Source: Planctomycetota bacterium (GTDB lineage: Bacteria; Planctomycetota; Phycisphaerae; UBA1845). Taken from it: a stretch of 64,000 nucleotides of DNA. This document shows, one piece after another, positions 1 through 64,000 of this stretch. The translations under genes were made by a program, and so were the position numbers. Under the pieces are notes generated by a model. It was given only the letters and a program-made list of their open reading frames with translations, was not told the origin of the DNA and made no database searches. Every line of letters begins with the position of its first letter. Positions within the stretch are counted from its first letter, which is position 1. The DNA lies in NCBI GenBank assembly GCA_024276605.1, contig JAJRWX010000008.1, positions 1-64,000 of the forward strand, in the 5' to 3' direction.

Positions 1-789
1 CAGCTCGTCCTCGCAGCCTTCGACGATCACGGCACGGACCTGCCCATCGACTACGAACATCAAACACTCGGCGGCAGTTACGCCTCGCCCAACGGACAAG
101 CCCCAGCCGCCGGATGGATCAAACGTATCATAGGTGAGGCGAGTGTGGGCCTGTTCGCCGAAATCGAATGGACCCAGCAAGCCCGAGAGATGCTTGCGGC
201 TAAACAGTATCGCTACCTCTCTCCCGTAGCCATCATCCGCAAATCCGATCGTAAACTGATGGCTATTCACTCTGCAGCGCTGACCAACAAACCCGCTATC
301 GTAGGCATGACGCCCATCGTCAACAAGCAACCACCATTAGATGACATAGATATGACACCCATGTGGGATCAATTGCGGTCCAAGTTGTCTTTGCCTGACT
401 CCGCCGGGGCTGGGGAACTTCTCTTGGCAGCCAATCAACGTATCGTCGATCTCGAATCGCAGCACAAAGAGCAACACGCCAAGCAGCGCATCGCCGACGC
501 GATGCACACCGGAAAACTTACCGAAGCCCTGCAACCCTGGGCGGCGCAGTTAATTGCCAGGGATGAATCACTTTTTGACCAATGGCTGCATCATGCCCCG
601 GTATTGGTGCCGCTAGGATGTCGCACGCGTGATGATGACAGCGTTTTACTAAGTCATAAACACCGATCAATCTCAGCCGGGGCACGGGCGGAGTTTCGTG
701 CCAACCCCATGCTCGCATCACTGACCACGGAAGAAGCATACGTCAAAGACGCTGCGATAGCTGCCGGTATCGAACCATCGAAGTCGTAG
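1..789 (+). CDS. Mu-like phage protease/scaffold protein (gpI type), 5' truncated
   Basis: The reading frame is open from the first base, so the N-terminus lies outside the window; about 262 residues are visible. They read like the C-terminal part of the Mu gpI family of prohead protease plus scaffold: a DLPIDYEH motif, then AAGWIK, then a GLFAEIEWT segment followed by YRYLSPV and an ALTNKPAI segment, all familiar blocks of that family. In Mu the protein assembles the prohead around the capsid subunit and is then processed. The region after about residue 110 is charged and probably helical, as expected for scaffold. The decoration and capsid genes follow directly, the Mu-like order. An internal ATG at 145 is not the real start because homologous sequence continues upstream. 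It ends in TAG. Confidence 0.85.
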   Translation, partial: QLVLAAFDDHGTDLPIDYEHQTLGGSYASPNGQAPAAGWIKRIIGEASVGLFAEIEWTQQAREMLAAKQYRYLSPVAIIRKSDRKLMAIHSAALTNKPAIVGMTPIVNKQPPLDDIDMTPMWDQLRSKLSLPDSAGAGELLLAANQRIVDLESQHKEQHAKQRIADAMHTGKLTEALQPWAAQLIARDESLFDQWLHHAPVLVPLGCRTRDDDSVLLSHKHRSISAGARAEFRANPMLASLTTEEAYVKDAAIAAGIEPSKS

Positions 790-852
790 TACATGTCCAT
801 GCAATGAAAATAAGGCTTCATACAGCCAGCGTAAGGAAAGGAAATAATTGCC

Positions 853-1617
853 ATGCCACTGACAACTAACATAGAAGTAGACCATTACATCGACCAGGAG
901 CTGCGCACTTTTCAAATTGCCGCCGCCAAACACATCTACAAAGGTGCACTCGTGGGTCTAACAGCCACGGGCTACGCCCAGCCGTTAACCGCATCGGACA
1001 AGTGTATCGGTATCGCCTACGAAGAGGGAGATAACACCAGCGGGGCAGACGGAGCGCTTTCGCTGCGTGTCTTCACTATCGGCGACTTTGGATTTACCCT
1101 GGCCGGGGCTACCCTAGCCGATGTCTCTCGTCCGGTCTTCGCTTCGGCTGATGATACCTTGACATTTACCGCGGCTTCCAATGCTTACGTGGGCATCGCC
1201 CAGGACGTCGTCTCGACCGGTGAAATCATCCTACGCCTCGACACGGCGCAGCGACAAATCAAAACCGTCGTTCACGCCGTAGAAAACCTTGCTGCCGGTG
1301 CGGATATTGCCGCCCGGGCTATGCTGGGTTTCGATACCGATGCCTGGCTCATCTCCGCGCGAGTGGTCAATCAAACCGCTGCTGCTGTCGGTATTGATAA
1401 TAGCAACACTTGTGCCATTACTTTGGCAACTGGGGCGGGAACCGTGGTCACCAAAACCTATGACGCCACAACCGTCTTCCCCACAGCCAACGTATCTGAC
1501 GATCTCGGCGCTCTCAGTAATCAGCATGTTGGCAACGGTGATGTGCTTACTCTGGCGGTAACTAACGGCGTAACGGCTGACCCCGGTACGTTCCTCGTCA
1601 TCGTTGACTATGTGTAA
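853..1617 (+). CDS. Phage capsid decoration-like protein (DUF2190-like N-terminus)
   Basis: A 254-residue protein with a purine-rich ribosome binding site (AGGAAAGGAAA) about ten bases before the ATG. The first 130 residues are rich in Gly, Ala and Thr and read as repeated beta strands (KGALVGLTATGYAQPLTASDKCIGIAYE), resembling the DUF2190 capsid cement proteins that sit on phage heads. The C-terminal half is a second beta-rich segment of unknown fold that may be an extra surface domain. It lies between the protease/scaffold and the gpT capsid gene, where Mu-like phages often encode a head-stabilising protein. The structural assignment rests on position and low-complexity similarity, so the exact role is inferred. 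Confidence 0.6.
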   Translation: MPLTTNIEVDHYIDQELRTFQIAAAKHIYKGALVGLTATGYAQPLTASDKCIGIAYEEGDNTSGADGALSLRVFTIGDFGFTLAGATLADVSRPVFASADDTLTFTAASNAYVGIAQDVVSTGEIILRLDTAQRQIKTVVHAVENLAAGADIAARAMLGFDTDAWLISARVVNQTAAAVGIDNSNTCAITLATGAGTVVTKTYDATTVFPTANVSDDLGALSNQHVGNGDVLTLAVTNGVTADPGTFLVIVDYV

Positions 1618-1690
1618 CCTCACGGACTACCAACTGACGCATAACGTCGAATAACCAATAACCATTTCGCCTTTAGAAAGGAACGCCTCC

Positions 1691-2614
1691 ATGGCTATTA
1701 TTAATACAGGGTTGCTGAGCAAAGGTCTGCGCAGCGAGTTTCTCAACCGCTTCGACGCGACCGAAACCATCTTTCAGGATTTGAGTACGCGGATCACATC
1801 CAATTCGGACAGCGAAACCTATCGCTGGCTTGGTTCATTACCGCGTATGCGTGAGTGGGGTACCGGTCGATTAGCCCGAGGACTGCGCACCGAGAGTTAC
1901 TCCATCGAGAATCTCAAATATGAGTCCACGCTGGAAGTAGATCGTGATGAAATTGCCGACGATAAGACCGGCCAAATTCGTATTCGCATCGCCGAACTCG
2001 CACAGCGGGCCGCTACCCACAAGGACTATCTGATTGCACAATTGCTCATCAACGGTGAGACCTCAGGCTTTAACAGCTACGACGGTACGTCCTTCTTCTC
2101 CAGTACGCACCAATCCGGTGCCTCCGGTGCGCAGGATAATCGCCTCTCCGCAGATGCCGTCGATCCCGACAATCCCACCGTCGACGAGTTCAAAGCTTCA
2201 CTCCGTGTAGCCATCACCGCCATGCACGATTTTAAGGATGATCAAGGCGAGCCGATGACATTTAGTGCCAACCATCTAGTCGCGGTCGTACCTTCCGCAT
2301 TGTATTTAACCGCGCTCGAAGCGTTGAATGCTACCGTGGTGAACGGGGTAGTGAATGTCGTCGCCGGTGCAGCCCGCATTATTGCCGTGCCCTGGCTGAC
2401 TGATGTTAGAAAATGGTATCTACTCAAGACGGACGGTGTGGTACGACCCTTTATTTTCCAGGATCGTGAGCCAGTCGAGTTTTCCGCCCTCACCGAAAAC
2501 AGCGAAGAGGGTTTTCGTCGAGAGAAATATCTCTACGGCGTTCGTGCGCGATATCGCATGGCTTACGGCTATTGGCAATTTGCCGTGCGAGTTCTCTTTA
2601 ACCTGCCAAGTTAG
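1691..2614 (+). CDS. Mu-like major capsid protein (gpT family)
   Basis: A 307-residue protein matching the Mu gpT major head subunit in length and sequence. Visible family features are the opening INTGLLSKGLRSEF, the segment TYRWLGSLPRMREW, and the downstream YESTLEVDRDEIADDKTGQ block, followed by the FFSSTHQSG loop and the C-terminal FIFQDREPVEFSALT region. It would form the icosahedral head shell and be the most abundant phage protein. The ATG is preceded by AGAAAGGAACG. It follows the decoration gene by 73 bases and precedes the gp36-like gene by about 100, preserving the usual late head order. No frameshift or internal stop is visible, so the gene looks intact. Confidence 0.92.
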   Translation: MAIINTGLLSKGLRSEFLNRFDATETIFQDLSTRITSNSDSETYRWLGSLPRMREWGTGRLARGLRTESYSIENLKYESTLEVDRDEIADDKTGQIRIRIAELAQRAATHKDYLIAQLLINGETSGFNSYDGTSFFSSTHQSGASGAQDNRLSADAVDPDNPTVDEFKASLRVAITAMHDFKDDQGEPMTFSANHLVAVVPSALYLTALEALNATVVNGVVNVVAGAARIIAVPWLTDVRKWYLLKTDGVVRPFIFQDREPVEFSALTENSEEGFRREKYLYGVRARYRMAYGYWQFAVRVLFNLPS

Positions 2615-2716
2615 AGACATGATTGACAAGGCGAGGTCGGTCGCTAACCGGCCTCGCCTAACGGTGCCCTTTGCTTGCATGAAAGACACGACGACACGTG
2701 ATGAGGAACGTAACCG

Positions 2717-3157
2717 ATGAGCTACATTACGAATCAGAGCATACAGGATCGGCTCGGCAGCGCAGCTTTACTCCAACTGGCCGACGACGACGGCGATGGT
2801 CAGGCTGATACCGCTATCCTCGATGAAGTACGCGGCGCTGCCGAAGGTGAAGTTAACGCTTACCTGGCCCGTCGCTACGACGTGCCCATTGATGTCGTGA
2901 CTCATCCTGATCTGGTTGGTTTGCTGGCATCTATCACACTGGACCTGGCGGAGTATCGCTTGCGCCTGCGTCGGCCTCCCGTGCCAGATGATGTCAACGA
3001 ACGATTGCGTCATGCGCTGACCTGGCTTTCCCGCGTGGCGGACGGCACGCTCGAACTTCCCAGCCGGGGTGTTGCCCTCACGACCATTCGAGGCACGGCG
3101 GCTCATACCCACGGTGAATCGCGGCTATTGTCGCGAGATGAGCTGTCTGACTTTTGA
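2717..3157 (+). CDS. Mu gp36-like head protein (DUF1320)
   Basis: A 146-residue protein of the DUF1320/Mu gp36 family. The start YITNQSIQDRLGSAALLQLADDDGDGQADTA, with its acidic DDDGDGQAD stretch, and the later YLARRYDVPI and ITLDLAEYRLRLRR segments are typical. Family members are small, mostly helical proteins encoded just after the capsid gene and are thought to act as head completion or head-tail connector proteins. The gene begins with ATG after GAGGAACG. Position and sequence agree; the biochemical role is known only by analogy to other connector proteins. Confidence 0.85.
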   Translation: MSYITNQSIQDRLGSAALLQLADDDGDGQADTAILDEVRGAAEGEVNAYLARRYDVPIDVVTHPDLVGLLASITLDLAEYRLRLRRPPVPDDVNERLRHALTWLSRVADGTLELPSRGVALTTIRGTAAHTHGESRLLSRDELSDF

Positions 3158-3214
3158 ATATAAGTGTCATATTTGTGACAGTTATGGAAAAGGTTATTTG
3201 AGTGAAATCCAGTC

Positions 3215-3697
3215 ATGCCCACCACGGATAGAACAACCATCAAAGCGGCTATCGATGCATTTGTGTCGCTGCTTCGATCGAACCTCGTAGCCAATCCACC
3301 TACGCTAACGAAACCGTTTCGAAGCATCACTATCGGTGACAGTGGCGCACAGGCGTATCCACGATCGTTTCTTGTCGTGCAGTTGTCGCGTGCGCAAGTG
3401 ATAGGCGTGATGGACAACGACAAGCTCATCGAAGTAAGTATGACCCTACGCATTTATGCCGACGTGACGCAGGCCGATCCGCACGCCGTTATGCTAGATA
3501 CCATCGCTACGGTGGACGACTACCTGGATAGTCTCCTCGATACAGGCGTTATCGAAGGGGCTATGGGTTTCGACGATCGTGACTGGACCTTCGAGTATGC
3601 CAAAATCACGTCCGGTGCGCGTGTGGTCAATGCGATCGGCAAACAAACATTTGTTGTGGCTGTGCAACGCTTACAAAATCGTGTGCCTGCCTTATGA
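3215..3697 (+). CDS. Phage tail-completion candidate (gp37-like position)
   Basis: A 160-residue protein without a sharp motif. Its make-up, a short N-terminal helix (TTIKAAIDAFVSLLRSNL) followed by alternating beta strands and a VDDYLDSLLDTG helix, resembles phage tail terminator or minor tail proteins that cap the tail tube beside the connector. It sits directly after the gp36-like gene, where Mu-like phages carry gp37, which supports this reading. The ATG at 3215 has no strong Shine-Dalgarno; the GTG at 3201 region offers no better choice. The assignment is by position and general architecture only. Confidence 0.45.
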   Translation: MPTTDRTTIKAAIDAFVSLLRSNLVANPPTLTKPFRSITIGDSGAQAYPRSFLVVQLSRAQVIGVMDNDKLIEVSMTLRIYADVTQADPHAVMLDTIATVDDYLDSLLDTGVIEGAMGFDDRDWTFEYAKITSGARVVNAIGKQTFVVAVQRLQNRVPAL

Positions 3698-3720
3698 CAC
3701 TGACAAATTAAGGTGATAGG

Positions 3721-4167
3721 ATGATTTGGATATTGGCATCACGCGGGGCTGCAACTAAGCTCAGAAGTTCGCCTTTTACTGAGACGGCGATCGAAGGCGT
3801 ACACAGCGTCGTGTACAAGCCGGGTATCGAGCCTATTCCCTTTACCGGAGACGATATAATCCTTGGCCAGCGCGGCACGTTTGGTCGAGGTCTACATCGT
3901 GTTTCCGGTTTTATCTTTTCTTACGATGGGGCGGTGGCGCAAACGCTGTTGGGATTCACATCTTCGATCGATCTGCTGGTTCGCTATCGCGGGGCGGGCG
4001 AAAAGCGTCTACGCTCACTGCTGGATGTCATATTTATTGGTGATGCCTCCGTGACCATCCCGTCCGTCAACACGGGTGTACCTGTATTGATCGGTGTTCC
4101 TTTTCGCGTGCAGATTCCACAGGGCCAAACACTTAGCAGTCATATCGTAGATACGGTGGAGCCTTAA
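3721..4167 (+). CDS. Hypothetical phage structural protein
   Basis: A 148-residue protein I do not recognise. The ATG follows AAGGTGATAGG, a usable ribosome binding site 23 bases after the previous stop. The sequence is beta-rich with many Gly, Val and Ile residues (FTGDDIILGQRGTFGRG and a C-terminal GVPVLIGVPFRVQIPQGQ stretch), without signal peptide or membrane segment. This is the style of tail tube, collar or fibre-base proteins. It lies in an uninterrupted run of late phage genes and is followed three bases later by another small unknown, so they are probably translated together. Function unknown. Confidence 0.5.
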   Translation: MIWILASRGAATKLRSSPFTETAIEGVHSVVYKPGIEPIPFTGDDIILGQRGTFGRGLHRVSGFIFSYDGAVAQTLLGFTSSIDLLVRYRGAGEKRLRSLLDVIFIGDASVTIPSVNTGVPVLIGVPFRVQIPQGQTLSSHIVDTVEP

Positions 4168-4170
4168 TCC

Positions 4171-4617
4171 ATGGCCGGTGACATCAAACAAATTCTGGAT
4201 ACGGCCCGGCTGGGTTTTTCTCAGCAGGATAACGAACTCCAATTATTACGCGCCCAACAGCCCATGCTCGTCGTAAGTAGCACGGCTACGGGGTCCGGCG
4301 ATATCGATCATCTGTTCAAGTTGGATCGTAGTTTTCGTCTCGTATTCGTACGGTGCCATTATACAGGCACCATAGGCAAAGCGCCGATGACCTTGTCACT
4401 CAGTTCGACCAACGGCACGGCTTATGATGTGTTGCTCTACACGTTGATGCGCGTGGGTGTTGGTGGGGATGTGAACTTTCGCATCACCGCGGAGGAAAGT
4501 CAGCCGCCTTCGTCGTGGACTTTTCAGGCGGGTGATCAACTTCGCATTCAATGGGTAAGCCCCGATAGCGGCAATATTACCTGGGGCCTGCAAGTGGGGC
4601 TAGCTATCGCTTCTTAA
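4171..4617 (+). CDS. Hypothetical phage structural protein
   Basis: A 148-residue protein starting three bases after the preceding stop codon, implying coupled translation. The first 35 residues form a likely helix with Gln and Leu heptads (ILDTARLGFSQQDNELQLLRAQQ); the rest is beta-rich (PMLVVSSTATGSGDIDHLFKLDRSFRLVFVRCHY). A helical N-terminus with a beta C-terminal body is common in phage fibre or collar subunits, but I recognise no family. It precedes the tail-fibre-like gene by 15 bases. No signal peptide or membrane segment is present. Function unknown; membership of the phage module is firm from context. Confidence 0.5.
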   Translation: MAGDIKQILDTARLGFSQQDNELQLLRAQQPMLVVSSTATGSGDIDHLFKLDRSFRLVFVRCHYTGTIGKAPMTLSLSSTNGTAYDVLLYTLMRVGVGGDVNFRITAEESQPPSSWTFQAGDQLRIQWVSPDSGNITWGLQVGLAIAS

Positions 4618-4632
4618 TAAGGATCAACTTCG

Positions 4633-5742
4633 ATGCCCGTGACCAATAATTCCGATAGTTTGCGAACGCGTAACCTTGCCGTCGACGATGCACTCACGCT
4701 GGGTGACGAGACGACGCTGAGCTTTCAAGAAATGACTGCCCCGCCAACACCGCCCACGGGTTCGGTTGTCGTTTACGCCAAGTCGGATGGCAAGCTTTAT
4801 GTCAAGGATGATACCGGCGCGGAAACCGACTTAACAGCTGGGGGTAGTGCAGGACTGCCGGTGGTTGATACGACAGCTATCGCTAAGGGGTCGGTGGATG
4901 GGACCAAACAGGTACGACTTGAAGTCGATGGTCTGGCCACCGGCACGACGCGCGTGCTCAGTGTACAGGATGTCGACGGTACGATTGTGGTGACCGGCGG
5001 GGCCGACTTAGCGATTGCCGATGGCGGGACCGGAGCCGGGACTACTGCCGGTGCTCGGACGAATCTTGGTCTTTCTATAGGGTTGGATGTGCAAGCGTAT
5101 GACAGTGACCTCGATGCGCTGGCTGACTTGGCCGGTAACGGCATGATCGCACGAGCCGGTGCGGGCACGTCAGCCGTGAGAACCATCACAGGCACCGCTG
5201 GGAAGATTGTGGTGACCGACGGAGATGGCCTAGCCGGTGATCCAACGATTACCATCCCTGATTCGCCAACTTTAGTGGCACCGACGATCGCAGATTTATC
5301 TAATGCTGCGCACGATCATCAAAACGCTGCCGGTGGCGGGTCACTGGACGCCGTAGCCATTGGTTCGGGTACCTTTGTTAGTGCTCGCATCGCAGCCAAA
5401 CATCGTACCATCACCAAGATATTTTATATCGAAGATCCCCTGGCCGGCGATTCTTTTCCGATCACTTTTGTGGCCGACAATGTCACCTTTGTTCAGGTGC
5501 GCGGGGTGACGGATGTAGGTACAGTGGATTTTAATATTGAGCGTCGCAATACCGACAGTCCGGATGTGGCGGGTACGGATATACTTTCGGCTGACCTGCA
5601 AGCGGGAGCTTCCGGTGCCTCGACAGTGGCATTTGTCGCAGGGGGTAGCGTCGTAGCAGAGCAATGGCTTAATTACGACGCTTCGGCTGTCGCGGGTGCG
5701 CCGACCAAGCTTTGGGTGGTTTTGGAATACACGATTGATTAG
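4633..5742 (+). CDS. Tail-fibre-like protein
   Basis: A 369-residue protein with strong tail-fibre style. Around residue 130 it has the repeat phrase IADGGTGAGTTAGARTNLGL, a common motif of bacteriophage fibre and tail proteins that need trimeric beta structure. This is followed by GNGMIARAGAGTSAVRTITG and GKIVVTDGDGLAGDPTITIPD, also frequent in siphophage and prophage fibres. The N-terminal 60 residues (LRTRNLAVDDALTLGDETTLSF) look like a beta-solenoid attachment part. The C-terminus after residue 250 is a separate beta domain that may contact a surface. The gene overlaps nothing, and the next gene begins 43 bases on. A role in host recognition or surface display is inferred. Confidence 0.7.
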   Translation: MPVTNNSDSLRTRNLAVDDALTLGDETTLSFQEMTAPPTPPTGSVVVYAKSDGKLYVKDDTGAETDLTAGGSAGLPVVDTTAIAKGSVDGTKQVRLEVDGLATGTTRVLSVQDVDGTIVVTGGADLAIADGGTGAGTTAGARTNLGLSIGLDVQAYDSDLDALADLAGNGMIARAGAGTSAVRTITGTAGKIVVTDGDGLAGDPTITIPDSPTLVAPTIADLSNAAHDHQNAAGGGSLDAVAIGSGTFVSARIAAKHRTITKIFYIEDPLAGDSFPITFVADNVTFVQVRGVTDVGTVDFNIERRNTDSPDVAGTDILSADLQAGASGASTVAFVAGGSVVAEQWLNYDASAVAGAPTKLWVVLEYTID

Positions 5743-5785
5743 GGGGCAAGCTCTATGTTGTTGGGCTTGTGCAAAGGAGCATGTG

Positions 5786-6262
5786 ATGGCTGGCGGTCCG
5801 ATCTTTCCATATAGCGCAGTACCGGACAGTTCCGGTGAAACATTTCCAAGTGTGCACCGGGCGAACAGCAGATACGAAGAGGGACTGGGTCTGGCGGCGA
5901 GTATTGCCGTCGATCGCATCTGGCATTTGCGCTTTGCGTTGCCGACCAAGCTGCCAAGTGGGACGGGTAAACTGGTCATAGTCTCTATGGCTAATGCGAC
6001 GACGGGGACGGTGGTCATCGAGCCGCAGTGGGCCTCGATAGATCCTAATGGTGAGAATGCCTTCACTGCGACACTTAACCTCGAAGGTGATACGACGATC
6101 ACGTGGTTGGCTGGTGACGGGGACAAGTACAAGGAAACCAAGATCACACTGGATGCCGATACGATGGTGGCCGGGGAGATTGTGGTCATGTCGCTGAAAT
6201 TCGATGCGATCAGCACCCTGGCGGTTACCAGTACGCATCAGGCGCTGATTATTTGGGAATAG
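5786..6262 (+). CDS. Hypothetical protein of the phage tail/fibre region
   Basis: A 158-residue protein of unknown family. I chose the ATG at 5786 because AAAGGAGC lies just upstream and because a longer in-frame start would overlap the fibre gene and add a Trp/Cys-rich stretch unlike the rest. The sequence opens MAGGPIFPYSAVPDSSG and continues as beta strands with NATTGTVVIEPQW and TTITWLAGDGDKYKETKITL segments, without catalytic motifs or membrane helices. Such all-beta small proteins beside fibre genes often form fibre tips, chaperones or carbohydrate-binding parts, but this is speculation from position. Confidence 0.5.
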   Translation: MAGGPIFPYSAVPDSSGETFPSVHRANSRYEEGLGLAASIAVDRIWHLRFALPTKLPSGTGKLVIVSMANATTGTVVIEPQWASIDPNGENAFTATLNLEGDTTITWLAGDGDKYKETKITLDADTMVAGEIVVMSLKFDAISTLAVTSTHQALIIWE

Positions 6263-6297
6263 CTCCGACACGGCTCCGGTATGGGAAAGTCATAGCA

Positions 6298-7080
6298 ATG
6301 GCACTAAAATTTGACAGTAATACGGCAGGGTTGAGTTTTTCCTCCAGCCTGCTCGATCAACTCGATGCGATCACCATCATGAGTTGGTACCGCGTGACGG
6401 CCACGGCGAGCGTCGCATATACTTTGCTTAGTAAAGAGTATTCCGCCAACAGCCAACTGCTGCTTAATCGGCCTGCGTTTGGGGTGGGATCCAACGATTG
6501 GCAGTTCTTTCATCGCCGAGCGACGACAAGCACGTCCATTAAATCGACGGGTAACATCATCCAGACTAATCGTTGGGAATGGGTATGCGTATTGGATTCA
6601 GATGCTTCGGCGCCGACGATGCTGCATGGCACGCTAACCGCTAAGCCGGTTGAGCCTACGTATGATACACAGACGACGGGTGTGGGGCCTGTGACGGATG
6701 ATGCCGGTCAATCGATGTATGTGGGAAGAACCTATGGCGGGCTGCAAACGTTTACCGGTGATGTGTCATTTATTGCCGTTTATAATCGTCGCATGTCACA
6801 AGCGGAAGCGCTTAGCCATTGGCCGCGGCCTTATGTGTCGTCTGGATGTCAGTTGTTTACTTATCCCGGGTATCACGGGACTGTCGCCGCCACGGATTTG
6901 TCTGGCAACGCTATTAACGCAACGGTCATTGGTACGCCAACTTTGACGAACCCGGTACCCATACCTATGCCCCGACTACGCCTAGCCGGGATGCCGTCGA
7001 TCTTCAGCGCGCAGGAAGTCCGCCGCGTGAGTTTGGGCAGTATCGCATTGAATAGCGATCGATTGGTGCTAACCGGGTAA
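6298..7080 (+). CDS. LamG/concanavalin-like domain protein, last gene of phage module
   Basis: A 260-residue protein with the pattern of a LamG-type jelly roll: an opening LKFDSNTAGLSFSSSLLDQL, TIMSWYRVTA, a central NRWEWVCVLDS strand, MYVGRTYGGLQTFTGDV and the near-universal FIAVYNRRMSQAEALSHW ending. Such domains bind sugars or protein surfaces and are often the last, host-facing gene of a phage late operon. I chose the ATG at 6298, preceded by GGGAAAG, over an in-frame start at 6253 that would overlap the previous gene. A stem-loop follows the TAA at once. No signal peptide is visible, so it fits a virion component better than a secreted host lectin. Confidence 0.7.
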   Translation: MALKFDSNTAGLSFSSSLLDQLDAITIMSWYRVTATASVAYTLLSKEYSANSQLLLNRPAFGVGSNDWQFFHRRATTSTSIKSTGNIIQTNRWEWVCVLDSDASAPTMLHGTLTAKPVEPTYDTQTTGVGPVTDDAGQSMYVGRTYGGLQTFTGDVSFIAVYNRRMSQAEALSHWPRPYVSSGCQLFTYPGYHGTVAATDLSGNAINATVIGTPTLTNPVPIPMPRLRLAGMPSIFSAQEVRRVSLGSIALNSDRLVLTG

Positions 7081-7098
7081 GGCAGGCTATTACCTGCC
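7081..7098 (+). terminator. Stem-loop after phage module
   Basis: A six-base-pair stem, GGCAGG/CCTGCC, with the loop CTATTA, begins directly after the stop codon of the LamG-like gene. There is no clear T run after it, so termination may be weak or rely on the larger inverted repeat just downstream. Confidence 0.45.
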
Positions 7099-7133
7099 GT
7101 GGATTGCTGGACTAATCAGGGTGAACCCGTGCA

Positions 7134-7257
7134 AATCCGAGCGGCGAGCGCAAGCGACCCGTGTCTTCAACACGCTCTACACGCCACTATCGCTTACAAC
7201 ATTTCAATGTGGGTGGAGATCCGAAGACACCGGGCGCTTGCGCTACTGGCTCGGATT
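7134..7257. repeat. Long imperfect inverted repeat between prophage and glyoxylate genes
   Basis: The arms are 7134-7168 and 7223-7257, about 35 bases each, with most positions complementary. Both begin or end with AATCCGAGC / GCTCGGATT, share the centre GCGCAAGCG, and end in GTGTCTTC / GAAGACAC. The intervening 54 bases hold no gene. A structure of this size could be a bidirectional terminator, a small RNA or the end of a mobile element. Its place exactly between the last phage gene and the convergently transcribed isocitrate lyase gene fits either. Confidence 0.7.
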
Positions 7258-7263
7258 AGGCGG

Positions 7264-7297
7264 CCCCCCATGTCCACAATGAAGAACCTGGCCACCC
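7264..7297 (+). repeat. Degenerate copy of a dispersed palindromic repeat (copy A)
   Basis: This stretch (CCCCCCATGTCCACAATG then AAGAACCTGGCCACCC) matches, with several changes, the palindromic repeat at 38901-38938 and, inverted, at 46394-46429. The two later copies agree almost perfectly and fold as CCAGGTCC/GGACCTGG; here the stem is damaged. Confidence 0.5.
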
Positions 7298-7334
7298 GTG
7301 CGTTCAACGTGCTTTGTGGTCGCTTGGTTATGCT

Positions 7335-8477
7335 CTACGGAAATCGTTTGTAAATCAAATCTTGCAGATCGTTTTGGTCCGGTTGCAATAACGCTTTGAT
7401 ACGGTTGGTATCGACGTCGGCTACGATGATGTCTCCGACTTCCTGATGGACGTTGCTGAAGATACCGTGCGACTCCATTTTTTTGGTTTGATAGCGGTTG
7501 TCTTCGTTGGGGCTGACGTAGTGTACGGAGAAGACCTTGTAGCGGTGGATCAAGAATAAGTGGATCAACGTCATCAGTCGCTTCTGGCGAATAGCCGGGT
7601 CAAACGTGTTCTGATTGCGCACCGAGAGAAAGCTCCGGCCTCGTCGATCCTGAATGATACCGAAGATTACATTGGCCAGCTTCTCCTTGGACTCATCAAC
7701 AATCTGTAACTCCAGCAATTCGGCACCGGCTCTGTGTGGTCGTAAAATGGCGCGGAGTTGTCCGGGAAGATCGTAATGGGTTGTCCACATTTGAAGCCAT
7801 CCATCGAGTAGTTTGGTGGGTACTTCCGTCTGAACCAGATGCTGGAAATGTGTGGATCGCTTGCCCATCGCTTTGGTTGTCGCCGTACGCCCGGAAGCAG
7901 CTACAAGCCCGGCATCGGCTCGGGGACCACCGACCAGGGCTTGAGGGGTGCGGTAAGGCGAATCAATAAGCCTGAGCTTGCGCTGCAGGTGCGCCAGACT
8001 CAGCATTCCGTTTTGTAGTAGCGCCGTGGCGAATTCCTCACCGGCTAGACCATCGACTTGATGGCCGCCGTAGGTGATGAAGTTGAAGACGTAGCCGAGT
8101 TTGCCCAGCTCCGTGGGGAACTGCTGCATTTGTTCGTCGCTCATACCGGTGGTATCCCAATTGAATGACGGTGACAGGTTGTAGGCCAGCATTTTATCCG
8201 GGAATTCAGCGTGGATGGCTGCGGCAAACTTCTTAGCATCCGCTAGATTGGCTGTCTTGGTTTCCATCCACAACATGTCGGCGAATGGTGCGGCTGCGAG
8301 TGACTTGGCAATGGCATAATCAATACCGCACTCAATCTGGTAGAAACCTTCCGGCGTTTTGGGATGCTCACAGTCCCAGATGACATTGACGCCCATGGAC
8401 TTGGCTTTTTCGCGGGCATCCCGAAAGGATGCTTTCTTGGCGAAGGCCAGCCATTTGTCCACGCTCATCTCGCACAA
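7335..8477 (-). CDS. aceA: Isocitrate lyase, C-terminal part (separated by in-frame TAG)
   Basis: 380 residues in the same reading frame as the N-terminal part at 8499-9605, separated by one TAG and seven sense codons. Translated through the stop, the two parts make one isocitrate lyase of about 756 residues, the long form of the family. This part carries [12 protein letters not shown], the [18 protein letters not shown] block and [11 protein letters not shown], which line the active site, plus the family's C-terminal extension. It cannot work alone because the catalytic KKCGH motif is in the other part. The enzyme cleaves isocitrate to glyoxylate and succinate. The first usable start is a TTG at 8477 or an ATG nine bases on, with GAAGGTGA upstream, so internal re-initiation is conceivable. 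Otherwise this is a recent pseudogene. Confidence 0.88.
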
Positions 8478-8498
8478 GTCACCTTCATCCGCACGAAA

Positions 8499-8501
8499 CT
8501 A
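8499..8501 (-). other. In-frame TAG within isocitrate lyase
   Basis: Read on the minus strand the gene runs ADVI-TAG-FRADEGD. Upstream and downstream frames are identical and both sides keep family sequence, so one base change from GAG, CAG or another sense codon explains the break. Confidence 0.85.
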
Positions 8502-9605
8502 GATGACATCTGCAATGGCCTGGGCATAGGTCTTGAGACCGGACACCGTCTGCCATGCTTCTACATAGCGCGTTGTGACTTGATCGATGGCCACATCGAC
8601 ATGCATTTCGGACGAGTCGCGCAATGCTGTGACCGCTTCTTCAACCAGGGTTATGATACCGGCCCATTGGAGCCATTCGACTACTTCGTCGTATTCCGCA
8701 TCGGACATACCAAAGAGCCTGTGCCCCTGAACTTCTTCGATCCCTAAATCGTGGAACTTTTTCAAGATGGCTAGATGCCCCGCCTTATAGCTGGGGATTT
8801 CAAGGTTGGTCGCCCCCAGGATGAACGGTTGATCAAACTCGTTTCCGCGTCCATCCAGAAATGAAGCCGATTCTGCATCCGTACGGGCGACGATAATGCC
8901 TGGTACGTTCATAATGTCGAGTTGAAAGCGTGCCGCGTTGAGTCGTTTAATTTGCTCGTCTTGAGCCACCAATACTTTACCGCCTTGATGGCCGCACTTC
9001 TTACACCCTGGTTTTTGATCTTCAATGTGATAGCCGGGGACGCCGATTTCAACGAATCTGCGAATCAAGTTTCTAACGTGCCCGTCGCCGCCGTGGCCCG
9101 TATCCGCATCCGCAATAATAAATGGTCGGTAATCGATTTCCGGCGTATCTTTGCGGAGTTGCTCGCTCATATGTTGGCGATTGAACCGTTGGTTTTTGTC
9201 GGCTGTCAACAATGCGCGAACGAGTACGGCTGCTTCGTTGGGTACCTGGCCCAAAGGATAACTGGCTAAATCCGGCCCGGGGTCTTCCTGGGATGATCCC
9301 TTGGCGGAGGTAGCCCATCCGCCGAGATAGATCGCTTCGATGCCGGCTCGCTTCATGCCGACAGCTTGTCCGGGTGAGTAGGGGCCGAACGTGGTGATCG
9401 ATTTACGTTGTACAAAGAGTTCGCGTAGTCGAGCGTAGAATCCCTCCGCGGCTGTTCGGGCAATGGTGTAGTCGTTGCGAATCGTTCCCCGTTGTTCCTC
9501 GACCTGGCGTGGTGAGTACAAACGAATAATGCCCTTGAAACGATCGCTCGCGAACCACTGAGCGATTTCTTCCTGCTCCTCTACAAGCTTTATCATGGAA
9601 AACAT
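8499..9605 (-). CDS. aceA: Isocitrate lyase, N-terminal part ending at an in-frame TAG
   Basis: 368 residues forming the first half of a long-form isocitrate lyase. It has the barrel start [28 protein letters not shown], the metal-binding [11 protein letters not shown], the YHIEDQ segment and the catalytic loop [15 protein letters not shown] containing the KKCGH signature, then VARTDAESA. It acts in the glyoxylate shunt with the malate synthase encoded 12 bases upstream, so the two form an operon. ATG at 9605 or the ATG three codons later (AGGA upstream) are both possible starts. The reading frame stops at TAG 8499 while homology continues beyond. Lack of other lesions suggests a very recent mutation, readthrough or a sequence error. 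Confidence 0.9.
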
Positions 9606-9617
9606 CCTAATGGGGTT

Positions 9618-10754
9618 TTATTGGGAACTCGCGGCCAGGTCGAAATCCACATTCGCAGTGATTCTGGTGCCGTTCTGGTTAAAGGTATCGGTAAATTGTA
9701 GGATACGTTGTTTAGCCTCAGCGAGATCGTTGTTGTTGAGATTGATATTGAGTAAATCGATATACCACGGAAGTTTGATCTTGGTCGTTACATAGGTGTG
9801 GACAATTTCGCGGGCAATCGGTAGCGTCGTCGCCTTGGAATCGTCATGGACGTCGGTGTTTGAGGCTTGGAGAAGTTTTTCGTATTCTTGGTGTAAGAGA
9901 TTTTCGAATAGTTCAACGGTAAACGTCTTACCTGTACCCGCGTCGATCTGATCTTCATCCATAACGCTCGCGTGTTTGTGAAGCCATTCCCAGAGAATAC
10001 TCAGGCGAATTTCGCCGGTCGCCATATCCTCCATGAGGTATAAAACGTCTTCGTCTCCAAAAAAATCAGCCGGTTTAAGGGCGGCCGCTTGAAATCCTTG
10101 TCCGAAAGCGTTGCCGTATTGTAGGGCGACGCTGAGCAGGTCGCGCGCACCGCGAATCGTGCGTGGTGCCGGTTCGAGCATGGTCAACGCATCTGCGTCG
10201 GCTTGCGTGTAGGTGAGTGGTGGATAGGTATGGCCTAATTGGTTGTCCTGTCCGACCTTTTCCCATACCGGGCGTACGATGTGTACCATTTTCCAATGTG
10301 CCACCCACTTGCCGCTAGCACCGGCCTGCTGCTCGCGCTCGGCACCGGCGACGGCCTTTTTCATGCTTTGACTTACACCGGCTTTCGAACCGACTGGGAT
10401 GTTAGGTTCCATACCGCCTTGCCACAATGCGTATCGACCGTTCGCATCAGGTGTATTCACTGCCCGTCGCACACGATCCTCATAACTACGCATGTAGCTG
10501 TACGTCATGGTGATGGCATCGATATTCGGATTGATGAAATCACCGTCCCACGCCATAGCGTCGGAGACGCTGTTGATATAGTCCCAGCGTCCGGTGTTGA
10601 AGCCGACGAAATGTTGGCCCAGGGCTGCACGGATCTCCATCAACTGGAAGGCGGCTTCAAGTTGCTCGATGAGGACGTATACCTTGATGGTTCCATGTTC
10701 AAGAGACAGGTGATATTCAAGTGCCGATAGGATGACATTCCATAGGGCGGCTTC
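9618..10754 (-). CDS. Malate synthase, C-terminal part (after in-frame TAA)
   Basis: In frame with 10755-11567 and separated from it by one TAA. Directly after the stop the sequence continues EAALWNVILSALEYHL, then HGTIKVYVLIEQLEAAFQL, and the malate synthase signature FVGFNTGRWDYINSVSDAMAWD, so homology runs to the stop itself. The first internal ATG is at 10643, which would delete part of the barrel. The remaining sequence includes GGMEPNIPV, the C-terminal helical domain and a Lys/Asp-rich end. Malate synthase condenses glyoxylate with acetyl-CoA to malate. Because the break lies inside the catalytic barrel, the halves are unlikely to work as separate polypeptides. Confidence 0.88.
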   Translation of the reverse strand, partial: EAALWNVILSALEYHLSLEHGTIKVYVLIEQLEAAFQLMEIRAALGQHFVGFNTGRWDYINSVSDAMAWDGDFINPNIDAITMTYSYMRSYEDRVRRAVNTPDANGRYALWQGGMEPNIPVGSKAGVSQSMKKAVAGAEREQQAGASGKWVAHWKMVHIVRPVWEKVGQDNQLGHTYPPLTYTQADADALTMLEPAPRTIRGARDLLSVALQYGNAFGQGFQAAALKPADFFGDEDVLYLMEDMATGEIRLSILWEWLHKHASVMDEDQIDAGTGKTFTVELFENLLHQEYEKLLQASNTDVHDDSKATTLPIAREIVHTYVTTKIKLPWYIDLLNINLNNNDLAEAKQRILQFTDTFNQNGTRITANVDFDLAASSQ

Positions 10755-10757
10755 TTA
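10755..10757 (-). other. In-frame TAA within malate synthase
   Basis: The minus strand reads KIQTA-TAA-EAALW. Family members commonly have an acidic residue at this place, so GAA to TAA is a plausible single change (inference from memory of the family). No frame change accompanies it. Confidence 0.85.
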
Positions 10758-11567
10758 GGCGGTCTGAATTTTCGGCAGATACAGCACCACGCTGGCGCCC
10801 GCTGATTGTAGCGATTTATAGTTGTTGACGACGTAGAGCACCAAGTCAACGATAGAGGCGGATAAACCGCCGCCATCCGTAAAACGGACGTGCCGGTCAT
10901 CCAGATGTAGGCCGCGAGCGCGGAAAATCTTGGTGGTAAAATCGATCTGTTGCTGCCAGTCGTCGATGATCGGGTGGCCAAAAAACGTGTTAGCCCACTG
11001 ATTCATTTCGGCGCTGACGCGCTGGGCTGTGTCCATGAAGATCGGGTTGTGATCGATGGCCAGTTTGAGGTTGCGTTGATTGTCCAATGACATCGACGTG
11101 ATTTGCCCCAGGGCGTCCTCACCGTCGAACATCCAACCGTCCGCACCGGACAATAGTGCATAGGCCACGTTGCGCATGCTCGTTTCGATCGGCACATGCG
11201 GCCTGGCACCCGGGCCGGTGCCTTGAATCCACTGCCGTTGTAAGTCCCGGGGAATGTCGCTGCCGACGAAATTACCTTCCCGGGCCTGTTGTACGGTGAT
11301 CTTGGACCGCGGAATTATCGTATCGGGATCGAGAAACGCGATGCGCTGTTGGTCACGGGCGCGAGCCGCCCGACGCTGGATACGTGCGCTCATCAAAGCC
11401 CTTCGATCGGCGTCGTAGTGGCATAGCACAGCCAATGCCCCCAGGGCATCCGGCGTGTAGACATCCTCATAGGTGCGTGCCAGGTTCCCGCGAATTTCGA
11501 GTTCATCAGCGGGGCCGAACGTATATCGCTCGCGGAATCTATCTGAGTTGTGAATATCCGTAGCCAT
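10755..11567 (-). CDS. Malate synthase, N-terminal part ending at an in-frame TAA
   Basis: 270 residues; I chose the ATG at 11567 (MATDIHNSDRFRERY) because sequence upstream of it reads as random leader. It contains TYEDVYTPDALGALAVLCHYDADRR, FLDPDTIIPRSKITVQQAREG, a HVPIETSMRNVAYALLSGADGWMFDGEDALGQ stretch with barrel residues, and the VLYLPKIQTA strand at which the frame stops. Together with the downstream part the full protein would be about 648 residues, a length between the short AceB and the long GlcB forms. It is the first gene of the malate synthase-isocitrate lyase operon, divergent from the NXR-like operon across a 719-base spacer. No other lesion is visible. Confidence 0.88.
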   Translation of the reverse strand: MATDIHNSDRFRERYTFGPADELEIRGNLARTYEDVYTPDALGALAVLCHYDADRRALMSARIQRRAARARDQQRIAFLDPDTIIPRSKITVQQAREGNFVGSDIPRDLQRQWIQGTGPGARPHVPIETSMRNVAYALLSGADGWMFDGEDALGQITSMSLDNQRNLKLAIDHNPIFMDTAQRVSAEMNQWANTFFGHPIIDDWQQQIDFTTKIFRARGLHLDDRHVRFTDGGGLSASIVDLVLYVVNNYKSLQSAGASVVLYLPKIQTA

Positions 11568-11787
11568 TAATTCAATTTCTGTTGCGGCCCTTTTCGGCCA
11601 CAGTCTATGGGTGTTGCATCGATAGTCAATTACCCTACACAGCCTGTCGTTGTAGTGAGAGTGGTAACCCAGTTTCACGTTGCACGCACGATGAACCCTA
11701 ACTGAGTTTCCGTTGTAGCAAATATCACTGCTATTTTTCAAGTTTCCCATCTTGTCCGTCGGTGTTGAAAAAAAAATAATTATTTTC

Positions 11788-11816
11788 TTGACATCGGTTC
11801 GTTTTATCTATATGTA
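11788..11816 (+). promoter_or_regulatory. Sigma-70-type promoter for the NXR-like operon
   Basis: A perfect -35 TTGACA, a 17-base spacer and the -10 TATGTA, preceded by an A/T-rich stretch (AAAAAAAAATAATTATTTT) that could act as an UP element. The -10 region is part of the palindrome TATGTACATA (11811-11820), a possible regulator site. It points towards the diheme cytochrome gene. Confidence 0.6.
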
Positions 11817-12222
11817 CATAGTTATCTGGATAGAACGTTCGGGCATGACATTGCAAACCAGTACATATGCGTGACAAGCGATGATACGATTAGCGCGATA
11901 TTTCGATGAGTGGCCCATGGCTGGTCAGAATATCACTGAAGCAACAGACTGCTGTCGCAAGTACCTTACAACCATCATGTGCGACTTGGTGCGTGCACCG
12001 GTGCTCGATTCATCGTCGGGCGACGTAGTTGGTTTTCATTTGACACGTTCGACCAAGCACATTCGGTCGTGCAAGATTCAATCGCCATTTGAAACCAGTC
12101 TATCCAGCCATCGTCCGTGCCCATTTAGGCAGGACGTATGTAACGATGATGATCTCTTTGCAGGTCACTATAGGTGGAAACATATTCACGGGGCATACGG
12201 TACTTTCTCGAAAAGAATTCGA

Positions 12223-12251
12223 TTTATGACGTAGCCTTAATGTGTCATAAA
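12223..12251 (+). promoter_or_regulatory. Inverted repeat TTTATGAC-N13-GTCATAAA before NXR-like operon
   Basis: Two perfect eight-base arms separated by 13 bases, ending 35 bases before the ATG of the diheme cytochrome gene. It could be a dimeric repressor or activator site or, as RNA, a hairpin close to the ribosome binding site. Confidence 0.45.
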
Positions 12252-12286
12252 CGGCGCGTTGCCATAGCGCCAAAAAGGACAAAACG

Positions 12287-14107
12287 ATGAGCAAGAAACA
12301 TAACCAGTCAAGAGGTCAGACGGGTCTTGCGGCGGTCGTGATTGTTTCCGGCTGTTGCTCTCTCGCTATGGCGGCATGTGTCGCTCAAGTAACGCCATCG
12401 CCTGCCGATGTGGCTACCGCCCAACAGATTGACGTTGCATCCACCGGCGAAACCAAGCCAGCCTCACGGGGAAGTGAAAACACGCCTGTCGAACTTACTG
12501 GGAAGCGCTTAGCGTTGGCAAACACGCCACGTTCAGCACCGCTGGGAACAAGTAATCATGATCCAATATTGACCCGCGGCGGAGAGCTGTTTGCGAAGTA
12601 CTGCACCATCTGCCATGGCGAGAATGGCGACGGGGCGGGCAAGTTTGCCTACCTGATGAACCCCCGTCCACGTAATTTCAGGCAGGGCGATTTTAAGTTG
12701 GCGACGACGCAGAACCAGCTTCCGACCGATACTGACCTAGTGCGGACGATCGGTCGTGGCATGCCTGGGTCAGCCATGCCGCCTTGGGATCATCTTCCAC
12801 TTGCAGACCTGCAAGCCCTGGCAGCGTACGTGCGAAAGTTCCATGAAAATGGGACTAGGGACAAACTTCAAACGTGGGTAAACGAAGGCTTAATGAAACC
12901 CGCGGAGCTTCCGAAAGCGTTTGCAGAGCGTACACAACCGGGCCAACAACTCGTCATCCCGCCCGAACCCGCTTTCGACGAAATCCATTGGTTTCGCGGT
13001 CGAAGGCTCTATTTAGAAAACTGCGCTAGCTGTCATGGTGCTGATGGCCACCCCGTGGCGGATGCGGTGAAGTTTGACAGTGAGGGATATCCAGTTCCTC
13101 CTCGTTCATTTGTCAACGGTATTTTCAAAGGTGGCAGCGACGGTCACCAGCTTTATACACGCATTTGGAAGGGCATGAAGGGAACACCGATGCCCGCGTC
13201 AGAAGGCGTTTATACCGGTGATGAGACGTGGGATATCATTCATTATGTCCAGTCGCTGGCGCGGGCTGGCGCCCAGGCACGCGCGCAGCTCAAGCAAGGT
13301 ACGTTTGTCGCTCCCAATGTTCGCGGGCGACTTCCATCAAGCCCGACGGATACTGCCTGGGCGCAGGCACGGCCTTTGTATATAGCCTTGACCCCGCTTT
13401 GGTGGGTTGAGGATCGGATTGAAGGGTTGATGGTCCAGGCCCTTCATAATAACGAGGAACTTGCCATCAAGTTATCATGGCTTGATCCTACACCCGACGA
13501 GCGTGCGGTTCGCCACGATGAGTTTCGCGACGGCGTGGCGATTCAATTCTCGTTATCGAGCGATCCGCCGTTTTACATGGGGGATACGAGTAATCACGGT
13601 GGCGTGAATATTTGGTATTGGAAGGCAGATCGTGCGAAAGATATCGAAAGCGGCCACCAGGACGTGGACGCTGCTTTTCCGGATCGCGCCGTGGACATGT
13701 ATCCAGAACAGGACGCACCAACAGCGCATGCCACGTTCATGTCCTGGCCTCGCGTACCCCTTGCCAAACATGATCCACAATTCGTGACGGCGTGGGGTGC
13801 TGGAAACCTCGTGTCCAATCCGAATCTTAAGACACCCGTCGAGTCACTCGTCGCACGTGGTCCGGGCACGCTTTCGGGTATGCCTGCACACATCCAATTG
13901 GTTCAGGGGAGCGCCACTTACGAACGCGGTGTTTGGTCCGTTCAACTGCGTCGCCGCATGAGCTTTACGGACGGCGATCACACCGGCGAACGGATCTTCA
14001 AGAAAGGCGATTATCTCCCGGTGTCGTTTGCTATTTGGAATGGTAGCGCAGGTGATCGTGACGGTAAGAAGAACATCAGTATCTGGCAGAAATTGGTGAT
14101 TGAATAA
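12287..14107 (+). CDS. Diheme cytochrome c fused to EB_dh-type heme b domain (NXR gamma-like)
   Basis: A 606-residue exported protein. An N-terminal hydrophobic segment (TGLAAVVIVSGCCSLAMAAC) is a signal peptide, possibly of lipoprotein type. Two cytochrome c domains follow, with heme motifs CTICH (residues 106-110) and CASCH (246-250) and candidate Met ligands in GMPGSAMPPW and GTPMPASEG. From about residue 360 the sequence matches the ethylbenzene dehydrogenase gamma family (EB_dh), with WWVEDRIEG, VAIQFSL, NIWYWKADR and LVARGPGTLSGMP. In type II DMSO-reductase enzymes the EB_dh subunit carries heme b next to the beta subunit. Here it seems fused to a diheme relay that could pass electrons to or from soluble cytochromes. 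It is the first gene of the NXR-like operon, with AAAAAGGAC before the ATG. Confidence 0.85.
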   Translation: MSKKHNQSRGQTGLAAVVIVSGCCSLAMAACVAQVTPSPADVATAQQIDVASTGETKPASRGSENTPVELTGKRLALANTPRSAPLGTSNHDPILTRGGELFAKYCTICHGENGDGAGKFAYLMNPRPRNFRQGDFKLATTQNQLPTDTDLVRTIGRGMPGSAMPPWDHLPLADLQALAAYVRKFHENGTRDKLQTWVNEGLMKPAELPKAFAERTQPGQQLVIPPEPAFDEIHWFRGRRLYLENCASCHGADGHPVADAVKFDSEGYPVPPRSFVNGIFKGGSDGHQLYTRIWKGMKGTPMPASEGVYTGDETWDIIHYVQSLARAGAQARAQLKQGTFVAPNVRGRLPSSPTDTAWAQARPLYIALTPLWWVEDRIEGLMVQALHNNEELAIKLSWLDPTPDERAVRHDEFRDGVAIQFSLSSDPPFYMGDTSNHGGVNIWYWKADRAKDIESGHQDVDAAFPDRAVDMYPEQDAPTAHATFMSWPRVPLAKHDPQFVTAWGAGNLVSNPNLKTPVESLVARGPGTLSGMPAHIQLVQGSATYERGVWSVQLRRRMSFTDGDHTGERIFKKGDYLPVSFAIWNGSAGDRDGKKNISIWQKLVIE

Positions 14108-14172
14108 CGGATATGTACGAGCCAAGCTTACTACAGGCGAGCGACGAACGAATTCTCTAGAGAGAAAATGCC

Positions 14173-17100
14173 ATGGTTCAAAACAACGACAACGTTCCTA
14201 CCCAGTCAGGGGCATCGCGGCGAGATTTTCTGAAAGCCACGGGTGCGGTCATCGGTGTAGCGAGCGCATGGGGTTGGCCACTTAAGACGCTAGCCTCGCG
14301 CCCAGATATCGCCAATCCACTTGCTTTCTACCCAGCGCGCGATTGGGAAAAGATCTATCGTGACCAGTATGCTTACGATGGGACGTTCAGTTGGGTTTGC
14401 TCTCCCAACGATACGCATTCGTGTCGCGTATTGGCTTACACGCGAAACGGGATCGTTACGCGTATGGGTTCGCAGTACGACCATCAAACCTATGCGGATA
14501 TCTACGGCAACAAAGCCACGGCTAACTGGAACCCGCGCCAATGTGCCAAGGGCTACACATTTCACCGAATTATTTACGGTCCCTATCGTCTGAAGCACCC
14601 GATCATTCGCAAAGGATGGAAGGCCTGGGCGGATGCGGGATACCCTGATTTGGATATTGATGGAAATCGATCGAAGTACAAGTTCGACAGCCGTGGCACG
14701 GATGAGCATATTCGGATTAGTTGGGAGGAAGTGTTTCCGTATATTGCTAAGGCCTATGTTGCGGTAGCCAAGCGGTACAGCGGCGAAGCTGGTGCCAAGA
14801 AACTTCTCGCGCAGGGTTATCCCCAGGAAATGGTTGACGACATGGGAGGCGCTGGTACGCGCACCTTCAAGATGCGTGGTGGTATGGGGCTGCTCGGCGT
14901 CATCGGCAAATACGGCATGTATCGCCTGAACAACTCGATGGCGCTGCTCGATGCGCATGTTCGCGGCGTTGGTCCCGACAAGGCGCGCGGGGGCCGTAAT
15001 TGGAGCAACTACACGTGGCATGGTGATCAAGCTCCGGGGCATCCGTGGGTGCATGGTTTACAGACCTCCGATTGCGATTTCAACGATCTTCGGTTCAGCA
15101 AACTCATCATTATGAACGGTAAGAACTTGGTCGAGAACAAGATGACCGATTCGCACTGGTTTATCGAGTGCATGGAACGCGGCGGACGCATCGTGGTCAT
15201 CGCTCCTGAATACGGCGCTCCTAGCACCAAGGCGGACTACTGGATGCCGATCCGTCCACAGACTGACGCGGCGCTCTGGCTGGGCATTACCCGCTACATG
15301 ATCGAGAACAAGTGGTACGACGAGAAGTTTGTCAAAGAGTTCACTGATTTCCCACTGCTCGTTCGGACAGACAATCTGCAGCGGCTTCGAGCGGACGAGG
15401 TCATACCTAACTATAAGAGTGATCTGTCGAAGCATGGTCCTAGCTTCAAGGTTCAGGGACTGACCGAAGAACAACACGACATCATCGGTGATCGTATCGT
15501 GTGGGATGCGAAGTCGAAAAAGCCCGTTGCCCTGACCCGTGATGAAGTCGGTGGCCGAATGAATAAGAAAGGCGTTGACCCAACGCTGGATGGAAAATGG
15601 ACCATCACCCTCGTCGATGGAACCAAGGTCCAAGTTCAGACCGTCTGGACTATGTACCAGGAGCACCTGAAGGACTACGACCTTGACGCGGTCGCGGAAA
15701 TGACACACTCGCCGAAGGAAATGATTGAGCGGCTAGCGCGGGACATCTGGGAAACAACACAAAACGGCGGACCGGTAGCGATTCATCAAGGTGAGGGCAT
15801 CAATCATTGGTTCCATGCTACCGAGGCCAATCGCGCAGCCTACCTGCCCATGATGCTGACAGGCAACATTGGCAAGAAGGGGGCTGGCGTTCATGCCTGG
15901 GCGGGCAACTACAAGGCGGCATTGTTCCAAGGCAGCAAAATCACTGGACCGGGATTCAAGGGATGGGTGGCGGAGGATCCGTTTGCTCTGAATCTGGATG
16001 AGGGTGCCCCTGGCAAGGCCGTCAAGGTGAATCTGCGATGCAAAGGGGAGGAGCCGGCTTACTGGAACCACGGTGATCGCCCGCTGATCGTGGATACACC
16101 AGAAGGTCGCAAAGTGTTCACCGGCCAGACGCACATGCCGACGCCGACCAAGACGCTGCACTTCAACAACGTCAACTTGTTCAACAATGCGAAGCATGCG
16201 TACAACATGTTTAAGAACGTCAACCCGAACATCGAGATGATTATCGCGCAGGACATCGTCATGACGGCGTCCGTGCAGTATGCGGACATCGGATTGCCGG
16301 CGAATAGCTGGATCGAATTCGAGGATCTGGAAATCACCGCTTCGTGCTCCAATCCCTTCTTGCAAATCTGGAAGGGAGGGATCAAGCCTGTATTCGATTC
16401 CAAAGACGACTTAACTATCATCGCCAACATCGGCAAGGCTGTAGGCGAAGAAATCGGTGACCGTCGATTTTACGACATGTTCAAGTTCGAGCATGAAGGA
16501 AAACGCGGCATCTATATCCAGCGCCTGCTTGATACATGTACCACGACGATCGGATACAAACTCAAAGACATCATGGCCGGAAAGTACGGACCTCCCGGCG
16601 CCGCGTTGATGCTCTTTAGGACGTATCCACGGATACCGTTCTGGGAACAGATCAACGACGACGAACCGTTCCACACGGACACCGGTCGTATGAATGCCTA
16701 CACGGACGTTCCAGAAGCCATTGAGTACGGGGAGAATTTCATCGTCCACCGTGAGGGACCGGAGGCGACGCCGTACTTGCCCAACGTCATCGTATCGAGC
16801 AATCAGTTCGTGCGACCGGAGGACTACGGTATCCCCACTGATGCCGAGCACTGGGATGAACGGACGGTCCGCAACGTTAAGATGCCATGGCGTCAGGTCA
16901 AACAGACCAAGAACTTCCTGTGGGAAAAGGGATTCCGGTTCTATATGCTCACGCCGAAAACTCGGCATAAGGTTCATTCGCAGTGGAGCAACGTCGATTG
17001 GCATATGATTTACGACAGCAATTTTGGCGACCCGCATCGCATGGATCGGCGGGCGCCGTATGTTGGCGAGAGTCAGCTTCATATCAATCCACAGGCTGCT

Positions 17101-17685
17101 AAGGATCTCGGGATCAACGACGGCGATTATGTCCACGTCGATGCCAACCCCGCCGACCGACCCTATATGGGGTGGAAGCCAGACGACGAATTCTACAAAG
17201 TGGCTCGTCTCTTGTTGCGTGTCACCTACAACCCGGCCTATCCCTATAGCGTAATCATGATGAAGCACGCCCCGTATATCGCGACGGAAAAAAGCGTGAA
17301 AGCGCACGAGACGCGCAAAGACGGGCGAGCGCTTTCCGAAGATGGTTATCAGGCAAACTTACGTTATGGATCGCAGCAGAGCCTGACAAGAAACTGGCAC
17401 ATGCCCATGCATCAGACGGACACGCTCTTTCACAAGAAGAAGGTTTATATGGGTTTCTTCTTTGGAGGCGAGGCCGACAACCATGCCATCAACACAGTGC
17501 CCAAGGAAACTCTTGTCCGTGTAGTGAAAGCGGAGAATGGCGGTCTGGGTGGCAAGGGCATTTGGGCGCCAGCCACCACGGGATTGTCCCCTGCGAATGA
17601 GAACGAAGTGATGAAGCGGTATCTTGCAGGAGGATTCGTTGGTGCCTATAGCTCCGGCGAGGCAGAGGAGTTTGAAGAAGACTAG
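14173..17685 (+). CDS. nxrA: Nitrite oxidoreductase/nitrate reductase-like alpha subunit (molybdopterin)
   Basis: A 1,170-residue type II DMSO-reductase family enzyme with a twin-arginine signal (SRRDFLKATGAVIGVASAW), so periplasmic. Its sequence closely resembles my memory of the periplasmic NxrA of Nitrospira and anammox bacteria: CSPNDTHSCR, IIYGPYRLKHPIIRKGWKAW, YTWHGDQ, KTRHKVHSQWSNVDW and LHINPQAAKDLGINDGDYV. Asp285 in HGDQ is the likely Mo ligand. The FS0 cluster ligands appear as Cys76, Asp80, Cys84 and Cys124; Asp80 replaces the Cys seen in NarG. Length agrees with NxrA (about 1,150). The enzyme could oxidise nitrite or reduce nitrate; other anions such as chlorate cannot be excluded. 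It is flanked by the diheme subunit and the small protein plus beta subunit. Confidence 0.85.
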   Translation: MVQNNDNVPTQSGASRRDFLKATGAVIGVASAWGWPLKTLASRPDIANPLAFYPARDWEKIYRDQYAYDGTFSWVCSPNDTHSCRVLAYTRNGIVTRMGSQYDHQTYADIYGNKATANWNPRQCAKGYTFHRIIYGPYRLKHPIIRKGWKAWADAGYPDLDIDGNRSKYKFDSRGTDEHIRISWEEVFPYIAKAYVAVAKRYSGEAGAKKLLAQGYPQEMVDDMGGAGTRTFKMRGGMGLLGVIGKYGMYRLNNSMALLDAHVRGVGPDKARGGRNWSNYTWHGDQAPGHPWVHGLQTSDCDFNDLRFSKLIIMNGKNLVENKMTDSHWFIECMERGGRIVVIAPEYGAPSTKADYWMPIRPQTDAALWLGITRYMIENKWYDEKFVKEFTDFPLLVRTDNLQRLRADEVIPNYKSDLSKHGPSFKVQGLTEEQHDIIGDRIVWDAKSKKPVALTRDEVGGRMNKKGVDPTLDGKWTITLVDGTKVQVQTVWTMYQEHLKDYDLDAVAEMTHSPKEMIERLARDIWETTQNGGPVAIHQGEGINHWFHATEANRAAYLPMMLTGNIGKKGAGVHAWAGNYKAALFQGSKITGPGFKGWVAEDPFALNLDEGAPGKAVKVNLRCKGEEPAYWNHGDRPLIVDTPEGRKVFTGQTHMPTPTKTLHFNNVNLFNNAKHAYNMFKNVNPNIEMIIAQDIVMTASVQYADIGLPANSWIEFEDLEITASCSNPFLQIWKGGIKPVFDSKDDLTIIANIGKAVGEEIGDRRFYDMFKFEHEGKRGIYIQRLLDTCTTTIGYKLKDIMAGKYGPPGAALMLFRTYPRIPFWEQINDDEPFHTDTGRMNAYTDVPEAIEYGENFIVHREGPEATPYLPNVIVSSNQFVRPEDYGIPTDAEHWDERTVRNVKMPWRQVKQTKNFLWEKGFRFYMLTPKTRHKVHSQWSNVDWHMIYDSNFGDPHRMDRRAPYVGESQLHINPQAAKDLGINDGDYVHVDANPADRPYMGWKPDDEFYKVARLLLRVTYNPAYPYSVIMMKHAPYIATEKSVKAHETRKDGRALSEDGYQANLRYGSQQSLTRNWHMPMHQTDTLFHKKKVYMGFFFGGEADNHAINTVPKETLVRVVKAENGGLGGKGIWAPATTGLSPANENEVMKRYLAGGFVGAYSSGEAEEFEED

Positions 17686-17760
17686 AGGGAGTTCGAATGC
17701 TGGCGCTTTGTGAGTCCATACAGACGTGAGCGTGTGCCTTCGAATCGAAAGGAACAAGCT

Positions 17761-18084
17761 GTGCCGTACGATGATCCCGATGCTACCGATCCGATGGCCC
17801 TTCATGGGGTCGTTGTTGAAACGGACAGCACCGCCGCCATGCTAGACATGGCCGAGTGCTTCGTAGAGGAATACATCCGGGGTGGATTCGATACGGATCG
17901 CATACTCAAGATGTTTCAGACACAAGGATATGCCGGGCCGTTCCTGGCGTATCAAACGCTCGGCGAGGATGCGATTCGACGCATCATCGATGAGCTAATG
18001 CCCCTTTGGGGCGGTCGCAAGGATAGGACGACACCATCGTCGTCTACCACCGGACAGATAAGCCTTCCGGTACTGGAAAGCTAG
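17761..18084 (+). CDS. Small protein between alpha and beta subunits
   Basis: A 107-residue, acidic, mostly helical protein without signal peptide or cofactor motif. I chose the GTG at 17761 because AAAGGAACA lies at the right distance; an in-frame GTG at 17710 has no such site. The middle reads MLDMAECFVEEYIRGGFDTDRILKMFQTQGYAGPFLAYQTLG with a later IIDELMPLW, suggesting a helical bundle. The tail (residues 85-107) is Ser/Thr-rich. It ends nine bases before the beta subunit ATG. An assembly or accessory role for the enzyme is plausible from position; I do not recognise the family. Confidence 0.65.
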   Translation: MPYDDPDATDPMALHGVVVETDSTAAMLDMAECFVEEYIRGGFDTDRILKMFQTQGYAGPFLAYQTLGEDAIRRIIDELMPLWGGRKDRTTPSSSTTGQISLPVLES

Positions 18085-18093
18085 GAGCAAACC

Positions 18094-19371
18094 ATGCCAT
18101 CCGTGTATAACTGGCAACTGGGTCGCGGGATGCGATACCCTTATGAGCAAGCATCCCCAAAGGAACAATTCGCCTTCGTCATCAACATCAATCGGTGTAT
18201 CGGCTGTCAGACGTGCACGATGGCATGCAAGAGTACTTGGACCTTCGCCAAGGGCCAGGAGCACATGTGGTGGACCAACGTCGAGACCAAACCGTATGGC
18301 GGCTATCCACAGCACTGGGACGTACAGATCCTGGACAAACTGGAGCAGGCAAATCCGGGCGAGCAACGATGGACTGGTACGCCCAACGGCAATCCGAAAA
18401 AGCCGTATGGCAAGTTTGCAGGGAAGAACGTCTTTGAAGTTCCCCATGCTGTCGCGCGTGGCAAGCAGCCCAACCAGGTGCTGGGTTATCTTCCTCCCGA
18501 CGAGGAGTGGCGGTTTCCAAACATCTACGAAGACACGCCGCAGCATGGCGAATCCAAACCGATGGAATTCGGAAAAGGTGAGGAACTGTCGGGCGACAAG
18601 AAGCACAAGGCGTGGTTCTTTTATCTGGCCCGGCTCTGTAATCATTGCTCGTATCCTGCTTGCCTAGCGGCATGTCCGCGAACCGCGATCTACAAGCGAC
18701 CGGAAGACGGCATCGTTCTGATCGACCAGAAGGAGTGTCGTGGATACCGCAAGTGCGTGGAGGCCTGTCCCTACAAGAAGTCACTCTATCGCGGAACGAC
18801 TCGAACGTCTGAAAAGTGCATTGGCTGCTACCCGCGTGTTGAAGGTAAGGATCCTGAAACGGGCGGATCACCGATGGAGACGCGCTGCATGGCCGCGTGC
18901 ATCGGGCAGGTACGGATGCAAGGTCTGGTGAAGGTTGATAAAGATAATGCCTGGGTCGAGGATCGCCAAAACCCACTCTATTATATGGTGCATGTCGCCA
19001 AGGTCGCGCTGCCTCTCTATCCGCAGCTTGGGACTGAGCCCAACGGTTATTACGTCCCACCTCGATGGGTTCCTCTGCCGTATCTTGAGCAGATGTTTGG
19101 ACCAGGCGCTAAGCAGGCGGTGGAGCGATATCGGAATCCCGACCGTGAGCTGCTCGCCGTGCTACAACTCTACCGCCGCTCCAACCAGATCATCTCACGA
19201 TTTGAGATTAAGGAAGGCCCCAAGGTGTATGAAGCCGAGCGCAACGGCAAGAAGTACGAGATGTACGATGACACGGTCATCGCGTTCAACCGTGGCGGAA
19301 AAGAAATCTTCCGGACCCAGGTCGAAGAGCCCGTGTATATTCGACCGGCCAAGCACCAGAACTCGATTTGA
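18094..19371 (+). CDS. nxrB: NxrB/NarH-like iron-sulfur beta subunit
   Basis: A 425-residue electron-transfer subunit with four ferredoxin-type cysteine groups. The first is CIGCQTCTMAC (Cys35, 38, 41, 45). The second is CNHCSYPACLAACP (Cys182, 185, 190, 194). The third is CRGYRKCVEAC (Cys215, 221, 225), where Tyr218 replaces a Cys, the hallmark of the [3Fe-4S] cluster in this family. The fourth is CIGC plus CMAAC. Length matches NxrB (about 430 residues). No own signal peptide is present, so it is probably exported folded with the Tat-carrying alpha subunit, as in related enzymes. It moves electrons between the Mo subunit and the heme subunit. It is encoded directly before the TorD/NarJ-like chaperone. 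Confidence 0.92.
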   Translation: MPSVYNWQLGRGMRYPYEQASPKEQFAFVININRCIGCQTCTMACKSTWTFAKGQEHMWWTNVETKPYGGYPQHWDVQILDKLEQANPGEQRWTGTPNGNPKKPYGKFAGKNVFEVPHAVARGKQPNQVLGYLPPDEEWRFPNIYEDTPQHGESKPMEFGKGEELSGDKKHKAWFFYLARLCNHCSYPACLAACPRTAIYKRPEDGIVLIDQKECRGYRKCVEACPYKKSLYRGTTRTSEKCIGCYPRVEGKDPETGGSPMETRCMAACIGQVRMQGLVKVDKDNAWVEDRQNPLYYMVHVAKVALPLYPQLGTEPNGYYVPPRWVPLPYLEQMFGPGAKQAVERYRNPDRELLAVLQLYRRSNQIISRFEIKEGPKVYEAERNGKKYEMYDDTVIAFNRGGKEIFRTQVEEPVYIRPAKHQNSI

Positions 19372-19395
19372 GTGGTATCTCTTTAGGACTAGGAC

Positions 19396-20220
19396 ATGGC
19401 TTCCACCGAAACAATCAAGGAATTCAAATCGGCGCAGGCGCGGGCCGCCGCGTACGGTTTGATCGCGCATGGGTTTCAATGTCCAGATGTGGACACCCTC
19501 GCAACGCTAAGCGATCCATTACGGTGGGAGGATTGGCCAAGCGTGCTTGAGATGGCTGATAGCCAAACAAGGGATCCCTTGGAATCTGTGCGAAACAGGT
19601 TGATTGCGCTGACAGATGCTTCCTACGCACCGCATCGGGAGTTGCAGGAGCGTTACGACGTTCTTTTCGGGCACGCCGTGCGCGGTGCATGCCCAGCTTA
19701 TGAGATGGAGTACGGTCGAAACGAGATCATCCGCCAGGCGTCCGACCTAGCAGATCTTGCCGGGTTCTACCGGGCGTTCGGCTTGGAGATTGCGGGCGAC
19801 AAGAATGGGCGACCGGACCACATTTCGGTCGAGTGCGAATTCATGAGCGCATTGTGTGCCAAGGAAGCCTATGCTCAAGCCCAGGGCGACAAGGGAAACG
19901 CCGACATTTGTTTCGATGCGGAACGTACGTTCTTGCGAGATCATCTGGCTCGTTGGTTGCCTGCGTTCGCTCGTCATGTTGAGGAGGCTGATGCTGATGG
20001 ATTCTTCGGCGCTCTGGCTCGGTTCGCAGATGCCTTCGTCAAGGCTGAGTGCAGCTATTTCGACGTACATGCCGGGCCAGCAACACTCGAACTCAAAACA
20101 GCCGATCCGGTGCTCGACACTCAGATTTCCTGCGGATCCGCGGATTGCGGGGACGACCAAAATGGCGAACGTCTCGTTCAACTTGGTGGGCTGGACATGT
20201 TGGAAGGTGATAATCGGTAA
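19396..20220 (+). CDS. TorD/NarJ-family molybdoenzyme chaperone
   Basis: A 274-residue cytoplasmic protein of the TorD/DmsD/NarJ family. Visible features are the helical N-terminus with QERYDVLFGHAVRGACPAYEMEYG, then the family block DLAGFYRAFGLE and RPDHISVECEFMSALCAKEAYA, and the later FLRDHLARWLPAFARHV helix. These chaperones bind the twin-arginine signal and apo alpha subunit, hold it for molybdenum-cofactor insertion, and release it for Tat export. Position right after the beta subunit (25-base gap) fits this job for the NxrA-like protein. The C-terminal 40 residues include CGSADCG, a possible metal site that I cannot assign. Confidence 0.85.
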   Translation: MASTETIKEFKSAQARAAAYGLIAHGFQCPDVDTLATLSDPLRWEDWPSVLEMADSQTRDPLESVRNRLIALTDASYAPHRELQERYDVLFGHAVRGACPAYEMEYGRNEIIRQASDLADLAGFYRAFGLEIAGDKNGRPDHISVECEFMSALCAKEAYAQAQGDKGNADICFDAERTFLRDHLARWLPAFARHVEEADADGFFGALARFADAFVKAECSYFDVHAGPATLELKTADPVLDTQISCGSADCGDDQNGERLVQLGGLDMLEGDNR

Positions 20221-20226
20221 TCCCAT

Positions 20227-20967
20227 ATGTTGACGATCGAATATGAACAATCACTCATCGAAACGACCGTCTTCCTCGCGGTGCGCAATGACGACCGGCT
20301 GGAATGCGAACTACACCGAGTCGTTGATCGGCTCTACGATATTCAAGATGAGGAAACCAGGCAGCGTGAATTCGTACCGGTGTTTCGCGACTTCTTTATG
20401 AACCTGGGGTTCGACAAGTTGATTACCGAGTTGCTCTCCCAGCGACCGTTGATCGGTGAACTTGTCGATCGATGTGTTGTTCGGGAAGCAGCAAGAAGCA
20501 AGGACCAATCAGCCGAGTTGCTCGTACAGTGCGATATAGGCATCGAAGAGCGTGGAAGTAAAACGCTGGTCATTCAACTCTGTCCGCTATCGTTTATTGA
20601 AACAACGCGATTTATTCCTATGATGCGTCGTGAACTTTTACACGTGGCGGACATGCTGGACGAACGGTTTGGATACCTGCGCGAAACCTTCTCTGGTGTA
20701 CCCTCACGGCAGAATCTACAACGTGATCGGTATAGCGTGCTTTGGAATATCTATGTAGAGAGCCGACTCGAGCGTGAACGGTTTGGTGTTGAAAGAGAAA
20801 AGCAGCGATTGGAACAGGCTTTTGACCGCGTATTTGCAAACGGCGATGCAAAGACGAACAGCAGTGCGTTTGCTCGTATTTGCGATGCGCCGTCGTTGAC
20901 CCACCGTGACTTCATGGCGTGGGCATGCGAGCCTAGCTTGCTATTTGATGCAGTACCGGTAAATTGA
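20227..20967 (+). CDS. Unknown protein at the end of the NXR-like operon
   Basis: A 246-residue protein beginning seven bases after the chaperone stop, so almost surely cotranscribed. I recognise no family. It is predicted cytoplasmic, rich in Arg, Glu and Leu, with an early LIETTVFLAVRNDDRLECELHRVVDRLYDIQDEE segment and long helices, and a charged ERERFGVEREKQRLEQAFDRVF helix near residue 185. There is no heme or Fe-S motif. As part of a molybdoenzyme operon it may be an assembly or regulatory factor, which is a guess from position. It ends 128 bases before moaA. Confidence 0.6.
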   Translation: MLTIEYEQSLIETTVFLAVRNDDRLECELHRVVDRLYDIQDEETRQREFVPVFRDFFMNLGFDKLITELLSQRPLIGELVDRCVVREAARSKDQSAELLVQCDIGIEERGSKTLVIQLCPLSFIETTRFIPMMRRELLHVADMLDERFGYLRETFSGVPSRQNLQRDRYSVLWNIYVESRLERERFGVEREKQRLEQAFDRVFANGDAKTNSSAFARICDAPSLTHRDFMAWACEPSLLFDAVPVN

Positions 20968-21055
20968 GAAGTGATGGTGTGCCGTCGGTGTGCAAATCCA
21001 TGAGGGAAGATGATCCGCATAACGGCTTGTCGACAATGAGATACGGTTAGTGCCA

Positions 21056-21083
21056 CTGACGAATGTATGGTATAGATTATAAT
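21056..21083 (+). promoter_or_regulatory. Candidate promoter before moaA
   Basis: A perfect TATAAT (21078-21083) with a weaker -35, CTGACG (21056-21061), at 16 bases. Transcription would begin only a few bases before the ATG at 21096, so the message would have a very short or no leader. No ribosome binding site is visible there, which fits. Confidence 0.4.
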
Positions 21084-21095
21084 AGCGACTAGACC

Positions 21096-22058
21096 ATGAT
21101 TGACGCTTGCGGAAGAACCATTGACCATCTACGACTCTCGCTGACGGACTATTGTAACCTAGCCTGTCGATATTGCGTTCCAGATAGCGCAACGCCTTGC
21201 GGGCAAATGATCGATGAGAATTTTGCCTATCATGTCGTCCGTTGGCTATCGACGCGACACGGCATTCGTCACCTGCGCCTCACCGGTGGTGAACCCTTGA
21301 TGTATCGTCCATTGCATCGGTTGATCCGGCGCATAAGCGCGTTGGGTAGTCTTCGCGAAATCACCTTGACGACGAACGCCCAGGCTCTTGAGCAACAGGC
21401 TGAGTCGCTTGTAGCGGCCGGTCTCACGCGCATCAACATCTCGCTGGACACCATCCAGGCTGATCGGTTTTCCCATGTGACACGCGGCGGGGAGATCGAC
21501 CGCACCCTTCGGGGTATCGAAGTCGCAGTGGAAGCTGGGTTGACACCAGTCAAGATCAACGTTGTTGCACAGCGATCGTTCAACGACGATGAGATAGCCG
21601 ACATCGCCCAGTGGGGGCTTAAACGCGGTTGCATCGTGCGTTTCCTGGAAGTCATGCCCATCGGGCCGCTGGCACACGTCGCCGACAAACACCTTGTGCC
21701 TGCTTCTGAGATTTTGGAACGCCTTAACAAACGATTCGAGCTTCGTGCAATTCCCGGGAGCCTGGGGCAGCCGGCGACTGACTACGCCGTTACGGGACAC
21801 GGTATTCGAGGTGTGGTGGGTATCATTGCCGCGACCACGCGCCCCTTCTGCGATCGTTGCCGGCGCATACGCATTACATCACGCGCCAGCATCGTTGCCT
21901 GTGTACATGACGGCACCAGCTTCGATCTGCAATCATGCTGGGATGGAACATCACTACGCGTCGAAGATGCGGACGAAGTGCTCTCCCGGGCTGTTCTCGC
22001 CAAGCCCAAGGAAGGGCCGCGCAAACAATCGCTTACTATGGTGGCACTTGGTGGATAA
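21096..22058 (+). CDS. moaA: GTP 3',8-cyclase MoaA
   Basis: A 320-residue radical-SAM protein with the CNLACRYC motif (CxxxCxxC) for the SAM-binding [4Fe-4S] cluster near residue 21, the LTGGEP motif, and a second cluster site at the C-terminus (RPFCDRCRRIRIT followed by ACVHDG). It converts GTP to the 3',8-cyclo intermediate, the first step of molybdenum-cofactor synthesis. The usual MoaA C-terminal GG is suggested by the ending MVALGG. Length is normal for the family. It sits 128 bases after the NXR-like operon and probably has its own promoter, yet the placement suggests cofactor supply for the adjacent molybdoenzyme. Confidence 0.93.
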   Translation: MIDACGRTIDHLRLSLTDYCNLACRYCVPDSATPCGQMIDENFAYHVVRWLSTRHGIRHLRLTGGEPLMYRPLHRLIRRISALGSLREITLTTNAQALEQQAESLVAAGLTRINISLDTIQADRFSHVTRGGEIDRTLRGIEVAVEAGLTPVKINVVAQRSFNDDEIADIAQWGLKRGCIVRFLEVMPIGPLAHVADKHLVPASEILERLNKRFELRAIPGSLGQPATDYAVTGHGIRGVVGIIAATTRPFCDRCRRIRITSRASIVACVHDGTSFDLQSCWDGTSLRVEDADEVLSRAVLAKPKEGPRKQSLTMVALGG

Positions 22059-22196
22059 TATGGCCGGGAATTCTCAGGGGGACGTCCTCTCTGCACTTGA
22101 GGCATTATTCGTCATATCCGCGTAGGCGAGTATCCAGTCGTAGGTTGTATCACCCCCCTCGCGTCATCTGGATTGCTTTACCTAAGTTACGATCAC

Positions 22197-22230
22197 AATC
22201 AGAGCCGCACGGCGCGAGCCTATGGTCACG
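22197..22230 (+). repeat. Dispersed AGAGCCGCACGG repeat, copy 1
   Basis: AATCAGAGCCGCACGGCGCG then AGCCTATGG is shared, with small changes, with 46574-46604 and 46822-46855. In the last copy the following bases form a GCTAG/CTAGC stem. Three intergenic copies in one window point to a dispersed family. Confidence 0.6.
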
Positions 22231-22493
22231 TGGCGTAATAGCGCCAACGTAACGAATCATCCCGTAACCCAGGCTCGTCCCGATGTGCCCTGATCTAGCT
22301 TCGGGGAATATCGGGAGTGCTTTGATTGGCGATGTTGCTATACCTATGCGTTGTCGCTACCTTAGGACGCTGATGTCAATTGTATTAAGATGCTTTTCCA
22401 GGTTTTTGCAAATCAAAGAAGTCGTGCATCACCGATGGAGCATCGATCATGGAAAAATGCGATAAATGCCCTGTCCGGGCCGTTTTTGTGGTT

Positions 22494-22510
22494 TTGGAAT
22501 GAATCTTGCT
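22494..22510 (+). promoter_or_regulatory. Sigma-54-like promoter before oxidoreductase operon
   Basis: TTGGAATG-AATC-TTGCT matches the -24/-12 consensus (YTGGCACG-N4-TTGCW) at GG and GC and most other positions, about 92 bases upstream of the gamma-fusion start. No enhancer-binding protein gene is in the window, so this is only a candidate. Confidence 0.35.
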
Positions 22511-22587
22511 TGGCTAGATGTGGGCCGGTGGAACCAGTGTGGCTTCAGATCGGCTCTGCGGCATCTGCTAAGGGATAACCATCAAAC

Positions 22588-22605
22588 ATGGCGACTCAGC
22601 AATGA
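22588..22605 (+). promoter_or_regulatory. Five-codon leader frame overlapping the next gene's start
   Basis: AAGGGA (22570-22575) precedes ATG GCG ACT CAG CAA TGA (MATQQ). Its TGA overlaps the ATG at 22602. Since the downstream gene has no ribosome binding site of its own, it may be translated by coupling to this tiny frame. Alternatively the ribosome simply binds weakly at 22602. Confidence 0.35.
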
Positions 22606-24818
22606 TGGAAATCACGATTTGTGGTCGGGGCGGACAGGGTGGTGTGACCCTCGCCAAGTTGATCGCCACGACATACTTCCTTCGGGGAAAATACGTACAA
22701 GCCTTCGGGGTATATGCGGCTGAACGTTCCGGTGCGCCGCTCCAGGCGTTTACACGTATCGACGACGACGAAATTACGAATCACAATCAAGTGCGTCATC
22801 CCGATCACATCGCGGTGCTTGATCGAACGCTGATTGTTGAGGGGTTGGCTTCGCTGATGAAACCTGATGGTTGGGTGGTCGTCAACACGACGGAAAACCC
22901 CGAGTCCTTGCGCGATCACTTTGCCGGGTTACATGTCGCCACGGTGGATGCAACCGCGATCGCCGTAGCCAACGGCTTGGGCACGCGTGCCGTACCCATC
23001 GTCAACACGACTATGGTAGGTGCCATCGGGCGTGTGCTTGATCTTCCCATCGACGATGTGCTGGCCGGATTGCAGCATCTTAACTTCGGTGGTGCAAACG
23101 AAAAATCTGCGCAGCAGGCATACGAACATGTACAGATGGCGAAACTACCGGGTGAGGCGGTCAGTGCTGAGACGTGCGCTGCGAGCGGGCCTGTGGCGAG
23201 CATCTTCGATCGTGATGTTGGCGGCATGCCTAAGATCAAGACCGGCTCGTGGGCTACGCGCAAGCCTGAAAGGCGACAGCTCACTCCGCCATGCAACCAC
23301 GGATGCCCAGCCGGTAATGACGTTCGCGCTTTCGTTGAAGCGGTGGGCAACAAAGAGTATGACAATGCGCTGTCAATTCTGCTCGAAACCTCTCCGCTGC
23401 CCGGTATATGCGGTCGCGTCTGTCCTGCACCCTGTATGGAAGCGTGCAACCGAGGTGAACACGATGACTCTGTCAACATTCGCGAAATTGAGCGTTACGC
23501 CGCCGATCACGGTAAGCTGCCGACGCCGATTAAACCCAATCGTGAAGAGCCTGTGGCTGTGATTGGTTCGGGACCGGCTGGGCTTAGTGCAGCCTATCAT
23601 CTGGCCCGGCTCGGCTATCCGGTGACCATGTACGAGGGTGAGCAGGAGTTGGGCGGCGTCCTGCGCACGGGTATACCCGAATATCGCCTGCCTCGTGATG
23701 TACTGGATAACGAAATCGCTTATATCCTTCAGCACGGTATCACCACGCATACGGGCCAATTTCTAAGCCGCAAAGATTTGTTGAAACTGACACACGAATA
23801 CGCGGCGGTTTTCGCTGCGACCGGTTTGCAGGATTCACGCACGCTGGAGCTGGGCAGCGCCGGATCGGGTGTGGTTGAACAGGGTATTCACTTTTTGGAT
23901 CGAGTGCGCAAAGGTGAAATGAGATTGGATGGTCAAAGGGTGATCGTCATCGGCGGTGGCAACACGGCTATCGATGCGGCGCGATCGGCCTTGCGCGTCG
24001 GCGCTAAGCACGTCAACATTGTGTACCGCCGCACGCGCGAGCAGATGCCGGCTATTCGCGAAGAAATCGAGGAGGCACTCGAAGAAGGATTGGAACTGAA
24101 CGAGTTGGTCGCCCCCCTGCGTCTTGGTGATAACGGACAGGGTTTAGCGCTCACGTGCCAACGTATGACACTAGGCGAACCGGATGCGTCCGGGCGACCA
24201 CGGCCTATTCCGGAAACCAGTGAAGACGCACAGTTTGATATGGTATGTGATTGCGTCATTCTGGCACTTGGGCAATCGACGGATATTTCCATATTACCCG
24301 AAGGTTCGGAGATTCACGAGGGTAAGGCGCTATTGGGCATGAGCGGAGCGCCGTTGTTCGCAGGCGGCGATTTTGCCACCAATGAAGGTACGGTCACGGC
24401 TGCTATCGGCAGCGGTAGGGCCGCGGCATTGCACATTCATCGTACCCTTACCGGCGAGGACCTCTTTGCACCACCCACCGAACCCATCGCATCACCTGAA
24501 GAAATAACCATGCACGTCTTCGACCATCATCCGCGTAAAGAAGGCGAGATGATTGATCCGATGGCCCGGCGACGCGTCTTCACGGAGGTGCGTGCGGGAT
24601 TTTCAGATCAACCTGGGCATCTTCCGGCGGTGGCTGAGGCACAGCGATGTTTCAATTGCGGTGTATGCAATACGTGCGACCGCTGCCTCGATTATTGCCC
24701 CGAAGGTATCGTGCTTCGGGACGGCGATGGATACCGTTTTGATGCCGGCTATTGCAAGGGCTGCGGCGTATGCGCGACTGCCTGCCCACGCGGTGTCATT
24801 TATATGACACAACTGTAG
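22602..24818 (+). CDS. 2-oxoacid:ferredoxin oxidoreductase gamma fused to GltD-like flavoprotein and ferredoxin
   Basis: A 738-residue fusion. Residues 1-185 are a complete gamma domain of pyruvate-type oxidoreductases (ICGRGGQGGVTLAKLIA, VYAAERSGAP). Residues from about 228 are a GltD-like NAD(P)H-FAD oxidoreductase: an Fe-S cysteine set (CNHGCPAG, CGRVCPAPCMEAC), the FAD site VIGSGPAGLSAAYHLARLG (about 320), and the NAD(P)H site VIVIGGGNTAIDAA (about 446). From about 683 comes a two-cluster ferredoxin (CFNCGVCNTCDRCLDYCPEG and CKGCGVCATACPRG), the usual delta subunit. This puts NAD(P)H-ferredoxin exchange on the same chain as the 2-oxoacid enzyme. Alpha and beta subunits follow in the operon. 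The physiological substrate (pyruvate or another 2-oxoacid) is not fixed by this subunit. Confidence 0.88.
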   Translation: MMEITICGRGGQGGVTLAKLIATTYFLRGKYVQAFGVYAAERSGAPLQAFTRIDDDEITNHNQVRHPDHIAVLDRTLIVEGLASLMKPDGWVVVNTTENPESLRDHFAGLHVATVDATAIAVANGLGTRAVPIVNTTMVGAIGRVLDLPIDDVLAGLQHLNFGGANEKSAQQAYEHVQMAKLPGEAVSAETCAASGPVASIFDRDVGGMPKIKTGSWATRKPERRQLTPPCNHGCPAGNDVRAFVEAVGNKEYDNALSILLETSPLPGICGRVCPAPCMEACNRGEHDDSVNIREIERYAADHGKLPTPIKPNREEPVAVIGSGPAGLSAAYHLARLGYPVTMYEGEQELGGVLRTGIPEYRLPRDVLDNEIAYILQHGITTHTGQFLSRKDLLKLTHEYAAVFAATGLQDSRTLELGSAGSGVVEQGIHFLDRVRKGEMRLDGQRVIVIGGGNTAIDAARSALRVGAKHVNIVYRRTREQMPAIREEIEEALEEGLELNELVAPLRLGDNGQGLALTCQRMTLGEPDASGRPRPIPETSEDAQFDMVCDCVILALGQSTDISILPEGSEIHEGKALLGMSGAPLFAGGDFATNEGTVTAAIGSGRAAALHIHRTLTGEDLFAPPTEPIASPEEITMHVFDHHPRKEGEMIDPMARRRVFTEVRAGFSDQPGHLPAVAEAQRCFNCGVCNTCDRCLDYCPEGIVLRDGDGYRFDAGYCKGCGVCATACPRGVIYMTQL

Positions 24819-24837
24819 CTTCACAAGGAGAGGGCCG

Positions 24838-26010
24838 ATGGCTAGAGAACTCGTTACAGGCAATCACGCAGCCGGTCATACCCTGGCGCTGGCGGGCGAG
24901 GCAAATAGCGCAGCACGAGGCTGTTGCGCCGGTGCTTATCCCATCACCCCGCAGACCGAGATCATCGAATATCTCCGACGATTTGACTTTACGAAAGGGC
25001 GCGTGGTGCCGGTCGAGTCGGAACATAGTGCGATGGGCGTATGTATCGGCGCATCACTGGCCGGTGCGCGGTCGTTCACCGCGAGTTCATCCAACGGCAT
25101 TGCCTACATGGTCGAAAATATCTTCGCCGCCGGTTTTTACCGGCTTCCCATTGTGATGATTGCCGTCAACCGCACGTTGGGTCCGCCGTGGAATATCTGG
25201 GTGGATCAGGGTGATAGTCTCATGGTGCGTGACGCGCCGTGGTTACAATTCTATTGCGACTCACACCAGGACTTGGTAGATACGATCCTGTTATCGTTTC
25301 GTGTGGCGGAGGACTCCCGCATCATGCTACCAACGATTGTAGCCATGGACGGATTCGTCACCTCGCACACACAGATGGTTGTTGACTTGCCTGAACAAGA
25401 GCAAGTTAGCGCGTTTTTGCCCGTCTGCAACGTGGGTCACCGGCTTCAGCATGAGCGTCCGACGACCATCGGCGGACTCACTTGGCCGCGAGAAACGGAG
25501 CATCACCGCATAGAGATTCAGAAATCCATGGAGCGTGTGCCTGAAGTGTTGACCGAAGCGATTGACACGTTTGAGAAGATATTTGGACGGCGTCCTGCCG
25601 GTGTCTTAGCAGCTACGCAAACGGAAGATGCCGACACGGTGATCATCGCCTGTAATACGATCGCCCGTACCCTGGGTAATGTGGTCAAGGCACGACGTAA
25701 GAACAACGAGCGCATCGGTATGGTCCGTGCCAAGATGTTTAGACCGTTTCCACGTGCGGAACTGATCTCGGCTATTGGTAGTGCCAAGCGCGTCGGTGTG
25801 CTCGATCGAAATCACTCACCCGGTTCCGGCGGTATCTTCTGGCAGGAAATAGCTGCGACTCTACGGCAGTGCCCGGACGTTCTACTTCAAAATTACCTCG
25901 TGGGCTTGGGCGGGGGCGATGTCACACCCGAAATCATCGATAGTATTATCGACGATCTGAATGGTCGAACCGAGTCGGTCGAGCCAATTTGGAAGGAGAT
26001 AGCCGCGTGA
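24838..26010 (+). CDS. porA: 2-oxoacid:ferredoxin oxidoreductase alpha subunit (PorA type)
   Basis: A 390-residue alpha subunit with GAYPITPQTEIIEYL, which binds the 2-oxoacid carboxylate, and SEHSAMGVCIGASLAGARSFTASSSNG, FRLPIV-like YRLPIVMIAVNRTLG and DSLMVRDAPWLQFYCDSHQD segments typical of pyruvate-type enzymes. Domain II follows from about residue 260 (ADTVIIACNTIARTLGNVV). The start has the excellent ribosome binding site AAGGAGAG. The stop TGA overlaps the GTG start of the beta gene (GTGA), showing translational coupling. With the gamma fusion and beta subunit it oxidises 2-oxoacid plus CoA to acyl-CoA and CO2, or runs in reverse with reduced ferredoxin. Confidence 0.9.
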   Translation: MARELVTGNHAAGHTLALAGEANSAARGCCAGAYPITPQTEIIEYLRRFDFTKGRVVPVESEHSAMGVCIGASLAGARSFTASSSNGIAYMVENIFAAGFYRLPIVMIAVNRTLGPPWNIWVDQGDSLMVRDAPWLQFYCDSHQDLVDTILLSFRVAEDSRIMLPTIVAMDGFVTSHTQMVVDLPEQEQVSAFLPVCNVGHRLQHERPTTIGGLTWPRETEHHRIEIQKSMERVPEVLTEAIDTFEKIFGRRPAGVLAATQTEDADTVIIACNTIARTLGNVVKARRKNNERIGMVRAKMFRPFPRAELISAIGSAKRVGVLDRNHSPGSGGIFWQEIAATLRQCPDVLLQNYLVGLGGGDVTPEIIDSIIDDLNGRTESVEPIWKEIAA

Positions 26011-26924
26011 CAACTACTGCTCAAGGTAATCAGGAAACAGCTTATTGTGACTACCTGCTACGCCCGGGTAACACGAACTGCGCCGGCTGTGGTATGTCAA
26101 TCGCTTTGCAGTGGGTTGACCAGGCCCTTGAAGGCGAAAAGCCAACACTAGTGATTCCCGCCTGCTGTGGCATTGTAACCGCGGGTGCCTTTCCTACTAG
26201 CGCCTATGGCGCGCCAACTGCGGCTGCCACCTTTGCCAGCTCGCCCGCGCTAGCCACCGGCATCTCGACCATCGCGGCCCTCAACGAGGAAACTCAGCCG
26301 GTGATCTGCTGGGCCGGTGACGGCGGAACGTATGACATTGGTCTGGCAACGATTTCAGCGGCTGCTGAGCGTAACGAAAACATGATCTACATTTGTTATG
26401 ACAACGAGATCTACGGTAACACCGGTGGTCAGCGTAGCAGCGCTACCCCGGCAGGCGTCGTGACCAGTACTACGACCAGTGGAAAAGGTGAGCGTAAAAA
26501 AGATATCATGGCTATCATGGCCGGGCACCACATTCCCTATGCCGCGACGCTATCCGTAGCACATCGAGATGATTTTATCCGTAAGATTAAACGCGCGCGG
26601 GCTACTAAAGGGTTTCGTTTTTTGCTGATCCTCTCGCCGTGTCCGACGGGGTGGAAGTCGGAACCGGAAGACAGTACGGAGTTGATCTCCATGGCTGTGC
26701 GCTCGGGACTATTCCCATTATACGAAATCTTCGACGGCGTTCGATATTGCATCAACAAGCGTCCCGACGGTCTTGCGATCGACGAGTACATCAATCGTCA
26801 ACGGCGTTACAGGGCCGTTGCCGGCGATCCCACCTCTCTTCAAGCGTTCATCAAAGATCAGTGGCACCATTTGGAGGGGATGGTCAAGGCCTTTCCCGCA
26901 ACCGATGAAGACGGCGATCGTTAA
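26007..26924 (+). CDS. porB: 2-oxoacid:ferredoxin oxidoreductase beta subunit (PorB type)
   Basis: A 305-residue TPP-binding subunit. I chose the GTG at 26007, eight bases after AAGGAG and overlapping the alpha stop; a TTG at 25989 would put the ribosome site inside the gene. The TPP motif is GDGGTYDIGLATISAAAERNEN followed by YDNEIYGNTGGQRSSATPAG, very like PorB of pyruvate enzymes. Cluster cysteines are visible as NCAGCG near the start, in PACCG and in SPCPTGW. The C-terminus (FDGVRYCINKRPDGLAIDEYI) is also family-typical. The fused gamma protein carries the other electron-transfer parts. Pyruvate is the likely substrate by motif, 2-oxoglutarate less so. Confidence 0.9.
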   Translation: MTTTAQGNQETAYCDYLLRPGNTNCAGCGMSIALQWVDQALEGEKPTLVIPACCGIVTAGAFPTSAYGAPTAAATFASSPALATGISTIAALNEETQPVICWAGDGGTYDIGLATISAAAERNENMIYICYDNEIYGNTGGQRSSATPAGVVTSTTTSGKGERKKDIMAIMAGHHIPYAATLSVAHRDDFIRKIKRARATKGFRFLLILSPCPTGWKSEPEDSTELISMAVRSGLFPLYEIFDGVRYCINKRPDGLAIDEYINRQRRYRAVAGDPTSLQAFIKDQWHHLEGMVKAFPATDEDGDR

Positions 26925-27260
26925 TATCTTACCGTTGAACTCGATCAACGCAGACAAGAGGTCGGTCACAAGGTAACCAAATTAAACCCACCAAGCGTGC
27001 GTCGTTCCCTCTCAAGCAGGAACGCCATGTCATAAAACGCGGTCATAGCGATATCTCAATATGTCTGGAGGCCATGTGGTCTTTCTTTGCTCTACACATC
27101 TACGATATTGACACGAAGGTACTACATGTAAAATGATGGAGATGCTTGAGGGTGAAATACTTGCCAGATTCGATGACTCACGGATAATCAATCGAAGCCG
27201 GAGAGTCTAGATCATGTTGAGTGTAACTTACATCTCACAAATAAGCCTGAGTCATGTCAT
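26925..27260. other. 336-base spacer without a gene
   Basis: I see no open frame with coding character. A weak GTTGA/TCAAC stem lies right after the beta-subunit gene near 26934 and may contribute to termination. No clear promoter for the following kinase can be named. Confidence 0.5.
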
Positions 27261-28148
27261 ATGACCACGTTTCACGTTATCGCTGCGGCCACGTATTGGT
27301 TGCTCATTGTGATGTGGACGTTCATACTTGTTTTCTACATCATCCGCATACGGCGGCAACGACTTAATAACGCGTTGTTCACTACGCTTATCGTTATTCT
27401 CGCGATCGATGCCTTTCGTACATTGTTTGAAAGTATCTATTTCGGCGCCTGGTATAGCGCGTTGGCGGGAGTTCTCCCGAAGTACATATGCGATTTCTTG
27501 GAGCAGCCGGGCGCCGTATTGATCCCTAAATTGTTCAATGTCATCGTGGCGGCGCTGATTATTCTGATCTTGTTGCGCCGTTGGATTCCTGAAGAGGAAA
27601 AAGAACTGCAAGAGCAACAAAATCGTGAACACAATCTACAACAAGAAGTAGCTATGCGTACGAGCGCATTAGAAAGTACCAACGAACAACTCCGCCGGGA
27701 AATTGTTGAACATACGCATGTACAAGAAGCATTACGAAAGAGTGAAGAGCGATTGGCACGAACAGAAGAATTTTCTCTTGTCATGGCTACCCGTGTTGCC
27801 TTGGATGGCCGGTGGCTTAAAGTGCCCCCCACGTTATGCCAATTGCTTGGGTACGATGAGAAGGACTTGCTCTCGCAAAGTTTCAAGGCCGTCACCCATC
27901 CCGATGACTTTGAAAAAGATTGGCAACAATGTCAACGACTTATTCGCGGAGACATTCAATCGTTTGAACTCGAAAAACGCTATATTCATCGCGATGGGCA
28001 TCTAGTGTGGGTTTACCTGAATTGTTCGGTGGTTAAAGATGAGGAAGGCAAGCCACTGCACTTTTTAACCTATATCCGAGACATTACGGACCGTAAACGT
28101 ATTGAGCAAGAACATCAACAGCTCGCCGATGAGCTTTTGCACGCGTAA
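27261..28148 (+). CDS. Histidine kinase, sensor part: membrane segments and PAS, ending at in-frame TAA
   Basis: A 295-residue sensor part. Three hydrophobic segments span about residues 9-27, 38-60 and 88-106, followed by a coiled coil (EKELQEQQNREHNLQQEV, residues 110-165) and a PAS domain (FSLVMATRVALDGRW, VTHPDDFEKDW, HRDGHLVWVYLNCS, YIRDITDRKRIEQE; residues 170-285). It stops at TAA 28146 after ADELLHA; downstream, in the same frame, [18 protein letters not shown] is the start of the HisKA domain. Kinases of this kind typically read ...[12 protein letters not shown], so CAA to TAA is likely. It would be the input half of a hybrid kinase with a terminal receiver domain. The signal is unknown. 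Confidence 0.8.
   Translation: MTTFHVIAAATYWLLIVMWTFILVFYIIRIRRQRLNNALFTTLIVILAIDAFRTLFESIYFGAWYSALAGVLPKYICDFLEQPGAVLIPKLFNVIVAALIILILLRRWIPEEEKELQEQQNREHNLQQEVAMRTSALESTNEQLRREIVEHTHVQEALRKSEERLARTEEFSLVMATRVALDGRWLKVPPTLCQLLGYDEKDLLSQSFKAVTHPDDFEKDWQQCQRLIRGDIQSFELEKRYIHRDGHLVWVYLNCSVVKDEEGKPLHFLTYIRDITDRKRIEQEHQQLADELLHA
28146..28148 (+). other. In-frame TAA within a hybrid histidine kinase
   Basis: The codon sits between the PAS linker and the H-box, and both sides are in one frame. Family sequence commonly has Gln just before the KMEAVG residues, so CAA to TAA is a plausible single change. Confidence 0.8.
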
Positions 28149-28151
28149 AAA

Positions 28152-29309
28152 ATGGAAGCCGTAGGCCGACTGGCCGGTGGTGTTGCCCATGAATTCAATA
28201 ACCGACTCATGACCATTCTTGGCAATGCGGAAATTCTTTTTTCCAAGCTGGATTCGCCCACGTGGCAAGATCATCGAGAGCTTCTCAAATCATGTGCACA
28301 GTCCGTTGCCCGAGCGTGTGAACGCAGCACAACCTTAACCAAGCAGCTCCTTGCTTTTAGTCGAAAACCGTTGACTCATCCGGAGCCGGTAGACACGCAC
28401 CAGTTATTGCTCGAAACCACCACCATGCTACAACCTTTGCTCGGAGAGAATATTAAATTCGATATAGGCATAGCATCCGATGTCGCACCTATTTTCGGTA
28501 ATGCCGGTCAAATCGAACAGGTGATTACGAATCTGGTTCTAAACGCACGTGATTCGATTAGCGATGTTGGCTGTGTAAAAGTCAAGTGCCACAATGTTGA
28601 CGTGTCGGAATCGTTGGCCTCTCTACATCCCGGTGCGCACGCTGGACGGCATGTGCAAATCACGATTCAAGATGACGGTGCAGGCATGTCAGAAGAGGTG
28701 TTGACGCATATCTTTGAACCTTTTTTTACGACCAAGCAGGTCGGAAAAGGTACCGGTCTGGGATTGGCGATGGTCCACGGTATTGTCTCTCAGATGAGCG
28801 GCTTTATTACAGTAGATAGCCAAGAGCGTGTAGGGACGACCATCCAGGTGACGCTTCCCGTGGCAGATTACGCATGTCAGACGGTAGACACGCTGGATAC
28901 GCAAACGCACTCGGGAAACGGCGAGGTCATTCTGGTCTGTGAAGATGAGCCATCGGTTCGTGAGTTAATATCACATAATCTCATAAGTGCCGGATATGTC
29001 GTGCTCGAAGCAGAAAACGGCGACCAGGCACTGGCGCTGGCTCGTGCGTCTGACAAGTCTATCGATTTACTCGTGACCGATATTGTTATGCCGGGCATGA
29101 ACGGATTTGAACTTTTCAAGAAGATGTCTTCTGAGATGGCTAACATGCAAACTGTGTTTGTTTCGGGCTACGCGACCGAGGCCATCGATCCCGATGTATT
29201 ACCATCGAAGCAGCATGCCCTATTACATAAACCGTTCAAAAATGAAGAACTACTCAAAGTCGTGTGGCAGGTGCTTCATCATCCTTCGATAAATGCTTCA
29301 TCAAAATAG
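28152..29309 (+). CDS. Hybrid histidine kinase, catalytic and receiver part
   Basis: 385 residues starting at the ATG two codons after the in-frame TAA. The HisKA H-box is [19 protein letters not shown]; the ATPase domain shows [10 protein letters not shown] (N box), [10 protein letters not shown] (G1), [21 protein letters not shown] (F and G2) and ends near residue 240. A receiver domain ([14 protein letters not shown], phospho-acceptor Asp in [13 protein letters not shown], Lys in LHKPF) completes it. It could be made separately from the ATG as a cytosolic kinase, but no ribosome binding site precedes it. More likely the gene is one kinase broken by a stop. Its partner regulator is unknown; the internal receiver suggests a phosphorelay. 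Confidence 0.82.
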
Positions 29310-29346
29310 GACGTCAGGATCGAATATCGTTTCTCAACACCTCAGG

Positions 29347-30174
29347 TCATTTTGTGGTGGGTACGCTGGCGGTTGTTTGTAGGCGTTCCATTTTTTGTCG
29401 GAGCTGATCCGTTTCTTTTTGGCTACGGCTGGGGCCGATGCGTGAGGCTGCGCCGCCGAGTAGGCCGCCGCCGAGTAAGGTAAGTAGCAACTGCATGAAA
29501 TCCTGCTGGTTGGCGGACTCTAAGGTGGCGATGGCTTCCGGGGTGATGCCCGCTTCCCGGGCGACGGTGAGCACGGTGGATCGTAATTTATTGGGGTCGC
29601 TGAGCACAGCCTGCAACTTGGTGACGCTTTGCGTCAAGGCCATCTTTAGTGACAATATATTGTCATTGGTTATTTTGTCAGTAAGTTTCATGCTCGTCAT
29701 AGCCTCTTGAAGATCGTTAGCCTGGTCGTCTAATTGACGAGTAAGTGCGGTGGTAACCGTATCGATCTTTTCTTTGGTTTCGTTGTCAACGCGCGCTACA
29801 TCTGAGGTTGCTTCGTCGAATAGTTTGGTCAGTAGCAGGCCGTCAGGCATGCCAATAAATCGGGCAGCCACTTGGGTTATGGTGTCGAGGTTTTCTCCGA
29901 TAGCGGAGTGCATGGCGTCGGTTTGTTCGTTAAGCTTGACGATGCGCTGATCGAATTCGGTTTTGAGTTGGTCGATGGCTGCGGCTGTTTGCGTACTCAT
30001 CGCCTGGTGTTGTTTGGTCATGTTGTCGTCGTGTATCTGTTGTTGTTGGTTAAGCTGTTGGGTGAATCGCTTGGCGTCGCCGAATGTCGGTGCGAAAAAA
30101 TCATCTCGCATGGCGGAGGTGCATCCGGACAAACAGGCGAGTAGGCTAACGAGGATACAAGTGTAACGAAGCAT
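29347..30174 (-). CDS. Coiled-coil lipoprotein of unknown function
   Basis: A 275-residue predicted outer-membrane or periplasmic lipoprotein: LVSLLACLSGC is a signal with lipobox LSGC. Residues 40-200 are a Gln-, Thr- and Asp-rich coiled coil (LKTEFDQRIVKLNEQTDAMH and neighbours) followed by GGGLLGGAASRIG, a short Gly-rich segment, and a charged tail. I recognise no family. The combination of lipid anchor, long helix and glycine turn is seen in cell-envelope structural proteins and in some phage lysis factors, but nothing decides. It is a lone minus-strand gene; upstream CTCCTTGG on the plus strand is its AAGGAG ribosome binding site. Confidence 0.6.
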   Translation of the reverse strand: MLRYTCILVSLLACLSGCTSAMRDDFFAPTFGDAKRFTQQLNQQQQIHDDNMTKQHQAMSTQTAAAIDQLKTEFDQRIVKLNEQTDAMHSAIGENLDTITQVAARFIGMPDGLLLTKLFDEATSDVARVDNETKEKIDTVTTALTRQLDDQANDLQEAMTSMKLTDKITNDNILSLKMALTQSVTKLQAVLSDPNKLRSTVLTVAREAGITPEAIATLESANQQDFMQLLLTLLGGGLLGGAASRIGPSRSQKETDQLRQKMERLQTTASVPTTK

Positions 30175-30509
30175 GGTTTGTTCTCCTTGGGTAAGCGAAT
30201 GGGTAACTACAGACAGTGGCTACGGCGAAATGTATCGCCACACCTATAGAACGTGAACGCTGATCGCTGAGGGTGATTTAATCGTTGATACTATGCTGTA
30301 CGGGTTGCTTACTTATTACGGGCGCAGTTCGGATTGACCAGTAGGGCCGCTTCTTGACAGGCGCGGTTCAGGATGAGGGGTGGGCAAGTGGCTTTACCTA
30401 CATATACTACGAACGCATGATAGATGTTGTGCCTGACCAGATTTGTAGGTTTTGATTTGGTATAAAGATATCATCTATCGTTGGGTTGCACCTATACCGG
30501 AGGACCAAT
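30175..30509. other. 335-base divergent spacer
   Basis: It holds the ribosome site of the lipoprotein gene at the left and a TATAAA (30461-30466) near the right end that may be the -10 of the next gene, without a clear -35. Nothing else recognisable. Confidence 0.45.
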
Positions 30510-30839
30510 ATGAGCGATTTGAGTAACAAAACATGTCAGCCTTGCCAAGGTGGCGTGCCTGCGCTATCGGGCGATCAAAGAGAAGCATTGTTAGATCAGT
30601 TGGATCATTGGCAAGTGATTGATGATCATCACTTACGTAAAGAGTTTACTTTTCCGGATTTTGTGCAAGCCTTGGCAGCCGTGAACACCATCGGCGAGAT
30701 GGCAGAACGTGAAGGGCATCATCCTGACCTCTATCTTGCATGGGGCAAGGTGCGCGTTGACATTTGGACGCACAAAATCGACGGGTTGACGGAGAGTGAT
30801 TTTATCCTGGCCGCTAAAATTGATGATGCATTGAAATAG
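30510..30839 (+). CDS. Pterin-4a-carbinolamine dehydratase
   Basis: A 109-residue enzyme with the family signature: LDHWQVIDDHHLRKEFTFPDFVQALAAVN and AEREGHHPDLYLAWGKVRVDIWTH, containing the paired catalytic His in HHP and the later WTH. It dehydrates 4a-hydroxy-tetrahydropterin, recycling the cofactor of aromatic amino-acid hydroxylases, although in many bacteria without such a hydroxylase its job is unclear. No hydroxylase is in the window. I chose the ATG at 30510 behind CCGGAGGACC rather than the TTG eight codons earlier. The first 20 residues contain CQPC, a feature often seen in this subfamily. Confidence 0.9.
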   Translation: MSDLSNKTCQPCQGGVPALSGDQREALLDQLDHWQVIDDHHLRKEFTFPDFVQALAAVNTIGEMAEREGHHPDLYLAWGKVRVDIWTHKIDGLTESDFILAAKIDDALK

Positions 30840-30897
30840 ATTCCTTTCAGATGACCTACAAACTATTTTACTCTTTGGGCAACGCGAGTACATCTAC

Positions 30898-31413
30898 ATG
30901 TCATTTATCGTTGAAACCGAGCGACTTGGTATGAGGCGTTACCATCCTGATGATGCTGAGATGTTTCTCGCGTTGTTCAGTGATCCGGAGGTTATGCGCT
31001 ACATCCCTAACGAATTGGCGCCGGACAATGTCGATGAGATGCGTCAAATGCTCGTCGACTATCCGGATTACAAAAAGCATGGCTTTGGCAGATGGTCATG
31101 CATTCTCAAGGAGACCGGGCGGTTCATCGGATTCACCGGCCTGAAATTTTTGGAAGACTTTGGCGGAGAAGTAGACTTAGGCTATCGCTTCTTTCGTGAA
31201 TTCTGGGGCCGGGGCATTGCGACGGAAGCCGGGTTGGCGTCACTGAGCTACGGCTTCGATGTACTGGGCCTGCAACGCGTCATCGGACTGGCATTACCAG
31301 AGAACATAGCTTCAAAGCGGGTGCTTGAAAAATGTGGTATGAGCTTCGAGCGACATGCGACCTATGATGGGCAAGAAGTAGCGGTTTACGCCGTTGAAAA
31401 ACAAATGGAGTAG
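30898..31413 (+). CDS. GNAT acetyltransferase (RimJ/RimL type)
   Basis: A 171-residue GNAT enzyme that starts with VETERLGMRRYHPDDAEMF, the usual N-terminus of the RimJ/RimL branch, and has the acetyl-CoA binding motif A in RFFREFWGRGIATEAGLASL, then RVIGLALPENIASKRVLEKCGMSF as motif B region. Members acetylate ribosomal proteins, other N-termini or small molecules; the substrate here is unknown. It begins 58 bases after the pterin dehydratase and may be cotranscribed, though no functional link is evident. No signal peptide. Confidence 0.88.
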   Translation: MSFIVETERLGMRRYHPDDAEMFLALFSDPEVMRYIPNELAPDNVDEMRQMLVDYPDYKKHGFGRWSCILKETGRFIGFTGLKFLEDFGGEVDLGYRFFREFWGRGIATEAGLASLSYGFDVLGLQRVIGLALPENIASKRVLEKCGMSFERHATYDGQEVAVYAVEKQME

Positions 31414-31837
31414 CGCAAGCTCTATTATACTGTGGCGGCTATGGTGTGTTTGTTCTGGAGATGATGTCCAGTACAACGGTACGCCTGACTATTGAGTGCA
31501 CTAGTTAGGGAGGTTTAACTTATTATATAGCGAGCTAAGTGCTTTAATCCCGTGCGTACTGACTCTATGATTCTCCATTTCTGTGGTTGATCGAGTGGAT
31601 TTAGATACGTTATCGGTGATCGCAGTGGGGAAGTAACGTGTCTTATGTTGCTTACACTAGACAATACTCGTCTTCCACCATACATTCGGTAACAAGTTGG
31701 CCTAAACAAACATATCGTTTACAGGATTATTCGCCTTATGGGTAAATCACCTGGCATTTACCGTCGACACTACGCTGCCCCTCCAAGCTGCACTACGCGG
31801 AACCCCCGGATGCGCTTGCTAGCAATTGGTTGCAACT
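31414..31837. other. 424-base spacer
   Basis: A/T-rich at its left side; no supported gene, repeat or clear promoter seen. Short open frames on the minus strand have no ribosome binding site. Confidence 0.5.
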
Positions 31838-33295
31838 ATGTTAGGAGTTGATGTAAGCCCGGCTACTTTGTACCGCTGGTTTATGCCAAGCATTCGCTGG
31901 CTCGAACCTGCATTTATTTTCGTGCTTGTGGCCACCGCTCTACTCGTAGCGTACTTACTTCGATGTAATGATCAATTTAATATTCTCATCATCGGGTTGA
32001 CAAACAGCGCAATAGTCTCCTATGCGATTTATGTTATTGCTCCATTGTCTTTCATCACATTTTGGTCCATAGGAGTCTACATCTATCTAAGGTTGGGCAA
32101 TGGACCGAAACTCGGACTTGTCTATGAAGCATTCGATGTCGAGGAGCCTCACGTTCAGAAAGTCAAACAAATCCTCCGTGAGTTGCACAATAGTGGTGAA
32201 ATGCGTCATCGTACATCTCTTCGTTTTCTTCCACGACGCGCCTTAGCTAATCCGCAGTCAATTGACCGATACATCCGTCGCTACAACTTCAGTATGATTG
32301 CTCACATTGGACAAACTAAAACCTTAGACTCGAACCGACCTCATTTCGAAGTGAAATTCCATATGAAATGGAAGAACACCGACATACAAGTCATTGATAA
32401 AATGATTCGCGCCTATTTAGTACGGCAGCAAGTGTCCAACACCAAGCCTATAAGTGTCCTCGATTTACTTAAGAAGAGCGCCGCTACACTCAACGATCTT
32501 ATGCTCACGCTTCTTGCGCTTCAAAAACTCATGAACAATGAACTTCCAGACGCGGCCGCTCTGCTTCGCCGGATAGAAGACCTAACTCCTGAATCTCTCG
32601 ATCCAACAAAACCACCCCGTGCCCCTATTCGTGAACTTGATGCCGTCGCTCGACTTCGCCCACTGCAATTCTCCATCACTGACATGCCTAGCCCCGACAT
32701 ACTTCGTGATATGTTAACTAAAGCGGAAACAGCTAACCGGTACGCTACCCAATTTAGTTGGGTAGCATACACCATTGCCAGATTAAGATTCCTAAATGGT
32801 GACAATGTCGGTGCACTTTCGATTATCGAAGAAAACATCCAAAGCATCCCGTCCGCGAAACGGAACCCCTTTATCCTTCTCGCCAAAGCATTCCTGGAGT
32901 TCCACTCGTATCGTTGGCACAATTCTTATGATTGCTATATTAGACTCCTTGACAATCCAAACCTCTTCGATATCCAATGGCAACACGACCTTGTCCCATT
33001 CGCTGACTACGTGGCTTCAATTGAAATGGAAGGCGCTCAGATCCTTCAGGTGTTGTACGCACGTCTCGCAAATTGTGGAGTAACTTCAAAGATCGAAACT
33101 GAGGCTTTCGCATGGATCGAAGCGGATATTACTCGCTCGTGCTTTCGTGATCTGCTGCAGCGCGCACCCGAGGTCTGGTCCGCTTGTCATAGCAGTACTT
33201 CGGAGTCTAGCTCAAAACAGGAAAAATCCCGTCCACCTGTCAAATCGAAACAATCAAAGAAAACCCGTCGCAAACGCAAGAAACCTCGCAAATGA
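31838..33295 (+). CDS. Unknown membrane protein with helical-repeat cytosolic part
   Basis: A 485-residue protein I do not recognise. Two hydrophobic segments (PAFIFVLVATALLVAYLL and the block from IVSYAIYVIAPL to IGVYIYL) anchor the N-terminus; the remaining 400 residues look cytosolic, with a helical, TPR-like region around residues 260-400 (NRYATQFSWVAYTIARLRFLNGDNVGALSIIEE, KAFLEFHSYRWHNSYDCYIRLLDN). The last 40 residues are strongly basic, with Lys/Arg/Ser runs. Start choice is uncertain: ATG 31838, TTG 31826 and ATG 31883 all lack a good ribosome site. Base composition is lower in GC than neighbours, a hint of transfer. A terminator-like hairpin follows. Confidence 0.55.
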   Translation: MLGVDVSPATLYRWFMPSIRWLEPAFIFVLVATALLVAYLLRCNDQFNILIIGLTNSAIVSYAIYVIAPLSFITFWSIGVYIYLRLGNGPKLGLVYEAFDVEEPHVQKVKQILRELHNSGEMRHRTSLRFLPRRALANPQSIDRYIRRYNFSMIAHIGQTKTLDSNRPHFEVKFHMKWKNTDIQVIDKMIRAYLVRQQVSNTKPISVLDLLKKSAATLNDLMLTLLALQKLMNNELPDAAALLRRIEDLTPESLDPTKPPRAPIRELDAVARLRPLQFSITDMPSPDILRDMLTKAETANRYATQFSWVAYTIARLRFLNGDNVGALSIIEENIQSIPSAKRNPFILLAKAFLEFHSYRWHNSYDCYIRLLDNPNLFDIQWQHDLVPFADYVASIEMEGAQILQVLYARLANCGVTSKIETEAFAWIEADITRSCFRDLLQRAPEVWSACHSSTSESSSKQEKSRPPVKSKQSKKTRRKRKKPRK

Positions 33296-33378
33296 GCACG
33301 CTTCGCAATGTGTACAATTATAGAAGTAGACCGTCCTACGTTCTTTATGCTCTATGAAATTCGCAACTCCGCGCGAGC

Positions 33379-33394
33379 TCCCGACAAGTCGGGA
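33379..33394 (+). terminator. Rho-independent terminator
   Basis: TCCCGA-CAAG-TCGGGA followed by TTTTATT, 84 bases after the unknown membrane protein gene. It points away from ftsH, whose end is 43 bases further. Confidence 0.6.
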
Positions 33395-33437
33395 TTTTAT
33401 TCCGCCCGCGGTTCGGTATATTGATGCTTGAAATGTT

Positions 33438-35483
33438 CTAGTTTGGTTGTGGTAATGGTCCGTCGCCTAGGTCGGGTTTGGGGTCGGCTGTTACCGGTCT
33501 TGCGGTGCCGACTTGTGCGCTTGTGGCGGCTTCTGCTGCGTCGAGTAAGTCGGCTACGGCGGCTCGGTCCAGCGACTCACCGCGTATGACGGCGTTGACT
33601 TCATCACAGGAAAGCGTTTCGTATTTGAGTAGCGCTTCGGCGATGGCTTCGACTTTTGCCTTGTTGTCGACGATGATTTTTTGGGCTTGTGCGTAGGCGC
33701 TGTCGACGATTTGTTTGATCTCGGCGTCGAGTAATTCAGCGGTTTTGTCGGAATATTCTCGGGCGCCGGGCAAGCCGAACATCTCGCTGTTGCTTTCGTC
33801 ACCGTAGAAAATGAACCCGGCTGCCTCGGTCATGCCCCAATCGCGCACCATATTTCGGGCTAGGCTGGTGACTTGTTTGATGTCGCTGGAAGCGCCGCTG
33901 CTGATGTCGTTAAAGAAAATATCTTCGGCGATGCGTCCACCGAACATGACGCGCATCATGGATAGCAAATAAGTTTTCGTGTAAACCATGCGGTCGCGTT
34001 CCGGAAGAGAGAACGTCGCACCACCGGCTGGACCTCGTGGGATAATGCTGACCTTGTGGAGTGGGTCACCGTCTTTTTCAAGGGCTTGGATCAGTGCATG
34101 GCCGGCTTCGTGATAGGCCGTGACTTTGCGGTCACGTTCATCGACGTAGGCGCTTTTCTTGGCACGCCCCCAGCGGACTTTATCGCGGGCTTCTTCGAGG
34201 TCTTCCTGTTCGACGAAATCTTTTGCGGCCATGGTGGCGATCAAGGCGGCTTCGTTGACTAATGCAGCTAACTCGGCACCGCTGAACATGGGCGTGCCGC
34301 GGGCGACGCGTTTGATGTCTACGGTTGGTCCGAGCTTGATCTTCTTCATGTGTACTTTGAGAATTTCGTATCGGCCTTGTAGGTCGGGTAGTGATACAAA
34401 CACTTGTCGATCGAATCGGCCCGGGCGGGTGAGCGCGGGGTCGAGTACGTCAGCGCGGTTGGTCGCTGCGATGACGATGATCTGCGAATTGGATTCAAAG
34501 CCGTCCATCTCGACGAGGATGGCATTGAGGGTTTGCTCTCGTTCGTCGTGACCTCCGCCGCCGAAACTAGCGCCGCGTCTTCGTCCTACGGCGTCGATTT
34601 CATCGAGGAAGATAATGCAAGGTGAGCTTTCCTTGGCCTGTTTGAATAAGTCTCTCACGCGTGACGCGCCGACACCCACGAACATTTCTACGAAGTCTGA
34701 GCCACTAATGGAGAAGAAGGGTACGTCGGCTTCGCCGGCGATGGCTTTGGCGAGTAGCGTTTTACCACATCCCGGTTGACCGACCAGTAGTACACCGCGC
34801 GGGATGCGCCCGCCGAGGCGTTGAAACTTTTTCGGCATTTTGAGGAATTCAATAATTTCCATCACCTCATCTTTGGCCTCTTCGATACCGGCCACATCGG
34901 CGAAGGTTACGTTGGTGTGTTCCTTGGGGGTGACGCGATGGCGCGATCGGCCAAAGTTGCCGAGCATACCACCGCCACCGCCTGCATTGCGCAGTTGACG
35001 GAATACGAAAAACCAGAGGAAACCAAAAATGAGTAACCAGGGGAGTATGCTGCTGAGCAACACAAGCAGAAGCTGGTTGGGTTTGTCCGCCTTAATTTCC
35101 GCATCCGGCATGGCTGTGTTTAGCCCGTCGATGAACCGGCTATCGATGGCTTCGCGCGGGTAGGTGAGGGTGAATTTGTTTGTGGCACCGGGCATGGTGC
35201 CTTCGGTTTGGACTAGTTCACCTTCAATGGTACCGTCTTCTCTGATGACGAGTTTGGCGATGTTTTTGTTGGCGATGTGTTTCCTGAATTCGCTGATAGT
35301 GATCTGCTGAGCGGAATCGAGGGAATTGTTTAGAAGTCCCACGAGAACGATGGCTAGTCCGAGCAAGAGGAGCCAATGGACGAGGTTGCGTGACAGGCGC
35401 GGGCTAGGCCCGGCTGCCCCCTTTTGCTCTTTTGGCTCTTGGTTATCAGGTGCTGGTGTTGGTGTTTCGCTGTTATTAGCCAT
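33438..35483 (-). CDS. ftsH: ATP-dependent zinc metalloprotease FtsH
   Basis: A 681-residue membrane protease. It has two transmembrane helices ([17 protein letters not shown], about residues 32-48, and [20 protein letters not shown], about 145-165) flanking a periplasmic part, then the AAA domain with Walker A GQPGCGKT, Walker B IIFLDEID and the second region of homology ([20 protein letters not shown]), and the zinc site HEAGH in [17 protein letters not shown]. FtsH degrades membrane and short-lived cytosolic proteins. It follows the bamD-like and lptE-like genes in one minus-strand run, linking envelope quality control and assembly. The acidic C-terminus is longer than in E. coli, as in many Planctomycetota. 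ATG behind AAGGAATGAG. Confidence 0.95.
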
Positions 35484-35558
35484 CCGCGATGTCTCATTCC
35501 TTCAAAGTTAAAGCTTAGTAGCGACAGGTTTTATTGCCCGTATATAATGATAGCGTAG

Positions 35559-36056
35559 TTACCAATCTGATTCCATCGCTTCCACAATTTGCTGCGCCAG
35601 ACCGTCCATGCCCCTTGTCATGCCGTCAGAAAACGTCTCCCCCACCGGGGGGATATAGGTGGCCTGGTAAAGGAATCTAGGCCTTTCAAGCAAGATATCG
35701 CCGGTTTTCATGTTTTTAAGGCGAAATCGAATCTCGATGGTGGCGCCTATCTCTCTTGGTAGATCATTGTCCAGATCGTCTCCAAATGAACGATTATTAA
35801 CACTGAGGATTTCGCCACTAAGGACCGCATCTGCATGGTCGCGTGGTGCGATATGGTATGGCGTATCCGTTTCGAGGCGTTTTACGATAGCCTCGGTTAG
35901 TCGAAACTCCAGACCGCGTCGGAACTCTTTGGACTGAAACATCTCGACGTGGACGGTTTGTATATCGGCTGAAAACGGCCGTGTCGTGGAGTAGCTACAC
36001 CCGATAGCCAACGTGACCAACGTGAGCAGAACGAATGAGGTTAGTTGTCTTATCAT
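35559..36056 (-). CDS. LptE-like outer-membrane lipoprotein
   Basis: A 165-residue predicted lipoprotein: signal with lipobox TLAIGC then a mature part starting SYSTTRPFSADIQTVHVEMFQSKEFRRGLEFRLTEAIVKRLE. This is the usual shape of LptE-family proteins, which plug the LptD channel and help put lipopolysaccharide on the cell surface. Later GEILSVNNRSF and IRFRLKNMKTGDILLER strands fit the same fold. Family identity is weak at sequence level. It lies 29 bases downstream of the bamD-like gene and 75 upstream of ftsH, in an envelope-biogenesis operon. Confidence 0.7.
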   Translation of the reverse strand: MIRQLTSFVLLTLVTLAIGCSYSTTRPFSADIQTVHVEMFQSKEFRRGLEFRLTEAIVKRLETDTPYHIAPRDHADAVLSGEILSVNNRSFGDDLDNDLPREIGATIEIRFRLKNMKTGDILLERPRFLYQATYIPPVGETFSDGMTRGMDGLAQQIVEAMESDW

Positions 36057-36085
36057 AGGATCGTTGCCTGTTCGTTATAGGGCCT

Positions 36086-37102
36086 TTACTTGGGTCTGTT
36101 TGTTGTCGCTCTGGTTTGGGGGTTATCCGGACCGGCATCATAAAGATCGAGCCGGGCTTTTGCTTTTTGAGCAGCTAGTGTGTCGGGCCAATGGGCGATG
36201 ACGGAGCGATAATAAAATATGGCTGAGGCAATGTGGTTGGTACGTTCGTAGTAAGTGCCGATGTTGTATTCCTTCTCTGCGCGTTTTAGTTCTATACCAT
36301 CGAGGATGCCGTCTACGTGGTCGCGCTGCGCTTGGAGCGGGTATCTTGCCTGGAAATCACGAAAACGTTCTCGAGCTTCGATGAGCGCAGCGTCGTCATA
36401 TTCTATACCGCGAAATCCTGCGAGCGCTGCTTCGGCAGAGCGTTTTGTGGCGAGTTCGTGGTATTGGCCGTTGGGAAAGTCTTTGATAAGTTGGCTGTAT
36501 TCCATCTCTGCTAAGAGGAATTCGCCTTTCCGGAACAAATATTCGGCTTTGACCTTAACGGCGTATTGGGCATAGCGCGACTGGGGATAGTCGATGGCGA
36601 TGGTATCTAAAATTTGCTCAGCTGTATCAGTGCCTGATAGTAGTCTGAGGCCGAAAAGTTTTCGCTTGGTGCCGGAGAGATAAGCCTCGGCGATGATGAA
36701 TTCCAACCTTAGGGCTTCGTCAGTGAGTTGGCTGCCGGTGTATTGGTTTAGGAATTGTTGCAATAATTCGTGGGCTTTGTCGAACTTGTGAAGTCCGATG
36801 AGGGCTTCGGCGTGGGTTATCATGACTTGGGGGTATTGCGGGTGAGATTGGCCATATTTTTTTATAAATGCTTTGACGGCGGATAGCGCTTTACGGGGAT
36901 TCTTGTCACGCAACTGTTGTTGGATGGTATGTATGTCTCCGGCAGGGGTGCCTGGTGCCGGAGCGGGGCGCTCGATCCACTGACCTTTGTCATCCATCTG
37001 TAGCGTGCGGGCACGTGGCGGACCTGCCAGGACGGGCGATGTGGCCATTATGGCCAGCATTGCGGTGGATGCGATTGATAGGTGGCGAATTCTTCCAGTC
37101 AT
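36086..37102 (-). CDS. BamD-like tetratricopeptide lipoprotein/secreted protein
   Basis: A 338-residue exported protein. I chose the ATG at 37102, which begins a normal signal peptide (LSIASTAMLAIMATSPVLAG); upstream in-frame residues read as leader. Tetratricopeptide repeats occupy about residues 70-310, with BamD-like motifs such as YPQVMITHAEALIGLHKFDKAHELLQQFLNQYTGSQ and YPQSRYAQYAVKVKAEYLFRKGEFLLAEMEYSQLIKDFPNGQYHELA. BamD helps insert outer-membrane barrels. It is longer than E. coli BamD and lacks the lipobox Cys, so it could be another TPR scaffold of the envelope. It heads the run with lptE-like and ftsH. Confidence 0.75.
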   Translation of the reverse strand: MTGRIRHLSIASTAMLAIMATSPVLAGPPRARTLQMDDKGQWIERPAPAPGTPAGDIHTIQQQLRDKNPRKALSAVKAFIKKYGQSHPQYPQVMITHAEALIGLHKFDKAHELLQQFLNQYTGSQLTDEALRLEFIIAEAYLSGTKRKLFGLRLLSGTDTAEQILDTIAIDYPQSRYAQYAVKVKAEYLFRKGEFLLAEMEYSQLIKDFPNGQYHELATKRSAEAALAGFRGIEYDDAALIEARERFRDFQARYPLQAQRDHVDGILDGIELKRAEKEYNIGTYYERTNHIASAIFYYRSVIAHWPDTLAAQKAKARLDLYDAGPDNPQTRATTNRPK

Positions 37103-37816
37103 GGTGTTGCCTGTTTCGATATTCCGTACGGCCTTTTCAATCGCCCTTTTGCCCGCTGTCGACAGCGGACAAAGGCAACTTGCCATGACGACTATTGTAC
37201 GCTTATTCTTGATCGTCGGCCAATATCGTGGCCTGTAACATCTTGTGGTGGGTCCGCGTCGGGTTTGGTGGTAGATTACCGACCATTCCTGGAGCGTGAG
37301 CGGTGGGTATGGCTTTCCGCCCGAACCGATATACCGCAGTCCGTTCCCGCGAAGGCGGGAACCCAGTTCTGCGTCACAGCTTATTTTTTTGGGTTTATCG
37401 AGGATGGCAAGGGCAAGGTTTTTTTGCCCGTGGCGGCCTGCGGGACAACACGGGTAAATCCCGACGTGCGTCGGGATTTACCCATGCCACTCGACGCTGT
37501 TGGATTCCCGCATTTGCGGGAAAGACGAAAGTGAAAGCCGGCATGACGAATGTGTGTGTTGGTTGTGTTGGCGTAGGGTGTAGTGGCGGTGGTGAGAGCG
37601 TCGATCAATGGATAAGTGGTTGGCGTTGGTTAATGAATAGTTGGCGGGCTATGTCGGGTTGAGAGGTGTTCCGGTAACGTGCGCATCATGGGTCGTTGGT
37701 TATCGCGCTTTGGAGCTAGCTCTATTTTTGTGTAGCGGACAAAACCCTTTAATCCCTAAAGATTGCCGCAATAAGGCGATACACGATTACCAGGATGCTG
37801 TAGTGGAGTTAAATTC
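37103..37816. other. 714-base spacer rich in palindromes
   Basis: No supported gene; open frames here are short and lack family sequence. The central part (37343-37523) contains several perfect stem-loops described separately. Towards 37650-37816 nothing is recognised. Confidence 0.6.
37343..37523. repeat. Cluster of stem-loops (REP-like)
   Basis: Four perfect stems occur in 181 bases: GTTCCCGC/GCGGGAAC (37343-37362), GGGCAA/TTGCCC (37412-37430), a 14-base-pair stem starting GGGTAAATCCCGAC with a GTGC loop (37452-37483), and TTCCCGC/GCGGGAA (37506-37523). The first and last look like the two ends of one intergenic repetitive element. Confidence 0.6.
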
Positions 37817-38773
37817 GTGCGAGCTTTGACGTTAGAGAACCATTTGCAGTTTCAAGCCAATCATGCTCAGCCTCGGTCCGGCGATGGCGAGTGTCTTGTT
37901 CGTGTACGCTTGGCTGGTATTTGTGCGACGGATTTGCAGTTGGTTAATGGGTATATGCGGTTTCGTGGGATACTGGGACACGAATTTGTCGGTGTGGTCG
38001 AGTCGGGGTCTTCTTCATGGCAAGGCAAGCGGGTGGTTTGCGAAATCAATTGCGTTTGTCGTGCGTGCGATATGTGTCTTTCGGGGTTAGCGAATCATTG
38101 TCGTAAACGAACCGTGTTGGGTATTGATGGTCGCGATGGTTGTTTCGCGGATTTTATTTGCGTGCCGGAAGCCAATTTGCACGAAGTGCCCGATGCGCTG
38201 ACGGATGAGCAGGCTGTGTTTGTCGAGCCGTTAGCTGCGGCTTATCAGACGTTGTCGCAGTATCCGTTTGGCCCAAAGACGAAGGCTACGGTGATCGGCT
38301 CCGGTCGATTGGGATTGTTGGTGACTCAGGTATTGGCCACGACGGGGTGCAAGCTTACGGTGATTGGTCGTAATGAAGTGAAGCTTTCGTTAGCTGAGAA
38401 GCGCGGCGTGCAGGCGGTGCATGTGGATGAGTTGGTGTGTCGCGGGGATCATGATGTGGTGGTGGAGTGTACCGGCTCGCCCGCCGGGTTTGATCTGGCG
38501 ACGCGTTTGGTTCGTCCTCGTGGATCGATTGTGCTTAAAAGTACCTATGCCGGTGAGCAGGGGGTGAATCTGGCTTCAGTGGTAGTCAACGAGATTACCG
38601 TATTGGGTAGTCGATGCGGTTTATTTTCAGAAGCGCTCGATGCGTTGGTACGGGAGGCGGTAGAAGTTCGATCCATGATTACGCGGACGTTTCCGATTGA
38701 TCAGGCGATGGAAGCTATGGCTAGTGCGGCTCGACCGGAGCACTTGAAGGTGCTGTTGGATATGCGCAAGTGA
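37817..38773 (+). CDS. Zinc-dependent MDR alcohol dehydrogenase-like
   Basis: A 318-residue medium-chain dehydrogenase/reductase. It begins at GTG after GGAGTTAAATTC. The N-terminal zinc domain shows GICATDLQLVNGYM with the catalytic Cys, GHEFVGVVE with the His-Glu pair, and the structural-zinc Cys set in CVCRACDMCLSGLANHC. A Rossmann domain follows (ATVIGSGRLGLLVTQVLATTGCKLTVIG, then VVVECTGSPAGF). The family oxidises alcohols or reduces aldehydes with NAD(P); the substrate is not predictable. The C-terminus ends with HLKVLLDMRK as usual. Length is a little shorter than typical (about 340). It stands alone between a repeat-rich spacer and the convergent signalling operon. Confidence 0.85.
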   Translation: MRALTLENHLQFQANHAQPRSGDGECLVRVRLAGICATDLQLVNGYMRFRGILGHEFVGVVESGSSSWQGKRVVCEINCVCRACDMCLSGLANHCRKRTVLGIDGRDGCFADFICVPEANLHEVPDALTDEQAVFVEPLAAAYQTLSQYPFGPKTKATVIGSGRLGLLVTQVLATTGCKLTVIGRNEVKLSLAEKRGVQAVHVDELVCRGDHDVVVECTGSPAGFDLATRLVRPRGSIVLKSTYAGEQGVNLASVVVNEITVLGSRCGLFSEALDALVREAVEVRSMITRTFPIDQAMEAMASAARPEHLKVLLDMRK

Positions 38774-38900
38774 ATGTCGTGAAAACACGTTAGACGTCGT
38801 CGGCAGTAGATGGTTCGGAAGTGAGTTTTATCATATTCGTCATATCTTCGTAGTGTCGATATATTGGCACTTTATGGATTATCATTAAGTCTATCATCGG

Positions 38901-38938
38901 CTCCCCCAGGTCCAAAAAGAAGGACCTGGGCCACCCAC
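38901..38938 (+). repeat. Dispersed palindromic repeat, copy B
   Basis: The core is a stem CCAGGTCC/GGACCTGG around an A-rich loop, flanked by CTCCC and GCCACCC. An inverted, almost identical copy is at 46394-46429 and a decayed one at 7264-7297. It lies between the convergent ends of the dehydrogenase and HD-GYP genes and may also terminate transcription. Confidence 0.7.
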
Positions 38939-38985
38939 CATCGACATAGGCCACCCACGCGCGGCTCTGTCTTGTGCGGTGCGGG

Positions 38986-40440
38986 CTAGGGAACACCGAT
39001 GCTGATGGGCGGCATGGGGGAAGACGTTGGTTCTTTGGCTTCTCTGTAGGCGACTCTGATGAATGCGTCAACGACGTTGGGGTTGAACTGCGTACCCCTG
39101 CAGCGGGTGAGTTCTGCGACGGCTTCGTCGACGCTGCCTGCTTTTCGATAGGGGCGGTCCGAGGTGAGGGCGTCGTAGGTATCCGCGACGGAGATGATGG
39201 CGGAGGCCATCGGGATGACCTCTCCGGCGAGATTGTCGGGATATCCCAGTCCGTCGAATCTTTCGTGGTGATGGCGAATCGCTTTGGTGACGTTTTCCAA
39301 ACCGGGGACGTGTTGCACAATGGTGGCCCCGATATGCGTGTGGGATTGGATGGTTTTGTATTCCTGCGGCGTTAGTTGCTGGGGCTTGGTTAGAATGGCG
39401 TCGGGAATACCGATTTTTCCGATGTCGTGAAGTAGTCCGGCCAGTTCGATTTCTCGAAGTTCTGACGGTTTCGTGATGCCGAGTTCGCGAGCGGTGGCGA
39501 CGCAAAGAGATGCGACACGTCCGGCATGGTCGTGTGTGTATTTATCTTTGGCATCCACAGCCGTGGCCAGCGCGTGGATGGTGCTCATCATTTGCTTGTT
39601 GACGGACTTATGTAGATGACAGTTCAATAGCGCCGATGCGCCCATGGCTGAGAGTCCTTCTAGAAGCTTTCTGTCGCGGGCGGTGAATTCCGGATCGCCG
39701 ATTCGTTCGGTGACGCTGAGTAGTCCCAGGGCTTGGCCCTGCGCTTTGAGGGGGACGCGTACCAGCGCAAACGAATCACTTTTATAATCTCCACGTGACA
39801 TGCCGGCTAAGTCGGGATGTTCGTTGACATTGTTTACGACCATGACGTCGTCCTGCGACATGGCGCGATGGGCAAAGCTGTCAGCGATGGGTATCTCTAC
39901 GTCTTGAAAGCCATCGGGCAGGCCGCGTGATGCGAGTACGCGGTAACACTGTTTTTTCTCATCGAGGATCATGATGGATACGCGCTTGCAGTGTAGCGTC
40001 TTGGCTGTTTCTTCGACGAGTACTTCGGCGATTTCCCGTGGATCGGTCTTGGTGGATACTGTGGGAAACAAGGTGTAGAAAAGATCGAGTTCTTCATAGC
40101 TTGTCATAAGCCCTTCCGCGAGACTTCCGACGGCCATTTCTCTTTCCAAAAGGTGTTCGGTGAGTGAGGCCATGGCCGAGGCCAGTTTGGGCAACTGTTT
40201 GAGGTTGTCATCCGCGTGGTATTGGACCCAGCCTTGTGGTTTGTCGCGGTATTGGATGACGGATCGATGGTTATCATTGTCGGGTTTGTTGGCCTCGATG
40301 TTGGTATCATCTGCGTTTCGGATGGTCAAATCCGCTCCGGCTAACTGTGCCAGAGTTGTGACAGCATTATGTACTTTCCCGGTGTGCATGTGTTCCATGA
40401 CAAGCTGTGGGCAGCACATGTTTAGCTCAGCTGATGACAT
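38986..40440 (-). CDS. GAF-HD-GYP domain protein (c-di-GMP phosphodiesterase candidate)
   Basis: A 484-residue protein. After an N-terminal part with a CCPQLVMEHMHTG stretch comes a GAF domain (about residues 120-270; LYTLFPTVSTKTDPREIAEVLVEE, LGLLSVTERIGDPEF). An HD-GYP domain follows (about 280-460) with HDHAGRV, LLHDIGKIGIPDAIL, HTHIGATIV, RHHHERFDGLGYP and DTYDALTSDRPYR, so all metal and GYP-motif residues are there. HD-GYP proteins hydrolyse cyclic di-GMP. Its start overlaps the response-regulator gene by 19 bases, so the three genes upstream and this one form one operon. It probably lowers c-di-GMP in response to the phosphorelay above. Confidence 0.9.
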   Translation of the reverse strand: MSSAELNMCCPQLVMEHMHTGKVHNAVTTLAQLAGADLTIRNADDTNIEANKPDNDNHRSVIQYRDKPQGWVQYHADDNLKQLPKLASAMASLTEHLLEREMAVGSLAEGLMTSYEELDLFYTLFPTVSTKTDPREIAEVLVEETAKTLHCKRVSIMILDEKKQCYRVLASRGLPDGFQDVEIPIADSFAHRAMSQDDVMVVNNVNEHPDLAGMSRGDYKSDSFALVRVPLKAQGQALGLLSVTERIGDPEFTARDRKLLEGLSAMGASALLNCHLHKSVNKQMMSTIHALATAVDAKDKYTHDHAGRVASLCVATARELGITKPSELREIELAGLLHDIGKIGIPDAILTKPQQLTPQEYKTIQSHTHIGATIVQHVPGLENVTKAIRHHHERFDGLGYPDNLAGEVIPMASAIISVADTYDALTSDRPYRKAGSVDEAVAELTRCRGTQFNPNVVDAFIRVAYREAKEPTSSPMPPISIGVP

Positions 40441-40808
40441 GATGCGATCTCCAATGTGGACGTAACCAGTTCGCGTAGTTTTTGTGGTTGAAATGGTTTG
40501 GCTACGACGATAGCCCCCCAGACTTCCTGGGCCATGGCAGCATCTTGGGCCTGGCCTTTGGCCGTGAGAATGATAATGGGTAAGGCTTGGTATTTCGGAT
40601 CGGCCCGTAGCGTTGAAATGACTTCGAGTCCGCTCAGGCCGGGCATCATAATGTCAACGATGAGTAAGTCCGGTGTTTTTTCGGTGATGGAATCGATGGC
40701 CTGTTGTCCGGAGTTAGCCACCACGATTTCACGATCCGGTGCTCTTAATAGAAAGCGTACGCCTTCCACGATATGTGGTTCATCGTCGCAGCAAAGAATT
40801 CTGGTCAT
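40422..40808 (-). CDS. Stand-alone receiver-domain response regulator
   Basis: A 128-residue single receiver domain: acidic pocket CCDDEP, phospho-acceptor Asp52 in LLIVDIMMPGLSG, Thr in IIILTAKGQ, and Lys in VVAKPFQPQKL. No output domain is attached, so it acts through partner proteins, as CheY-like shuttles do. Its ATG overlaps the stop of the upstream histidine kinase (ATGA) and its 3' end overlaps the HD-GYP gene, so the three products are probably made in set ratios and form one pathway. Confidence 0.93.
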   Translation of the reverse strand: MTRILCCDDEPHIVEGVRFLLRAPDREIVVANSGQQAIDSITEKTPDLLIVDIMMPGLSGLEVISTLRADPKYQALPIIILTAKGQAQDAAMAQEVWGAIVVAKPFQPQKLRELVTSTLEIASCHQLS

Positions 40809-43105
40809 GACACAGTCTCCGTAATGGCGTGGGGTTGCGAGGCGATCATGGCGTCGAGCAGATCATCCTCGCGTCCCGGTGAATAAGTGAACAGTTCGAT
40901 ATTGTGCATATTTTGTAGGCGTTTTTCCGTCTTACCGATGGTAGGACATAAGGCGATAATACGTATCGTCTGGTTGCCAATGTCTCGAAGTTTGGGAATT
41001 TCAGACCACTGTTGACCGAGCATATGGCAGTGAATGATGACGATATGGCCTCCGTAATTGGCCACCATACTACCGGCTTCATGGATGTTTTCAGCGATCA
41101 TGGTTGGATGTCCCGCGCATCGTAGTGCGCGTCCGATCTGTTCGCTGTGGATAGTATCATCATCCACCACAATGGTCATTTGTCCGGCAGCGGACTGTTG
41201 TTGCATGGCTACTGTGACGGCGCGTAATAATTCTTCTTGGGTCACAGGCCGGCGTAGAAAAATATCCATGCCATGTTGTCGGCATTGTATGGCGTCTGCT
41301 TCGTGACTATGTACGATGATTCGATAGTCTCGACCGCCGACCCGGCTTAACTCTTCGAGTAATGATTCGGCGTCCATGTCGGGCAAGAGGGTATCGGTGA
41401 TAACCACATCAACGTCGCCCTGTTCGATATGCTGGAGAAGGCGCCGTGCAGAATGTGCCAATCTTACGTCATAGTTAGCCTTTCTCAGTATCTTGGCTAA
41501 CGAGGCTGCGAGTTCGGGGTCCGGATCGCAGGCGATAACCCGGCCATGCGGTTGTGCATCGGACTTCTGCGGTAATTCCGGTGGATCTTGCGTAACCGGC
41601 AGTGCTATATAAAAGGATGAACCTTGGCCGACCTGGCTATCCACCCATACCAACCCGTCGTGGCGTTCGATGAGTTTTTGAACGATGTTGAGGCCCAGTC
41701 CTACGCCGGCGACTTCACCGATGTTGGGATCATTGATTTGCGAAAAACGATCGAATATTTGATCCCAGCTATCCCGGGGTATGCCTTGACCGTCGTCTGC
41801 GACGCAAATGATAATGGATGCTCCGCGACAGATGGTTGATACAACAATACCACCTCCCGCCGGTGTGTATTTTAATGCGTTGGAGACAAGATTGCTGATG
41901 ATTTGGCTAATTTTGTCGGCATCGATGAACAGATCGGGCAAATCGTCGGTGTGCTCAAAAGTTAGACTCATCGATTTGCTTTTTGCTAACGGTTCGAAGA
42001 CGCGCATGCACGAGTCGAGTATGGGGACCAGCGATTGCTTTTCAACATTGAGCGTGGCATGGTCTGATTCCAGTATCTGCACTTCCAACAGGTCATCCAA
42101 TAAGCGTGATAAGCGATTGCACTCGTCGAAAATAATCGTCACAAAATTTTGCGTATCCTCGGTTGATAGTGATTGGATATCATCTTTGAGCATGTGCGCG
42201 TACATGATGATTGACGTTAGCGGTGTGCGCAGGTCGTGGGAGACAATAGCCAGGATGTTCGACTTGATTTGATGGATGTCCTCAAGTTTTTGGCGTCGTA
42301 AGCGTTCGTCGAGTTCACGTTTTGTCCACTGTGAGAATAAGTCCTTGAATCCGCGCCGAACCGCGGAGAGTTCACGCGACGGCGGTGCCGGTAGTTGCAC
42401 CGAACTGAGTTTACCCATAGCGAGTTTTCGTATGTCTTCGTGCAGTGCATCGATAAAAATGGCGTCTCTTCGCATGACGAGCCATCCGGATGCAACGGCG
42501 GCGATGAGCGAACAGCCGGCTGCGGTTATCGCCCAGTGGGCCAGGGTCATGTCGCTGGCTAATGCCTTGGACAGTGTGAAAGCGATGAAGAGGCTGGCGA
42601 TACTGGCGATGGCTGCGGACCATGCACATTTTGCCTGTAGCGAACTTCGAGCGAGCGTCCCGGCCAGCGTTGTCTCGGGTTTTTCGTGGTCAGCATTTGT
42701 ATCTTCGGAGTTTTCGTTTACGTTTTCACGCTGATCGATGGGTTCAAGGAATACAGCCCCGATCAAGTGTCCGCGCATCCCCACGGTGCAATGGACCACT
42801 TCGGTGGTGAGCCAAATAGGTTCTTCGTCGTTGGAATCCAGTATGTAGATTGTATCGCCGGGGGGGATTCTATGATTGGACCAGAAACCAATACCACCGC
42901 CGGAAATGTTAAGCAAACTGACATCCCAAGCGGCGGATGTATCCGTGGGGTCTGTGGACACTTTAACGCGCGCACCCATAGAGTACCGCATCCAGATGCG
43001 TTTGCCCGAATACACATCTTTCTTACCTTCGCGTTTGGCACGCTGCAAAAGCTGCGGCTTGCGAATCGTCGATGATGCGTGATTAATCTTTTGTGATTCG
43101 GCCAT
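40805..43105 (-). CDS. PilZ-containing hybrid histidine kinase with two receiver domains
   Basis: A 766-residue protein (start at the ATG 43105; an upstream in-frame GTG at 43174 would add 23 residues). Residues about 35-130 form a PilZ-like domain (MRYSMGARVKVSTDP, NISGGGIGFWSNHRIPPGD), which often binds cyclic di-GMP. Two membrane segments follow (AAIASIASLFIAF, ITAAGCSLIAAVASGWLVM). The HisKA H-box is IVSHDLRTPLTSIIMYAHML; the ATPase has SNLVSNALKYTPAGGG, DDGQGIPRD and GVGLGLNIV. Then come two receiver domains. In the first the acceptor sequence is VVITDTLLPDM; in the second the acceptor Asp region reads VIIHCHML, lacking Asp, so it is degenerate. The stop overlaps the response-regulator ATG. 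Confidence 0.88.
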   Translation of the reverse strand: MAESQKINHASSTIRKPQLLQRAKREGKKDVYSGKRIWMRYSMGARVKVSTDPTDTSAAWDVSLLNISGGGIGFWSNHRIPPGDTIYILDSNDEEPIWLTTEVVHCTVGMRGHLIGAVFLEPIDQRENVNENSEDTNADHEKPETTLAGTLARSSLQAKCAWSAAIASIASLFIAFTLSKALASDMTLAHWAITAAGCSLIAAVASGWLVMRRDAIFIDALHEDIRKLAMGKLSSVQLPAPPSRELSAVRRGFKDLFSQWTKRELDERLRRQKLEDIHQIKSNILAIVSHDLRTPLTSIIMYAHMLKDDIQSLSTEDTQNFVTIIFDECNRLSRLLDDLLEVQILESDHATLNVEKQSLVPILDSCMRVFEPLAKSKSMSLTFEHTDDLPDLFIDADKISQIISNLVSNALKYTPAGGGIVVSTICRGASIIICVADDGQGIPRDSWDQIFDRFSQINDPNIGEVAGVGLGLNIVQKLIERHDGLVWVDSQVGQGSSFYIALPVTQDPPELPQKSDAQPHGRVIACDPDPELAASLAKILRKANYDVRLAHSARRLLQHIEQGDVDVVITDTLLPDMDAESLLEELSRVGGRDYRIIVHSHEADAIQCRQHGMDIFLRRPVTQEELLRAVTVAMQQQSAAGQMTIVVDDDTIHSEQIGRALRCAGHPTMIAENIHEAGSMVANYGGHIVIIHCHMLGQQWSEIPKLRDIGNQTIRIIALCPTIGKTEKRLQNMHNIELFTYSPGREDDLLDAMIASQPHAITETVS

Positions 43106-43360
43106 CGTTTTTAGCCCGATGAAATACACCAAACAGTCGGCGCAAAATTTCCCCATGCCCGAAGCATCTGCCACGAGAATCCCATTGACATTGTCGGCTA
43201 TGCATTGGTCGTTATCGCGTTTTTGGGGCGATGAATTCAGCGTGCATGGGGTATCGGACGACTGCCCACCTGGAGGCCGTTTGTTATGGGGGGCAGTGCA
43301 TAAGTCCGTTTTTCCATCGTGCGGACGTTATGTGTTAGTTGTCGTTATAAGGACGCTTCG

Positions 43361-44209
43361 CTAACGCAAGACGATGGCACTGTGATTGAAAGTTAATGCA
43401 CTGTTGGGTAATGCGGTGTTTACTTTTATATTACGAAAAGTATAAGCGCCTAGCAGTTGGGTGGCCTCGGCGTCGGCGAAAGATCTGATGGATACAGGTA
43501 CTAGCCATTGTTGATCCAACTCGATTACCAGGTATGCGTCGTTATAGTGATGTTTCCCATTGATGGACAGTCGTCGGACAATGCGATAGGTGGGGCGAGA
43601 AGCAAATTGACTCCGACCTACTAATGTCAGTTGGAGGTCGCCATTTCTTTTGGCTTGTTGGTTCATATCAACAATGCGATGGAGGATGGATAAAAACCCG
43701 AATTGATCGACGGTATGGCGCGAGGATGATCTGGCTTTTTTTCCGCGCACGGGGGTATACAATGCGGGCACCATCGCCCTGGCCAGCATCCCCGTCGGTT
43801 CGACCAGCAATAATTCTTGCCCAACCTTATTGATATATTTTCCTTGTTGATAGAGTGCCCGTCGTACGCGTCCGGGGTTTTCTATCCAAGTCATGTAAAT
43901 CGTACGTGGGTTGTGACGGTAATAGACCTTGATGGTTTGTTGTTTGGTGAGTTGCCCCCGGATGCGTTCTTGCCGGGTGAATAGGCAGGAATAGTCGTTG
44001 AGATATCGCTGACATTGATCGATAGCCCGGCGCAAAAGAACCTCAGGATCGGGATTTTCTTGGTGAGCGGTTGTCGTTGCAGCATCGTTAGCCGGTTGAG
44101 ACGGCTGAGCCTGACAGGCTACGCTAGTGTGATAGAACGCGATGATAAGTAGTAGCGCTGGTGAAAATCGTTGTGGCTGTGGATACGCGGTACGTCGTAA
44201 CGGTTGCAT
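43361..44209 (-). CDS. DUF1571-type secreted protein
   Basis: A 282-residue exported protein. The start at 44209 is set by GGGAGGGAAAG upstream; residues after PQRFSPALLLIIAFYHTSVACQA are mature. It contains the block YLNDYSCLFTRQERIRGQLTKQQTIKVYYRHNPRTIYMTW and later GKYINKVGQELLLVEPTGMLARAMVP and a C-terminal ELDQQWLVPVSIRSFADAEATQLLGAYTFRNIKVN, which I recognise as the Planctomycetota-typical DUF1571 family with similarity to outer-membrane lipoprotein sorting (LolA/LolB-like) folds. The function is not known. Its presence is one of the better clues to the phylum. Confidence 0.8.
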   Translation of the reverse strand: MQPLRRTAYPQPQRFSPALLLIIAFYHTSVACQAQPSQPANDAATTTAHQENPDPEVLLRRAIDQCQRYLNDYSCLFTRQERIRGQLTKQQTIKVYYRHNPRTIYMTWIENPGRVRRALYQQGKYINKVGQELLLVEPTGMLARAMVPALYTPVRGKKARSSSRHTVDQFGFLSILHRIVDMNQQAKRNGDLQLTLVGRSQFASRPTYRIVRRLSINGKHHYNDAYLVIELDQQWLVPVSIRSFADAEATQLLGAYTFRNIKVNTALPNSALTFNHSAIVLR

Positions 44210-44531
44210 CTTCTTTCCCTCCCCCGAGGTCATTAGCGTCGCGAGCGATGACGGTTAGATAAGTGCAAGCTCTTTTTTGGTAGCGATGTGAAAATCGGTT
44301 TGGGCCGACGTGTTTCGTGAATATGGCGCTACACGAAAAAGAACATGCTATAGGGCTTCGCCCAGCCCATGTTGCTCGTGACAGTTTGGTGTCACTATGA
44401 TAATACATCGTAAAAGTGATGTTGTGCTGACATCACAAAACCACCCGAAACTCCCCGCCATTTGGCAAGGAGTTTCGGGTGTAAAGTTATTAGCTACGTG
44501 CGCACGACGCGCACCTAGCCGCTACCGGCTA
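44210..44531. other. 322-base spacer with three hairpins
   Basis: Besides the leader of the DUF1571 gene it holds hairpins AACATG/CATGTT (44342-44373), GTGACA/TGTCAC (44378-44395) and the strong terminator at 44443-44480. No gene is seen. Confidence 0.55.
44443..44480 (-). terminator. Terminator of the lipoprotein gene
   Basis: A perfect 12-base-pair stem, ACCCGAAACTCC paired with GGAGTTTCGGGT, around a 14-base loop. On the minus strand it follows the 44532-45989 gene and continues into GGTTTTGTG. Confidence 0.75.
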
Positions 44532-45989
44532 TTAATGGCCGAAGTCCTGAAAAGATGTCAGATTCGTTCGCTTTGGCATATTCATAGACGTTGTGCCGTG
44601 CCAACGAACGGTCATCATCGCTTCATTTTCGATGGCATCAGCCAGAGGGCCGGGCATGCCGGTGTCGAAGATCGTCGCGGTCATAATCCGTGCGTTTTCC
44701 TGACGGTGGATAATGTCCGTGGAATCTCGTAGCTGGTTAAGGGCTACGCGGGCTTCGGCGATTTCACTGGTCTGGTTTTCGATGCTTTCGAGTGCGGCAA
44801 TGATGTTTTGGCGCTGACGCTCGATGAGTACGCGGTTACGACTTTGAGGTGAGGTGTTGTCGAAACGCATATCGATCTGACGTTTCTGCTCCATCAAGAC
44901 AACATTGTCATGTTGCAGGGCTTGTTCTTCATCGCGGAATGCGTCGAACGTATCGTCGGGAGAAAACAGGCCTGCGACGAACATCAGTGCGTGACACTGC
45001 TGACGATAGTCGGCGATGAGGTGGTTGATCCGATTTACCATCGCCTGTGCCTGTTGCAGTTGGGTTTCGTTCTGGATAAACCGCTGGTCATGGTTGTACA
45101 GATTGTCCGTGAGGGTGTAGAGACCCTTGCGTCGCTGCAAACGATTGATTTGTTCGGTAAGAATCATGCGACAACCGTTGAGGTCTGCGCGCATGTTGTT
45201 GATGCGGCGTAGTTTTTCGACGGCCTTGGAGTAATCAGCCACCATAATGACCTTGGTCATAGCCTGACCGGTTCGGATATTGGCCAGCTCCGGTTGACTG
45301 AAAGCAGCTTGGGTTGACGTGGTGAAGAATTCAGACGAACCTGGAATCAAGAGAACTTCCATATTGTTTGCGAATTCGAGTTGTTGTTTCTGTCGTCGCG
45401 CCTTGGCTCGGACTTCTTCCTTCATGGCTCGTTCAATACGTCGCTCAAGTTTGGTGAGGCCACGCAATTGCTTCTGATACTGCTTAAAGCTTACTTCATC
45501 AGGGTTACTGAAATTACCCACCATTTTGTTGTTGAATCCTAGCCATTCTTTCTGCTCGCGGACGGTGTTTCGCCAATCGTGGAGGGTATTGAGCAAGCTG
45601 TCCGTGCTACTGTTGACGGTGATCCACCCCTGGTAGGTTGCATCATGCTCCTCATCGAACACACCGAAGGTGTATGAGCCGGGTGTGAGCGGTGCGGGTG
45701 TGTGCGTGAATTCTTGGCCATCAAACGGGCCACCCCACACGACCGCATGAAACGGACTCATGCTTGGGGTTGAAAACGGATTGTACGCTTGGTCTGCGAC
45801 CAGGCTGCTGGATACTTCGCCACCGAAACTGGCCAGTTGTGTGGGAACCGGCGGTGCGACGAGCCGAACCGTCACTGTCGCGTGGTTGTGCTTGGCTTGA
45901 CTGTGACCCTGGACGTTCGTAAACATCGAACAGCCGGTAGTCAGCATGATGGACGCCGTGGTCACGGCGAGCGTTTTTCTTAATCTCAT
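44532..45989 (-). CDS. Lipoprotein with coiled-coil body, unknown function
   Basis: A 485-residue lipoprotein. The ATG at 45989 follows GGAGCAAAAAACA and starts a signal with lipobox LTTGC. A beta-rich stretch (residues 30-150) includes FHAVVWGGPFDGQEFTHTPAPLTPGSYTFGVFDEEHDATYQGWITV, which looks like a binding module. Residues 190-450 are a long helical region with many Gln, Arg and Glu and Asn-rich turns (LTKLERRIERAMKEEVRAKARRQKQQLEF; NQTSEIAEARVALNQLRD). I do not recognise the family; it may be a cell-envelope scaffold. In-frame residues upstream of 45989 lack a signal and are leader. It is followed by a clear terminator. Confidence 0.7.
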   Translation of the reverse strand: MRLRKTLAVTTASIMLTTGCSMFTNVQGHSQAKHNHATVTVRLVAPPVPTQLASFGGEVSSSLVADQAYNPFSTPSMSPFHAVVWGGPFDGQEFTHTPAPLTPGSYTFGVFDEEHDATYQGWITVNSSTDSLLNTLHDWRNTVREQKEWLGFNNKMVGNFSNPDEVSFKQYQKQLRGLTKLERRIERAMKEEVRAKARRQKQQLEFANNMEVLLIPGSSEFFTTSTQAAFSQPELANIRTGQAMTKVIMVADYSKAVEKLRRINNMRADLNGCRMILTEQINRLQRRKGLYTLTDNLYNHDQRFIQNETQLQQAQAMVNRINHLIADYRQQCHALMFVAGLFSPDDTFDAFRDEEQALQHDNVVLMEQKRQIDMRFDNTSPQSRNRVLIERQRQNIIAALESIENQTSEIAEARVALNQLRDSTDIIHRQENARIMTATIFDTGMPGPLADAIENEAMMTVRWHGTTSMNMPKRTNLTSFQDFGH

Positions 45990-46363
45990 TGTTTTTTGCT
46001 CCATAAACAGAGGAAACCCTTGCCGAACGTCAACGCCTACCTCAGGCAATGACTCTTCGTCATATATCCAATTCACGTCAGCCACAGGTAAGGCGCGTTT
46101 TATGGAAGGGATTACGGAATGTGCGATATTCCGTAGATGATTCGCCGCCGGATACACCAGCGCTGCCCGAACCCAATGGGTTGCCCGGACAGTCCTTCCG
46201 CGAACATCTACACGGTTGTCCACCTGTGACCTTCCAATACATTCGGCAGGAAGACAAATCCGAAAAAGTTGTTAGCGGTATTTATTTAGGTCCGAAAAAA
46301 AGAGACCGTGGGGTAGGCCGATAAAAAGCCCGGTAGGGCAGGTCGTTCTTTCGCTTGAAGCCT

Positions 46364-46390
46364 GCGTGTGTTATGGCCAAGTGAAGCGTG
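46364..46390 (+). repeat. Short direct repeat, first copy
   Basis: GCGTGTGTTATGGCCAAGTG and the following AAGCGTG recur at 46733-46759 with three changes. The pair is 369 bases apart. Confidence 0.6.
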
Positions 46391-46393
46391 ACT

Positions 46394-46429
46394 GGGTGGC
46401 CCAGGTCCTTCTGTTTGGACCTGGGGGAG
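46394..46429 (-). repeat. Dispersed palindromic repeat, copy C
   Basis: Inverted relative to copy B (38901-38938) and nearly identical over its length, including the CCAGGTCC/GGACCTGG stem. It lies in the repeat-rich spacer upstream of the lipoprotein gene. Confidence 0.7.
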
Positions 46430-46573
46430 TCGATGATTTTCGCTCGTATCTATGCCCGCTCCCTTGCGTTGCCGTGTAGGGCAGATCGTTCTTTCGTCAA
46501 TCCCAACTTGGTGAAAGGTTGACCTGCCTCAACCATTTGGCACATGCGTCGTTCCCGCGCACGCGGGATGTCG

Positions 46574-46604
46574 AATCAGAGCCGCACGGCGCCAGCCTGC
46601 GGAC
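46574..46604 (+). repeat. Dispersed AGAGCCGCACGG repeat, copy 2
   Basis: AATCAGAGCCGCACGGCGCC then AGCCTGCGGAC, close to copies at 22197 and 46822. A GTTCCCGC-type half palindrome lies just before it. Confidence 0.6.
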
Positions 46605-46732
46605 CAACGCACGTATACAAGGTCATCTGAGTTAGTAAGACTACCCGTGCCAGCCCGTCATGGTGTCACCAGGCTTGCGCCGTGGTGCTCTGACAAACCT
46701 GTCGTACGACCAACATCGCAACCCAAAGGAAG

Positions 46733-46759
46733 GCGTGTGGCATGGCCAAGTGAAGCGCG
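46733..46759 (+). repeat. Short direct repeat, second copy
   Basis: Second copy of the GCGTGTG-N2-ATGGCCAAGTGAAGCG sequence first seen at 46364. Confidence 0.6.
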
Positions 46760-46821
46760 GCCTTTGTTTCGTGGTTCACGTTTTTACATGCCCGAGCCTC
46801 GGGCTTGCCACGCGACTTTCG

Positions 46822-46855
46822 AATCAAAGCCGCACGGTGCTAGCCTGCGAACTAG
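46822..46855 (+). repeat. Dispersed AGAGCCGCACGG repeat, copy 3
   Basis: AATCAAAGCCGCACGGTGCT then AGCCTGCGAACTAGC; the bases GCTAG and CTAGC pair around CCTGCGAA. It ends just before the stop of the last kinase gene. Confidence 0.6.
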
Positions 46856-46880
46856 CGGGAGACCAATAGCCTGATGTTTG

Positions 46881-49532
46881 CTATTCCAGTTCTACGAGCC
46901 AAATATCGGATTCGAGCGTGCTCATGGAGAAATATATCTCTCGGTCTCCTGGGGCTATGGATATGAAGCGAAAGGAAAACGTCGAACCTGACAGAAGCTC
47001 GGAGATTTTTTTGGACTCCGTATCACCAAGCAACAACTTTCCTTGACCTACAAAAATGAACCGTCGACTGTCGCTGAGCCACCGTGGACCGCCGCCGTTG
47101 TCGGTAATTAATTCGTACGTGCCTGTATCAAGCGTATAGGTTCCTATGCCTAAGTAACTACCATCCTTAGTAGAGAGAGCGCCCAGCAACTTCGTGCCAT
47201 CGGGGGACCACGAGGAAGCGAAGAAGTCAGTGTTGCCATCTTCAGCGGGTGATAACAATTGTATGGTTTGGTTGTCCTCGTGCTGGGCTAGGTTGGCAAT
47301 CTGCGCTTGGATTGGCTCCGTGCGTATGAAGGCGATGCGGGTTCCGTCCGGTGACCAAACAGGCAAATTGAGATTTTCTGTACTATCTATCAGTTTCTGC
47401 AAGCCGCTGCCGTCGCTGTTAATGGACCAAATGCCATATTGGCCGTCTCGGTCGGAAAAAAATGCGATCTGTTGGCTATCAGGTGACCAGCGAGGTCCGC
47501 GATCCTTGTATTGGTCATAGGTAAGTCGAAAGCGATCGTGGCCATCGGTATTGAAGATGAAGAGGTCTTCCTGAACGCCCCTGGACATGACGACGATTTT
47601 CTTACCATCAGGCGAGATGTCAGGTTGTCCCAGGATGGTCGATTGATGAGTGACTTGGATCGGTTCACCGAGTACTTTCTCAGTCTCAGGGTCGAAAATC
47701 ACCTTGAAAATATTCGCTCGGTACTCAATGGCTGCATAAGCGAGGTGTTTTCCGTCGTTGGCGATGCTTATATACATGCTCATGGCCGTTACGCCCGACG
47801 TGATGGCCTCTGGTTCGCCCAATCGCTCACCGGATAGCTCGTCGATGCGCACGCGCCAAATGTTCATGTTTCCGCCGCGATCGCTACCAAAATATAGGTA
47901 GCGTCCGTCAGGTGACCAGGTTGGGTTCCAATCGGTGGCTGGGTCATTGGTTACGGCTACAGGGTCGCCGCCGCTGACTGGGATTGTGAAAAGGTCGCGT
48001 TGCCCGCCTTTGATAAGCGTCCAGTAGGCAATGCGATGACCGCCGGGTGAACAGCTTGGCTCAACGGCGTCACCGTCGTAAATTTTCTTCGTTTCGCCGG
48101 TCGCTACAACAACGGACCAGAGCGCGCTGAGTCCTGACCGCGCTTCCGGTGATACGATTCCTACTGTGGCGAAATAGACGTGCGTGCCATCAGGGTGCCA
48201 CGCCGGGTTGTACCCGAAATCCGTCAGGCGTCGTGGCGATTCTCCTGTGGCACCCATCACAAATAATCCGCCGCCCTGACGTTCAGATCGGAAGACGATC
48301 TGTTGTCCGTCCGGTGAGAAGACGGGCATTGAATCGATTTCTGTGTACTTTTCAGTCAGGTTGACCGAGTTGGAACCGCCTATACGCATGGTGTAGATGT
48401 CGAAGTTTCCGTTTTCATCTGAAGAATAGACGATCGATTTGCCGTCTGGTGAAATGTCTGGACCCACTTCTGCGCTTATCTGGTCGGTGAGCTTGGAAAA
48501 CTTAGCGCTAAATTTCTTGGGCACGATTGGCGTTGTTTGCTTGGCTGCGAACCAACCGGAGTATGCGGCAGCTAGGAGGATTAGTATGCATACTGTGGCA
48601 GCGGCAAAACGCGCTGGCCAGGTTCGAGGCATAGTGCGCTGAGTGGCTTCTATCGCTTCGGTCGACCATTCGCGCGTGGTAAGTGATTGGTCCAATTCCA
48701 ATAATGCGTCGCCTATGTCACGTAATCGACGCTTGCTATGTTTTTCGAGGCAACGGCGCAACAGGTCGCCTACGCGGCGCGGTGTTCGATCGGGTAGCGC
48801 GTCGTAGTCTGGATCGCGCTCCATGATTTTAGCGATTACGTCCGTGGTGGTTTCACCGGAAAAGGGTGAAGTTCCGGTCAGACATTCATAAAGCACCGCT
48901 CCGAAACTCCAGATGTCGGTTCGCTTGTCTAGCGGACGTCCACGCGCTTGTTCCGGACTCATGTAGGCAGCGGTTCCAAGCACGACACCCGGGCGGGTGT
49001 AATTAGCTGTAATTGTCGGAGAGTTAGCGTCCACCGCGCTGGTAGATTCCTCAGCCATGGCTTTCGCCAATCCGAAGTCGAGCACTTTGACGGTGCCATC
49101 CTCGCGGACCATCACGTTGGCCGGCTTGAGATCACGATGAATGATGCCCTTTTCATGAGCCGCTTCCAACGCCTCAGCCATTTGCTTGGCGATATCCAGC
49201 GCATCCTCGACGGCGAAAGCGCCTCCCTTAAGCCGTTGAGCCAACGTTTCACCTTCAACATATTCCATGATAAGGAACCGAATTCCATCTGCATCGTCGA
49301 ATCCGTGAATCGCAGCGATGTTGGGATGGTTCAAAGAGGCCAGCAATTTGGCTTCGCGCTCGAAGCGTGCGGTGCGCTCCACATCGCGCGTCATGGCCAG
49401 TGGGAGAACTTTGATGGCAACTTTTCGATCTAGCTTGAGATCATTGGCAAGATAGACCTCACCCATGCCACCCGCGCCGAGGGGTGAGAGGATTTCGTAG
49501 GGACCGAGTTTCGTGCCGGATGATAGTGTCAT
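46881..49532 (-). CDS. Membrane Ser/Thr protein kinase with WD40/TolB-like propeller
   Basis: An 883-residue receptor-like kinase, last gene of the array. The kinase domain (about residues 10-270) has a Gly loop GAGGMGEVY, Lys41 in VAIKVLP, catalytic Asp134 in [11 protein letters not shown] and Asp152 in DFGLAKA. A membrane helix (FAAATVCILILLAAAYSGWFA, about 307-327) leads to an extracytoplasmic beta-propeller of about nine PD40-type blades, each with a WSPDG-like phrase (YSSDENGNFDIY, FGSDRGGNMNIW, FFSDRDGQYGIW). The propeller may sense a ligand or envelope state and the kinase phosphorylate unknown targets. Its ATG overlaps the stop of the upstream 1,899-residue kinase gene (ATGA). Confidence 0.92.
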   Translation of the reverse strand: MTLSSGTKLGPYEILSPLGAGGMGEVYLANDLKLDRKVAIKVLPLAMTRDVERTARFEREAKLLASLNHPNIAAIHGFDDADGIRFLIMEYVEGETLAQRLKGGAFAVEDALDIAKQMAEALEAAHEKGIIHRDLKPANVMVREDGTVKVLDFGLAKAMAEESTSAVDANSPTITANYTRPGVVLGTAAYMSPEQARGRPLDKRTDIWSFGAVLYECLTGTSPFSGETTTDVIAKIMERDPDYDALPDRTPRRVGDLLRRCLEKHSKRRLRDIGDALLELDQSLTTREWSTEAIEATQRTMPRTWPARFAAATVCILILLAAAYSGWFAAKQTTPIVPKKFSAKFSKLTDQISAEVGPDISPDGKSIVYSSDENGNFDIYTMRIGGSNSVNLTEKYTEIDSMPVFSPDGQQIVFRSERQGGGLFVMGATGESPRRLTDFGYNPAWHPDGTHVYFATVGIVSPEARSGLSALWSVVVATGETKKIYDGDAVEPSCSPGGHRIAYWTLIKGGQRDLFTIPVSGGDPVAVTNDPATDWNPTWSPDGRYLYFGSDRGGNMNIWRVRIDELSGERLGEPEAITSGVTAMSMYISIANDGKHLAYAAIEYRANIFKVIFDPETEKVLGEPIQVTHQSTILGQPDISPDGKKIVVMSRGVQEDLFIFNTDGHDRFRLTYDQYKDRGPRWSPDSQQIAFFSDRDGQYGIWSINSDGSGLQKLIDSTENLNLPVWSPDGTRIAFIRTEPIQAQIANLAQHEDNQTIQLLSPAEDGNTDFFASSWSPDGTKLLGALSTKDGSYLGIGTYTLDTGTYELITDNGGGPRWLSDSRRFIFVGQGKLLLGDTESKKISELLSGSTFSFRFISIAPGDREIYFSMSTLESDIWLVELE

Positions 49533-52500
49533 GGCTGCGGCTGCACTTCCTTGGTTCTGTTTTTTGCGGCGATACGTTTTAGCAGGTCCGCGTAGCGCGG
49601 ATCGCCGCGCAGGTTATCGTAGGGGAAGTAGATAGCAATTCTGTCGAGCAGTGGACTTCCCCGCCTAATGGCACGGTCAAGCGACTCGAAGGCACGGTCT
49701 TTCTCGTTGCACCAGGCATAAAATGGCGCTCGCCTTGCTGGTCCGATGCCCCATGAATCAAAGTCGTTCCCCAATGAATCCAACCATTCCAGAAAACCCG
49801 CCCGCAGGCCCGATGCGTCGTATGTGCGGCGGAACTTCGTGATGGACTCGGCTGGTTGATCAATGATCCGTAGGTATGATTCGAACGCCGTAGCTGCTGC
49901 GTTGTGGTTTTCCTTCCCAATGTACGCCCATGCCAGACTTACATACGCGACCTTGAAATCCGATTGTAGGCGCAGCGCCTCGTTGAGTTGCTCGATGGCC
50001 TTGTCGAAGCGCCGCGCCATCACGGAACCATCACCGTATTCATTGTGCATGACGGCGGACAGGGGGTCGAGTGCGATGGCCTTCTCATATTCTTCGGCCG
50101 CTAGGTCGTATCGTTCTTGGAGCGAGAGCGTACCACCGTACCATTGGTGCGCCGTGGCGTTGTTAGGATCGATTGCGATAGCCTTTTGGTAATGTGCGTT
50201 GGCTGTTTCGCAATCACCGCGATCTGCGAGAACGCTTGCCATCGAGACATGTGCTTCTGCCAGCGAGTCATTGAGCGCGAGCGCTCGCTCGGCAGCCTTC
50301 CTGGCTTCAGCATTTATCTTGTTGTAGGGGCCGGGGACGTAGTATGGCATCACGCCCCACGCGTCCGCGAGACCGCAATAGGCGAGTGCGTAGTTGGGGT
50401 CTAGCTCGATGGCATGCTTGAAATGCTTGATGGCCGTGTGCAGCGACTCCGGCGTTCGCTTGGTCCAGTAACTCCTTCCGAGCAGGTAAGCATCATACGC
50501 AGCTGAGTTTGTGGTCGGGGTCGTCGTTTCAGCATGTTCATCTTGAGGCAACAGTTCCACCGCCAGCGCCTTAGCCACAGCTTCGGCAACCTCAGCCTGA
50601 ACCGCAAAAACATCAGATAGATCGCGCGTATAACTATCTCCCCAGAGTTGTGTCTGATCGCTGACTTGAATGAGTTGGGCATTTATTCGAACACGATTAC
50701 CCGCACGGCGAACGCCACCTTCGATTACGTATGCTACACTGAGTTCTCGACCGATCTGGTCAATTAGTTTGTCAGTTTTCTTGTACCGCATGGCCGATGT
50801 TCGGGCGATTACACCAAGCAGTTCGGGACGCAGGCGACCGAGACGTGTGATCATTTCCTCGGTCATGCCGTCGCTGAAATACTCCTGCTCAGGATCGCCG
50901 CTGAGATTGGTAAACGGAAGAACGGCCAGCATGGTCTTCGTTTTCTGCTCACTTGCTGTCGAAACCGAATTGGCAGCAGGTACAAGTCCCATCCGTCGAA
51001 GCAAATCATCGTAACGCGGGTCGCCATGCATCACGTCAAACGCTCTACCTAAGTGAAAATACGATAACAAGAGTTCGCGGTTTTCGTACGACTTATCCAG
51101 CCAACGAAACGCTTCGTCCACATTCCCCAAGCTCGCGTGAATGGAAGCGAAAGCCAAGGCTGGAACATAGTCATGCTTCGCTAGCTGCGTGAGAGTCTTC
51201 AGTTCGTCCCGAGCTTCCGTGATCTGCCCGGCTTGTGCGTAGGCAACTCCCAGCAAACCGGCCATCATGGGAATGCGTCCTTCTGACGCGTACAGCTCCT
51301 TGAGAACGGGGATCGCACGCTCAGGTTGGCTACCCTTTATGAGCATTATCGCTAGCTCCATTCTTGCAGGAAAGAAATCTGGAGCCATCTCCCGCGTAGC
51401 CGCGTTGTGGGTAAGCGCTTCGCGAACATCACCTGCGAGGAATTGCACTTTGGCGAGGCCCGCTCGGATGATCAGAGAATTTGGTGCGATCTCGTTCGCC
51501 CGTTTCATCGCGGAGAGTGATTCGTCAAACCGGCTCTGTACAAGGAGAATCATGCCGAGCCAGTGATGGAGCGTGGCATAACGAGGGTTTAGGGAAATGC
51601 CGCGTTGAATAGCTTCTTCGGCCTTGCGCCATTTATGCTCAGCCATGCCGGTCAAGTAACCGAGTGATGCGTATGCTTCCGCCATGGAATCGTCGAGATG
51701 AAGCGCCGTCTTGATCGCCTGCTTCGCCAGCGGTATCAGTTTCTCTGACGGGCGGTAATAGAGGGCAAGCATTAGGTAACAATCCGCTTTGCCTGCGTAG
51801 GCTCGTGCGTACTGGGGATCAAGTGAAATGGCGTGATCGAAGAGTCTGATCGCACGGTCGAAGCCGTCCTCTGACCGCCGATTCCACCAGAACCGAGCCT
51901 CGATGTAAGCCCGGTACGCCTCGGGGTTCATCGTGTCGTCCTTGGCAAGTTTTGTTTTTTCCTCTCGGGTAAGCTGGAGTCGTAGCGCTTCCGAGATATT
52001 CTGTGTGATGTTCGCTTCAACGGCCATGATGTCCGTCAATTCACGGTCGTACCGATGGCTCCAGAGTTGCTGGTTCGTGGCTACGTCCACCAATTCTGCA
52101 CGGATGGTCAAACTGTTTCCGCGTGCGTTTAACTGCCCGGTCAGTACAACCGATGCGCTGAGACTCTTCCCGAAGCTACTTGCATCCTCTTTGGTCGCAT
52201 CAAAGCGAAATGCACCGCTTCGCGAGATCACGCTCAAACCTGACAGCTCGGACATCTTGTCGATGATGCTGGCCGGTATTTCATTGCTGAGGTAGTCGGT
52301 ATCCGGATCACTGCTGATATTTTGGAACGGAAGCACGGCGAGAGTTGTATTGTTTGAAAGCGGTTTGGCGGTCGATGCAGACGTTGGCTCTGGCTTAAAC
52401 CCATGTTGGCGCATCAAGCTCTTGTAGCGCGGGTGATCGCGAAGAGCATCCCAGCGCGGATCAAGACGAAGCATCGGAACCGACATCGTCTGACTCGGAA

Positions 52501-55228
52501 TAGAAAGCAAGTATTCGAGTTTGTCCAGGGCTAAGTTGTACTCGCCAACGAGCGCATAGATGAAAGCTAAGTCCTCTTCACGAGAGGGACCGATCATGGC
52601 GTCCTTGGACACGGGATACAGCATTACGCCTAGTTTCCCTTCGCGGATGGCGTCCTCCTTACGCCCAAGTCCGGCATAAGCGATTCCAAGCGAGCTGCGG
52701 ACGCGATGATCGTCGGGACGTTTCTTGGCTTCCTCTTCCAGGAGCATACGGGCGGTGTCGTAAGCTTGACGGGATCGCTCCGATTCACCCATCAGTCCAT
52801 GTACGAGGCCAGCTAACCGAGCCGTGGGGATGAGCCAAAACTGATTGGCAAAAGATTCGTTCGGAGTGGACTCAAGACGATCCAAAGCGGGCTGGTATTC
52901 TCTTTCCAAAAACTCCTGCTGGAACCAAGTAAAGATCGAATCTGGCGTTTGCTTGACGAGCATATCCTCAAGCGTGGCACGGGCCACGTCGGTATCGCCA
53001 TGCCAAAGCCGATACAAAGCCGCCTTATACTCAAAAGCTACTTGTTGATCCGGAGCCAAGGAAATGGAGTCGTTGCACCAACGCTCCGCTTCCGGATATT
53101 TCCGCAGAAAGAGATAGGTCTCGGCGATGTCGTTGGCCAAATAGGCGCTAAGTGGGCTTAGTTCAAAGGCACGTTTGAGATAGCGTGTTGCCTCTTCAAG
53201 CTTGCCCTGCCGCCGCCGGATGTAGCCAATACCCTCGACTATTCGGCTGTCGTTCGGGAGATCCTTTTGGGCGATATTAAACGTTTCTATCGCCCGCTCG
53301 TAATTCCGATGGCACCAATAGTGATACCAACCGAGCGCGACGTATGCTTCAGGGAGACTCGGTTGAAGCTTGAATGCACGGTCCACTGCCGATTTGGCTT
53401 TGGCCGCACGATTTTCCGTAGAGTCATGCCCAAAATGGTGCATGGCTGAGTGAGACTTAGAAAGCTGCGCATACGCGAGGGCGAAGCTGGGATCAAGCGA
53501 AACCGCACGCTCGAACATCTGGATCGCCAGTCGATACTGCTCCTCCGAATAATCGGGCTGTTCCAAGTAAACGAGTCCGCGCAGGTAGGCGTGATAAGCA
53601 TCGGAGTTTTCAGTTGGTTTTACTTCGATCACCCGGCGTTCCGGCTCCAGTAACGTAATCTGAAGCTGTTTCAGCACCTGCGCGGCTATGTCGGATTGAA
53701 CCTCAAAAATATCTTCTAGCTGGCGGTCGTAAGGCTGAGACCAGACCGACATGTCGTCAGCAATACGGATCAGCTCCGGCGTAATGCGTACCCGGCCTGC
53801 CGCCTCGCCGCGTTTATCCCAGCGAATCGTGCCATCGATGAGGTAATCCACCCCCAATTCAGAACCGATCTGTCTGTTTGTCTTATCCGTATCTTTGAAT
53901 TGAAACGCGCTGGAGCGGGAAATCACGCCGAGCCTTCGAACTTTCGCCAACCGCCCCCGAATTTCATCGCTGATTCCGTCAGAGAAATACTCATCATCAG
54001 GCGATCCAAGGTTCTTGAATGGCAACACCGCCAGCGTGATCGGGGCATCTGCCGATTGCTCGGAGGGTCGCAAAGAATCTTCCGTTGATGGTGTGGCTGT
54101 TGATCCACTCCTTGCTATGCCGGAGTCATGTGACGTCTCTCCCACCACGGCTACTTTATTCGCGATACTACCGTCTCGGCCAAGCCACCACGCTCCGGCT
54201 CCAATCGCTACGATGACGGCAATAACCCCAATCCAAAACTCGCCGCGACGGGTCGGGGCGGACATCGAAGAACCTGAAACCGAGGTGGATGAAGTCGAAG
54301 ACGGAGGCGGCGAAACGGTAGTTTGTATAGTTACGGGTTGAGATTCCGACAGTTCGCTACCGGAATCGACTTCCTTCAACAGCGCCTGCAAATCATTGCG
54401 AATGTCTTTCGCTGATTGCATACGTTGCTCTGGATCTTTTGCGAGACAGCGTTCAATGATTCGACCTAGATGCCGAGGCAGCACGCCGTTGAGTTCTTGC
54501 ACCGGGCGCGGCGTGTCACGAAGAATTGAAGACGTTATAATAGCCGAGGTCTTCCCTTTGAACGGACGCTGCCCGGTCGCCAATTCGTATAGCATGATGC
54601 CAAGCGAGAAGAGATCGGATCGGTGGTCTAAGTCTTCCCCGTTGAGCTGCTCGGGCGACATATACGGCACAGTGCCCATGACCACGCCTCGACCTGTAAG
54701 CGGTGCGGACATGGTTACGTCATCTGGTGCCGAGCCACCCTGCCCCTCGATTGTCAGCTTGGCAAGACCGAAGTCGAGCACCTTGACGCGACCATCCTTG
54801 GTCACCATGACGTTGGCGGGTTTGAGGTCGCGGTGAACGATGCCCTTGTCATGGGCAGCGGCTAAGGCATCCGCCAGCGGAATGGCGATATCAAAAATCT
54901 TCTCGAGCGGCATACCGGCCGGAGCAATCATGCGGTCAAGCGTTTCGCCCTCGACGAGTTCCATGGCGATGAAGCGGTGGCCATCTGATTCTTCGATGCC
55001 AAAAATCGTAACGATGTTGGGATGGTTGAGGGCCGCCACCGTGGTCGCTTCTCGTTCAAAACGTTGAAGACGTTCCGGACTTGACGAAACGTCGGCTGGC
55101 AAGACCTTAATCGCAACTTCACGGTGGAGCTTGGTATCCTTCGCAAGATACACTTCACCCATGCCACCAGCGCCCAGGGGCGACAGGATTTCGTAGGGAC
55201 CAAGTTTTGTTCCGGTGGCGAGGGTCAT
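49529..55228 (-). CDS. Giant Ser/Thr kinase with three tandem LAVLPF-TPR modules
   Basis: A 1,899-residue protein. I chose the ATG at 55228, preceded by GGAGGA and overlapping the upstream stop; a longer frame would overlap the neighbour. The kinase domain has Lys41, Asp134 ([11 protein letters not shown]) and Asp152 (DFGLAK). A membrane helix follows ([20 protein letters not shown], about 330-350). Then three modules occur at about residues 398, 963 and 1432. Each begins with LAVLPF and a [10 protein letters not shown]-like or [10 protein letters not shown]-like segment plus a SRSSAF/SRSGAF/ARTSAM strand, and continues with tetratricopeptide repeats ([57 protein letters not shown]). The LAVLPF part resembles domains linked to adenylate cyclases and TPR regulators. 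It replaces the propeller of its neighbours. Confidence 0.9.
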
Positions 55229-57927
55229 CGATTCCTCCGTTCGGCCAGCCAGTTGACGATGACGTGGATGGGTGACGCGGCCACGTTCGATATCGGTACG
55301 GTAACGAGAAAACGCTCGCCATCCGACGCGACGTCGTACCGCCAACAATCTCCGACCCTACGGGCTTCGAACAACTTCTTGGTGGCGCCGATCGTGAATC
55401 CCGATTCTTCGAAAGAAATATCGGTAGCGTTGAGCCAATCCTCGGGGTCGAAGAAGTACAGTTCCGCACCGTCCGATCGCCATCGCGGTTCAGTTCCGCC
55501 GCGCGTGGAGACCTGCCATTCACCGGCGCGATCTGGAAAGGTCGCAACATACACTTCGTTCTGTCCGGAACGATTCGACACGAACGTGACGAATTTCCCA
55601 TCGGGCGAAAACTGCCCGAAAAATTCGTCCACCGGTGAGTCTGCGAAGGGCTCGGGTTTCTTATCCTCGCCGAGCTTGAGAACCAAAATATCCTGGCGGC
55701 TCTCCATAGACAGGGGCTCGAACAGGATGAGCGTGCCGTCCGGAGAAAAGCTACGCGGTTGGACATAGTCGCCGGGCCCATCCAGCAACGTCTCGGCAAC
55801 GCCCCTGCCAAGTGCGGGCTTGCGAAACAGATAGTTGGTACGTCCAGACAGAGTTCCATAGACGACGTGCGTGCCATCCGGGGACCAGATGGCACCATAT
55901 GAACTCGCGGGTTTTCCGTGCATGCGTCCGAAGGTGAAGCGGACCTGCATGTCACGGGCTAGGTCGCGTATCCATACATCCTCATTGCCTGTGTCTAAGT
56001 TCTGGATCGAAAAGAGAACCCTGGCGTCATCCGGTGAGAGTTCCGGACCTGATAGGTTTTGGTAGTATTCCGGCACGCCGACCTCGCCGAGCCGCTTCCC
56101 GCTTCGGTAGATCCATGTTAACAGTCCGAGCGAAGAGGCCTCCCCGGTTTGGTAAGCAATCGTACCGTTTTGGGACGCAGAAAAGATGGCGAGACTAAAT
56201 CGATTATCAACCAGTAGATCGTCTGCGATGGGAAAAGCATCACCGACTATGGCGAGTCGATCCATGTCGAACTGGACAGCCATCAGGGTTTGTTGCCGAG
56301 CGAATAGAATGTGTCCCGAGGCGTAGGTTACCGTCGAGGCGGCTTGTAGAATCGTCCGTCGCTCGGTGGAATCGAGCGAGGCAAGAACGATGGCAGGTTC
56401 GGTCCCAGTCCCGACACCGGCCCGGCGTGCCAGATACAGGAAATGCCGTCCGTCCGGCAGGAAGCTGGGGTACCTATGCGTGCTTTCTACGCCGGCGTCA
56501 TCGAGTCTCGTGACCACCGCCACCGGACCTCCCGATGCCGACACACGCGACAATCCGCCATTCCAGATAGGCGCGAAGACGATGGTGCCCTCCTGATTCC
56601 AAGTTCCCCCGCGAGACTCGGTCACATCGGCCAGCGATAAGGTTGGGCCGCCATCGGCGTCGATGGTCAGTAGTTTCCGGTTAGCGAAGAATCCGAGCTT
56701 GCGTCCGTCGGGAGACCAAAACAATCGTTCGGCGTCCTCGGTCCCGGCTAACGGCACCGCGTCAAACTTGTCCAAAGATCTGATCCAAATACGCTGGCGA
56801 CCATTCCCCGTTCTCGCCACGAATGCCATCCGCGTTCCGTCCGGCGACAACACGACGGGGCCGGCGTGCTCATCAATCGAGACCAACGTGGTACCTTCCG
56901 GCGGAAGTACGTTCATGCGGTAGGTGCGCGCGTCCTCATCCGTCGTACGCAAGTTCCACACACCTAGCGTGACGGAAAGAACGACGCCAACGATGGCCAA
57001 ACTCCACGCGGTTTTCTCTCTACCACGCCGATTCGATGCAGCCACGGCTGGCACACCGAGTTGCGATCCTCCCTCGGCGATCCATTGCAGTTGAAGCTTC
57101 ACGTCGTGGGCGGTTTGAATGCGATCTTCCGGGTTCTTCGCTAAGCAGCTGCGAACAAGATGTTCGAGCGCGGGCGGGGTCATCGGCTGAATCTCCGAAA
57201 TCGCCCTTGGCTGAGACGACATGATCGACGCGATCAAGCTCGCGCGACTACCGCCCTCGAACGCTCGTTGGCCAGTGGCCATTTCATAGAGCACGGCGCC
57301 GAACGCGAAAATGTCAGTTCGTGGGTCAGCCTCCTTGCCTTCGAGTTGTTCGGGGGCCATATACTGGAAAGTGCCAACGATAGTCCCCTTGCCGGTCAGC
57401 GGCTCAGTAATGGTCACGGCATCCGGTGCTGTCGAAAGCCCTGATTGTCCAGGCGTGGCCTTGGCCAGACCAAAATCGAGGAGCTTGGCCCCGGACTTGG
57501 TGAGCATGATATTGCCCGGCTTGAGGTCGCGGTGGACTACGCCCGCCCGGTGGGCTTTGTCCAGGGCCGACGCTATCTCCGCGCCAATCCGAAGCAAGTC
57601 TTCAAGCGGAAGCGCCCCCTTGGCGACTCGCAGCGAAAGCGTCTCGCCTTCGATGAGTTCCATCACCAGATAATCAACGCCACTATCATGCCCAATATCG
57701 TGCAGCGTGCAGATGTTTGGGTGGGTCAGGCTCGATATCGCCTTAGCCTCACGCTCAAACCGCTGCTTTAACTCAGCGTTACCTGTCAGGTGGCTCGGAA
57801 GAACCTTGATGGCCACGTCCCGCTCCAGGCGGGTATCTTTTGCTCGATAGACCTCACCCATGCCGCCTGCTCCGAGGGGCGAGAGGATTTCGTAGGGACC
57901 AAGTTTCGTTCCTTCTGTCAGCATCAA
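55225..57927 (-). CDS. Membrane Ser/Thr protein kinase with WD40/TolB-like propeller
   Basis: A 900-residue paralogue of the same design: kinase domain with Lys41 in VAIKVLP, catalytic Asp134 in VHRDLKPGNIM and Asp151 in LDFGLAKA, a membrane helix (TAWSLAIVGVVLSVTLGVWNL, about 305-325) and a propeller with blades such as VVLSPDGTRMAFVARTGNGRQRIW, FWSPDGRKLGFFAN, YLSF-like SYGAIWSPDGTHVVYG and FSPDGKFVTFVSNRSGQNEVY. It has the propeller's usual end (VIVNWLAERR). Both ends overlap neighbours by ATGA. The ligand and substrates are unknown. Confidence 0.92.
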   Translation of the reverse strand: MMLTEGTKLGPYEILSPLGAGGMGEVYRAKDTRLERDVAIKVLPSHLTGNAELKQRFEREAKAISSLTHPNICTLHDIGHDSGVDYLVMELIEGETLSLRVAKGALPLEDLLRIGAEIASALDKAHRAGVVHRDLKPGNIMLTKSGAKLLDFGLAKATPGQSGLSTAPDAVTITEPLTGKGTIVGTFQYMAPEQLEGKEADPRTDIFAFGAVLYEMATGQRAFEGGSRASLIASIMSSQPRAISEIQPMTPPALEHLVRSCLAKNPEDRIQTAHDVKLQLQWIAEGGSQLGVPAVAASNRRGREKTAWSLAIVGVVLSVTLGVWNLRTTDEDARTYRMNVLPPEGTTLVSIDEHAGPVVLSPDGTRMAFVARTGNGRQRIWIRSLDKFDAVPLAGTEDAERLFWSPDGRKLGFFANRKLLTIDADGGPTLSLADVTESRGGTWNQEGTIVFAPIWNGGLSRVSASGGPVAVVTRLDDAGVESTHRYPSFLPDGRHFLYLARRAGVGTGTEPAIVLASLDSTERRTILQAASTVTYASGHILFARQQTLMAVQFDMDRLAIVGDAFPIADDLLVDNRFSLAIFSASQNGTIAYQTGEASSLGLLTWIYRSGKRLGEVGVPEYYQNLSGPELSPDDARVLFSIQNLDTGNEDVWIRDLARDMQVRFTFGRMHGKPASSYGAIWSPDGTHVVYGTLSGRTNYLFRKPALGRGVAETLLDGPGDYVQPRSFSPDGTLILFEPLSMESRQDILVLKLGEDKKPEPFADSPVDEFFGQFSPDGKFVTFVSNRSGQNEVYVATFPDRAGEWQVSTRGGTEPRWRSDGAELYFFDPEDWLNATDISFEESGFTIGATKKLFEARRVGDCWRYDVASDGERFLVTVPISNVAASPIHVIVNWLAERRNR

Positions 57928-60647
57928 CGCTCCTTCACGGCTGCCATCTTTTCTCTTAGCTCTTTGAACCAGTTCACCACAACGATCGGGTGGCTCCGCT
58001 GGTCTCCGACAATATCTGATGATCTCGCAAAAAGGAAACGCTGTCCGTCCGGAGCCACGTCGAAGAATTCTGAATACTCGTCGTCTAGTAGCTTGAACAT
58101 GAGCTTGGGCGTGCCTGGAATCAGCACATCGTCTTTCACCGCGATGGCTACCGAGTAATACGCGCCGCTGAAATTCGTGTAGAAGAGTTCAGTGCCGTCC
58201 GGTGACCACTTTGGAACGCCCCCCAAACCGGGAGAAATTTTGACTCTACCAGTGCCCGAGGGAAAGCGCCGGACGTACACCTCGTCGATTCCCGTCTCAT
58301 TGGAGTAATATGCGATGAGCGTTCCATCCGGCGAAACAGAAGGGGACTGCTCGGCGAACGGCGTTGTCAGAAACGGCTCCACCGTCCGCTCCTTATCCAT
58401 GTGGAGCAACATGATCTCGAGGCCGGACTGAAGAGACTCATTAATCACGAGCGTGTGCCCGTCGGGAGAGATAGCCGCCGGAAACTGGGCGTTTTCCGCT
58501 GTGGTCAGCTTCTCCGCGTCGCCGCTCCCGTCGGCCCTCCTGCGGTAAATCTCCGCAACGCCATGAACGCGATCAGAATTAAAATATATCCACGAGCCGT
58601 CGGGCGACCAGACCGGAAACATTTCCACGCCATCGTCGAAGGTCAGCCGGGTCAACATGTCACGCTTGATTTCCAACAACCAGATGTCCGGTGGGAACCT
58701 GGTACCGCTGCGCAAGACCCACGCAATCTGTGAGCCATCCGGCGACAGGGATTGGGAGAGCGCCACTCGGGAATGTTGCGACGCGGGCGTGATCTTGCCC
58801 GTACGATCTACCCAGACCAAATCAGTAAGACGTGGACCCTGGTTGTCCAATAGGTAAACAAGCACGCCGTTGTCCGAAAATGAGTATTGCCCGGTGCCCA
58901 TGGACGTGTTCGATGCCAGGTTCTCCAGCACCGGAATCTCCGGACCGATGATCTCGACGTTCACCGGATCAAACGCGATGGACATGAGCACATCACCTCG
59001 CACGAAGACCAGGTGTCCGGTGGGGACGTAACGCGCGAACATCGCACCCTCGATCAGTGTCTTGCGCTGTCGCGTGTCCAGTGACACGGCTTGGATTCTC
59101 GCGCCCGTGTAGTCGTCTTCGTTGTCCGTATCGGTGAATAGTATCGTCCGTCCGTCCGGCAAGAGTTGGGGCCAGCGGTGTGACTTGGGACCTGGGTCAG
59201 GCCCCAAGTCGGTGACTTTTTCTGGCTTTCCACCTTCGGCTGAAACTATCCAGATGCCGGATCGGCGAGTCGGGGCAAACGCGATGGTGTCATTTACACC
59301 CCAGTGAGCACCGCGGAGTTGCGGGGCATCGCAGATCGTCTGAGCAGGGCCGCCCGAGACAGATATTTTCTTAAGTTTTCCCTGCTGGGCGAAGGCGATC
59401 CAGCGACCATCGGGCGAAAAAGTGGGCGAGTCCGTGTCGTTCGTGTTGGCAAGGGCTACAGCATCTTGCTGATGCATGTGTCGCAGATACAACTGCGTTC
59501 CGGTATTGGTGGTGGCCGTGTAAGCCAACATCGATGCATCAGGTGAAATAGCGGCGACCGGTTCCATGAGGTTGATGGTGAGCACCTGACCTTCGGGAAT
59601 CTCCACCGAGAGACGGACAACCGGCAACGAGTCTTTGGGCAGCGGTTTTGCGAACCATACGCCGACAGCGGTGAGTACGACGATCATCGCGATCGCCACA
59701 TTAACTGGCCATGATGGTAGCCAGCGAGTTTTTACATCGAGGGCGGCTTGTGCCAATCCGAGCGAGGTGCTTGTCGGGTCTGCGATTGCGTTCTCTAGTT
59801 CTATTCTTGCGTCACCGATGTCTCGGAGTCGTTTGGTTGCGTCTTTGGCTAGGCAGCGGCGGAGAAGTAGGTGTACTGTTGGCGGGGTGTCACCTGGGAG
59901 GGTGGTCCAGTCTGGGTCTTTGTGAAGGATCGCGCCGATGGAATCGCTGATGGTCTCGCCACCGAATAGCGTTCTTCCGGTAAGACATTCGATGAGCACA
60001 ACACCGAAGGACCAGATGTCTGTTCGCTTGTCTAGCGGTTTGCCGCGCGATTGTTCGGGACTCATGTAGGCGGCGGTGCCCATGATGATGCCTGGGGCTG
60101 TTGGCGATGCGCCGATTGTTATGGTCGGGGAGTTTGCGATTTCAGTTCCAGTACGCTCGTCGATGGTGGCCATAGCTTTTGCTAGTCCGAAGTCGAGAAC
60201 TTTAATTTTTCCATCGGGCGTTAGTTTTACGTTCGCTGGTTTTAGGTCTCGATGGATGATTGCTTTGTCGTGGGCAGCTTCTAGTGCTTCTGCCATTTGT
60301 TTGCCGACGGAGAGCGCTTCTTCAACGGGCATGAGTCCTTGTTTGATTCGCTCGGCTAGCGTGTCGCCTTCTACGAGTTCCATGACGAGGAAGTTTTTCT
60401 CGTTTGCCTCTTCAAAGCCGTAGATGGCAGCGATGTTTGGGTGGTTGAGGGAGGCGAGGACTTTCGCCTCGCGCTCAAAGCGTGCCAGTCGTTCCGGGTC
60501 GCGTGAGAAGGCTTTGGGGAGGACTTTTATGGCGACTTCTCGGTCGAGACGAGAGTCCTTGGCTCGGTAGACTTCTCCCATGCCGCCCGCACCAAGGGGA
60601 GAGAGGATTTCGTAAGGACCGAGTTTTGTGCCATTCTTGATCGCCAT
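57924..60647 (-). CDS. Membrane Ser/Thr protein kinase with WD40/TolB-like propeller
   Basis: A 907-residue paralogue. Lys41 lies in VAIKVLP, catalytic Asp134 in [11 protein letters not shown] and Asp152 in LDFGLAKA. A membrane helix (WPVNVAIAMIVVLTAVGVWFA, about 318-338) precedes a propeller with LAYTATTNTGTQLYLRHM, FAPTRRSGIWIVSAEGG, WSPDGSWIYFNSDRVHGVAEIY, YYSNETGIDEVYVRRFPSG and the end VVVNWFKELREK. The start codon is 12 bases after the upstream kinase stop, the only junction in the array without overlap. The TGA overlaps the next ATG. The function is presumably sensing plus phosphorylation. Confidence 0.92.
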   Translation of the reverse strand: MAIKNGTKLGPYEILSPLGAGGMGEVYRAKDSRLDREVAIKVLPKAFSRDPERLARFEREAKVLASLNHPNIAAIYGFEEANEKNFLVMELVEGDTLAERIKQGLMPVEEALSVGKQMAEALEAAHDKAIIHRDLKPANVKLTPDGKIKVLDFGLAKAMATIDERTGTEIANSPTITIGASPTAPGIIMGTAAYMSPEQSRGKPLDKRTDIWSFGVVLIECLTGRTLFGGETISDSIGAILHKDPDWTTLPGDTPPTVHLLLRRCLAKDATKRLRDIGDARIELENAIADPTSTSLGLAQAALDVKTRWLPSWPVNVAIAMIVVLTAVGVWFAKPLPKDSLPVVRLSVEIPEGQVLTINLMEPVAAISPDASMLAYTATTNTGTQLYLRHMHQQDAVALANTNDTDSPTFSPDGRWIAFAQQGKLKKISVSGGPAQTICDAPQLRGAHWGVNDTIAFAPTRRSGIWIVSAEGGKPEKVTDLGPDPGPKSHRWPQLLPDGRTILFTDTDNEDDYTGARIQAVSLDTRQRKTLIEGAMFARYVPTGHLVFVRGDVLMSIAFDPVNVEIIGPEIPVLENLASNTSMGTGQYSFSDNGVLVYLLDNQGPRLTDLVWVDRTGKITPASQHSRVALSQSLSPDGSQIAWVLRSGTRFPPDIWLLEIKRDMLTRLTFDDGVEMFPVWSPDGSWIYFNSDRVHGVAEIYRRRADGSGDAEKLTTAENAQFPAAISPDGHTLVINESLQSGLEIMLLHMDKERTVEPFLTTPFAEQSPSVSPDGTLIAYYSNETGIDEVYVRRFPSGTGRVKISPGLGGVPKWSPDGTELFYTNFSGAYYSVAIAVKDDVLIPGTPKLMFKLLDDEYSEFFDVAPDGQRFLFARSSDIVGDQRSHPIVVVNWFKELREKMAAVKER

Positions 60648-60659
60648 GCGTTCTCTCGT

Positions 60660-63416
60660 TTATTTGTGGGGCACAAGCGCTTCCAGTTCCGTCGTCCAGT
60701 TCAGCACGATGATTGGCTCGCGGCGGGCTGCGGTTGCTGCTGTTCCGACGTCGCTTATGAATAGGAAATGTTTTCCGTCCTTTGTCAGATCGAAGTAGTG
60801 ATCGTAGCGGTTGGTGTCGGGAAGCGAGAAGAGTTCTTCGGGCGCCGACGGCGCTAGGACGTTTTCGTCGACGGTGTACTTGACAGACATCATCGTGAGA
60901 TTGTTGGGGTCGGCGCTGACATAGTAGATCATGTTTTCTGTGGGCGACCAATGTAAGTGTGTGCCCCCTGCGGTTGATATCTGCACGGCCGAGCCTGAGC
61001 CGTCTGATGGATGAACGAGAATCTCCGAGCGACCTGATTCGTGGGAAGCGTATCCGATCCACTTTCCATCCGGAGAGTAATGGGCACCCCACTGCCAACT
61101 TGGCCCGTCAAGAACCGCTACGGGTTCGCCGTCGACCACCCCCTTTTGGTCGAATTGAAGTTGATGGACATCGCCCTCTGTGGTTGGAGCGACTTCCAGG
61201 AACAACAAGCTCAGACCATCAGGGGCAAAGCTCGTAGGCAACTGCATGTGCTTGCTCTCAGTAAGTCGCTCAACCTCGCCGGAAAAATCGGCCCGTATGC
61301 GGTAGAGATTTGGTGCGCCGCCGTGCCGGCGGGACGCGAAGACGATCCACTTTCCGTCTGGGCTCCATACAGGGGCGAAATCACTATCGGTTGACGGTAG
61401 CATTCGCATTAGGTCCCGCGAGCGCTCCAGAACCCCGATCCGACTTTCGGATCCCTCTCCGATCTCGATCGCCACAAGATGCCCATCTGGGGAGAATACG
61501 GCGTCGTTAAACTCTCCGGTCTGTGCGCCGAGAGGTTCTTCTTTCCCGGAATGATCAATCATGACCATTTGGCGGTCTGTATAGGGGTTGTCTGCCATGT
61601 ACATGAGCGTTCCGTGATTGTCTATGGAGATAGCTGAAATCCAGCCCGCGCCACCGGCGATGCCTTCCACGACTGGTACTGCTTCACTGGTTAGCTCGAG
61701 GCGATCCAGATCAAAGCGAGCGGCCATCAATGTGTTCTCGCGTATGAATACGATGAATCCTGGCGATACGTATTGCCCGTTGCTGGCCGCCTTAATTAAC
61801 TCTTTCAGTACGCCGCCTGCGCCAGACACGACCATGACATACGCGTCGTCCATAGCGGCGAAGTCCCTTGCCTTTGTGAACAACACGCCGCGCCCCTCGG
61901 GAAGGGCAAACGGTATGCGATGCGACTCGAAAGGGTCCGCCCCGCTGGTTGCGGTAAAGGGCTTTGGTGTTCCACCGGACGCGGGAATGCTCATAAGTCC
62001 ACCGCTGTTTTGGGGCGCGAAGATGATCGCTCCTTCCGCGGTCCAAGTGCCGCCGCGCATCGTGGGCGCGTCGCATAGCGTAATCGGCGAGCCACCGCGC
62101 ATGGAGATCTTTTTCAGCTTGTCGTCTTTTACGAAAGCCAACCACTCACCATTTGGGGAGAAGAACGGTGCGTGTAAGAAACTTATTCCGGCCAGAGAGC
62201 GGAACTCAGGCTGATCCATGGTACGTACGATCATGCCGATCTCATCGCTGAGCATGGTCTTCGCTTTGAACACAGCGTATTGACCGCCGGGTGAGAGTGT
62301 TGGGAACGGCCATCTGCTCAACTTGTATTGCGGCGGAATCGACATGGTGAGTCGAGCGACGCGCCTGACCGGGATGGGCGTTAGGAGCCAAGTCGATGCT
62401 GCGCCAATGGCGGCGAATACTAGGGCTGCCCCGATGACCCATCGCCATGGGATACGCCCCCGCGGCAAGTCCAAGGCCACGGCAGCCAAACCGAGGGACG
62501 TGCTGTTTGGGTCAATCAGGGCGTTCTCAAGTTCGATTCGTGCATCGGCAATATCGTGCAGTCTTCGTTTGCGGTCTTTTGTTAGGCAGCGACGAAGAAG
62601 GAGCTGAATCGTCGGTGGGGTATGGGGTGGTAGTAACGACCACTCCGGGTCTTTGTGCATGATCGCACCCATCGAGTCGTTGGCTGTTTCACCTTGAAAC
62701 AACCGATGCCCGGTCAGGCATTCAAACAACAAGATCCCGAACGACCAGATGTCGGTTCGTTTGTCTAGTGCTCGACCACGCGCCTGCTCGGGACTCATGT
62801 ACGCGGCGGTTCCAAGCACAACACCTGGACGAGTGAAGTTTGCGGTGATCGTTGGCGAGTTGGCGTCAGCCCCTCCTGATGGATCATCAGACATCGCTTT
62901 GGCTAAACCGAAGTCGAGAACTTTGACCACACCATCCGGGCGTATCATCACGTTGGCGGGCTTGAGATCGCGATGGATCACGCCTTGACCATGAGCGGCT
63001 TCGAGCGCCTCGGCGATTTGCTTCGCGATATCAAGCGCGTCCTCGACTGCGACGGGTCCGTTCTTGAGATGACCACCGAGCGTCTCACCTTCGACGAGTT
63101 CCATGACGATGAAGTGTAGGGCGGGCTTCGCCCGCCTTTGCACATCGGAATCTTCGGCGGGCGAAGCCCGCCCTACGGTTTCAAATCCGTAGATAGCGGC
63201 AATATTTGGATGATTCAGCGAAGCGAGCAGCTTGGCTTCCCGCTGGAAGCGGGCGATTCGCTCTTTGTCTCGAGTCATCACCTCGGGCAGCACCTTGATC
63301 GCAACTCTTCGATCAAGCTTGGCATCGTTGGCAAGATAGACCTCACCCATGCCGCCCGCCCCGAGGGGAGAGAGGATTTCGTAGGGACCGAGCTTGGTTC
63401 CTGTGGCGAGGGTCAT
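60660..63416 (-). CDS. Membrane Ser/Thr protein kinase with in-frame palindromic insertion
   Basis: A 918-residue paralogue. Gly loop GAGGMGEVY, Lys41, catalytic [10 protein letters not shown] and DFGLAKA are intact. The kinase domain carries an extra segment at residues 81-101 (VGRASPAEDSDVQRRAKPAL), encoded by a palindromic DNA element, between the GF segment of the N-lobe and the HFIVMELVEG hinge. Neighbouring paralogues are 16 residues shorter here. A membrane helix (WRWVIGAALVFAAIGAASTWLL, about 330-351) and a propeller (GQYAVFKAKTM, FVKDDKLKKISM, WSPDGKWIVFASRRHGG, YSPDGKWIGYASHESGRSEI) follow. The frame stays open through the insertion, so the protein may still fold. Confidence 0.92.
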   Translation of the reverse strand: MTLATGTKLGPYEILSPLGAGGMGEVYLANDAKLDRRVAIKVLPEVMTRDKERIARFQREAKLLASLNHPNIAAIYGFETVGRASPAEDSDVQRRAKPALHFIVMELVEGETLGGHLKNGPVAVEDALDIAKQIAEALEAAHGQGVIHRDLKPANVMIRPDGVVKVLDFGLAKAMSDDPSGGADANSPTITANFTRPGVVLGTAAYMSPEQARGRALDKRTDIWSFGILLFECLTGHRLFQGETANDSMGAIMHKDPEWSLLPPHTPPTIQLLLRRCLTKDRKRRLHDIADARIELENALIDPNSTSLGLAAVALDLPRGRIPWRWVIGAALVFAAIGAASTWLLTPIPVRRVARLTMSIPPQYKLSRWPFPTLSPGGQYAVFKAKTMLSDEIGMIVRTMDQPEFRSLAGISFLHAPFFSPNGEWLAFVKDDKLKKISMRGGSPITLCDAPTMRGGTWTAEGAIIFAPQNSGGLMSIPASGGTPKPFTATSGADPFESHRIPFALPEGRGVLFTKARDFAAMDDAYVMVVSGAGGVLKELIKAASNGQYVSPGFIVFIRENTLMAARFDLDRLELTSEAVPVVEGIAGGAGWISAISIDNHGTLMYMADNPYTDRQMVMIDHSGKEEPLGAQTGEFNDAVFSPDGHLVAIEIGEGSESRIGVLERSRDLMRMLPSTDSDFAPVWSPDGKWIVFASRRHGGAPNLYRIRADFSGEVERLTESKHMQLPTSFAPDGLSLLFLEVAPTTEGDVHQLQFDQKGVVDGEPVAVLDGPSWQWGAHYSPDGKWIGYASHESGRSEILVHPSDGSGSAVQISTAGGTHLHWSPTENMIYYVSADPNNLTMMSVKYTVDENVLAPSAPEELFSLPDTNRYDHYFDLTKDGKHFLFISDVGTAATAARREPIIVLNWTTELEALVPHK
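63116..63176. repeat. Palindromic element inserted in frame in a kinase gene
   Basis: Two perfect 21-base inverted arms (63116-63136 and 63156-63176) flank 19 bases. Each arm itself is nearly palindromic, with a GGGC-TTC-GCCC core. The element encodes residues 81-101 of the 60660-63416 kinase and is absent from the paralogues in this window. Confidence 0.85.
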
Positions 63417-64000
63417 TGTTTCGCTCCGACAGGCACCTTAGCCTTGAGTTCCTCAAACCAGTTTAATATCACTTCGACGTGCGTTGGCTTTGCTTCTTCC
63501 GGTCCCTTATGAATCATTAGCAGTCTGCCTCCCGGGAGCGTTGAGAAATCATAGGCGATTAGCAAATTGGATTCGAGATCAACGGCAACGCGTGGCGTGG
63601 ATGTCGGTCTTCCCTCGGTCGTGTCAATATCCATGACCATGAGTTCTTTTGATTTCAAGTAGTAGATCAGCTTGCCATCTGGCGACCAGCGAGGACGTCC
63701 GCCGCCTTGGGTGGTCGCAGGGATCGCTTTGCCGAGTGAGCCGTCTGCGCTGAATGATCGAATGTATATCTCGTTGCGGCCCGATTCATTGGAGCCATAG
63801 GCGAGCCATTTCCCGTCAAACGAGAGGTCGGCTCCGTCGGTGTCATAGGAGTCTCCCAGAAGCGGCTCGAGAGAGACTACCTTTGCGTCCGCGTCGTTTA
63901 GTCGTAGAAGTTGAAGCGATTTACTTCCGGAAATCGATTGTTCCACGATGAGCAAGCTGTCGTCAGGAGAGAAAGCGTGTGGTTTCAAGAACCCACGTCC
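63413..64000 (-). CDS. Kinase-array propeller protein, C-terminal part (5' truncated)
   Basis: The frame is open to the window edge; 195 residues are visible. They form the end of a PD40/TolB-like propeller: FSPDDSLLIVEQ, GADLSFDGKWLAYGSNESGRNEIYIRSFS, WSPDGKLIYYLKSKELMVMDI and the standard closing VILNWFEELKAKV. The kinase domain presumably lies beyond the right edge. The stop overlaps the next kinase ATG by four bases, so the array continues upstream. All family-level claims for the missing part are inference. Confidence 0.85.
   Translation of the reverse strand, partial: GRGFLKPHAFSPDDSLLIVEQSISGSKSLQLLRLNDADAKVVSLEPLLGDSYDTDGADLSFDGKWLAYGSNESGRNEIYIRSFSADGSLGKAIPATTQGGGRPRWSPDGKLIYYLKSKELMVMDIDTTEGRPTSTPRVAVDLESNLLIAYDFSTLPGGRLLMIHKGPEEAKPTHVEVILNWFEELKAKVPVGAKQ

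Follow-up and report, generated by a model that had tools for sequence, protein, structure and literature searches.

An in-frame, head-to-head pair of GTAG-type REP palindromes in the predicted β4-β5 loop of a PknB-like kinase from a Planctomycetota bacterium

Within a gene for a PknB-like Ser/Thr kinase, two GTAG-type REP sequences lie head to head and in frame at the predicted β4-β5 loop of the kinase domain. We consider, with a probability of about 0.8, that this pair is a tolerated selfish insertion, most likely with native loop codons enclosed between its two arms. REPs are selfish palindromes of small size, presumably mobilised by RAYT (REP-associated tyrosine) transposases. The gene is carried by a stretch of 64,000 nt (the window) belonging to a genome of 4.5 Mb in 110 contigs.

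Results

A perfect palindrome is translated within an intact kinase gene

The kinase gene and the parts of the palindrome are located in the window as follows.

60660-63416, minus strand: host gene, intact, 918 codons, for a Hanks-type (PknB-like) Ser/Thr kinase with a C-terminal WD40/TolB-like propeller (ORF, domain matches and Foldseek)
63156-63176, minus strand: REP arm 1 in gene sense, GTAGGGCGGGCTTCGCCCGCC, translated V81-GRASPA87; GTA tag, 7-bp stem GGCGGGC and 3-nt loop TTC
63137-63155, minus strand: spacer GAAGATTCCGATGTGCAAA, codons 88-93 (EDSDVQ), probably native β4-β5 loop codons, as judged by their fit to the native-loop profile; sole 19-nt spacer among 80 dimers
63116-63136, plus strand: REP arm 2, inverted copy, translated in gene sense RRAKPAL (residues 94-100)

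The protein was matched by the Pkinase (PF00069, 5.9e-50) and PD40 (7.3e-24) domains. The best Foldseek matches were M. tuberculosis PknB and PknA, with which the fold agrees. For the entire gene, the dN/dS ratio relative to the sister genome was 0.15, a value that indicates purifying selection and is silent on the history after the insertion.

The two 21-nt arms are 100% complementary and separated by 19 nt. As single-stranded DNA, the palindrome has a folding energy of -30.1 kcal/mol (z = -9), and the inverted doublet can form a long hairpin, as REPINs do. Within the window, no second copy of the arm was found at up to 3 mismatches, and shuffled sequences yielded none. The ORF is translated across the palindrome as ETVGRASPA-EDSDVQ-RRAKPAL. 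On the minus strand, one of the three frames of the element has a stop at the GTAG tag, and the kinase gene reads an open one. The first-pass annotation had described perfect 21-base inverted arms and a reading frame unbroken by them, and both statements hold. It had also described a 61-base insert: the element does span 61 nt, which is not a multiple of three, but the net gain over six-residue loops is 16 codons (48 nt), the middle 19 nt being probably native loop.

The insert is predicted in a surface loop of the N-lobe

The ordinary loop between the β4 motif GF and the β5 motif xF[LI]V has six residues, typically [DE][DE]SD[GA]x. This length was observed in 35 of the 42 distinct related kinase N-lobes; three have 10 residues and four, including the window kinase, have a long loop. 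The kinases with an ordinary loop carry no palindrome. In an AlphaFold2 model (small alignment, pTM 0.75), residues 83-96 have a pLDDT below 50 and lie between the strands 75-81 and 100-106. The model of the N-lobe that had been proposed as a check places the insert in a low-confidence loop between two strands, and the REP pair is predicted to occupy the β4-β5 surface loop.

Another long loop, of 25 residues, is found in a kinase of genome G068. It is not palindromic and has similar ends (ESV...AL-HF). It was rejected as a further insertion, since it contains no inverted repeat and a search of four genomes revealed no second copy. Long native loops thus exist, which makes the exact REP insertion points uncertain.

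The kinase domain is mosaic

Two further features of the window were used in the comparison with related genes.

62416-63400, minus strand: mosaic kinase-domain tract holding the REP pair, 74-93% identical in DNA to the sister genome, versus about 97% on both sides
57924-60647, minus strand: adjoining paralogous kinase with an ordinary six-residue loop (EEANEK), without the palindrome

From about 48400 to 64000, five or more related genes for kinase-propeller proteins stand in tandem on the minus strand of the window, in a cluster that extends past the window. The orthologue in the sister genome G002 is syntenic, 92% identical in amino acids and devoid of palindromes. However, it could not be taken as a clean empty site: relative to this genome, dS was 0.93 in the kinase domain versus 0.08 in the rest of the gene. 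As the kinase tract is recombined with respect to the sister genome, the comparison offers no clean pre-insertion allele. The expectation that paralogues and orthologues would lack the element is thus borne out for most paralogues and for this orthologue, but the latter is mosaic precisely here.

The segment located 3' of the insert is closest (82%) to the kinase L033 of another genus, g22. Judged from these sequences, the kinase domains of the cluster have evidently been exchanged by recombination, and the mosaic suggests gene conversion among the clustered paralogues. The insert could therefore have come with the recombined tract. The adjoining kinase is equally mosaic: in both 62416-63400 of the window and G000:C31:65416-66315, identity with the sister genome is about 80-90% for the kinase-domain DNA and about 97% for the propeller.

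The arms belong to a dispersed GTAG-type REP family

Each arm reads GTA[GGCGGGC-TTC-GCCCGCC], in which a GTAG tag leads into a 7-bp hairpin. The stem (GGCGGGC/GCCCGCC) and the TTC loop fall within the limits described for GTAG REPs (stem of 5-13 bp, loop of 2-20 nt). GTAG opens both arms, and pairing is possible between its last G and the C that closes the arm. The arms are inverted relative to one another with their GTAG ends outermost, which is the arrangement of the head-to-head GTAG REP dimers of Di Nocera et al. 2013 (PMC3733652), for which the name REPIN is also in use (PMC3116915). Genome-wide, 39 sites of the form GTAGGnCGGG(n)CCCGnC were found, and none with the reversed control; 22 sites lie within 3 mismatches of the arm. 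In the sister genomes G001 and G002, the same pattern occurs 7 and 0 times, respectively. On these sequence grounds, the feature of the kinase gene is a head-to-head GTAG-type REP pair. The exact arm occurs in 7 of 51 genomes of the family and, within its own genome, only at the kinase locus, a point that counts against our explanation. Only sub-threshold microRNA matches were returned by Rfam for the hairpin region, and these were discarded as artefacts.

REPINs are predominantly extragenic, whereas the kinase copy lies inside an ORF. The other GTAG-class copies examined in this genome are intergenic or directly precede a plausible start codon. The annotation had spoken of a mobile-looking palindrome that may belong to an intergenic repeat family able to enter genes, and had proposed a genome search for the arm and its intergenic copies. 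The search agrees with this view, with one locus for the exact arm and 39 class sites, those examined being outside genes or at their starts.

In the Phycisphaerae genomes G024 and G031, where 222 and 45 dimers were counted, GTAGGGCGGG REPINs of 57 nt are abundant and recognisably have spacers in common (164 in G024 and 44 in G031). A base rate for intragenic dimers was sought in the repeat-rich relatives. Of 67 dimers, 13 lay in reading frames that stay open for 60 residues or more on each side, but none of these counts as clearly intragenic; a Pfam scan of seven of the corresponding proteins gave domains on one side only, or none.

RAYT transposases are present in the genome

The genome encodes Y1 transposases, bona fide RAYTs among them. 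A RAYT gene at G000:C30:5384-5836 is flanked by related (sibling) GTAGGTCGGGC REPs, and the relatives G031, G021 and G065 have GTAGGGCGGG REPs on the flanks of their RAYT genes. RAYT genes bordered by GTAG repeats thus occur both in this genome and in these three relatives. None of the RAYTs examined in the genome and its relatives was flanked by the exact arm of the kinase locus. In G024, all matches of the RAYT search were below the family cut-off. The kinase-locus copy was presumably mobilised by a RAYT.

The RAYT L112 (G000:C3:32723-33172) was rejected as the cognate transposase: inspected by eye, its flanks show a longer and different palindrome (GTAGGGCAGGTC...; GTAGGGCAGGTCGTTCTTTCGCC...), suggesting a second REP type in the genome.

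The same loop carries an unrelated dimer in another genus

Two kinases of genus g22, L033 (G023:C120) and L172 (G023:C340), have 47 and 42 residues, respectively, in the same loop. Both loops contain, in frame, a different palindromic dimer tagged by CCGAG (CCGAGCCGCGGGCTTCAGCCCGCGCGA ... TCGCGCAGGCTGAAGCCTGCGGCTCAG), whose arms are partly decayed. The G023 genome has more than 110 matches per strand to the arm of this dimer at up to 3 mismatches. As the dimers of the window kinase and of the G023 kinases are different, two unrelated palindrome families have reached one loop in two genera. The L033 and L172 inserts are also alike in their spacers, and judging by this similarity they may go back to a single insertion event that was later duplicated or exchanged. 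The end of the ORF upstream of the L172 kinase encodes SSRRLRPPALVG, which resembles the palindrome-encoded SSRRLKPAAQAG; this is perhaps another copy, at a gene end.

The spacer fits the native loop

When EDSDVQ was scored against a profile of 18 native loops, an equal score was reached by 8 of 200,000 shuffles; with a profile of 26 loops, the three 10-residue loops included, it was reached by 1 of 300,000. EDSDVQ scored 10.8 with the native-loop profile, versus 3.4 for the highest-scoring 6-mer among the spacers, about 70 in number, of other REP dimers. At the DNA level, the match of the spacer to native loops is modest to weak (11/18). Since EDSDVQ fits the native loop and not the spacers of REP dimers, the arms probably bracket native codons. 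Read in this way, the gene has gained 27 nt before the spacer (the arm and two codons) and 21 nt behind it, each gain amounting to whole codons.

It might instead be proposed that a whole 61-nt REPIN moved as a unit, bringing its own spacer and displacing about four native codons, the likeness of EDSDVQ to the loop being due to chance or to later selection. In the relatives, dimers that share conserved spacers clearly move as units, as the 57-nt populations indicate; REPIN spacers are generally less conserved than the arms (PMC3116915), and the 7-mer GATGTGC is common to the kinase spacer and to a dimer of the same genome (C54). Yet the spacer showed no excess similarity to those of REP dimers: in an anchored alignment of its DNA with about 70 other dimer spacers, 600 of 2,000 shuffles were equally close, while its translation fits the native loop. 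Moreover, its length of 19 nt is unique among the 80 dimers, and removal of 61 nt would leave a frameshift. Movement of the whole unit is thus somewhat unlikely.

That the segment is simply ancient coding sequence from a class of kinases with long loops, palindromic by coincidence, is hardly credible. The G068 loop with its similar ends and the 10-residue loops of three relatives would be compatible with such an origin, but the 21-bp inverted repeat is perfect and folds with z = -9, each arm bears a GTAG tag, and the genomic family is dispersed and gave no control matches, all of which speaks strongly against it. Adoption of the insertion for a function, either as a flexible regulatory loop or as a hairpin tuning translation or mRNA stability, would be in line with the two paralogous G023 kinases, which keep in-frame dimer loops despite partly decayed arms and indicate that such loops can persist. 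But the peptide is not conserved between genera, and the model gives the loop low confidence, as expected for disorder; such a role is improbable. Most likely, the insertion serves no purpose and is a selfish palindrome that the host tolerates.

Discussion

According to the explanation that we prefer, a GTAG-type REP pair would have come to lie in frame in a permissive β4-β5 surface loop. The arms around EDSDVQ could result from two REP insertions, or from a single one later copied across by template switching. Three properties would account for the survival of the copy: two of the three frames of the repeat are open, whole codons were added, and the loop is tolerant. The added peptide would probably be a neutral disordered loop, as the structure model indicates.

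The entry of GTAG REPs into genes has been described by Di Nocera et al. 2013 (PMC3733652), who found them in the PVC superphylum in association with RAYTs and, occasionally, in frame within ORFs, where dimers or grouped repeats encode 20-30 residues. The kinase pair shares with these cases the GTAG tag, the short GC-rich stem-loop, the head-to-head dimer and the in-frame site. It differs from them by its PknB-like kinase host (the text of that study names mainly DNA-repair and RNA-processing genes), by a probably native coding spacer and by the second, unrelated family found elsewhere in the same loop. An in-frame GTAG REP dimer is thus an event of a type already described; what stands out here is the probable native origin of the spacer codons and the recurrence in one loop.

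REPINs (Bertels and Rainey 2011, PMC3116915) are extragenic units whose spacer travels along. Like them, the kinase pair consists of two inverted REPs forming a long hairpin in a genome with RAYTs, but its spacer resembles the host loop. The Rickettsia palindromic elements (RPE), to which the first-pass annotation had likened the insert, are also in-frame palindromes adding a peptide to a protein. This analogy stands, but the family itself is that of the GTAG REPs, already known to enter ORFs. Compared with the RPE by description only, the pair differs in its tag and host phylum, the nearest named relatives of the host genome being Planctomycetota/Phycisphaerae MAGs; RPE-4 and RPE-6 were placed by Di Nocera (PMC3733652) among intragenic CGTC repeats. 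In Nematomorpha mitochondria, perfect inverted repeats of up to 284 bp also occur within protein-coding genes (PMC6649704), but these are mitochondrial and, in the abstract of that report, are not described as REP or RAYT elements.

REPs are extragenic by name, and their entry into genes, their survival there and the unit that inserts (single REP or doublet) have been little studied. A doublet whose spacer apparently consists of host codons provides a test case for doublet formation. Finally, with three kinase loops entered by two families, it seems that selfish palindromes enlarge permissive loops repeatedly. Tentatively, REP arms laid on both sides of native codons, and one loop repeatedly hit by unrelated families, may be a source of recurrent loop extensions in bacterial signalling kinases.
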